Source: Streptosporangiaceae bacterium (GTDB lineage Bacteria > Actinomycetota > Actinomycetes > Streptosporangiales > Streptosporangiaceae). From it: a stretch of DNA of 31,454 nucleotides. Both the position numbers and the translations under genes were made by a program. This document shows positions 1 to 31,454 of this stretch, piece after piece. The stretch lies in assembly GCA_030040475.1 (NCBI GenBank), contig JASHTQ010000570.1, positions 1 to 31,454 on the forward strand. The letters are read 5' to 3'. The stretch's first letter is position 1; each line of letters begins with the position of its first letter. Under the pieces are notes generated by a model. It searched no databases, was not told the DNA's origin, and worked only from the letters and a program-made list of their open reading frames with translations.

Positions 1-849
1 GCGGACCAGAACGACAACGCGATCATCAACTCGATCTCGTGCGTGACGGCCGTGACGTGTTACGCGGTCGACAGCGGCGGCAACGTGCTCGCATCCACGG
101 CGGAGAATTCCTGGCAGGTCGTGAACACCACCGACAGCGGCACCAACCTGACGGCGATCTCGTGCGCCTCGGCCGGGAACTGCGTCGCGGTCGACAATTC
201 GGGTCAGGCTCTCATGCTGGCCAACGGCAGCTGGAACGACCCGGTCACGATCGACTCCGGCAACCAGCTCAACGACGTGTCGTGCCCCACCACGACGTTC
301 TGCGTCGCGGTGGACAACGTCGGGCAGGGTTTCGTCTTCCGCGGATCGGATACCCGATGGTCGCGGGTCACGATCGACCCGAACCAAGACAGCCTGACGT
401 CGGTGTCGTGCCCTACCACCACGTTCTGCGTCGTCGTCGACAATACGGGCAACGAGTACACCTACCGCGCGGGCAAGTGGCGCGGCGGGAACCAGATCGA
501 CGGCTTCGGGAGCCTTACGCAGGTCTCGTGTTCCAGCGCGTCGTTCTGCATCGCGATTGACCAGAACGGCAATCCCGTGACGATGACGGGGGGCAACTGG
601 TCGGCCAAGACCGTTTCCTGGACGACGGAGGCCATCTCGTGCCCGGCGGACGGCTACTGCGTCGCGGTCGACGGCAGCGGGGGCGTCAGGTACTACCGGA
701 ACGGCGCGTGGTCAGGCGTGACCAAGATCGCCGGCAACGACGTCTTCAGCAGCATCAGCTGCGTGGCCAAGAACGCCTGCGTCGCGGTGGACCAGGACAA
801 CAACGTGATGTACTACGGGTCGACGCCGACGCCGACGCCGACAGGCTAG
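1..849 (+). CDS. Secreted-type repeat protein with paired cysteines (5' truncated)
   Basis: The frame is open from base 1, so the gene begins upstream and only the last 282 residues are visible. They consist of about seven repeats of roughly 40-45 residues. Each is centred on a motif like (I/V)SC-x6-CVAVD-x-x-GN, with two cysteines about seven residues apart, and followed by an aromatic/hydrophobic strand and a tryptophan-containing loop. This pattern suggests beta-propeller-like blades with one disulfide each, which would fit an exported location; the repeat type is common in actinomycete extracellular proteins, sometimes behind a kinase or peptidase domain. The N-terminal domain and any signal peptide lie outside the window, so the function is unknown. 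The C-terminus is a short PTPTPTG tail. The TAG stop interlocks with the stop of the convergent gene. Confidence 0.85.
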   Translation, partial: ADQNDNAIINSISCVTAVTCYAVDSGGNVLASTAENSWQVVNTTDSGTNLTAISCASAGNCVAVDNSGQALMLANGSWNDPVTIDSGNQLNDVSCPTTTFCVAVDNVGQGFVFRGSDTRWSRVTIDPNQDSLTSVSCPTTTFCVVVDNTGNEYTYRAGKWRGGNQIDGFGSLTQVSCSSASFCIAIDQNGNPVTMTGGNWSAKTVSWTTEAISCPADGYCVAVDGSGGVRYYRNGAWSGVTKIAGNDVFSSISCVAKNACVAVDQDNNVMYYGSTPTPTPTG

Positions 850-2021
850 GCGTCCGGCTGGCGCTCGGCGTAAGGCTGGCCCTCGGCGTCTGCGTTCTTG
901 CGGTCTGCTTCCTCGTCTTCGTCTTGGCCTTCGTCTTGGTCTTCGTCCTGGTCGGGGAGGGCGAGGCTGCGGGCGGCCTCGTTGGCCTGCTCGATGACGG
1001 CCTGCACCTCCAGCCGCATATGTTCTGTCACGTCAAGGTCGTCAGGCGTGTCTTCCGTGCGTGCGCGCAGCTCGAGGAGCAGATCGCCGATCTCCTTAAG
1101 CCGCTCTTTCTTCGCCTCCCGGCGCAGGACGGCGTCGGCCTCACCGAGGTCCGCCGCGACCGCCTCCAGCTTCGCGACGCGTTTCTCGATGCGGCGGGCA
1201 ACACGGGCGAGTTCGCGGTCCAGCCGGGTCACCCTGGCGGCGAAGTCGGCGTCGTCTCGTTCGGCCTGCAGCCGCTCTCGCACCTCGGAAAGGCGAGCGA
1301 GCGGTTCGGCGATCTGCCACAACCGCTGCGGCAGCGCGACCGCCACCTGTGCGGAGTCGATGCGCTGCTGCCTGACTACTTCGGACTCGCCGATCGCGTT
1401 CGCGGCGACGATCGCCCTTGACCAGACCGGCTTGTCCGCTTCGGCTATGTCCGTGCGCGGCAGCACGTAGCGGCGGTGATAGTAGGCCGCGGCATGGCGC
1501 GCGTACCAGTTGCCCGGGTCGCTGATCCGCACGCCCGCGGTCGGCTCGGTAACCAGCATCGTCCAGCCGGTGTCGCTGGCATCGACCACCGCCCGGGCGC
1601 AGGCGACGGTGGGTATCACGGTCAGGACCAGGAACACGACAACGAACGGGACGCTGCCGGCTGTCGCCGCTATGAGCGCCGCGCCCAGCATGATCACCGT
1701 GAAGATGGCCGAGTTCAGCACCTTCCTCGCGGTATCTGACATCACCCGCGGCGGGTGGGGTGCGGGAGGTGAGGGCTGCTTGAACGGGATCAGGCGCCCG
1801 GAACGCGGCACGTTGTAGTGCGGGACCGGCGCGCCGTAGCGCACGTCTGGCGTGCTGACTCGCCTGGCCGGGATATCCCGCTCGGGTCCTCGTGCGGGCG
1901 TGCCCCTGGCGGGCGTGCCCCTGGCGGCAAACCTGCTCTGAAGTGCGCGGCGGGCGGCCGGTGGCACGGCGGGGTCGAGCACGATAGCGTCGACGTCGAG
2001 CGCCTTGATATCGTCGACCAT
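846..2021 (-). CDS. Two-TM membrane protein with long coiled coil and acidic tail, unknown function
   Basis: This 391-residue protein matches no family I recognise. Residues 1-95 are Pro/Arg-rich and probably disordered, including a short ARGTP duplication. Two adjacent hydrophobic segments (about 103-121 and 124-142) form a likely membrane hairpin. Residues about 150-210 form a soluble segment, followed by a Leu/Glu/Arg-rich coiled coil (about 215-345) and a strongly acidic DQDE-rich tail. The ATG start is preceded on the minus strand by an AAGAGGTGA ribosome-binding site, which supports this start over the longer frame one reading frame away. A membrane anchor with a cytoplasmic coiled coil suggests a scaffold or structural role, but that is only inference. 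Confidence 0.8.
   Translation of the reverse strand: MVDDIKALDVDAIVLDPAVPPAARRALQSRFAARGTPARGTPARGPERDIPARRVSTPDVRYGAPVPHYNVPRSGRLIPFKQPSPPAPHPPRVMSDTARKVLNSAIFTVIMLGAALIAATAGSVPFVVVFLVLTVIPTVACARAVVDASDTGWTMLVTEPTAGVRISDPGNWYARHAAAYYHRRYVLPRTDIAEADKPVWSRAIVAANAIGESEVVRQQRIDSAQVAVALPQRLWQIAEPLARLSEVRERLQAERDDADFAARVTRLDRELARVARRIEKRVAKLEAVAADLGEADAVLRREAKKERLKEIGDLLLELRARTEDTPDDLDVTEHMRLEVQAVIEQANEAARSLALPDQDEDQDEGQDEDEEADRKNADAEGQPYAERQPDA
1896..1925. repeat. 15-bp direct repeat, two copies, in coding sequence
   Basis: Two perfect back-to-back copies of gggcgtgcccctggc lie inside the minus-strand membrane-protein gene. Fifteen is a multiple of three, so the duplication adds five residues (ARGTP) to the disordered N-terminus without a frameshift. 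Confidence 0.85.
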
Positions 2022-2512
2022 GCTCGAACACTCACCTCTTGGCAGCTGATCCGCTGGGAACGACCGGGGGTACAGCAGGCTCGTGATGCTGCCTTCTAGG
2101 ATGACATGTCTGGGGTGTTCGTCACTGTTGTGACCGAAATAAGTGATCCTGACGGCGCGATTGATTCGGTAGGGAAGGAACGCGACTCACCGGGTTTCCG
2201 GTGTGGCGCGGGTCCGGGATGCGATCCGGTTCCCTTGCGCTGCGGCCGGGTGGCGTCCGCCGGCCCTGCCGCCCCTGTAGCCCCTGCGGTCACTCGGTCA
2301 CCAGGCCCGGCCGCAACGATGTAAGGGTGTAGCGGTTGTAACCGCCACGATGTAAGGATGTGGCGGTCGGGACAGGGTCGGCGGGCAGGACCGCGGAGAC
2401 GGCCGGAGCGCCGGATGGGACGTGAACGGGGACGAACCGGGCATCTTGACCCGGCCTGCGACCCGCGAACGCGGCACGCCGGAGACCCGGCTTATCCCGG
2501 AGTGCTTACCCG
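2022..2512. other. 491-bp intergenic region between divergent genes
   Basis: No convincing gene is seen; the short open frames here have no ribosome-binding sites and poor codon pattern. The region must carry the promoters for the minus-strand membrane protein and the plus-strand histidine phosphatase. The one structured element is the repeat pair at 2316-2369. I could not pick a convincing -35/-10 pair. Confidence 0.6.
2316..2369. promoter_or_regulatory. 23-bp direct repeat pair with embedded palindrome
   Basis: Two near-identical 23-bp copies begin acgatgtaagg and end gcggt(t/c)g, at 2316-2338 and 2347-2369. They differ at three positions and start 31 bp apart, about three helical turns. 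The end of the first copy and the spacer form a perfect palindrome, GCGGTTGTAACCGC (2332-2345). The element is about 145 bp upstream of the histidine phosphatase start. An operator for a dimeric regulator is plausible but unproven. Confidence 0.45.
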
Positions 2513-3154
2513 ATGACAACGATTTACCTTGTCCAGCACGGCGAGAAGGAGCGGTTGCCTGGCGATCCCGGGCTGACGGCACTGGGCAGACGTCAGGCAG
2601 CGGATACCGCCCGATGGCTGCAAGGCAGGGGGCTGCACGCGCTCTACAGCAGCCCGCTACGACGAGCACGGGAGACGGCCGAGGCCATCAGCCATGCCAC
2701 CGGGCTGGGCGTGCGGGTGGACGGCCGCCTTCGTGAGCGCATGAACTGGGACGGCGCTCAGGCCTTCGACGCCTTCCTTGCGGACTGGGATCGCGCTACG
2801 AAAGACCGGGACCTCGTGCTCGGCAACGGCGAATCCTCCCGGTCGGCGGGAGAACGCCTGCGGGTCTTCCTCGGCGGTCTGTCCGGCGTAAGCGGCCCGG
2901 TCGCCGCGGTAAGCCACGGTGGAGTGACCATTGATCTGTTGCGGAGCCTGGTTGGCGACGACGCGCTACCCCCGGGCCTGGTGGGCGAGGGAATTCCGGC
3001 ATGTGCCATCACGACCCTGGATGACCTTCGTGTTACGGGTATCGCGGCCACCGGGCACCTCGGCTCGCGAGTACGCCGCTGGCCCCGAACTAGGCGTCCA
3101 TTACTCGCCAGAAGTCGAAATATCTGGCGTCTAGCCTGGCGGGGTGAGTGGTGA
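2513..3154 (+). CDS. Histidine phosphatase family protein (phosphoglycerate mutase-like)
   Basis: This 213-residue protein has the histidine phosphatase fold. It starts YLVQHGEKE (catalytic His9), continues with LTALGRRQA and LYSSPLRRARETAEAI, and carries the second histidine in AVSHGGV. Members form a phospho-histidine intermediate and hydrolyse or transfer phosphate on small metabolites or proteins; the substrate cannot be read here. The usual RHG triad is QHG, so one phosphate-binding arginine is replaced by glutamine. The ATG follows a GGAG about 11 nt upstream. The last 11 bp overlap the start of the EamA transporter gene, which indicates co-transcription and translational coupling. The Arg/Trp-rich C-terminus after about residue 185 looks unlike the fold and may be a loose extension. 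Confidence 0.85.
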   Translation: MTTIYLVQHGEKERLPGDPGLTALGRRQAADTARWLQGRGLHALYSSPLRRARETAEAISHATGLGVRVDGRLRERMNWDGAQAFDAFLADWDRATKDRDLVLGNGESSRSAGERLRVFLGGLSGVSGPVAAVSHGGVTIDLLRSLVGDDALPPGLVGEGIPACAITTLDDLRVTGIAATGHLGSRVRRWPRTRRPLLARSRNIWRLAWRGEW

Positions 3155-4097
3155 GGATCGCGCTGTCGGCGCGGCAGCGATAACCGTAGTGCTGTGGGCC
3201 TCGGCCTTCGTCGCCATCCGCAGCGCAGGCGGGCACTTTGCGCCGGGCGCGCTCGCGCTGGGGCGCCTGCTGGTGGCCTCGCTCGCCTTCGGCGTGGTGT
3301 GGTTGCTCAGCGGCGGTGGCTGGCCAGCGCGGGCGGCCTGGCCCGGGATCCTCGGCTCGGGGCTGCTCTGGTTCGGGCTGTACATGATCACGCTCAACTG
3401 GGGCGAGCGTGACGTCGACGCCGGCACCGCCTCGATGCTCGTCAATATCGGCCCGATTCTACTGGCGCTGCTTGGCGGCTGGCTGCTGCACGAGGGATTC
3501 CCGCGCCGGCTGGCCGCCGGGATGGCCGTGTCGTTCGGCGGCGTCGTCGTGGTCGGCGTCTCGGAGTCGAGCGGCGGTCGTACCTCGGTCATCGGCGTGG
3601 TTCTGTGCCTGGTCGCGGCCGTCGGCTACGCGGCCGGGGTGGTGTGCCAGAAGCTGGCCCTGCGCCATGCCTCGGCCGTCCAGGTCACCGCGTTCGGATG
3701 CTTCACAGGTATGGCGGCATGTCTTCCGTTCGCCGGCCAGTTCCTGTCCCAGCTCGGCCAGGCGCCGGTCAGCGCCACGCTTGAAGTGGTCTACCTGGGT
3801 CTGTTCCCGACCACTCTGGGCTTCACCACCTGGGCCTACGCGCTCGCCCGCACCACCTCAGGGAAGATGGGCGCCACCATCTACGCAGTGCCGATGCTCG
3901 TCATCATCATGTCGTGGCTCGTCCTTGGCCAGGTTCCCCGCTGGCTCGCCGTCGCCGGAGGAGCCGTCTGCCTGGCCGGAGTCGCCGTATCGCGTTCCCG
4001 CTCACGAGCCGACCGGAAGGCTCCATCCCAGCGAGCGGGGGCGACGCCGATACCTGACGCCGTCGACGCTGGCCGGGGAAACGGCAGTGCCGATTAG
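3144..4097 (+). CDS. EamA/DMT-superfamily transporter
   Basis: This 317-residue integral membrane protein has about ten hydrophobic helices arranged as two EamA repeats (about residues 5-135 and 148-285). Features include WASAFVAIRSAGGHF near the N-terminus, a conserved P-containing helix-9 region (LFPTTLGFTTWAYAL) and a polar C-terminal tail. DMT proteins usually export metabolites, amino acids or drugs across the cytoplasmic membrane; the substrate is unknown. The GTG start at 3144 lies inside the 3' end of the histidine phosphatase gene. The stop codon lies in the first unit of the 15-bp tandem array shared with the convergent LCP gene. Confidence 0.88.
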   Translation: MSGEDRAVGAAAITVVLWASAFVAIRSAGGHFAPGALALGRLLVASLAFGVVWLLSGGGWPARAAWPGILGSGLLWFGLYMITLNWGERDVDAGTASMLVNIGPILLALLGGWLLHEGFPRRLAAGMAVSFGGVVVVGVSESSGGRTSVIGVVLCLVAAVGYAAGVVCQKLALRHASAVQVTAFGCFTGMAACLPFAGQFLSQLGQAPVSATLEVVYLGLFPTTLGFTTWAYALARTTSGKMGATIYAVPMLVIIMSWLVLGQVPRWLAVAGGAVCLAGVAVSRSRSRADRKAPSQRAGATPIPDAVDAGRGNGSAD

Positions 4098-4150
4098 TAC
4101 GGGGCCGATTAGTACGGGGCCGATTAGTACGGGGCCGATTAGTACGGGCA
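4091..4150. repeat. Perfect 15-bp tandem array, four copies, spanning two convergent stop codons
   Basis: The unit cgattagtacggggc is repeated at 4091, 4106, 4121 and 4136; only the last base of the fourth copy differs. The first unit contains the TAG stop of the plus-strand EamA gene, and the last contains the TAA stop and final codons of the minus-strand LCP gene. Because the unit is 15 bp, every copy presents TAG in the EamA frame and TAA in the LCP frame. This has the form of a minisatellite (VNTR) that can change copy number without altering either protein. Confidence 0.95.
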
Positions 4151-5932
4151 GGTCGTGAGGCCGTACTGCGGGTTCGGGTTCGAGGTACCGCCGGTCGTCT
4201 TCTTCTTTTTCTTTCCTGAGCCCGATCCGGACGACGAGCCGGGTGAGGCGGACGAGCCGCTAGGTCGGGGCGACACGGATGGGGAAGGCGTGGCCTGCGC
4301 CTGCGAGTAGGCGGGCACATCGGACTGCGAGCCGGCGGTGGCGGCGGCCTGTACGTTCGCCGGGACGGACTGGTTGTTCTGCTCCGCGGCGGTGACGTAG
4401 TCCGTGGCGCTGACGCTATCCGCGCCGAGCATCTCCAGGCCCGGCGCCTGCGCGGTGACCTGGGAGCCGAGCAGCACCTCCACGTGGCCGGCCGGCAGCG
4501 ACGACAGGGACGTGGCGGACTGCACGCCCATGACGTTGGCGATCACCTTCGCGTTCGCCTCCGTGGCGCTGCCCGCGCCGTAGAAGACCTCGGCGTCGCC
4601 CTGGACCGGCTGCGACTGGGAGGATGCGTCCTCAACGGCGCCGGCCTTGTAGCCCATCGCGACGAGATCCTGCGAGACATCCGCGGCCAGACCGTTGGTC
4701 CCGCTGCCGTTGTAGACGTCCACGGTCACCGCCGGGGCTGTCGGGAGGATCAGCGAGGACCCGTAGAACGCCTTGTTGACCTGCTCCTGGATCTGCGGCA
4801 CGTCGATGTAGTCCGCGCTCTGCGCGCCGGGGTAGCCGGGGATGGTGACGTTGTTCGTCGATATCTCGGGCAGCGTGGTGAAGTGCAGGTTGCTACTGGA
4901 CAGCGCGCGTATGTCCTGAGCAAACTCGATCAGGTTCCAGCCGCTGTCGTACATGAGGTAGCTCTTCGCGTTGCTCAGCAGGGCGGGGATCGCGCCGAGG
5001 TCGCTCAGCACGCCGCCGTTCTCCAGCTTCCACAGGAGGTACTCGATGGCCGCCTGCTGCCGGGCGGTGCGGCCGATGTCGACCCCGGGCAGGGTGTCGC
5101 GCGACCGGACGTAGGCCAAGGACTGCGCCGCCGACAGGTGCAGGTACTGCTTGCCGCCCTTCTTCGAGTCGTAGCCGTCCTTGTAGGCGTTGAACCCCGA
5201 GTTATCTGTGCCGGTGAGCGGATCGTAGTCGGTCAGGTTCGCCCCGGCGGCCAGGCCGTCCTGGGCGGGAGCCGGCTGGATGCAGATCTCCAGTCCGCCG
5301 AACTGCTGGGCAAGCTCGTAGAAGCCGATGATGTTGGACTCGATGAAGTGGTCGATGTGGACGCCGGTGACCGACTCGACGGTCTGGACCTCGAACAGTT
5401 GGCCCGCCTGATTGGCGGCCAGGTACCGCTGGTCCTGGGTCATGTTGGAGCCGTCGGTCTGCTGGAGCGACTCGTCGTAGGCGTACGCGTAGGCGGCGTC
5501 GATCTTGCCCTCGGTGAGCCCGTCCAAGGTGGCGTGCGGGTAGTTGACGACGTCGTCGCGAGGGACCGAGAAGCCGACCGCCCTGCGGCCGCCGGCGAAG
5601 ACGTGGATGAGGATCAGCGTGTCGGTGTCCTGTGACCCCTCAAGGCCGGCCGCGACCGCCGACTCGCTGCCGGAGTGCGTCTCCGTCAACTGCTTAACCG
5701 ACAGGTCCTGCCCCTGAAACGTGGTCCGGCTCTCCAGCCCCATCACCAGGATGTTGACCGCCCCGGCGGTCGGAGCGGCGCTGCCGAGCGCGGCGCCGTA
5801 GCCGAGCGCGTCGGTCAGGCCGACGACCTCGTGAAGGTAGCCAGACACGACGAGGGTGACGGCGGCGGCCACGCACGCGACCGCGTATCCGACCTTGCCC
5901 ACCGTGATCGGGCCGAGCCTCGAACCGCGCAC
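4139..5932 (-). CDS. LytR-CpsA-Psr (LCP) family cell-wall ligase with LytR_C domain
   Basis: This 597-residue protein has one N-terminal TM helix (about 13-33). The extracytoplasmic LCP catalytic domain (about 58-330) shows NILVMGLESRT, the acidic DTDT motif at 102-105, SVPRDD at 122-127 and the Arg-rich segment YVRSRDTLPGVDIGRTARQQ. A LytR_C domain (about 400-490) begins VDVYNGSGTNG. The C-terminus is a Ser/Pro/Gly-rich tail with five consecutive lysines and ends in CPY. LCP enzymes transfer undecaprenyl-linked polymers, such as teichoic acid-like or galactan chains, onto peptidoglycan on the outer face of the membrane. The GTG start follows a strong GGAGGAG site. The final codons are embedded in the tandem array shared with the EamA gene. 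Confidence 0.93.
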   Translation of the reverse strand: MRGSRLGPITVGKVGYAVACVAAAVTLVVSGYLHEVVGLTDALGYGAALGSAAPTAGAVNILVMGLESRTTFQGQDLSVKQLTETHSGSESAVAAGLEGSQDTDTLILIHVFAGGRRAVGFSVPRDDVVNYPHATLDGLTEGKIDAAYAYAYDESLQQTDGSNMTQDQRYLAANQAGQLFEVQTVESVTGVHIDHFIESNIIGFYELAQQFGGLEICIQPAPAQDGLAAGANLTDYDPLTGTDNSGFNAYKDGYDSKKGGKQYLHLSAAQSLAYVRSRDTLPGVDIGRTARQQAAIEYLLWKLENGGVLSDLGAIPALLSNAKSYLMYDSGWNLIEFAQDIRALSSSNLHFTTLPEISTNNVTIPGYPGAQSADYIDVPQIQEQVNKAFYGSSLILPTAPAVTVDVYNGSGTNGLAADVSQDLVAMGYKAGAVEDASSQSQPVQGDAEVFYGAGSATEANAKVIANVMGVQSATSLSSLPAGHVEVLLGSQVTAQAPGLEMLGADSVSATDYVTAAEQNNQSVPANVQAAATAGSQSDVPAYSQAQATPSPSVSPRPSGSSASPGSSSGSGSGKKKKKTTGGTSNPNPQYGLTTCPY

Positions 5933-6022
5933 GCCCAGACTCCTCCACCTCGATCTCAGCCAGAATCTATGTCAACTCGGGCAGATACTAGCCTCGCGGA
6001 GAGGCTGAGGTGAGCATTCGAA

Positions 6023-6039
6023 GCCGAGCCGGCCTCGGC
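6023..6039 (-). terminator. Hairpin just downstream of the CWB2-like gene
   Basis: GCCGAG-CCGGC-CTCGGC forms a six-pair stem with a five-base loop, about 20 bp past the stop of the gene ending at 6060. There is no clear T-tract, as is common in actinomycete terminators. It separates that gene from the LCP gene downstream on the same strand. Confidence 0.4.
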
Positions 6040-6059
6040 GTGGCTGCCTAGCGAGACGG

Positions 6060-7451
6060 CTACCCGGTCGTGGTCGGCGCAGGAGAGGCCGCCGTGGTCG
6101 GTGCAGGAGAGGCCCCGGCGATCAGTTCGATGTCCGCGACCGGCACCAATACGAACTGGCACGTTACCGGCGCCGTCGGGTCTTCCGCTCGGGTAATCGT
6201 CGCGTCATCGAGCCGCAGAAGTGCGTCAATGAGGGCGGCAGCGGCGTCTTTGCCCTTCTTCGCATCGGAGGAGTACCACTTGCCCTCGGTACCAACGATC
6301 TTCGTTCCGGAACGCAGCCAGACGGTAACTTCTAGCATCTGACTGGGGTCGGTTCGTTTCTCATCCAAGGCGCGATGCCAGAGTCCTGCCGGGGTCGGTT
6401 CCGGAGGCGGGAAAATTTTGTGAATAGTCGCCACGATGAAGCTCCACGCTTGTTGTCGTCGCCGGTTGAGTACGGATGGTTGTCGCCGGATGAATGGGAC
6501 CAGCCGGGCGGGTTTGGATCTAGGTGTGGGTTCTATTACTTCGTGCGCAAGCCTTCGCCCTGCTCCGGCCGATGCTCCCAAACCGAACAGCGCCAACAGG
6601 GCGGACATGACGGGTCCCACCGATCCCAGGTTGGCTTGTATCTGGGCAAGCAGGCCCTGCCGGTCGGTGGATGTCAGTAGCTGGCGGAGCAGGGCACGCG
6701 TGTCCTCGGGAATTGTCATCGTCTGGCCCAAGACGACGCCGCCCGTGACCTCCTCGGCCTGGTCTTCGAGCTGGCCTTCCAATGTGGGGTCGGCCTCAAG
6801 GTAGCGGGGCACGATGACCAGGGAGACCTGGTGATACAGGGTCGTCATATGTGCGGCGAGTGCCATCCCGACGGCGACGTCGGGAGCAAACCCTGGCCCG
6901 AAAGCGGCCACGAAGACGACCTCGGAGGCCAGCTTCTGCCGGGTCGGGATCGTGGGCTCGCTCGAGGGAAGCGCGACCAGTGAGTAGGGTCCGGGAAGTG
7001 TCGACAACCCGTCAATATCGGCCCGACGCTTCAGGCACTGGTTTACCTGCTTTCCGTTCTTGATGACGAGCGGCGCGATATGCCATGCGCTTATCGTCTC
7101 GCCGACCAGTCGTTCTCGCTTAGGATTCTCCGAGGTGAAGAGCAGGGGCGCATCATGTTCCATGGCACATTGAGCCGCTCCCAACATGAGCGGCTCAGAC
7201 GCCGTGGCCGGCGTCTCGACGACGAACTTCGGCATGACCCAGAAGAGGGAGGCATCCACGGCGGTCTCTACATTTGTCTGGCCGCCGACACGGGTGAAGG
7301 GAGCGGCGACCGGCCCAGGGTGCCAGACTTCCACCAGCAAGAAGATCCCTGCTGCCAGCACGCCAAGCGCGGCGATGAGAGTGATGATGTCAATCCAGAG
7401 AGCAACTGGGGACCTGCCCTCCGGCTTGTCGCCGGATCCCTCAGCCGTCAC
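6060..7451 (-). CDS. Membrane-anchored protein with a cell-wall-binding-repeat-2-like segment
   Basis: With the GTG start at 7451 the protein is 463 residues. One TM helix lies near residues 16-42 (ALWIDIITLIAALGVLAAG). It is followed by RVGGQTNVETAVDASL and then VVETPATASEPLMLGAA and APLLFTSENP. That order resembles one cell-wall-binding repeat 2 (R-x-G-x-x-R/N-x-x-ETA, then an 'available/placed' strand, then 'aPiLLT'); this is a by-eye match, not a search result. A second weak hydrophobic stretch (VMSALLALFGLGASAGAG) precedes a basic linker and a soluble C-terminal domain of about 110 residues. The tail is a PAPTT repeat. A TTG at 7505 would add 18 residues, but the GTG has a G-rich stretch at ribosome-binding distance and is preferred. 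Function unknown. Confidence 0.75.
   Translation of the reverse strand: MTAEGSGDKPEGRSPVALWIDIITLIAALGVLAAGIFLLVEVWHPGPVAAPFTRVGGQTNVETAVDASLFWVMPKFVVETPATASEPLMLGAAQCAMEHDAPLLFTSENPKRERLVGETISAWHIAPLVIKNGKQVNQCLKRRADIDGLSTLPGPYSLVALPSSEPTIPTRQKLASEVVFVAAFGPGFAPDVAVGMALAAHMTTLYHQVSLVIVPRYLEADPTLEGQLEDQAEEVTGGVVLGQTMTIPEDTRALLRQLLTSTDRQGLLAQIQANLGSVGPVMSALLALFGLGASAGAGRRLAHEVIEPTPRSKPARLVPFIRRQPSVLNRRRQQAWSFIVATIHKIFPPPEPTPAGLWHRALDEKRTDPSQMLEVTVWLRSGTKIVGTEGKWYSSDAKKGKDAAAALIDALLRLDDATITRAEDPTAPVTCQFVLVPVADIELIAGASPAPTTAASPAPTTTG
6070..6117. repeat. 24-bp imperfect tandem duplication encoding the C-terminal PAPTT repeat
   Basis: The stretch gtggtcggcgcaggagaggc is repeated 24 bp downstream with one C/T difference. 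It duplicates eight residues (ASPAPTTA-like) at the C-terminus of the minus-strand gene. Confidence 0.7.
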
Positions 7452-7836
7452 GCCCTGACCCCCCGGGTACCGCGCTGCGGGGCCGTCGCGACCTCGCTCG
7501 CGCAATTACCCCATCGTGCCTGCCTGGTTCCGGTAACAGGTCCTAACTATCGAGTATCGGGCTTCGCCGCGCAAGCCACGCCTGCAAGAAAACCAAGAAT
7601 CCCTAACGGGCCAAAGATGAAATTGGACAGCGCCGCGCGGCGCGGAGTTGCCCGAGCCGAGGCCGAGCCGCAAAGCGATCGCAGGACGAGCCCTGGCGAG
7701 TGACCGCCAGGCAGGGTGAAAGCCGCAAGTGCTCACCCCGTGGCGTGTAGTACACGGGCGCCGATCTCCGGCGGTCACTGCGAGCGTTTCCCGGTCCCAT
7801 TTTAAATGCAGACGGCAGGTCCAAGGATTATCCGCA
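7452..7836. other. 385-bp intergenic region with hairpins
   Basis: No credible gene is seen. The region lies between two minus-strand genes and should hold the terminator of the prolyl oligopeptidase and the promoter of the membrane-anchored protein. Visible structures are a seven-pair hairpin CCTGGCG-AGTGAC-CGCCAGG at 7692-7711 (possible terminator), a GGGTGA...TCACCC pair near 7714-7738, and the palindrome CGCCGCGCGGCG near 7631-7642. A TTTTAAAT patch near 7800 is AT-rich against its surroundings. Confidence 0.5.
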
Positions 7837-9870
7837 TCACCGGCCGCAGGCCGCGTCCACGACGAAGGCGAGGATCTCGGCCTCATAGTCCAGTCGGCCG
7901 AAGCGCCCGGCCGGGCCCGTATGCGCAGCGGCGCCTAGTTCGGGCCGGAACAGTACCCGGCTTCCTGTCGTGCCGGTGGCCCGCAACCTGGCCGCCCACT
8001 TGGCCGGCTCGTGAATCAGCACCCGCGGGTCGTTCAGGCTGCCGGTAATCAGCAGGTCCGGCCGCGGCTCCGCGGGCGGGTTGTCGTAAGGGCTGTAGGA
8101 GGCCAGGTAGGCCCGCGCCTCGGGGTTGCGAGGATCGCCCCACTCGTCCCACTCGTTGACGGTCAGCGGGATGGCCGGATCCAGCATCGTGGTCACGCAG
8201 TCCACGAACGGCACCTCCGCCACCACCGCCCGCCACCGCCGCGGCGCCATGGAAAACACCGCGCCCTGCAGCAGCCCGCCCGCCGACAGCCCGCGCGAGA
8301 CGATCCGGCCGGGCGCAGCCCAGCCCTGGGCCGCCAGCATGTCCGCGACGGCGATGAAGTCGGTGAAGGTATTGCGCTTGCGGTTCAGCCGACCCTCCTG
8401 CCACCAATTCCGGCCGCCCTCGCCGCCGCCGCGCACGTGCGCGATCGCGTACACGAAGCCTCGGTCCAGCAGGCTGGGGATCGCCACGCCGAAGGCCGGC
8501 CATTCGCAGGACTCGTAGGCGCCGTAGCCGTACAGAAGGCATGGCGCGCTGCCGTCGCGCCGCAGCCCCGCGCGGTAGGCGATGGTCACCGGGACGGGCG
8601 TCCCGTCCGGCGCGGCTGCGGTGACGCGCCGCGTGACGTAGCTCGCCGGGTCATAACCAGGCACCTGCTGCCGCTTGCGCTCCCGCCAGCGGCCGGTGGC
8701 CAGGTCCACGTCGTGCCAGGACGGCGGTTCCACGAGCGACTCGGTGCGCACGGTCACCGCCGTGGCCTGATAGTCCTCGTTGGCCGCCAGGGCGAGCGAG
8801 ACGCCCGGGCCGCCGGCTTCGATCAGCCGCTGCTGTCCGGATCGCCGGTCCACGATCCGTAGCTGGGTGGCGGCCGCGTGCCGCTGCTCCACCACCAGGT
8901 AGGGCCCGAACACGTCGCAGGACACCAGGCGGGTGCGCGGCGACCCGGCGATGACCTGTCTCCACCTGGCCCGGCCCGGTGCCTCCGCGGGCGCGGCGAC
9001 CAGCCGGAACTCCTCCGCCTCCGCGTTGGTCACCAGGAAGAATTCGCCGGCGCCTGACCCGCGCGCATGCTCGGCACGGTATTCGACTCCTGGGCTTCTT
9101 CTCTGCATCACGACAGGCTGCTCGGCGGTCGCGGCCGCCGGGAGCATGAGCGTCTCGGTGCTGTCCCTGGCGGCGGTCTCGATCAGCAGGTACGCGCCGC
9201 TGCGGGTGGCCCGCACGGTCAGCTCGAACCGCTGGTCCTCCTCCCGGAACACCGGCGTGTCCTGGCCGGGGTCGGTGCCCAGCACGTGCCGCCGGACCTC
9301 GTGCGGCCGGTACTGGGCGTCGGTGACGGTGTAGAGCAGCGAACGCGAGTCGGCTGACCAGGCCAGCCCGTAGTACGTTCCCTCGATCCGCTCCGGCAGG
9401 TCGATCCCGCGCACCAGGTCGCGGATGCGCAGCTGGTAGAGCTCGTCTCCGTCGAAGTCGACGGAGTAGGCCAGCAGCCGCCCGTCCGGGCTGACCTCCC
9501 GCACGCCGAGCCCTAGGTAACCGCTGCCCGCTGGATCCTCCGCCAGCACCAGGTTCTCGTCGAGCAGCACCTGGGCGGGCCTCCCGGGGCCGGCGTCCCG
9601 GCAGAACTGCTCGTAGTCCCGGCCCGGGACGATCCGGGTGAAGTAGGTGTGACCGCCGCGGCGCCAGCTCACCGACTCCTCGGCCGGGAGCAGGCGCGCC
9701 GCCAGTTCGGCGGCCAGTTCGTCCCGCAACCCGTGGGCCGATTCCAGCCAGCGGTCGTACCAGGCGCGCTCGGCCGCGAGGTAATCCCGCATCGCAGGCA
9801 GGTCGCGGTCACGCATCCAGGCGTACGGGTCGGGGCCGCCGCGGGCCGGGGCAATCGGCGGGCCGCTCAT
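7837..9870 (-). CDS. Prolyl oligopeptidase family serine peptidase (S9A, oligopeptidase B-like)
   Basis: The ATG at 9870 gives 677 residues, the usual length for S9A enzymes. It is preceded by a GGGGTGG site; a longer open frame to 10053 would run into the divergent gene and is not needed. The N-terminal part is the propeller domain (about 60-390, for example SPDGRLLAYSVDFDGDELYQL). The C-terminal alpha/beta-hydrolase domain has YGAYES, catalytic Ser529 in GLSAGGLL, Asp614 in GSLNDPRV and His650 in AAHTGPAGRF. No signal peptide is seen, so it is probably cytosolic and cleaves short peptides after basic or proline residues. It is divergently arranged with the deacetylase gene, 71 bp away. Confidence 0.93.
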   Translation of the reverse strand: MSGPPIAPARGGPDPYAWMRDRDLPAMRDYLAAERAWYDRWLESAHGLRDELAAELAARLLPAEESVSWRRGGHTYFTRIVPGRDYEQFCRDAGPGRPAQVLLDENLVLAEDPAGSGYLGLGVREVSPDGRLLAYSVDFDGDELYQLRIRDLVRGIDLPERIEGTYYGLAWSADSRSLLYTVTDAQYRPHEVRRHVLGTDPGQDTPVFREEDQRFELTVRATRSGAYLLIETAARDSTETLMLPAAATAEQPVVMQRRSPGVEYRAEHARGSGAGEFFLVTNAEAEEFRLVAAPAEAPGRARWRQVIAGSPRTRLVSCDVFGPYLVVEQRHAAATQLRIVDRRSGQQRLIEAGGPGVSLALAANEDYQATAVTVRTESLVEPPSWHDVDLATGRWRERKRQQVPGYDPASYVTRRVTAAAPDGTPVPVTIAYRAGLRRDGSAPCLLYGYGAYESCEWPAFGVAIPSLLDRGFVYAIAHVRGGGEGGRNWWQEGRLNRKRNTFTDFIAVADMLAAQGWAAPGRIVSRGLSAGGLLQGAVFSMAPRRWRAVVAEVPFVDCVTTMLDPAIPLTVNEWDEWGDPRNPEARAYLASYSPYDNPPAEPRPDLLITGSLNDPRVLIHEPAKWAARLRATGTTGSRVLFRPELGAAAHTGPAGRFGRLDYEAEILAFVVDAACGR

Positions 9871-9941
9871 CACCGGCCACCCCAGGGAATGCCAAGATCG
9901 GTGGCGCGGGGCATCCCGCGATGATAGCCCGGAGGATGCGG

Positions 9942-11006
9942 ATGAGCCTGCCGGTCCCGGTGGTGTGGAGCGAGGATTGCCTCCGGCACCAGCCCGGCGG
10001 CGAGGTGTGGCTCGGCGTCCGTGATCCGGGCACCGAAATCCCGGCCCGGGCACTGGTGCTGCGGGAGGCGCTGGTCGCCGCGGGCGCTCCGGTCCTGCCA
10101 GCGCGGCGGCACGGCGACGAGATCCTGCGCGCCGTGCACGACCCGCTGCTGCTTGACCACCTGGCTGCGGTCTGGGGAGAGTGGGAGGCGGCGGGGCTGC
10201 CGGGCAGGCACGGCCGCGACCGCGTCGTTCCCTACGTGTTCCCGACCGCCGGCATGCTCGGCGGGCTGCCCGCGTGCCTGCCGCCCGCGGTGCACGGGCG
10301 GGCCGGCCGGTTCTGCTACGACACGATGACGCTGGTCGGCCCGGGAAGCTGGGAGGCGATCAGGGCGGCGGCAGATGCCGCGCTGACCGCCGCCGACCTG
10401 GTCGGCGCGGGCCACCGGCTGGCCTACGCGCTGTGCCGACCACCGGGTCACCACGCGACCGCGGGCGCCTACGGCGGCTCCTGCTACCTCAACAACGCCG
10501 CGATCGCGGCGCAGGCGCTGCGGGCCGCGGGCGCAGGGCGGGTGGCGGTCATCGACATCGACGCCCACCACGGCAACGGCACGCAGATGATCTTCTACGA
10601 CCGGGCCGACGTCTGGTACGGCTCGCTGCACGTGGACCCGGGAGCGGGCTGGTTCCCGCACTACGCCGGGTACGCCGGCGAGCGCGGGTCGGGACCGGGC
10701 GCCGGCTTCAACCGCAACCTGCCGCTGGCCCCCGGCGCCGGCGACGATGAATGGCTCGCCGCCCTGGACCTGCTCTGCGGGGAGGCAGCGTCGCTCGGGG
10801 TCGATGCCGTTGTGGTGTCCCTGGGGCTGGACGCCGCAGTCGCCGATCCCGAGAGCCCGCTGCAGGTTACCGAGGCCGGCTACTTCGCCGCCGGCCGTCG
10901 GGTCGCGGCGCTCGGGCCGACGGTGCTGGTCCAGGAGGGCGGATACCACCTGCCCACGCTCGGCGCGCTCGCCGTCGCCGCGGTGAAGGGCGCATGCGAT
11001 GGCTGA
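9942..11006 (+). CDS. Histone deacetylase-superfamily amidohydrolase, acetylpolyamine amidohydrolase type
   Basis: The ATG at 9942 (354 residues) lies six bases after GGAGG; the ATGs at 9921 and 9936 are too far upstream or too close. The arginase/deacetylase fold is clear: RPPGHHA (His170/171 charge relay), IDIDAHHGNG (zinc ligands Asp207 and His209), SLGLDAA (zinc ligand Asp297) and EGGY (catalytic Tyr335). The SLHVDPGAGWFPHYAGYAGE region resembles acetylpolyamine amidohydrolases, which remove acetyl groups from acetylated polyamines and related amides. AcuC-like or other small-molecule deacetylase activity cannot be excluded. The divergent neighbour is a peptidase; a downstream peptide importer follows after 222 bp. 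Confidence 0.9.
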   Translation: MSLPVPVVWSEDCLRHQPGGEVWLGVRDPGTEIPARALVLREALVAAGAPVLPARRHGDEILRAVHDPLLLDHLAAVWGEWEAAGLPGRHGRDRVVPYVFPTAGMLGGLPACLPPAVHGRAGRFCYDTMTLVGPGSWEAIRAAADAALTAADLVGAGHRLAYALCRPPGHHATAGAYGGSCYLNNAAIAAQALRAAGAGRVAVIDIDAHHGNGTQMIFYDRADVWYGSLHVDPGAGWFPHYAGYAGERGSGPGAGFNRNLPLAPGAGDDEWLAALDLLCGEAASLGVDAVVVSLGLDAAVADPESPLQVTEAGYFAAGRRVAALGPTVLVQEGGYHLPTLGALAVAAVKGACDG

Positions 11007-11228
11007 CCGCGGCCGCTGTCACGACTCCGTCGCTGCTCGGCCGCCGTCCACCAACATGTCGTGGAGGAAGAGGCGCTGCGGCGCTTACCGTATCTTTTCG
11101 CCCGATTTACTTGCCTGCGGTCATCGGCTTGGTAAACCATCAGGGAAACCCGGCCTGAGGGTCGTCCGTTAAGTCTGCGAACCGCGGGCCTAACCGGGAC
11201 CCGTTGGTGAAGACGAGAGCAGGCGATC

Positions 11229-13064
11229 ATGCGCATCAGGCATTCACTGGCCACAACGATGACAGCGCTGGCCCTGGCGGTAACCGTCGCGGCGTGCGGC
11301 GGCACGAGCGCGAAGATCGGCGGCGGCAGCGCCGTCAAGGGGCAACCGGAACGCGGCGGCACGGTCACCGTCGCAGAGCCGTCCGGCGCATCGCCCAACG
11401 ACATCTTCCCGCTGCTGCCCGCCACCAACAGCAACGGCTACAACGTCAACCTTACCGAGGGCGAGTGGCCGTACCTGGTCTACGTCGGCTATGGCGCGAA
11501 GTCGGTGGTCAACCCGCAAGAAAGCCTGTACAGCTCGCTGACCTGGTCGGACAACGACTCGGTGATCACGATCGTGCTGAAGCCGTGGAAGTGGTCCGAC
11601 GGGGTGCCGATCACCGCCCGCGACTTCACCTTCGTCTACAACCTGCTGAAGGCCAACTACAACGACTGGGGGGACTACGACCCCGGCCTGTTCCCGGCCG
11701 ACGTGACCAAGGTGACAACGCCGAACGCGCACACCGTCGTCATCCACCTGAACCGGTCCTACAATCCGTCGTTCTATACCGACGACGTACTGACCGAGGT
11801 GCCGCTGCTGCCGCAGCACGCCTGGGACAAGACCTCGCTGACCGGCAACGTCGGCAACTACGACGAGACCACCAAGGGTGCCGACGCGGTGTGGAACTTC
11901 CTGCAGAAGCAGGGCTCGGTCATGGGCAGCTTCACCACCAACCCGATGTGGCAGGTGGTGGACGGGCCGTGGAAGCTGGAGCAGTTCCAGAGCGACGGCT
12001 ACTACGTCTGGGTGCCGAACAAGAATTACTCCGGCCCTGACAAGCCAATCCTTTCCAAGATCGTCTTCACCCCCTTCACCACCGACGCCGCCGAGATGGA
12101 CACCCTGCGCTCGGGCACTAGCCTGACCATTGGCGGGCTGCCGCTCAACGACGTCGGCCAGATCAGCGCGCTCGAACACGAGGGGTACGCCGTCGCGTCG
12201 GTACCCACCCCAGGTGTCGCCGAGATCGTGCCGAACCTCTACAACCCGGTCAACGGTCCCCTGCTGCGCCAGCTCTACGTCCGCCAGGCCCTGGAGTACC
12301 TGATCAACCGGGGGCAGATCACCTCCGACGCGTTCCACGGTTACGCCGACCCCGGCAACGGCCCGGTCTCGACCCTCTACGGCCAGCAGTGGGACTCGCC
12401 GCTGGAGAAGGCGGGCGGGCCGTATCCGTACGCGCCGGCCAAGGCGGTGGCGCTGCTCAAGGCGCACGGCTGGAAGGTGATCCCGAACGGCACCGACACC
12501 TGCCAGCAGCCAGGAACCGGCGCGGCCGACTGCGGCGCGGGCGTCGCCGCGGGCGAGAAGCTGCAGTTCCAGCTGCTGTACGCGTCGGGATCAGCCTATT
12601 TCGACCAGATGAACGCGGCCATCCAGACCAGTGAGGCGCAGGCCGGCATCCATATCACCCTGAAGGCCGAGCCGTTCAACACGCTGGTGGCCACGACCGC
12701 CACCTGCAATGCCGCCTCGCACCCGACATCGACCTGCAGCTGGCAGCTGCAGCAGTTCGGCTACCAGCCGTACTCGCTGGACCCGAACGGATCGGGCCTG
12801 TTCAACACCGATGCGGTCGACAACTACGGCGGCTACTCCAGCCCGGAGATGGACCAGCTCGTCAACCAGACCGAGTACGGGTCGAGCTCGTCGGCGTTCT
12901 TCGCATACGAGGACTACGCGGCCGAACAGCTGCCGTGGCTGTGGCTGCCCAACCCGTCACAGGTCGTTGTGTACAAGAACAACCTGGCTGGTGTCGTCCC
13001 GTCGAGTCCCTTCGATTTCCTGCTAAACCCGGAGGTCTGGTATTACGTCAAGTCGGCCTCATGA
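11229..13064 (+). CDS. ABC transporter substrate-binding lipoprotein, peptide/nickel family (SBP_bac_5)
   Basis: This 611-residue protein starts with a lipoprotein signal (MRIRHSL, hydrophobic stretch, lipobox VAAC with Cys23), so it is tethered outside the cell. The body matches family 5 solute-binding proteins: GGTVTVAEPSG near the N-terminus, LKPWKWSDGVPITARDFTFVYN (the typical 'F.DG.p.tA.Dv.fs' motif), VRQALEYLINRGQI in the middle and a C-terminal YxxYEDYAAEQLPWLWLPNP segment. Ligands of this family include oligopeptides, nickel and sugars; the ligand here is unknown. A cysteine pair near residues 422-431 and another near 490-498 may form disulfides. The ATG has AGCAGG at about -10. The stop overlaps the next start as ATGA. 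Confidence 0.93.
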   Translation: MRIRHSLATTMTALALAVTVAACGGTSAKIGGGSAVKGQPERGGTVTVAEPSGASPNDIFPLLPATNSNGYNVNLTEGEWPYLVYVGYGAKSVVNPQESLYSSLTWSDNDSVITIVLKPWKWSDGVPITARDFTFVYNLLKANYNDWGDYDPGLFPADVTKVTTPNAHTVVIHLNRSYNPSFYTDDVLTEVPLLPQHAWDKTSLTGNVGNYDETTKGADAVWNFLQKQGSVMGSFTTNPMWQVVDGPWKLEQFQSDGYYVWVPNKNYSGPDKPILSKIVFTPFTTDAAEMDTLRSGTSLTIGGLPLNDVGQISALEHEGYAVASVPTPGVAEIVPNLYNPVNGPLLRQLYVRQALEYLINRGQITSDAFHGYADPGNGPVSTLYGQQWDSPLEKAGGPYPYAPAKAVALLKAHGWKVIPNGTDTCQQPGTGAADCGAGVAAGEKLQFQLLYASGSAYFDQMNAAIQTSEAQAGIHITLKAEPFNTLVATTATCNAASHPTSTCSWQLQQFGYQPYSLDPNGSGLFNTDAVDNYGGYSSPEMDQLVNQTEYGSSSSAFFAYEDYAAEQLPWLWLPNPSQVVVYKNNLAGVVPSSPFDFLLNPEVWYYVKSAS

Positions 13065-14017
13065 CCGGGTACCTGATCCGCCGCGTCGGCCAGTCGATCG
13101 CGGTCGTGATCGGCGTGATGATCCTTACGTTCATCCTGCTGCATATGGAGCCGGGCAGCGTGGCCAGGTCCGTGCTCGGGCTGAAGGCCACGCCCGCTCG
13201 GGTGGCGATCTTCGACAGCCTGTACGGCTTGAACAAGCCCCTGTACCAGCAGTTCGCGATCTACGTCAAGCAGCTCTTCCAGGGCAATCTGGGCATCTCG
13301 TATCAGCTCCAGCAGCCCGTGTCCACGCTGATCGCGCAGCGGCTGCCCCGGGATGCGATCCTGCTCGGCCTGTCCACGCTGCTGGCCCTGGTGATCGGCG
13401 TGCCGACCGGGATCTACCAGGCGGTGCGGCACAACCGCCTGCCTGACGACCTGCTGGCAGGGACCTGGTTCACGCTCTACTCCGCGCCGGACTTCATGGA
13501 GGCGTTGCTGCTCATCGCGCTCGTCTGCGTCCAGTTCCACCTGCTGCCCCCGGCCTTCCCCGGCGGGGTGACCTCGGTCGCCGGGCTGTTCGCCGACTGG
13601 CAGGCGCTGGTCCTCCCCGTGGTGGTGCTGGCGATCAACAGCGTGGCCGGCTTCAGCCAGTACGTGCGGTCCACCGCCCTGCAGGTACTGGCCGAGGACT
13701 ACATCCGGGTGGCCCGGGCCAAGGGCATGTCGGAGCGGCTGGTGCTGACCCGTCATGTGCTGCGCAACTCGCTGCTGCCGGTGATCACCATCCTCGGGCT
13801 GTCGCTTCCGGACATCGTGGCCGGCGCGGTGATCGCGGAGTCGATATTCAACTTCCCCGGCATGGGCCTGCTGTTCTGGCAGTCCGCGCTCGCCCACGAC
13901 TTCCCGGTGATGCTCGGCGGGACGCTGATCATCGGCGTGGCTACCGTGATCGGCAACCTGGCCGCCGACATCGCCTACAGCGTGCTCGACCCGAGGATCC
14001 GCTATGGCAGCGCCTGA
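13061..14017 (+). CDS. ABC transporter permease, DppB/OppB type
   Basis: This 318-residue membrane protein begins MTGYLIRRVGQSIAVVIGVM, the typical first helix of DppB-like permeases. It contains LYGLNKPLYQQF and GNLGISY, then six helices, and the EAA loop AEDYIRVARAKGMSERLVLTRHVLRNSLLPV that contacts the ATPase. It forms a heteromeric channel with the next gene product. The ATG overlaps the stop of the binding-protein gene (ATGA), which places it in the same operon. A longer in-frame extension upstream lies entirely within the binding-protein gene and is not the start. Confidence 0.95.
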   Translation: MTGYLIRRVGQSIAVVIGVMILTFILLHMEPGSVARSVLGLKATPARVAIFDSLYGLNKPLYQQFAIYVKQLFQGNLGISYQLQQPVSTLIAQRLPRDAILLGLSTLLALVIGVPTGIYQAVRHNRLPDDLLAGTWFTLYSAPDFMEALLLIALVCVQFHLLPPAFPGGVTSVAGLFADWQALVLPVVVLAINSVAGFSQYVRSTALQVLAEDYIRVARAKGMSERLVLTRHVLRNSLLPVITILGLSLPDIVAGAVIAESIFNFPGMGLLFWQSALAHDFPVMLGGTLIIGVATVIGNLAADIAYSVLDPRIRYGSA

Positions 14018-14987
14018 TACCGCGCCGACGCAGGCATCCCCGGGCGGCAGCCCGCTGGCCCCGGAGGGGGGCGAGGTAACCGCTTCCGGCACCGGCACCC
14101 AGCTCAGCCTGCGGGCGTTCGTGACCAGCAAGCGGGCGATGACCGGGACCGCGATCATCGTGCTGCTTGGCCTGTTCTGCTTCGTGGGCCCGCTGCTTTA
14201 CCACACCAACCAGGTCACGGTGAACCTGGGCATCGAGAACAGCCCGCCCGGGCCGGGCTACCCGCTCGGCACCGACCAGTACGGGATCGACGTGCTCGGC
14301 AGGCTGATGGTGGGGGGCCAGTCCTCGCTTGAGCTTGGCTTCGCCGTGGGCATCGCGACCACGGTGATCGGCTTGCTGTACGGCGCGGTATCCGGGATGG
14401 CCGGCGGGATCGTGGACGCATTGATGATGCGCTTCGTCGACACGCTGCTCGCGGTGCCCACTTTCATCCTGCTGATCATCGTGGCCAGCATGTTCTCGCT
14501 CAGCCTCTCGGTGATCATCCTGATCCTGACCGCGCTGTCCTGGCCCTACACCGCACGGCTGATCCGCGGCCAGGTGCTAGCGCTGAGACCCCGCGAGTTC
14601 GTTCAAGCGTCGCGGACGATGGGCGCCACCGGCCGGTGGATCCTGACCCGGCATATGGTGCCGAACACCCTGGGCATCAGCGTGGTCACGGCGACCTTTT
14701 CCATCGCCGACTCGATCTACGCGCTGTCGGCACTGAGCTTCCTCGGCATCGGCCCGCCGCCGCCGTTCACCGACTGGGGCACGATGCTGTCCAACGGGGT
14801 CGACAACTTGTTCAACGGCTACTGGTGGCAGGTATATCCGGCGCTGATCGTGCTGGTCGTGGTCGTTGTGGCATTCCGGCAGGTCGGCGACGCGCTGAAC
14901 GACATCGTCAGCGGGCAGCGCACCGGTGTGCTGCGGCGACGGCGGCGGTTCCGGCTGCTGCCGCTGTCTGCCCCGCGGGACGCGTAA
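14004..14987 (+). CDS. ABC transporter permease, DppC/OppC type
   Basis: This 327-residue membrane protein has a polar N-terminus of about 45 residues, an OppC_N first helix (TGTAIIVLLGLFCFVGPLLY), then LGTDQYGIDVLGRLMVGGQSS, which is typical of DppC-type permeases. The EAA loop reads PREFVQASRTMGATGRWILTRHMVPN. The start overlaps the preceding permease by 14 bp. No DppD or DppF ATPase follows; the next gene is an HExxH protein, so the ATPase must come from elsewhere in the genome. Confidence 0.95.
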   Translation: MAAPDTAPTQASPGGSPLAPEGGEVTASGTGTQLSLRAFVTSKRAMTGTAIIVLLGLFCFVGPLLYHTNQVTVNLGIENSPPGPGYPLGTDQYGIDVLGRLMVGGQSSLELGFAVGIATTVIGLLYGAVSGMAGGIVDALMMRFVDTLLAVPTFILLIIVASMFSLSLSVIILILTALSWPYTARLIRGQVLALRPREFVQASRTMGATGRWILTRHMVPNTLGISVVTATFSIADSIYALSALSFLGIGPPPPFTDWGTMLSNGVDNLFNGYWWQVYPALIVLVVVVVAFRQVGDALNDIVSGQRTGVLRRRRRFRLLPLSAPRDA

Positions 14988-15000
14988 AGGGGGCAGTGCC

Positions 15001-15885
15001 ATGCCGGGCGAGAACGGTCCCGACGACGCGGAAGCCGCGGTCTTCGCCGAGGTGGAGACGAGCCGCGCGGTGATCGACGTAGCGAAGCACGAGGGGCTTG
15101 CCTCGGTGCCTGGCTTCCCTTTCGAGGTTCGGACCAGCGAATCGACGCGCGAGCAGGCCGGGCGGCTGGCCGATCGCTGTGCCAGGGCTTACTCCTACCT
15201 CGGCGACATGCTCGCGTTCCGCCCCCGGTGCGCACTCCTGGTGCTCGACCGGGCCGACTGGTCCGAACGCGCATCGAACCCTTCGTACGTCATGCCGTAC
15301 TACAACGCCGGCAATCTCTTCATTACGGGCGAGCCCTCAGACCTGGCCGCCCGGCTTGAGGAAGTGGCGGGTTCTGCTCCTCCGGCAGCAGCCCGGGAAC
15401 TCGAGGAGGTCTACGGGACCGGCACCGACCGCCTGGCGTCTTTCGCCGACACGCTCGTCGTCCATGAGCTTGCGCACGCCTTCCACGACGGTGTTCCCTT
15501 CGTCTTCCCGCGGTCGTGGCTGATGGAGCTCTTCGCCGACATGGCGCTCTACGCGTTCATGGCTGCCGAAGAACCCGGTCGGCGGTTGCATGTCGAGACG
15601 CTCCCGCGTGTCGCGCTGGAGTACCGCCTGCTCAAGCCAGTCGCGCGTGACCTGCGGTACTTCGAGGCGTACTACCCCTACATTGAGCCGCTCACCTACG
15701 TCTGGTACCAGTTCCGCTTCACGATGATGGCCAAGAGCCTCGTCGACACGGCAGGCCCGAACGTGCTCAGGCGGCTCTGGAACGCGTTCGCCCTCACGGA
15801 CGAGCAGCTCGCTGGCGTCCTCGGCGGCCAGGTCCACCCGGCGGCGGGCCAGTGGCTCGCGTCGTGGGACGAACTGCCCCGATGA
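15001..15885 (+). CDS. Putative HExxH zinc metallopeptidase-like protein (gluzincin-like)
   Basis: The ATG at 15001, eight bases after a GGGGG stretch, gives 294 residues; a longer frame from 14926 runs back into the permease. The active-site-like motif is HELAHAF (His155, Glu156, His159), followed by WLMELFADM with Glu176 as a likely third zinc ligand and Asp180. The short HExxH-16-E spacing and the surrounding helices are gluzincin-like, but I do not recognise the family. No signal peptide or TM is seen, so it is probably cytosolic. It starts 13 bp after the permease stop and looks like the last gene of the operon. It could process imported peptides, but that is inference. Confidence 0.75.
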   Translation: MPGENGPDDAEAAVFAEVETSRAVIDVAKHEGLASVPGFPFEVRTSESTREQAGRLADRCARAYSYLGDMLAFRPRCALLVLDRADWSERASNPSYVMPYYNAGNLFITGEPSDLAARLEEVAGSAPPAAARELEEVYGTGTDRLASFADTLVVHELAHAFHDGVPFVFPRSWLMELFADMALYAFMAAEEPGRRLHVETLPRVALEYRLLKPVARDLRYFEAYYPYIEPLTYVWYQFRFTMMAKSLVDTAGPNVLRRLWNAFALTDEQLAGVLGGQVHPAAGQWLASWDELPR

Positions 15886-15945
15886 CGACCTGCGATCGCC
15901 GGGGTGCTCGTAGCACGGAAACTTCCAGTTGAGCGGGTTATCGGG

Positions 15946-15983
15946 CGAGCGCGGCGCCGTGACATCGGCGGGCGCCACGCTCG
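15946..15983. terminator. Bidirectional hairpin between convergent genes
   Basis: CGAGCGcGGCGCC pairs with GGCGCCaCGCTCG around a 12-base loop, giving a stem of 13 positions with one C/A mismatch. It lies 60 bp after the HExxH gene stop and 33 bp from the stop of the convergent dehydrogenase gene, so it can serve both. Confidence 0.6.
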
Positions 15984-16016
15984 GTCTGGGCGGCGCCTGG
16001 CGTGACTCGTCAAGCC

Positions 16017-17396
16017 CTACTTCTCGACGTAAAACAGGCGCTTGTTGACGAATTCGTCGATGCCGAGGGGGCCTAGCTCGCGGCCGAAGCCGGATCGCTT
16101 GGTGCCGCCGAACGGCAGGTCCGCGCCCTCGCCTGCCGGGGTGTTGACGTTGGCCATGCCGACCTCCAACTGCTCGGCGACCTTGACCGCCCGCTCCTCG
16201 TCGGTCGACCAGACCGCGCCGCCAAGGCCGAAGTCCACCACGTTGGCGAGCTGGACCGCCTCATTGTCGGTGCTGACCTTGTAGACGACGGCGACCGGGC
16301 CAAATAGCTCCTCACGGTAGGCCCGCATTTCCGGGGTCACGCCGGTGAGCACGGCCGGAGCGAAGTAAGCACCCTTGCCGTCGTCGAGCGTGCCGCCGAC
16401 GTGCAGCGTGGCGCCCTTCGATACCGCGTCCTGGACCTGGGCGAGGAGGTTCTCCGCTGCCTTGCGGGAGACCATCGGGCTGTAGGCCTCATCGGAGTCG
16501 TCGCCCGCTGGGCGCGGCGTCATCGCGGTGGCGCGCCTGACCAGGGCGGCCACGAAGTCGTCGTAGATGTCGTCCATGACGATCATCCGCTTGTTGGAGT
16601 TGCAGGCCTGGCCGACGTTCTCCATCCGGGTGACCCAGGCGGTCTTAGCCGCGTCCTCGACGTCGTCGGTGTCGAGGATTATGTACGGGTCGGAGCCGCC
16701 AAGCTCGAGGACGACCTTCTTCAGGTTACGGCCGGCCGTCTCGGCGACGACGGTGCCGGCCCGCTCGGAGCCGGTCAGCGACACGCCGCGCAGGCGCGGG
16801 TCGGCGATCATCGCGGCGACCTGCTCGTGGGTCGCGAAGAGGTTGACGTACACGCCGTCGGGCACGCCCGCGTCCTTCATGATCTGCGCGATCGCCAGGG
16901 CCGAGGTAGGGCAGTTTTCCGCGTGCTTGAGTATGACGGTGTTGCCGACGATCAGGTTGGGCGCGGCGAACCTGGCCACCTGGTAATACGGGTAGTTCCA
17001 CGGCATCACGCCGAGCACCGGGCCGACGGGCCGGTACTCGACGCGCGCGGTGTCATGGCCGGGCAGCGGCTTGTCGGCGACGAGCCCGGGGCCGTTGTCG
17101 GCGTAGTAGTTGAAGATGTCGGTGCAGAATTCGGCCTCGCCGACGGCTTGCGCGGGCCGCTTGCCCATTTCCCTGGTGATCAGCGCGGCCAGGTCGGCGG
17201 CGCGCTCGGTGAACAGCTCGGCGATCCGCTTCACGACCGCGGCGCGCTCGGCGACCGGGCGCAGCCTCCATGCCGCGAACGCGTCGGTCGCAGCGGCAAG
17301 CGCCTCTGCCACCTCCGCATCCGTAGCGAAGGGGAAGGTCTCGGCCACCTCGCCGGTCGCCGGGTCGGTTACCTGATAAGGCGGGGTCTGCGTCAT
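16017..17396 (-). CDS. NAD(P)-dependent aldehyde dehydrogenase, succinate-semialdehyde dehydrogenase type
   Basis: This 459-residue protein has all ALDH landmarks: Asn134 in PWNYP, Lys157 in ILKHAE, the LTGSERAG cofactor loop, the general base Glu231 in LELGGSDPYI and the nucleophile Cys265 in GQACNSNKR, with a C-terminal FGGTKRSGFGRELG segment. The short length and the LKHAENCP / CNSNKR signatures are those of GabD-type succinate-semialdehyde dehydrogenases, which oxidise succinate semialdehyde to succinate in GABA degradation. No GABA transaminase is nearby, so the substrate stays open. The ATG follows GGGAG at about -10. Confidence 0.93.
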   Translation of the reverse strand: MTQTPPYQVTDPATGEVAETFPFATDAEVAEALAAATDAFAAWRLRPVAERAAVVKRIAELFTERAADLAALITREMGKRPAQAVGEAEFCTDIFNYYADNGPGLVADKPLPGHDTARVEYRPVGPVLGVMPWNYPYYQVARFAAPNLIVGNTVILKHAENCPTSALAIAQIMKDAGVPDGVYVNLFATHEQVAAMIADPRLRGVSLTGSERAGTVVAETAGRNLKKVVLELGGSDPYIILDTDDVEDAAKTAWVTRMENVGQACNSNKRMIVMDDIYDDFVAALVRRATAMTPRPAGDDSDEAYSPMVSRKAAENLLAQVQDAVSKGATLHVGGTLDDGKGAYFAPAVLTGVTPEMRAYREELFGPVAVVYKVSTDNEAVQLANVVDFGLGGAVWSTDEERAVKVAEQLEVGMANVNTPAGEGADLPFGGTKRSGFGRELGPLGIDEFVNKRLFYVEK

Positions 17397-17608
17397 GCCT
17401 GCTCCCGGTGTCGCGGCGGTAAAGGGTCCAGTGAGACAACGCTACGGGAGCAAGGTACCCGGCCCAAGACCCATCCCCCGAACCGGGGGATATCGCCCCC
17501 GACAGGCCGGGCGAGACAGGGCGCTGGTCCCGGCCATGGCCGTCCGTGGGCGCCGGCGGCTGGCAGGGCGTGATCCAAGGGGCCGATACGCCGGTGCAGC
17601 AACCGGCG

Positions 17609-18190
17609 TTAGTAGCCGTAGCCCCCCGAGCCGCCCGAGCCGCCCGAGCCGCCCGAGCCGCCCGAGCCGCCGGAACCGCCCGGTACCGAGGACGTCAGCA
17701 CCTTGCCGGTGATCACGTGCCAGACGCCGCCAACGCCGTTGCCTGCGGTGTCGCCTGGGGCGCTGTCGCCGGCATAGGTGTACAGCGGATAGCCGTTGTA
17801 AGTCGCCTGCACGATGCCGCCGGACCTGGTGATCATTCCGAGGATCCCGTTCAGCTTGATCCCCGAGGCGGCGACGGGCTTGCCGGTGAAGGCCGGCCAC
17901 ACGCTCAGGCACTGGCCGGTGCAAACCGATCGGCCGCTCCCCTTGACGTCCTTGGAATACCAGTACAGCGTGTAGCCTTGCGCGTCTGCCAGCACGTATC
18001 CGATCTTGGTCTTCTTGATCGTCAACATCGCGGTCTTCGTCTGGGACGTCAGGGTCCCGGAACTGCTGGACGCCGTGGAGGTGGGCGTAAAGCTGGAAGC
18101 GGCGCCCGCGGGTGAGGAGTTGCTGGAGCATGCCGACAAGGAAACGGCAAGCGCTCCGAGCGCCGCCAACATCAGCCCGGTCTTGCGCAT
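17609..18190 (-). CDS. Secreted lipoprotein with tandem Yx(F/W/Y)xxD-type motifs (COG4315-like) and GGS tail
   Basis: The ATG at 18190, just after GGAG, gives 193 residues; an upstream in-frame start at 18232 would place the signal peptide too far in. The signal (MRKTGLMLAALGALAVSLSAC) has the lipobox LSAC with Cys21. After a Ser/Thr-rich linker, two similar segments follow: VLADAQGYTLYWYSKD with the CTGQCLSVWPAF cysteine pair, then QATYNGYPLYTYAGDSAPGDTAGNG. These are typical of the predicted-lipoprotein family COG4315, whose role is unknown. The C-terminus is six GGS repeats ending GGYGY. It is an outer-surface protein of unknown function. Confidence 0.88.
   Translation of the reverse strand: MRKTGLMLAALGALAVSLSACSSNSSPAGAASSFTPTSTASSSSGTLTSQTKTAMLTIKKTKIGYVLADAQGYTLYWYSKDVKGSGRSVCTGQCLSVWPAFTGKPVAASGIKLNGILGMITRSGGIVQATYNGYPLYTYAGDSAPGDTAGNGVGGVWHVITGKVLTSSVPGGSGGSGGSGGSGGSGGSGGYGY
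17621..17674. repeat. 9-bp tandem repeat encoding (GGS)n
   Basis: Four perfect copies of gccgcccga (17630-17665) are flanked on each side by one copy with a single mismatch. On the minus strand each unit encodes Ser-Gly-Gly in the lipoprotein tail. Copy number can vary in frame. Confidence 0.9.
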
Positions 18191-18629
18191 GAGATATCTC
18201 CGTTTCGTTTCCGTGTTCTGACTGCTGCACACGGACGATACGGGCCGGACGGCGGCCCGGCACGGGATTCTCCTGCCGTAGCCGCGACGGTAAGGATTCG
18301 GTAATCCCCGACTCGCGATCTGCGGCTCTCAGCTCGGCAAGCCCCGTGGCCGGGCTCGCCGATGCGCTTGCCGAGCGCCAGGACATCTCGCCGTCTTCGG
18401 TCGGGGCCAGAGATTCAATTCATCATTCCGAACGAAAGCGGGTATCTGTGCTCCCGTTGACCCCAGGCGGGCAGAGTGGCGAGCCAGCGAGGCGGGCCTG
18501 GCGGGGCGGGTCGCATGGGCGGGTCGCATGGGCGGCGCCGGAGCCATTGTGGCTGGCGGGATACCGGCCTATGAATGAATTACCACCGCTCGGCTCGTGG
18601 CATTCGATTCAGTGGGAGGAGCGAGTCCC
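18191..18629. other. 439-bp divergent intergenic region
   Basis: This lies between the divergent lipoprotein and delta-60 protein genes, and no gene is seen in it. It contains a GGATT-CGGT-AATCC inverted repeat at 18294-18307 and two perfect copies of the 13-bp unit gggcgggtcgcat at 18504-18529 followed by a partial third. Both are candidate regulatory elements only. Part of the region near 18410-18450 is less GC-rich than the rest and could hold a promoter. Confidence 0.5.
18504..18535. repeat. 13-bp tandem repeat, about 2.5 copies, upstream of the delta-60 gene
   Basis: gggcgggtcgcat occurs at 18504-18516 and 18517-18529, then gggcgg. It lies in noncoding DNA about 100 bp before the start of the secreted protein gene. 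No function is evident. Confidence 0.7.
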
Positions 18630-19955
18630 ATGATCACTGTTGCGATCCGCAGGCCCGGCCGGCTGGTTCTGTCCTTGATATTCGTTGCGGCCTGCGTCGT
18701 CTGCGCTGATCAGCAGAGTTCGATCGGGCAAAGTCTTGTCGATCCGGCCTGCCCAGGCGGGACCGGGACAGTCATTTCGGTGCCGGAATCGTGGCTCGCC
18801 GGGGCAGCCTTCGTTGTGACCGAGATGCTGCCCAGCGGCGCCACCCTCGTGGTGACGTCCGCCGGTTACCCGTCTGCCTCCTACGCCGTGGCGGACGCCT
18901 TCACGTCGGACTGTTCCCCAGACCGCGCCTTCGGCAGCGATGGAGTCGAGCGGCTCGTGTTCGGAGGCCAGGTCTTCAGCATTGCCGCGGCCGTTCCAGC
19001 GCCCGGCGGTGGCATGATTCTCGCCGGGAGCACGGCCAAGGGATGGCTGGTGGCGCGCCTGGACGCGCGCGGACGCCTCGACCCGACGTTCGGGTCGGGC
19101 GGTTGGACGGTACTGCCGTGGCCGGGTGGCGTGTCCGCCGTCGCCGTGACGCCATCGGGCGACATCGTGCTCGGCGGCAGCCAAGGCGGAGGCTGCTGTG
19201 TCAGGGAGTGGGTCGGAGAGCTGAACGCCGGTGGCGGCATAGTCAGCGAGTTCGGCCCGGGCGGCCGGGCGCCTATTCCCGTGTACCGGGACGACTCTGG
19301 CATCACACGGGTCTGGGTCGCGCCAGATGGGGACGTCTTCGCTCTCACCTCGGGCGGGAACATGGGGTGCTGGGGAATATCCATCTCCGCGCTCACCCCC
19401 TCGGGTTCGCCCGTGCCTTCCTTCCAGTCGAACTTCACCGCGGCCATGCGGCGCGTCTCGCCGTCGGGAGTCTTCGTCGGCGACGTGATCGTCCGGCCCG
19501 CCGGCTTCCTCCTCCTCGGCACGGAGCAGAGCGCCTGCGTCACCAGCCTGTCCAGCCGCACCGCGCAGGGTCGTGTCGTCGCGTTCCAGCTCGATGGCAA
19601 GCTGGAGTCGCGCTTCGGCGCCAACGGCGAGGCGAGCTTCGCCTCGCCGATGGCGCAGCCCGTGTGGGCACTGCCGCGCGACAACGGCGGGTTCGTGATG
19701 GCGGCCGCCCCGGTATTCATCCAGTTCAACCCGCACGCGAGAGCGGAGCTGAGCTTTTTTGACTTCTCCGCCGACGGCACCGTCGATCACGCCTTCGGGA
19801 AGGATGGCGTCGCCGACGTCCGGCTGCCCTACCTGAGCCAGTCACTCCCGGCCTCGGCCGTGCCGATCACCGTCGCGACCAACGGTAAGGTGGCCGCCCT
19901 TGTCACGAGCACGGCCAGCGGGAAAGCGCTCAGGCTCATACAACTTCCCTATTGA
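18630..19955 (+). CDS. Exported delta-60 repeat (beta-propeller-like) protein
   Basis: The ATG at 18630 follows GGGAGGAG and gives 441 residues; a start at 18597 lacks a site. The N-terminus is a signal sequence (RRPGRLVLSLIFVAAC), and VAAC at 19-22 could be a lipobox. The body has recurring units of about 50 residues: 'LDARGRLDPTFGSGGW', 'LDGKLESRFGANGEASF' and 'FSADGTVDHAFGKDGVADV', each followed by a strand of the 'a..pdG.i.lgG' type. This is the delta-60 repeat signature, predicted to form a propeller. Several cysteines (GGCCVREW, NMGCWG, EQSACVTS) suggest disulfides outside the cell. The function is unknown; a role in surface binding is possible. Confidence 0.82.
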   Translation: MITVAIRRPGRLVLSLIFVAACVVCADQQSSIGQSLVDPACPGGTGTVISVPESWLAGAAFVVTEMLPSGATLVVTSAGYPSASYAVADAFTSDCSPDRAFGSDGVERLVFGGQVFSIAAAVPAPGGGMILAGSTAKGWLVARLDARGRLDPTFGSGGWTVLPWPGGVSAVAVTPSGDIVLGGSQGGGCCVREWVGELNAGGGIVSEFGPGGRAPIPVYRDDSGITRVWVAPDGDVFALTSGGNMGCWGISISALTPSGSPVPSFQSNFTAAMRRVSPSGVFVGDVIVRPAGFLLLGTEQSACVTSLSSRTAQGRVVAFQLDGKLESRFGANGEASFASPMAQPVWALPRDNGGFVMAAAPVFIQFNPHARAELSFFDFSADGTVDHAFGKDGVADVRLPYLSQSLPASAVPITVATNGKVAALVTSTASGKALRLIQLPY

Positions 19956-20004
19956 GCCGGCGGCAGCCCGGCGGGTGACCGCGGGCAACGGGTGCCGCTC
20001 GGGC

Positions 20005-20982
20005 TCAGGCCGTGTTCGCGTGGCCTGCGGCGTCGCGGGCGAGCTCGCCGACAAGGCGCCAGGTCCGCAGGCGTTCCTCGTCGGTGGCGAAGGCTGCCGG
20101 GCTTACCCGGACATCGGTCGCTCCCGCGTCGAGGTATCGCCGGAGCCCGGCTGCGACGGTTTCCTCGTCGCCGACCAGGGCCAGGTCGGCCGGGTGGGCG
20201 ATGCCCTCGCGCTCCAGGACGGCCTGGTATGAAGGGCTGCGCGCGGTTCCGCCGAGATAGCCGGCCGCGTGCGCTCGCGCGCCTTCGGGATCGGCGGTCA
20301 CCGAGGCCGGGACCCCGGCGGCGATCCGCGGCGCCGGCCGGCCCGCGGACTGTGCCGCCGCGGTGATGGCGGGGACGATGAGGCGGTCCAGGGAACGGGG
20401 CCCGGCGAGGTACGGCAGCGTGCCGTCGGCGAGTTCGCCGGCCGCCCGCAGGGCCTGCGGTCCCATGGCGGCGACGAGCAGCGGGACCCGCGGCGTCACG
20501 CCGCCGCGCAGGACGGCCGCCGGCACTGCCGACAGGTCCGCGGTGACGGTGGCGCCCCGGACCTCGGCGGTCCCGGTGTCCAGCAGCGAGCGCACCACCC
20601 GGAGGTAGTCGCGCAGATGCCCGATGGGCCGGTCGAACGGCACCCCGAACACGCCCTCCACCTGCGCCTTGTGGCCGAGCCCGATGCCGAGGACGAACCG
20701 GCCGCCGGCCGCGAGCTGTGCTGCCTTGGCCTGGCTGGCGAGCGTGACCGGGTGGCGGGGGTACATCGGCACGGCGGCGATCCCGATAATGACGCGCGGG
20801 ACCTCGCGCGCCACCAGGGCGGCGACCGTGATGCCGTCGAGGTCGATCCCCTGATTGAGCCAGATGTCGTCCACCCCGGCCGCCTCGGCCTCGCGGGCGC
20901 GCTCGATCACGAAGCTCAGCGCGTCGGCACCGTCAAGCGCCGAGGCCGGGGCCGACGTCAGCAGCGAGATCCCGAAACTCAT
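20005..20982 (-). CDS. LLM-class (luciferase-like) oxidoreductase, probably F420-dependent
   Basis: The ATG at 20982, with GGAAGG upstream, gives 325 residues; the longer frame to 21090 has no good site. The TIM-barrel signature is present: AREAEAAGVDDIWLNQ, VPRVIIGIAAVPMYPRHPVTLASQAKAAQ, LAAGGRFVLGIGLGHKAQVEGVFG, LRDYLRVVRSLLDTG and VPLLVAAMGPQALRAAGELADGTLPYL. Actinomycete members mostly use F420 to reduce or oxidise small organics; the substrate is unknown. It converges closely with the delta-60 gene (49 bp) and diverges from the TauD-like gene, with 244 bp between starts. Confidence 0.9.
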   Translation of the reverse strand: MSFGISLLTSAPASALDGADALSFVIERAREAEAAGVDDIWLNQGIDLDGITVAALVAREVPRVIIGIAAVPMYPRHPVTLASQAKAAQLAAGGRFVLGIGLGHKAQVEGVFGVPFDRPIGHLRDYLRVVRSLLDTGTAEVRGATVTADLSAVPAAVLRGGVTPRVPLLVAAMGPQALRAAGELADGTLPYLAGPRSLDRLIVPAITAAAQSAGRPAPRIAAGVPASVTADPEGARAHAAGYLGGTARSPSYQAVLEREGIAHPADLALVGDEETVAAGLRRYLDAGATDVRVSPAAFATDEERLRTWRLVGELARDAAGHANTA

Positions 20983-21165
20983 GACACGGCCGCCTTCCAG
21001 ATAATCCCTACCGGATTTGCAGGTTAATACATGGTCCCAAGCGGCCGCAGGGCGGAGCCGGCTCCCCGCCTGGCGCACTGCCGGGTACATCGCAGCCGTC
21101 CGGCCGAGCCCGGCGACAACACGTCCGCCGTGCCAGAGATCGGAGCATCGTCCCCGCGATCACGA

Positions 21166-21194
21166 TTGAATAAAACCGATCGGATTAGTAGGAT
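21166..21194 (+). promoter_or_regulatory. Strong housekeeping-type promoter of the TauD-like gene
   Basis: TTGAAT (21166-21171), a 17-bp spacer, then TAGGAT (21189-21194) is close to the vegetative sigma consensus. It lies in a markedly AT-rich patch, and transcription should start near 21201. The ribosome-binding site AAGGAGG (21215-21221) follows, five bases before the GTG at 21227. The leader is short and leaves no room for a riboswitch. Confidence 0.65.
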
Positions 21195-21226
21195 TTACTT
21201 CGTCCGGTGTGTTCAAGGAGGATCAC

Positions 21227-22012
21227 GTGACTGAGATCCTGGCCAGCCGCTTCGCAGTCCATCCCGCCAGTCCCCTCATCGGCGCCGAGATCGAGGGCGT
21301 CGACCTTACTCAGCCCGTCGACGAGGCGACCGCGGAGGCCCTGCGGGAGGCGTTCTGGCGCTACAAGGTCCTGGTCTTCCGCAACCAGAACCTCTCGCCG
21401 CTCCAGCACGTGGAGGCGGCGCGTATCTTCGACGAGCCCTTCGACCACCCTCTATGGGTCAACCGGCACGCCGACAGCCGGCTGGTGTACCCATTCAGCT
21501 ATGAGACGGGCACCGCGGATCGCTGGCATATCGGCGGTACCTGGCGCAACCCGCCGTTCAGCATCGAGTCGCTCACCTACCAGGTGGTGCCGGAGATCGG
21601 CGGCCACACGCTGTGGGCCGACCTGCAGGCGGCCTACGACGGCCTATCCCGGCCCGTGCAGGAACTGTTGGAGTCGGTCAGCGCCGTCTACAGCGCCTAC
21701 CCGGGCGACGGCACCGGCAACCGGCCGCCGGATGGCGAGACGATCGAGCATCCGGTCGTCCGCGCCCACCGCCACACGGGCCGCAAGGGGCTGCTCATCA
21801 GCACCGCCGCCATTCGGCTTGTCGGCGTCACCGAGACCGAGAGCCAGGCCCTCCTGCCCTTCCTGCAGGCTCATGCCTCCTCCCCGAACTACACCGTCAG
21901 CTTCGGCTGGAAGCCAGGCGACTTCGTCCTCTGGGACAACCTGGCCAGCTGGCACTACGCCGTCAACGATTACAACGGCCCCCGCGTCTACCGCAAGGTC
22001 ATCGCTGGCTGA
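21227..22012 (+). CDS. TauD/TfdA-family Fe(II)/2-oxoglutarate enzyme with HxG in place of HxD
   Basis: The GTG at 21227 gives 261 residues; a GTG at 21209 would put the AAGGAGG site inside the gene. The fold is TauD/TfdA: IGAEIEGVDLTQP, FWRYKVLVFRNQ, VVPEIGGHTLWADLQAAYDGL, FGWKPGDFVLWDN, the distal metal ligand His243 in SWHYAVNDY, and Arg253/256 in PRVYRKV for 2-oxoglutarate. The proximal motif, WHTD in TauD and WHSD-like in TfdA, here reads WHIGGTW: His101 is present, but Gly103 (codon GGC, 21533-21535) replaces the metal-binding Asp. Elsewhere in the superfamily this opens a halide site in halogenases. It may chlorinate a substrate, do other chemistry or be inactive. Nothing else in the gene looks decayed. 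Confidence 0.88.
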   Translation: MTEILASRFAVHPASPLIGAEIEGVDLTQPVDEATAEALREAFWRYKVLVFRNQNLSPLQHVEAARIFDEPFDHPLWVNRHADSRLVYPFSYETGTADRWHIGGTWRNPPFSIESLTYQVVPEIGGHTLWADLQAAYDGLSRPVQELLESVSAVYSAYPGDGTGNRPPDGETIEHPVVRAHRHTGRKGLLISTAAIRLVGVTETESQALLPFLQAHASSPNYTVSFGWKPGDFVLWDNLASWHYAVNDYNGPRVYRKVIAG

Positions 22013-22139
22013 CTCCAGGGACAGGCAGGGCGATAGGGCACTCGCTGACGCCGTCGGCCGGGTCGAGGCGCGGGGTCGGCGGGCGCCAGCTCGCGTCACC
22101 GACGTCCGACTCGGCTGGCCTGCACCACGCCATAAACTA

Positions 22140-22145
22140 TATAAT
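22140..22145 (+). promoter_or_regulatory. Perfect TATAAT -10 element before the GNAT gene
   Basis: TATAAT lies in an AT-rich stretch (22131-22165) 31 bp upstream of the GNAT start. No good -35 is found at 16-18 bp spacing, so it would need an activator or be weak. The GNAT gene therefore probably has its own promoter in addition to any read-through from the TauD-like gene. Confidence 0.4.
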
Positions 22146-22176
22146 TCCGGTCTGAATTAACAACAAAGGGAAGGCC

Positions 22177-22881
22177 ATGATGGCACCGCATCCACTCGAC
22201 AACCCCGTGCTCTGGTCGCTGACCGGACCGCATGCCCGGTTTGCGGAGCGGCGCGGCAACATCCTGCGCTACCCAGTTGACGTCGCCCCGTTTCTCGCGA
22301 TGCCTGACGAGCCGGACGAAGCCGACTGGGCGGACGCCGCGGCCCTGGTCGGGCCGGGCGGCCTGCTGCCGCTGGCCGGCATTCGGGTCGCGCCACCAAC
22401 CGGCTGGGAGGTGGTGACGGTCGGCGAGGGAGTGCAGATGACCGGCGATTATCTTGAGGTCGCCGCCGATCCGGAGGCAGTGCCGCTGGGTCGCGCGGAT
22501 GTTCCTGAGATGCTCGACCTTGTCGCGCGCACCAAGCCGGGACCGTTCCTGCCGCGCACCTTCGAACTCGGCTCGTACCTGGGCATCCGCAGGAACGGAA
22601 GGCTGGTGGCGATGGCCGGGGAGCGGCTGCATCCGGAGGGCTGGACGGAGATCAGTGCGGTCTGCACCGACGAGGCCTGGCGGGGCCATGGGCTCGCCAC
22701 CCGGCTGATCCGGGCGGTCGGCGCGGGCATCCGGGTCCGCGGCGACCTGCCGTTCCTGCACGCGGTTGCCACCAATCCCGCGATCGGGCTGTATGAGAAG
22801 CTGGGCTTCCGGCACCGCAGGATGACCTTGTTCGCGGCGGCCCGGATCCCGGAAGCCCAGCTGCCCGGCCGGGCAGGTTAG
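22177..22881 (+). CDS. GNAT-family N-acetyltransferase (FR47-like)
   Basis: This 234-residue protein has an N-terminal domain of about 95 residues (MMAPHPLDNPVLWSLTGPHARFAE...) and a C-terminal GNAT domain. The acetyl-CoA site is seen in ISAVCTDEAWRGHGLATRLI (motif A, R/Q-x-x-G-x-G/A), followed by FLHAVATNPAIGLYEKLGFRHRR (motif B). This two-part layout is common in actinomycete FR47-like acetyltransferases that act on small amines or amino acids; the acceptor is unknown. AAAGGGAAGG precedes the ATG; a second ATG directly follows. It converges with the APC gene with a 4-bp gap. Confidence 0.92.
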   Translation: MMAPHPLDNPVLWSLTGPHARFAERRGNILRYPVDVAPFLAMPDEPDEADWADAAALVGPGGLLPLAGIRVAPPTGWEVVTVGEGVQMTGDYLEVAADPEAVPLGRADVPEMLDLVARTKPGPFLPRTFELGSYLGIRRNGRLVAMAGERLHPEGWTEISAVCTDEAWRGHGLATRLIRAVGAGIRVRGDLPFLHAVATNPAIGLYEKLGFRHRRMTLFAAARIPEAQLPGRAG

Positions 22882-22902
22882 CCGGTCACGTCCCGGCCGG
22901 GC
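22863..22902. terminator. Large hairpin spanning the convergent GNAT/APC stops
   Basis: GCCCGGCCGGG (22863-22873) pairs with CCCGGCCGGGC (22892-22902), giving an 11-pair stem around both stop codons. The first arm also lies in a perfect 14-bp palindrome, TGCCCGGCCGGGCA (22862-22875). This probably terminates both convergent transcripts, each within the partner's coding end. Confidence 0.5.
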
Positions 22903-24640
22903 CGACCGGCGGGTTGCCTTCCCCGGCCGCAGCCGGGGAGTCGGCAAGGCTGGAGGCGACGGCTTCCGCGTTGCCTGGCCCTGCCTGGGCGGGGACGGCC
23001 GTCGCCAAGGCGACCGCGGACAGCGCGTCCGATACGGCGGCCGAGTCCGCGACGTCTTCGCTGATGGTTGCCTCAATGTGCTGGCTGCCCGAGCGTACCG
23101 CCCACAGGTAGATGCCGGCCGACGCTACCGCGACGATGATCGAGTCCCACGGCTGCCCGATCCAGCCCTGGCCGCCGAAGCTGCCGATTCCGGAGAACAA
23201 GACGAGCACCAGGAGGTAGGCGACGAGCCAGTTACCTGCCTTGATGTCGTCGATGAGCGGCCGGTCCTTCACGCGCAGGAAGTAGAAAAGGACCACGCCG
23301 ATCAGGGTGACGGGGAACGCGACCCGCAGGTTGGACCAGCCAGACCAGTAGGCGATCTCGGTGGACAGGATGAAGCTGACCGGAGCGATCCACTTGATGC
23401 CCGGGATCCACCCGGACAGCCTTGTCGGCGCGGCGCTGCGGAAGGTTCCCGCGGCGACCGCGGACACGGCGTAGGTGAGGACGAACACGTCGCTGAGATA
23501 TGAGACCAGCGTGATCCAGCTGTGCAGCGGGATAAGGACCACCAGGCCGAGGATGAAGTTGAGCAGCAGCGCGCGGCGCGGCACTCCGGACTTGCCGGGA
23601 ACGGACAGGAAGTACTTCGGCAGCAGCCGGTTCTTCGACAGGGCATAGGTCTGCCTGGCCGCCTCGGCGGTACCCACGAACTCCGAGCCGGACGGCGAGA
23701 TCACGGCGTCGACGTACAGCAGGCTGGACAGCCAGCCGAGGTTCACCGCGAGCGCGAGCTGGCCGAACGGCGAGGTGAAGCTGATACCCCGCCAGCCGTG
23801 GGCCAGCAGGCTGTGCGGGATGGCGACCAGGAAGGCGAGCTGGAGCAGGATGTAGAGCACAGCCGAGACGGCGATCGCGACGAGGATCGCGCGCGGGATG
23901 TCCCGGCGCGGGTTGCGCGCCTCACCGGACAGGTCCACCGGCGGCTGGAAGCCGTTGAGCGCGTAGATCAGCCCGCCGGATGCGATCGCCGTCAGGATCG
24001 CGCTACCGCCATACGGAGCGAAGCCGCCCGCGCTGGTGAGGTTGCTGCTGTGGAAGCCCGAGGCGAACAAGGCGATCACGGTGATCGCGGGCACGATGAA
24101 CTTCAGCCAGGTGATCACCAGGTTGAGCCTGGCGAACAGCCGGATGCCGAACCAGTTGAGCACGACGAGCACCGCCTCGAGGGCAGCCGCGATGCCGACG
24201 CCGGACGGTGACAGCGAACTGCCGCTGTACAGCCAGGGCGCGTAATGGCTGAGGTACTGCAGAACGGCCAGCACCTCGGTGTCGGTGAACAGGCTCAGCA
24301 CGACCGTCCAGCCGAACGTGGTGCCCACCAGCCGGCCGTTGGCGTACAGGGGCCAGCGGACGCTGCCCCCGACCTCGGGGCGGGACGCGCCGAGCTCGAC
24401 GAGCACCAGGCTGACCAGGGCGATTGCGACGGCGGCGATCACCCAGGAGATGAGCGCGGCCGGGCCGGCCAGCTGCGCGCCGTAGAAGGCGCCGAACAGC
24501 CAGCCCGAGCCGATGATGCCGCCGAACGAGGTCGCGGTGAGCGACCAGAAGCCAAGCGTGTGGTGGAAGTGTTTCTCCTGGACTATGAGTTCGGATACGT
24601 CGGCGGGTGACGGTGTTGCTTCAGCCACGGATTGGGACAT
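22886..24640 (-). CDS. APC-superfamily amino-acid permease
   Basis: This 584-residue protein has about 12-14 hydrophobic helices. After a polar N-terminus, helix 1 carries the APC signature (SLTATSFGGIIGSGWLFGAF), followed by GGSVRWPLYANGRLVG and the central GGLIYALNGFQPPVDLSGEARNPRRDIPRAI loop, which is typical of amino-acid/polyamine/organocation transporters. The last 60 residues are a cytoplasmic Ala/Glu/Pro-rich tail. It imports an amino acid or amine with a cation gradient; the substrate is unknown. GGAG lies six bases before the ATG. Two direct GAAAAGTC motifs upstream suggest regulation shared with the sugar operon. Confidence 0.93.
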   Translation of the reverse strand: MSQSVAEATPSPADVSELIVQEKHFHHTLGFWSLTATSFGGIIGSGWLFGAFYGAQLAGPAALISWVIAAVAIALVSLVLVELGASRPEVGGSVRWPLYANGRLVGTTFGWTVVLSLFTDTEVLAVLQYLSHYAPWLYSGSSLSPSGVGIAAALEAVLVVLNWFGIRLFARLNLVITWLKFIVPAITVIALFASGFHSSNLTSAGGFAPYGGSAILTAIASGGLIYALNGFQPPVDLSGEARNPRRDIPRAILVAIAVSAVLYILLQLAFLVAIPHSLLAHGWRGISFTSPFGQLALAVNLGWLSSLLYVDAVISPSGSEFVGTAEAARQTYALSKNRLLPKYFLSVPGKSGVPRRALLLNFILGLVVLIPLHSWITLVSYLSDVFVLTYAVSAVAAGTFRSAAPTRLSGWIPGIKWIAPVSFILSTEIAYWSGWSNLRVAFPVTLIGVVLFYFLRVKDRPLIDDIKAGNWLVAYLLVLVLFSGIGSFGGQGWIGQPWDSIIVAVASAGIYLWAVRSGSQHIEATISEDVADSAAVSDALSAVALATAVPAQAGPGNAEAVASSLADSPAAAGEGNPPVGPAGT

Positions 24641-24734
24641 TTAGGGCTCCGGGGGGGACGGGGCGAAGGATGGTGCGGTACCCGCTGCCTGGCGCCCGGC
24701 AGGGGACTTAGATCCAGACAAACATCCGCCAACC

Positions 24735-24764
24735 GAAAAGTCAACTAAGTCGATAGGAAAAGTC
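24735..24764. promoter_or_regulatory. Paired GAAAAGTC direct repeats upstream of the APC permease gene
   Basis: GAAAAGTC occurs at 24735-24742 and 24757-24764, 22 bp apart (two helical turns). The second copy is extended as GATAGGAAAAGTC. They lie about 95-125 bp upstream of the APC start. The same core recurs in the sugar operon operator at 27392-27399, and GATAGGAAAA occurs inverted near 27322-27331. This is probably a binding site for one regulator. Confidence 0.45.
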
Positions 24765-24830
24765 GTATTTATGCTTCCGTTACCGAAGTTACCGGGGCAC
24801 GATGATGGCCGCGGGAGAGGTCACCGGAGG

Positions 24831-25898
24831 TCACCAGCGGGTGGGGGCCTGGGCGTCAGAGGCGCGCGCGATCGTGGCGCGGGCGCGGCGGACCGAGATG
24901 CGGCCAGTCGCGGGGAGTACCTCGGAGATGAAGCCGTACGCGGCGGCCAGTTCGGCGGCGTGCGCGGATCCGTCGCTGGCCTTCGCCTGCGTACGGGCGA
25001 GCCAGTCGATGATGTCACCCCAGCCGGGCGCGGCGAGGGAGCCGCCGACGAATTGGACGGATAGCGCAGCGCACAGGTTGGCGAACGCGAGCCGCTGCCG
25101 CAGCGGCCAGCCCCGCAGCGTGCCCAGCACGAAACCGGCGCCGAACACGTCTCCTGCTCCGGTCGGGTCATAGGCGTTGACCGGCAACGAAGGCACCCAC
25201 TCCTGTTCTCCGGTCGTGGAGTCGATGGCGAGCGCGCCCTGGCCGCCGCAGGTGACCACGGCGACCGGGACGCGGTCTGCGAGGGCGTGGAGGGCGTCGT
25301 TCGGGTCGTCGGTGCGGGTATAGGCCATTGCCTCGTCGCTGTTCGGCAGGAAGCAGTGGAAATCCTTCAGCTGCTCGAGCAGGCTGGGTGACCACTTTTC
25401 CTCCTGGTCCCAGCCGGTGTCGCCGAACAGCAGCATCCCTGCCCGTCCTGCCGTGGCGTACCACTCTTGCGGCTCGGCGTCGAGGTGCGCGAATCCGATC
25501 GCCGCGTCGGGCAAGACGGCGGGCAGTTCGCTACCCGGTACGGGCGCGGGGTGCATGTGGGTCAGCATCGCCCGGTCCCGTTCCACGACCATGGATACCG
25601 TGACCGGCGAGTGCCAGTCGGAGAACCGGCGCGAGTAGGTCAGGTCGACGCCTTCTTGCTCCGTCAGCGTCGACCAGCAGAAATCCCCGTACACGTCGTC
25701 GCCGAACGCCGCGGCCAGCGACGTCCGTATGCCCAGGCGGCTTGCGGCGATTGCGAGGTTCGCGATGCCGCCCGGGCACGATCCCATGCCGGACGCCTGC
25801 ACTTCCGTGCCCCGCACGGGCAGCGACGGAAGTCCGGTGAGGACGACATCGAAGAAGACGGTGCCGTGCACGAACAGGTCGAACGTGGTGTCACCCAT
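24831..25898 (-). CDS. PfkB-family carbohydrate kinase
   Basis: The ATG at 25898, a few bases after a GAGGAGAGGGG site, gives 355 residues; the open frame extends to 26441, but that part is antisense to the GH4 gene. Family marks are FVHGTVFFDVVLTGLP at the N-terminus, SCPGGIANLAIAASRLG (PfkB signature 1 region) and the C-terminal YDPTGAGDVFGAGFVLG, with the TGAGD anion hole and catalytic Asp. Such kinases phosphorylate sugars or nucleosides with ATP. The divergent GH4 gene, 46 bp away, and the sugar ABC importer suggest a sugar phosphate is made for GH4 cleavage or for glycolysis. The C-terminus extends about 40 residues beyond the core. Confidence 0.92.
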   Translation of the reverse strand: MGDTTFDLFVHGTVFFDVVLTGLPSLPVRGTEVQASGMGSCPGGIANLAIAASRLGIRTSLAAAFGDDVYGDFCWSTLTEQEGVDLTYSRRFSDWHSPVTVSMVVERDRAMLTHMHPAPVPGSELPAVLPDAAIGFAHLDAEPQEWYATAGRAGMLLFGDTGWDQEEKWSPSLLEQLKDFHCFLPNSDEAMAYTRTDDPNDALHALADRVPVAVVTCGGQGALAIDSTTGEQEWVPSLPVNAYDPTGAGDVFGAGFVLGTLRGWPLRQRLAFANLCAALSVQFVGGSLAAPGWGDIIDWLARTQAKASDGSAHAAELAAAYGFISEVLPATGRISVRRARATIARASDAQAPTRW

Positions 25899-25944
25899 CC
25901 CCTCTCCTCGGGTCTGCGCCATGCGGACAGGTAAGGTCCGGTAC

Positions 25945-27321
25945 GTGCGCGTCGCTATTCTCGGTGGCGGCGGTTTCCGGGTGCCGCTCATCGCCCGGCA
26001 GCTCGCGGCCAGTGGCCTCGCGGTTTCCCGCCTGGTCTTGTATGACACCGATCCGGGCCGCCTTGCCGTGATCGCCGACGTGCTGGCAGGCGATGCGTGC
26101 ACGTGCTCGCTGCCCGTGTCCTCCGTGACCGCGCTCGACGCGGCGCTCCGCAATGCCGATGTCATTTTCTCCGCCTTGCGGCCTGGCGGCCTGGACGGCC
26201 GCGTCAGCGACGAGCGAACCGCGCTCACCCTGGGAGTGCTCGGCCAGGAGACGGTCGGTGCCGGCGGCCTGGCCAGCGCCGCCCGCACGGTTCCCGTCGT
26301 CGACGCGATCGCCCGCCGGATAGCCGAGCTCGCGCCCGGCGCGTGGGTCATCTCGATGACCAACCCGGCCGGCATCGTCACCGAGGTGATGGCCGCGGCG
26401 CTCGGGCCGCGGGTGGTCGGCGTCTGTGACTCTCCCGCCAACCTGCTCCGCCGCGCCTGCGCCGCCTGCGGCGTCGACCCCGGACCATCCCTCGGTACGG
26501 TGACAGACCACGCTGATGCCGACTATCTCGGCATCAACCACCTTGGCTGGCTGCGCAGCCTGCGGGCCCATGGCACGGATCTTCTTCCCGCGCTGCTTGA
26601 TGACCCTGAGCGCCTGCACCTGACCGAGGAGGGGCGCCTGTTCGGCGCGGACCTCCTGCGGTCGCTCGGCACGATCCCGAATGAGTACCTGTACTGGTAC
26701 TACGCAAACCACGAGGCGCTGCGGGACGTCCTGGCGGCCGGGCGGACGCGCGGCGAGCACGTCCGGGATCGGCAACGTGCCTTCTACGCCGCCGCGGCCT
26801 TGGCGCCGCCAACCGCGGCGCGCCTGTGGCAGGCGGCGGATGACGAGCGCAACCGCAGCTACTTCGCGGAACTGCGGACCGGCGGGCGCGCGGGCGACCG
26901 GGATGAGGCCGACCTGGCGGCCGGCGGGTACGAGTCCGTCGCGATCGCCCTGGCGTCCGCACTGTGCGGCGGGCCGGCGGCACGCCTGATCCTCAACGTG
27001 CGGAACGGGAACACGGTCCCGGCGATGACACCGGATACGGTGATCGAGGTGCCGTGCCGCGTGGACGCGGCTGGTGCGGTCCCCCTCCCCGTGTCGGCAC
27101 CGTCGGCTCACGAACTCGGCCTCATGTGCCAGGTGCGAGCCTGCGAGCGGGATATCGCCGACGCCGCGCTGATCACGGCCGCAGGGCGTGCAGGCCTGGA
27201 CGGAGCGGCGCGTGCCGGGGGCCTGGCGCAGCGCGCGTTCGCGTCTCATCCCCTAGTCGGCTCGCTGGATGCCGCGAGGAGCCTGGCAGCAGCCGCACTT
27301 TCCGCCACCCGCCATACCTAG
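25945..27321 (+). CDS. Glycoside hydrolase family 4 enzyme (6-phospho-beta-glucosidase-like)
   Basis: The GTG at 25945 has GGTAAGG eight bases upstream and puts the Rossmann motif VAILGGGGFRVPLI at the very start, as in GH4; an ATG at 25921 would add eight residues. It is 458 residues long, the family size. Visible motifs are LYDTDPGRL (NAD), MTNPAGIVTEV, GVCDSPANLL with the metal-ligand Cys, and LGINHLGWL with the second ligand His. GH4 enzymes cleave alpha or beta glycosides by a redox mechanism that needs NAD+ and Mn2+. Phospho-beta-glucosidase is the closest guess; non-phosphorylated substrates also occur in GH4. PfkB is divergent, and the ABC genes follow 103 bp downstream. Confidence 0.92.
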   Translation: MRVAILGGGGFRVPLIARQLAASGLAVSRLVLYDTDPGRLAVIADVLAGDACTCSLPVSSVTALDAALRNADVIFSALRPGGLDGRVSDERTALTLGVLGQETVGAGGLASAARTVPVVDAIARRIAELAPGAWVISMTNPAGIVTEVMAAALGPRVVGVCDSPANLLRRACAACGVDPGPSLGTVTDHADADYLGINHLGWLRSLRAHGTDLLPALLDDPERLHLTEEGRLFGADLLRSLGTIPNEYLYWYYANHEALRDVLAAGRTRGEHVRDRQRAFYAAAALAPPTAARLWQAADDERNRSYFAELRTGGRAGDRDEADLAAGGYESVAIALASALCGGPAARLILNVRNGNTVPAMTPDTVIEVPCRVDAAGAVPLPVSAPSAHELGLMCQVRACERDIADAALITAAGRAGLDGAARAGGLAQRAFASHPLVGSLDAARSLAAAALSATRHT

Positions 27322-27424
27322 TTTTCCTATCAATATAGTCGAATTTTGGTCTTCCCCTTGCCTGGCGACGTCTACTCTAGTATTCCTACTGGAAAAGTCC
27401 AGTTCACTTAAGCCGGAGGTACGG
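27322..27424 (+). promoter_or_regulatory. Promoter/operator region of the sugar ABC operon
   Basis: This is a relatively AT-rich gap. It contains a perfect inverted repeat ACTGGA-AAAG-TCCAGT at 27388-27403, an inverted GATAGGAAAA (as TTTTCCTATC) at 27322-27331, and a candidate promoter TTGCCT (27358-27363) with a 17-bp spacer to TATTCC (27381-27386). The inverted repeat would sit at the transcription start, the classical place for repression. The ribosome-binding site GGAGG at 27415-27419 lies five bases before the ATG. Confidence 0.55.
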
Positions 27425-28738
27425 ATGCGCGGCCTGTCCCGGACAGCCCTGCACCATCGAGCGGGAATCGTGGGGATGTGCGCATTGACGGCGGTCGCCG
27501 TTACCGCGTGCAGCTCGTCGGGGTCATCCGGATCATCGTCCTCGTCGAGCGGCCCGGTCACGGTCACGTACTGGACGTCGGGCACGTCAGCCGAGACCAA
27601 CTACATCGACACGCAGTTCGACAAGACGCACCCCGGCATCAAGGCAGTGGGCCAGTACATCGCGAGCGCCGATGAGACGACGGCCAAGGAGGTCTCCGCG
27701 ATCAAGAGCGGCACGGAGCCCGACGTGGTTATCGGCCAGGACCCGTCCGCGCTGCCGCTGCTCGCCGAGAGCGGTAAGGTCGTGGACCTGAGCTCGGCGC
27801 TGAAGGCGCAGACCGCCGACCTGTACCCCGGCATCAGGTCCGCCCTGTTCTACCAGGGCAAGGAGCTCGGCATCGCGCTCGGCGGCGTGGGCGACTACGT
27901 GCTGTTCTACAACAAGAACGACTTTGCGGCGGCTGGGATCACGGCCCCGCCGGCGACGTGGACGCAGCTGGAGGCCGACGCCATCAAGCTGTCCGATCCG
28001 GCCAAGCACCGCTACGGCATCTACATCCCGTTCGGCACGGACGAGTGGATCTCCTACGACTGGGAGAGCGTGCTGTGGTCGAACGGCGGCCAGTTCGTCA
28101 ACTCCGCCGGCACCAAGACCGAGTTCGACAGCCCGGCCGGGGTCGCCGCGCTGACCTTGTGGACCAACCTGGTCCGCAAGGACCATGCGGCGCCCAGCGT
28201 GAGCTACGCGGAGGCCGGCAGCTTCGACGGCGCGCCCGCGTTCGCGAGCAACGCGGTGGCGATGATCGTCGAAGGCCAGTGGGCGCTGTCGGAATTCAAG
28301 GGCATCGACTACGGCGTGGCCGAGATGCCCGCGGGAACCTCCGGGCACTCCGCCGCCAACATCGGCATCGGCGTGGCGAGCGTGTTCGATCACGGCACCA
28401 CGGCCAACAACGCGGCGATCACTTTCGTCCAGTGGCTGTCCTCCCCCGCGCAGGGCGCCTACCTCACCGCGCTGAGCGACGGCCTGCCCAGCGCCCCGGA
28501 CCAGCTCTCCTTCACCGCGGTCAAGCAGGAGGAGGCGTCCCAGCCGACCTACTCGGTGTTCGCCGACCAGCTGAACACGGGCCAGACCCGGCCCACGATC
28601 CCCGCGTACACGGCGATCTCGCTGGACCTGGCGACGGAGATCAACGCCTCGCTCGACGGCACCATCAGCCCTTCGGCGGCACTGGCGAAGGCTGCCGCCG
28701 AGGGTGACCAGGCGATCGCCAGCGGATCCGGCACCTAA
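27425..28738 (+). CDS. Sugar ABC transporter substrate-binding lipoprotein (SBP family 1)
   Basis: The ATG at 27425 after GGAGG gives 437 residues; a longer frame from 27269 runs back into the GH4 gene. The lipoprotein signal ends in VTAC (Cys29), followed by a Ser/Gly linker. The mature part matches family 1 sugar-binding proteins: VTVTYWTSGTSAETNYID, EPDVVIGQDPSALPLLAESGKVVDLS, the ALGGVGDYVLFYNKNDFAAAGI hinge, and IVEGQWALSEFKGIDYGVAEMP. It captures an oligosaccharide outside the membrane. The nearby GH4 and PfkB genes suggest a glucoside-type ligand. The two permeases follow directly. Confidence 0.94.
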   Translation: MRGLSRTALHHRAGIVGMCALTAVAVTACSSSGSSGSSSSSSGPVTVTYWTSGTSAETNYIDTQFDKTHPGIKAVGQYIASADETTAKEVSAIKSGTEPDVVIGQDPSALPLLAESGKVVDLSSALKAQTADLYPGIRSALFYQGKELGIALGGVGDYVLFYNKNDFAAAGITAPPATWTQLEADAIKLSDPAKHRYGIYIPFGTDEWISYDWESVLWSNGGQFVNSAGTKTEFDSPAGVAALTLWTNLVRKDHAAPSVSYAEAGSFDGAPAFASNAVAMIVEGQWALSEFKGIDYGVAEMPAGTSGHSAANIGIGVASVFDHGTTANNAAITFVQWLSSPAQGAYLTALSDGLPSAPDQLSFTAVKQEEASQPTYSVFADQLNTGQTRPTIPAYTAISLDLATEINASLDGTISPSAALAKAAAEGDQAIASGSGT

Positions 28739-28744
28739 AGCCTG

Positions 28745-29671
28745 GTGGCGCCGTCGCGCAGGAAGGCCCTGAACAGGAAGACGCTGAATAGGAAGACACT
28801 GAACTGGAGCACGGCGTACTCGTTCGTGCTCCCGGGGCTTGGCCTTACCATCTTGTTCTCCGTGGTGCCGCTGATCCTGGTGATCCAGCGGAGCCTGTAC
28901 AAGGGGAACATCTTCGGCACCAACCTCACGTTTGCCGGCCTGGCCAACTACGCGGACGTGTTCCGCACCGGCGGCGGTCACTCGCTCGTGGTGACCGCCG
29001 TGTTCACCGCGGGCTTCGTGGCGGTGACCATGCTGCTCGGCTTCAGCATCGCGCTGCTGCTCGACGTGCGGCTGCCGGGCCTGCGGCACGTGCGCGCGTT
29101 CTTCGTCATCCCCCTGGTCGTGCCGCCGGTGGCGACCGCGTTCATCTGGTTCACGTTCTTCGAGCCGGACACCGGCCTGTTCAACCGGCTGCTGATCGGG
29201 GCCGGGCTGCCGCAGGTCACGCTGTCGAGCGCGACCGACGCGATGATCGCGGTGATCGCCTTCGGCGCCTGGCAGTACTTCGGCGAGATCGTCCTTATCT
29301 ACCTTGCCGCGCTGAAGACGCTCCCGCGCGACGTCATCGAAGCCGCCAGCATCGACGGCGCCGGAGCCTGGCAGCGGCTGCGCTACGTCCGCTGGCCGCT
29401 GCTGCGCCACCAGACCGCGCTGCTGCTGGTCATCATGACCCTGTACGGGCTGCAGACCTTCACCCAGATTTACATCCTCACCGACGGCGGGCCGCAGGGG
29501 GCGACGCAGACGGCGCTGTACTACGTGTACGAGCAGGCGTTCGGCCTCGGGGCGGGCGGTTCGATCGGGCTGGCCGACGCCATGTCGGTGATCTTGTTCG
29601 CCATCTCGCTCGTCGTCACGATCGTCCAGATCACCCTGGTCAGCCGGGCGGCGCGGGCGGCGACCGGATGA
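28745..29671 (+). CDS. Sugar ABC transporter permease, MalF type
   Basis: This 308-residue membrane protein begins at a GTG six bases after the stop of the binding-protein gene. The N-terminus carries a short LNRKT repeat. Six helices follow; typical segments are STAYSFVLPGLGLTILFSVVP, FFVIPLVVPPVATAFIWFTFF and the EAA loop LPRDVIEAASIDGAGAWQRLRYVRWPLL, with YILTDGGPQGATQTALYYVYEQAF afterwards. It pairs with the next gene product. The ribosome-binding site is weak, so translation probably depends on coupling to the upstream gene. Confidence 0.94.
   Translation: MAPSRRKALNRKTLNRKTLNWSTAYSFVLPGLGLTILFSVVPLILVIQRSLYKGNIFGTNLTFAGLANYADVFRTGGGHSLVVTAVFTAGFVAVTMLLGFSIALLLDVRLPGLRHVRAFFVIPLVVPPVATAFIWFTFFEPDTGLFNRLLIGAGLPQVTLSSATDAMIAVIAFGAWQYFGEIVLIYLAALKTLPRDVIEAASIDGAGAWQRLRYVRWPLLRHQTALLLVIMTLYGLQTFTQIYILTDGGPQGATQTALYYVYEQAFGLGAGGSIGLADAMSVILFAISLVVTIVQITLVSRAARAATG
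28769..28798. repeat. 15-bp tandem duplication in the MalF-type permease N-terminus
   Basis: ctgaacaggaagacg is followed by ctgaataggaagaca (two differences) and a partial third copy. It adds LNRKT twice to the cytoplasmic N-terminus without affecting the membrane part. Confidence 0.75.
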
Positions 29672-30495
29672 CGGGGATACGGCTGCCGGCGAAGATCGGC
29701 GTCTACTTCCTCGTCGCGGTGGCGGTGCTGCTCGTGACGTTCCCGCTGCTGTGGATGATCTCGGCCGCGCTGAAGACGCAGAGCGAGATCATCGACCCGA
29801 ATTCGTCCCTGCTGCCCCTGCACCCGCAGTGGTCGAACATACGGGTGGCGTGGACCACGGCTCCGTTCGGCATATTTTTCTTGAATACCGCGATCTTTAG
29901 CATCGTCACGACCACCGGGCAGATCCTCACCGGCATGCTGGCCGGGTACGCGTTCGCCATGTTCGACTTCCCGGCCAAGCGGGTGCTGTTCTACCTGGTC
30001 ATGAGCGGGCTGATGATTCCGTTCACGGTCGTGATCGTGCCCGTCGTGCAACTGCTCGCCGACTTCGGCTGGATCAACACGTGGCAGGGGCTGCTCGTGC
30101 CCAACATCGCCTCGGCGCTCGGCTGCTTCCTGTTCCGGCAGTTCTTCCTGTCCGCGCCGCTCGAACTCGGCGAGGCCGCGCGGATCGACGGCGCATCGGA
30201 GTGGCGGATCTTCTGGACCGTGTACCGGCCGCTGGCGCAGCCGATGACCGCCGCATTCACCGTGATCGCGTTCCTGCAGAACTGGAACAACTTCCTCTTC
30301 CCGCTTGTCGTCACAAGCAGCGAGCGGCTGATGATGATCTCCCAGGGACTTACCGAGTTCCAGGGGCAGATCACCGGCGTCGCCTACAACCTGTTGCTTG
30401 CCGGGTCGCTGATTGCCGTCATCCCCGTGCTGATCGTCGCCATGATCGCGCAGCGCAAGATCGTGGAGGGCCTGACGATCGGCGCGTTGAGGTAG
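29668..30495 (+). CDS. Sugar ABC transporter permease, MalG type
   Basis: This 275-residue membrane protein overlaps the previous gene as ATGA. It starts with a helix (VYFLVAVAVLLVTFPLLWMI) and the SAALKTQSEI segment, and contains LAGYAFAMFDFPAKRVLFYLV and the EAA loop ELGEAARIDGASEWRIFWTVYRPLAQP, which is typical of MalG-type permeases. No ATPase gene follows. In many actinomycetes one shared ATPase of the MsiK type serves several sugar importers, and that may apply here. Confidence 0.95.
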   Translation: MTGIRLPAKIGVYFLVAVAVLLVTFPLLWMISAALKTQSEIIDPNSSLLPLHPQWSNIRVAWTTAPFGIFFLNTAIFSIVTTTGQILTGMLAGYAFAMFDFPAKRVLFYLVMSGLMIPFTVVIVPVVQLLADFGWINTWQGLLVPNIASALGCFLFRQFFLSAPLELGEAARIDGASEWRIFWTVYRPLAQPMTAAFTVIAFLQNWNNFLFPLVVTSSERLMMISQGLTEFQGQITGVAYNLLLAGSLIAVIPVLIVAMIAQRKIVEGLTIGALR

Positions 30496-30497
30496 TA

Positions 30498-30510
30498 GCT
30501 CCACGGGAGC
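30498..30510 (+). terminator. Small hairpin after the sugar operon
   Basis: GCTCC-ACG-GGAGC lies two bases after the permease stop. It is short and has no T-tract, so it is only a weak terminator candidate. Confidence 0.25.
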
Positions 30511-30618
30511 GCCGGTGCTGGCTGGCATGGGCGGGTGCGGCTGGACCAGCGCGTGCCGTCACCCACGCCGACGACGAGACAGCGTCTTCCCCGTCGGGCT
30601 GGCTGGGATGATTGTCTC

Positions 30619-31431
30619 GTGACAGCCGCGATGTCGTCCCGGATCTGGGAAACGGCACGTCCCCGCACGCCGGGTCCTGCGTCCGTGCGGGCGTTCACAT
30701 CCGTGAGCACGGCGGGCCTGCCCGACTTCAGGCCCGCCCCCAATCAGGGCGGCAACATCGAACTGTACGAGGTAGAGAACCGGGCTGCCGATCCGGACGG
30801 CCACGTCCTGGCCGCGATGCGGGCGCATGCGCCCTGGACCGGGCGCGTCCTGCTGGACCTCGGATGCGGAAGCGGGTACTGGCTCGGCCGCTACGCCGAC
30901 GAGGCGGCGGAGGTGATCGGGATAGAGCCGGACCCGCGCCTGCTGCCGATCGCGACCGGCCGGGACCCCCGGGTGCGCGTGCTGCACGGATCCGCCGAGC
31001 ACATTCCCTTGGAGGATCAGTCCGTCGATGTGGTGCACGCCCGCTTCGCCTACTTCTTCCCGCCAGGCTGCGACGCGGGACTGACCGAGGTAATGCGGGT
31101 ACTGCGCCCGGGCGGCTCACTCGTCGTCGTCGGGAACGACCTGCAGCGGGGCGAGTTCGCCGAACTGCTGCGTTCCGCCGAGGGGTCGCTGATGCCAGCC
31201 GGCGGGCAGGAGACCGACGCCTGGTGGGCGGCCCGCCGCGCCGACCGTACGACGGTGTGCAGCTTGTGGCGCTTTACCAGCAGGACTGACTTCGAGGCCG
31301 TGCTCCGCATGGAGATCCCGCTGAAGGTTGCCGACCCGTGGCTGGCCGCCCATCCCCGTGCTCTTGGCCTCAGCTACAGCTACACGCTGTTCAGCGTCGA
31401 TAAGCCGGACGGGCTGCTGCGCGCCCGGTGA
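30619..31431 (+). CDS. Class I SAM-dependent methyltransferase
   Basis: With the GTG at 30619 the protein is 270 residues; an ATG at 30631 (four codons later) and a GTG at 30535 (28 earlier) are alternatives, and none has a strong ribosome-binding site, so the start is uncertain. SAM-binding motif I is VLLDLGCGSGYW, followed by VIGIEPDPRLL (acidic end of strand 2), GSAEHIPLEDQSVDVVHARFAYFF (motif II region) and VMRVLRPGGSLVVVGND (post motif). The leader DFRPAPNQGGNIELYEVEN precedes the fold, and a C-terminal domain of about 95 residues probably covers the substrate. The substrate is unknown. The gene lies 124 bp after the sugar operon on the same strand and is probably independent. Confidence 0.9.
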   Translation: MTAAMSSRIWETARPRTPGPASVRAFTSVSTAGLPDFRPAPNQGGNIELYEVENRAADPDGHVLAAMRAHAPWTGRVLLDLGCGSGYWLGRYADEAAEVIGIEPDPRLLPIATGRDPRVRVLHGSAEHIPLEDQSVDVVHARFAYFFPPGCDAGLTEVMRVLRPGGSLVVVGNDLQRGEFAELLRSAEGSLMPAGGQETDAWWAARRADRTTVCSLWRFTSRTDFEAVLRMEIPLKVADPWLAAHPRALGLSYSYTLFSVDKPDGLLRAR

Positions 31432-31454
31432 TTCAGTCTGGGCATTTCGGGCCG

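Follow-up and report, generated by a model that had tools for sequence, protein, structure and literature searches.

A clade of TauD-fold proteins with glycine in place of the metal-binding aspartate and a possibly relocated iron ligand

Does a TauD/TfdA-type protein without the aspartate of its HxD iron-binding motif become a halogenase, fall into decay, or work with a rebuilt site? A gene in the window (the whole 31,454-nucleotide stretch of Streptosporangiaceae contig JASHTQ010000570.1 that was analysed) raises this question, and the absence of the HxD Asp is easily taken as a sign of either a dead enzyme or a halogenase. Upon translation, the reading frame was found to be intact with WHIGGTW at residues 100-106, and in the profile alignment Gly103 falls in the column of Asp101 of E. 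coli TauD (1gqw; TauD residue numbers are counted from this alignment), which bears out the sequence-only reading that Gly stands in place of the metal-binding Asp. Instead of the canonical HxD/E...H motif, the protein (hereafter the HxGG protein) has HxG at 101-103 with His243 retained. The rest of the site is kept, as had been claimed, with His101, Thr128 and Arg253 in place and the GGHTLWADLQAAY segment at 125-137. We take the roles of the TauD residues to carry over, including those of the 2-oxoglutarate (2OG)-binding Arg and Thr to Arg253 and Thr128. The protein scores 175.6 bits against Pfam TauD (PF02668; cut-off 27) and 166.8 bits against the taurine dioxygenase equivalog NF007104 of NCBIfam, which is below the cut-off of 313. 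The structure model (pLDDT 93.6) predicts a TauD-type double-stranded beta-helix. Among the expression signals that had been called strong, the ribosome-binding site stood (Table 1), whereas the promoter did not, as no sigma-70 site was found on the + strand in a simple scan of 20950-22250.

Table 1. Coordinates of the HxGG gene, its presumed active-site codons and adjacent features in the window
Feature	Position	Strand	Remark
F420-type luciferase-like oxidoreductase (TIGR03564)	20005..21090	-	divergently transcribed
AAGGAGG ribosome-binding site	21215..21221	+	read directly; 5 bases upstream of GTG start
HxGG protein, TauD/TfdA family (PF02668), 261 aa	21227..22012	+	GTG start
His101 codon, putative proximal iron ligand	21527..21529	+	by analogy with TauD His99
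Gly103-Gly104 codons, in place of the Asp ligand and the next residue	21533..21538	+	
Glu114 codon, candidate relocated carboxylate ligand, strand start	21566..21568	+	
His243 codon, putative distal iron ligand	21953..21955	+	
Arg253 codon, putative 2-oxoglutarate-binding Arg	21983..21985	+	by analogy with TauD Arg266
GNAT (FR47-type) acetyltransferase	22177..22881	+	next gene downstream, same strand

One explanation for the missing ligand is a decaying gene or a sequencing error, and among the 44 genome loci two, L042 (a Mycobacterium metagenome assembly) and L043 (Pseudonocardia alaniniphila), do have a stop inside the matched stretch of the HxGG-type gene. This explanation is already refuted by the intact frame, by the recurrence of Gly103 in 277 non-redundant proteins and by a median dN/dS of 0.34 (maximum 0.71) among 43 intact clade coding sequences, estimated from 900 of 903 pairs with dS between 0.1 and 1.5 and with L042 and L043 excluded; its probability is negligible. 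Given these dN/dS values, the HxGG gene is under purifying selection and maintained, in agreement with the earlier view that it is not decaying.

We then asked whether Gly103 is a lone variant, which it is not. Gly103 and Gly104 were present in all 121 sequences of the query and the best 120 of 294 database matches. Divergent HxGG proteins were recruited by using the protein of locus L099 as query and then an alignment of divergent forms; by source name, the additions include Streptomyces, Crossiella, Polyangiaceae, and Gemmatimonadales. The protein sample (the best 120 each of 294, 366, and 2523 matches, plus the genome loci) came to 406 sequences once duplicates were removed from 414, of which 277 have Gly103, 128 have Asp103 and one is a fragment; exceptions may exist outside this sample because it takes in only these best matches and loci. 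All 277 Gly103 proteins form one clade with a support of 1.0 (FastTree, n=405), which stays at 1.0 when eight motif columns are masked. The clade splits into groups of 226 (that of the window), 37, and 14 members, the pairing of the latter two being weak (support 0.29 and 0.46). Mean identity is 40-43% among the three groups and 33-35% to the HxD relatives. The three Polyangiaceae/Polyangiales proteins checked belong to the 37-member group and the Gemmatimonadales protein to the window's group. The Asp-to-Gly change is a conserved, clade-defining trait within the TauD/TfdA family, and no paper describing the HxGG clade was found in the open-access literature searched.

The spread of the clade was followed in genomes and plasmids. 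One genome per species was scanned and the best 80 of 219 confirmed loci were retained; 44 of these 80 are 58-74% identical to the window protein and include Frankia, Mycobacterium, Streptomyces, Pseudonocardia, Actinomadura, and Amycolatopsis. HxGG was present in 43 of the 44, the motif in L042 being unreadable. In the class of genome G001 (393 genomes), 18 genomes have a member that scores at least 475 bits, and a single intermediate, L099 (239 bits, 41% identity), is HxGG too; matches below it begin at 197 bits, and the 11 that were read are all HxD. At E 1e-30, 139 plasmid records match the window protein, the best two of which (41.9% and 39.9% identity) have HxD and Ser at 114. A protein of the 37-member lineage matched 25 plasmid records with identities of at most 36% among the 10 listed; the Embleya record is the one that was read. 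We also noticed a C-terminal piece of a further HxGG-type gene with three luciferase-like genes nearby in Streptomyces sp. CB01635 (L054), and three adjacent PF02668 matches in one genome (G008:C880:15345-18147).

The clade carries a second change. Glu114 was found in 277/277 Gly103 proteins and 0/128 Asp103 proteins, in which position 114 is Ser (86), Thr (21), or Ala (21); in the profile alignment to 1gqw it corresponds to Ala at TauD position 112. Comparing the 277 with the 128, no other position was acidic in at least 97% of the clade and never acidic outside. The other signature residues are Gly103 (277/277 in the clade versus 0/128), Gly104 (277/277 versus 3/128), Trp106 (277/277 versus 6/128), and Trp242 (269/275 versus 0/128). 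His101 occurs in all 277 HxG and all 128 HxD proteins, Arg253 in 275/275 readable clade members and 128/128 HxD relatives, Thr128 in 277/277 and His243 in 275/275 readable clade members. In the model, Glu114 lies at the start of strand 113-120, which presumably lines the iron and 2OG as in other double-stranded beta-helix enzymes. In the HxD relatives, position 114 is never charged, 116 is Leu in 127/128 and 117 frequently carries a polar side chain (charged or amide in 62%), a pattern by which an inward-facing Glu114 side chain is suggested and not more, because position 115 is non-polar like 114. Glu114 is probably beside the iron site, and we propose from the sequence comparison that it is the third iron ligand replacing the lost Asp, although it could be a second-sphere residue only. 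Since every Gly103 relative examined carries the new Glu114, the pattern suggests that the iron ligand was relocated in this clade, as opposed to a conversion into a halogenase. The coupling of Gly103 and Glu114 is one event on the tree, with no repeated covariation. Another carboxylate taking the ligand position had been named beforehand as an argument against halogenation; by sequence, Glu114 is a candidate for such a carboxylate.

Other candidate residues were considered. Asp132 is less likely as a new ligand, being present also in 54 of the 128 HxD relatives. Arg107 was rejected as a clade-specific halide residue because some HxD neighbours share the Arg and the 37-member lineage has Lys, Gln, or Ser instead. 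Tyr118, His74, and Lys257 vary between lineages and were rejected as defining residues. At the position of TauD Arg270, every readable clade member but one has Lys or His, which weakens a purely sulfonate (taurine-like) role.

The conserved residues bear on two further explanations. The incomplete canonical triad could mean that the protein is no longer a 2OG oxygenase and that its fold now serves a lyase, isomerase, binding, or regulatory function; this is improbable, as no readable clade member has lost His101, His243, Thr128, or Arg253, and selection on the gene is purifying. Retention of both His and the 2OG Arg would suit an AspH-like hydroxylase, in which two His bind the iron, water occupies the third site and Glu114 acts from the second sphere by fixing this water or the substrate. 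Human AspH, according to the accessible parts of its published descriptions, is a natural hydroxylase of this kind, with two His ligands plus water and no halogenation of its substrate (PMC13168262, PMC10947486). By itself, however, an AspH-like site leaves the presence of Glu114 in 277/277 clade proteins and 0/128 HxD relatives unexplained, and we consider it rather unlikely, though with a real chance.

The third alternative is the one proposed in the sequence-only reading, a TauD-type halogenase with a halide in the vacated site that Arg107 and Lys257 would help to hold. It draws on the HxG motif, which that reading noted for known halogenases, and the HxGG protein indeed has Gly where halogenases have Gly/Ala replacing the Asp/Glu ligand. 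Speaking against it are a conserved carboxylate, Glu114, probably beside the site in all HxG members examined and absent from the 128 HxD relatives, as well as the differences at Arg107 and residue 257 between lineages. Loss of the Asp alone makes no halogenase, as the example of AspH and engineered variants indicate: P4H D414A/G and TauD D101A reportedly gained no halogenase activity. Together with the neighbourhoods described below, these observations leave the halogenase proposal unsupported, and we regard it as improbable.

As for the genes that travel with the clade, ORFs were called by a simple procedure in 45 window-lineage loci (the 44 genome loci and the window), and the luciferase-like genes among them were counted by means of a luciferase-type profile. 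Such genes occurred in 34/45 loci (71 genes, 1.64 per 20 kb) against 1/20 arbitrary 20-kb stretches from five of the clade genomes (4 genes all in one stretch, 0.20 per 20 kb) and 7/20 TauD-paralogue loci (8 genes, 0.41 per 20 kb), a count that favours the clade because the nine genes behind the profile are themselves clade neighbours (one adjoins the window gene and eight adjoin other members) and that comes from genomes related to each other. The paralogue stretches are HxD in 19 of 20, the pattern not being found in L149; one of them, L147, also holds the HxGG gene of L018 and has no luciferase-like gene, and nothing changes without it (7/19 loci, about 0.44 per 20 kb). The caller recovered the TauD gene itself in 40/45 clade loci and 16/20 paralogue loci. 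Eight of the 11 clade loci lacking a luciferase-like gene are from Frankia or Protofrankia. At the whole-genome level, the genomes of 24 loci (6.9-11.8 Mb) have 30-63 PF00296 matches each, with at most 60 candidates scored in most genomes. The nine luciferase-like proteins that were classed include the NtaA/DmoA, MsnO8, SsuD-like, CE1758-like, and F420 subfamilies. A gene of the desulfurising YtnJ type (YtnJ is also called CmoJ) was found in 22/45 clade loci, 6/20 paralogue loci and 1/20 random stretches, and none among the called ORFs of the window. Close homologues of the window GNAT are present in 4/45 clade loci (the window included) and 1/20 random stretches.

In L045, a DUF1684-type gene (assigned via clustering with L004), three luciferase-like genes, the HxGG gene and a GNAT gene follow each other on one strand and overlap as called. 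The gene directly before the HxGG gene has B. subtilis YtnJ as its closest PDB match, and the GNAT directly after it is 64% identical to that of the window. Among side observations, a glutathione-transferase-like gene lies near the HxGG gene in L001, L002, and L009-L011 (Frankia and relatives), and an old-yellow-enzyme-type gene lies upstream of it in L001, L003, and L005, one representative of each having been annotated. In the window, a peptide-type binding protein, two permeases and then an ORF (14926-15885) occupy 11229-15885; the one permease compared with L045 is 36% identical over 219 columns, and this transporter (11.2-15.9 kb) was not taken as part of the system. Two long called ORFs of the window (6060-7505 and 18597-19955) have no Pfam match above the cut-off.

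In the annotated window-type loci the gene content is more suggestive of catabolic scavenging than of biosynthesis, and, being rich in luciferase-like oxidoreductases, these loci hint at oxidative scavenging and not at halogenation. Scavenging of organosulfur or N-acyl amino-acid compounds is a lead for the window lineage. The lead is weaker for the window itself because the HxGG gene there has an F420-type oxidoreductase, a GNAT and an amino-acid permease as neighbours, and its luciferase-like neighbour is of the F420 type and not of a known desulfurising type.

The picture may differ in the 14-member lineage, for which a single Streptomyces locus was read (L140:430-15877). It holds a DegT aminotransferase, a 3-hydroxyisobutyrate-dehydrogenase-like protein, a called frame that joins a leucyl-tRNA synthetase to a HAD domain, a NUDIX gene, the HxGG gene, a GNAT, and an amino-acid permease; over 98% of its length, the HxGG protein encoded here matches a Streptomyces abikoensis record with 100% identity. 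This locus may be an amino-acid antimetabolite cluster in which the leucyl-tRNA synthetase perhaps serves self-resistance. L140 would leave room for a biosynthetic and even a halogenating role in this lineage, and the aminotransferase, synthetase, GNAT, and permease near its HxGG gene are what the halogenase reading can claim for itself among the neighbourhoods. The GNAT parallel with the window is weak because the two GNATs are only distantly related (25% identity over 179 columns, E 0.001).

The explanation we prefer, tentatively and as somewhat short of probable, is that the HxGG protein is an active Fe(II)/2OG oxygenase of the TauD fold whose triad is rebuilt with Glu114 and which hydroxylates a scavenged organosulfur or N-acyl amino-acid-like compound. 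His101 and His243 would coordinate Fe(II) together with the carboxylate of Glu114, which opens the strand after the HxGG loop and would serve as third ligand in place of the HxD Asp; Gly103-Gly104 would clear the old Asp position. Arg253 and Thr128 would bind 2OG, and O2 would give rise to a ferryl species. The enzyme might then hydroxylate a C-H next to the heteroatom of the scavenged compound, and the hydroxylated product would fall apart. Its partners may be flavin monooxygenases in part of the window lineage and, in some loci, GNAT acetyltransferases and importers. The analysis itself establishes the sequence, the predicted fold, the clade and its purifying selection, the joint occurrence of Gly103 and Glu114, and the surrounding genes; from these we infer the binding of iron and 2OG, the ligand role of Glu114, the reaction and the substrate class.

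What would be new here is a TauD-fold oxygenase clade with a rebuilt, possibly relocated, set of metal ligands. With no fewer than 277 non-redundant members and a linked Glu, such a clade would show a third outcome of Asp loss, a ligand relocated within the fold, and, if true, would directly probe how much rearrangement the facial triad tolerates. Should Glu114 not be a ligand, the proteins would represent either a bacterial equivalent of AspH or a family of TauD-type halogenases. Each of these would be new as far as the literature was searched, and many of the neighbourhoods suggest that soil actinobacteria have a pathway of oxidative scavenging.

Among known systems, the clade shares its family (PF02668) with E. 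coli TauD, AtsK, RdpA/AAD-1, and PlaO1, and differs from TauD and its relatives in the change of the Asp ligand to Gly, the new Glu114 and the typical Trp106 and Trp242. The Fe/2OG halogenases SyrB2, WelO5, BesD, and AdeV belong to other branches of the superfamily than TauD/TfdA; WelO5 and BesD have an HxG motif, and AdeV too is without Asp/Glu in the HxD position. The same is stated of SyrB2 in the accessible part of its description. Like them the clade lacks this carboxylate; unlike them it has a Glu that never varies and probably sits close to the site, and the genes around it in the window lineage look mostly catabolic. Human AspH, in the parts of its descriptions that are accessible, resembles the clade in having two protein His and no HxD carboxylate, and differs from the Glu114 proposal in that water and no protein carboxylate fills the third site (PMC13168262, PMC10947486); since it hydroxylates with two His, AspH shows by analogy that loss of the Asp need not yield a halogenase. 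The salvage of S-alkylcysteine and S-(2-succino)cysteine (CmoO/CmoJ; yxe locus), for which the accessible parts of the reports name no 2OG enzyme, resembles the L045-type gene sets (PMC10863075, PMC9706529), and some window-type loci have, like S-alkylcysteine salvage, YtnJ-type monooxygenases, GNAT proteins and amino-acid- or peptide-type importers.
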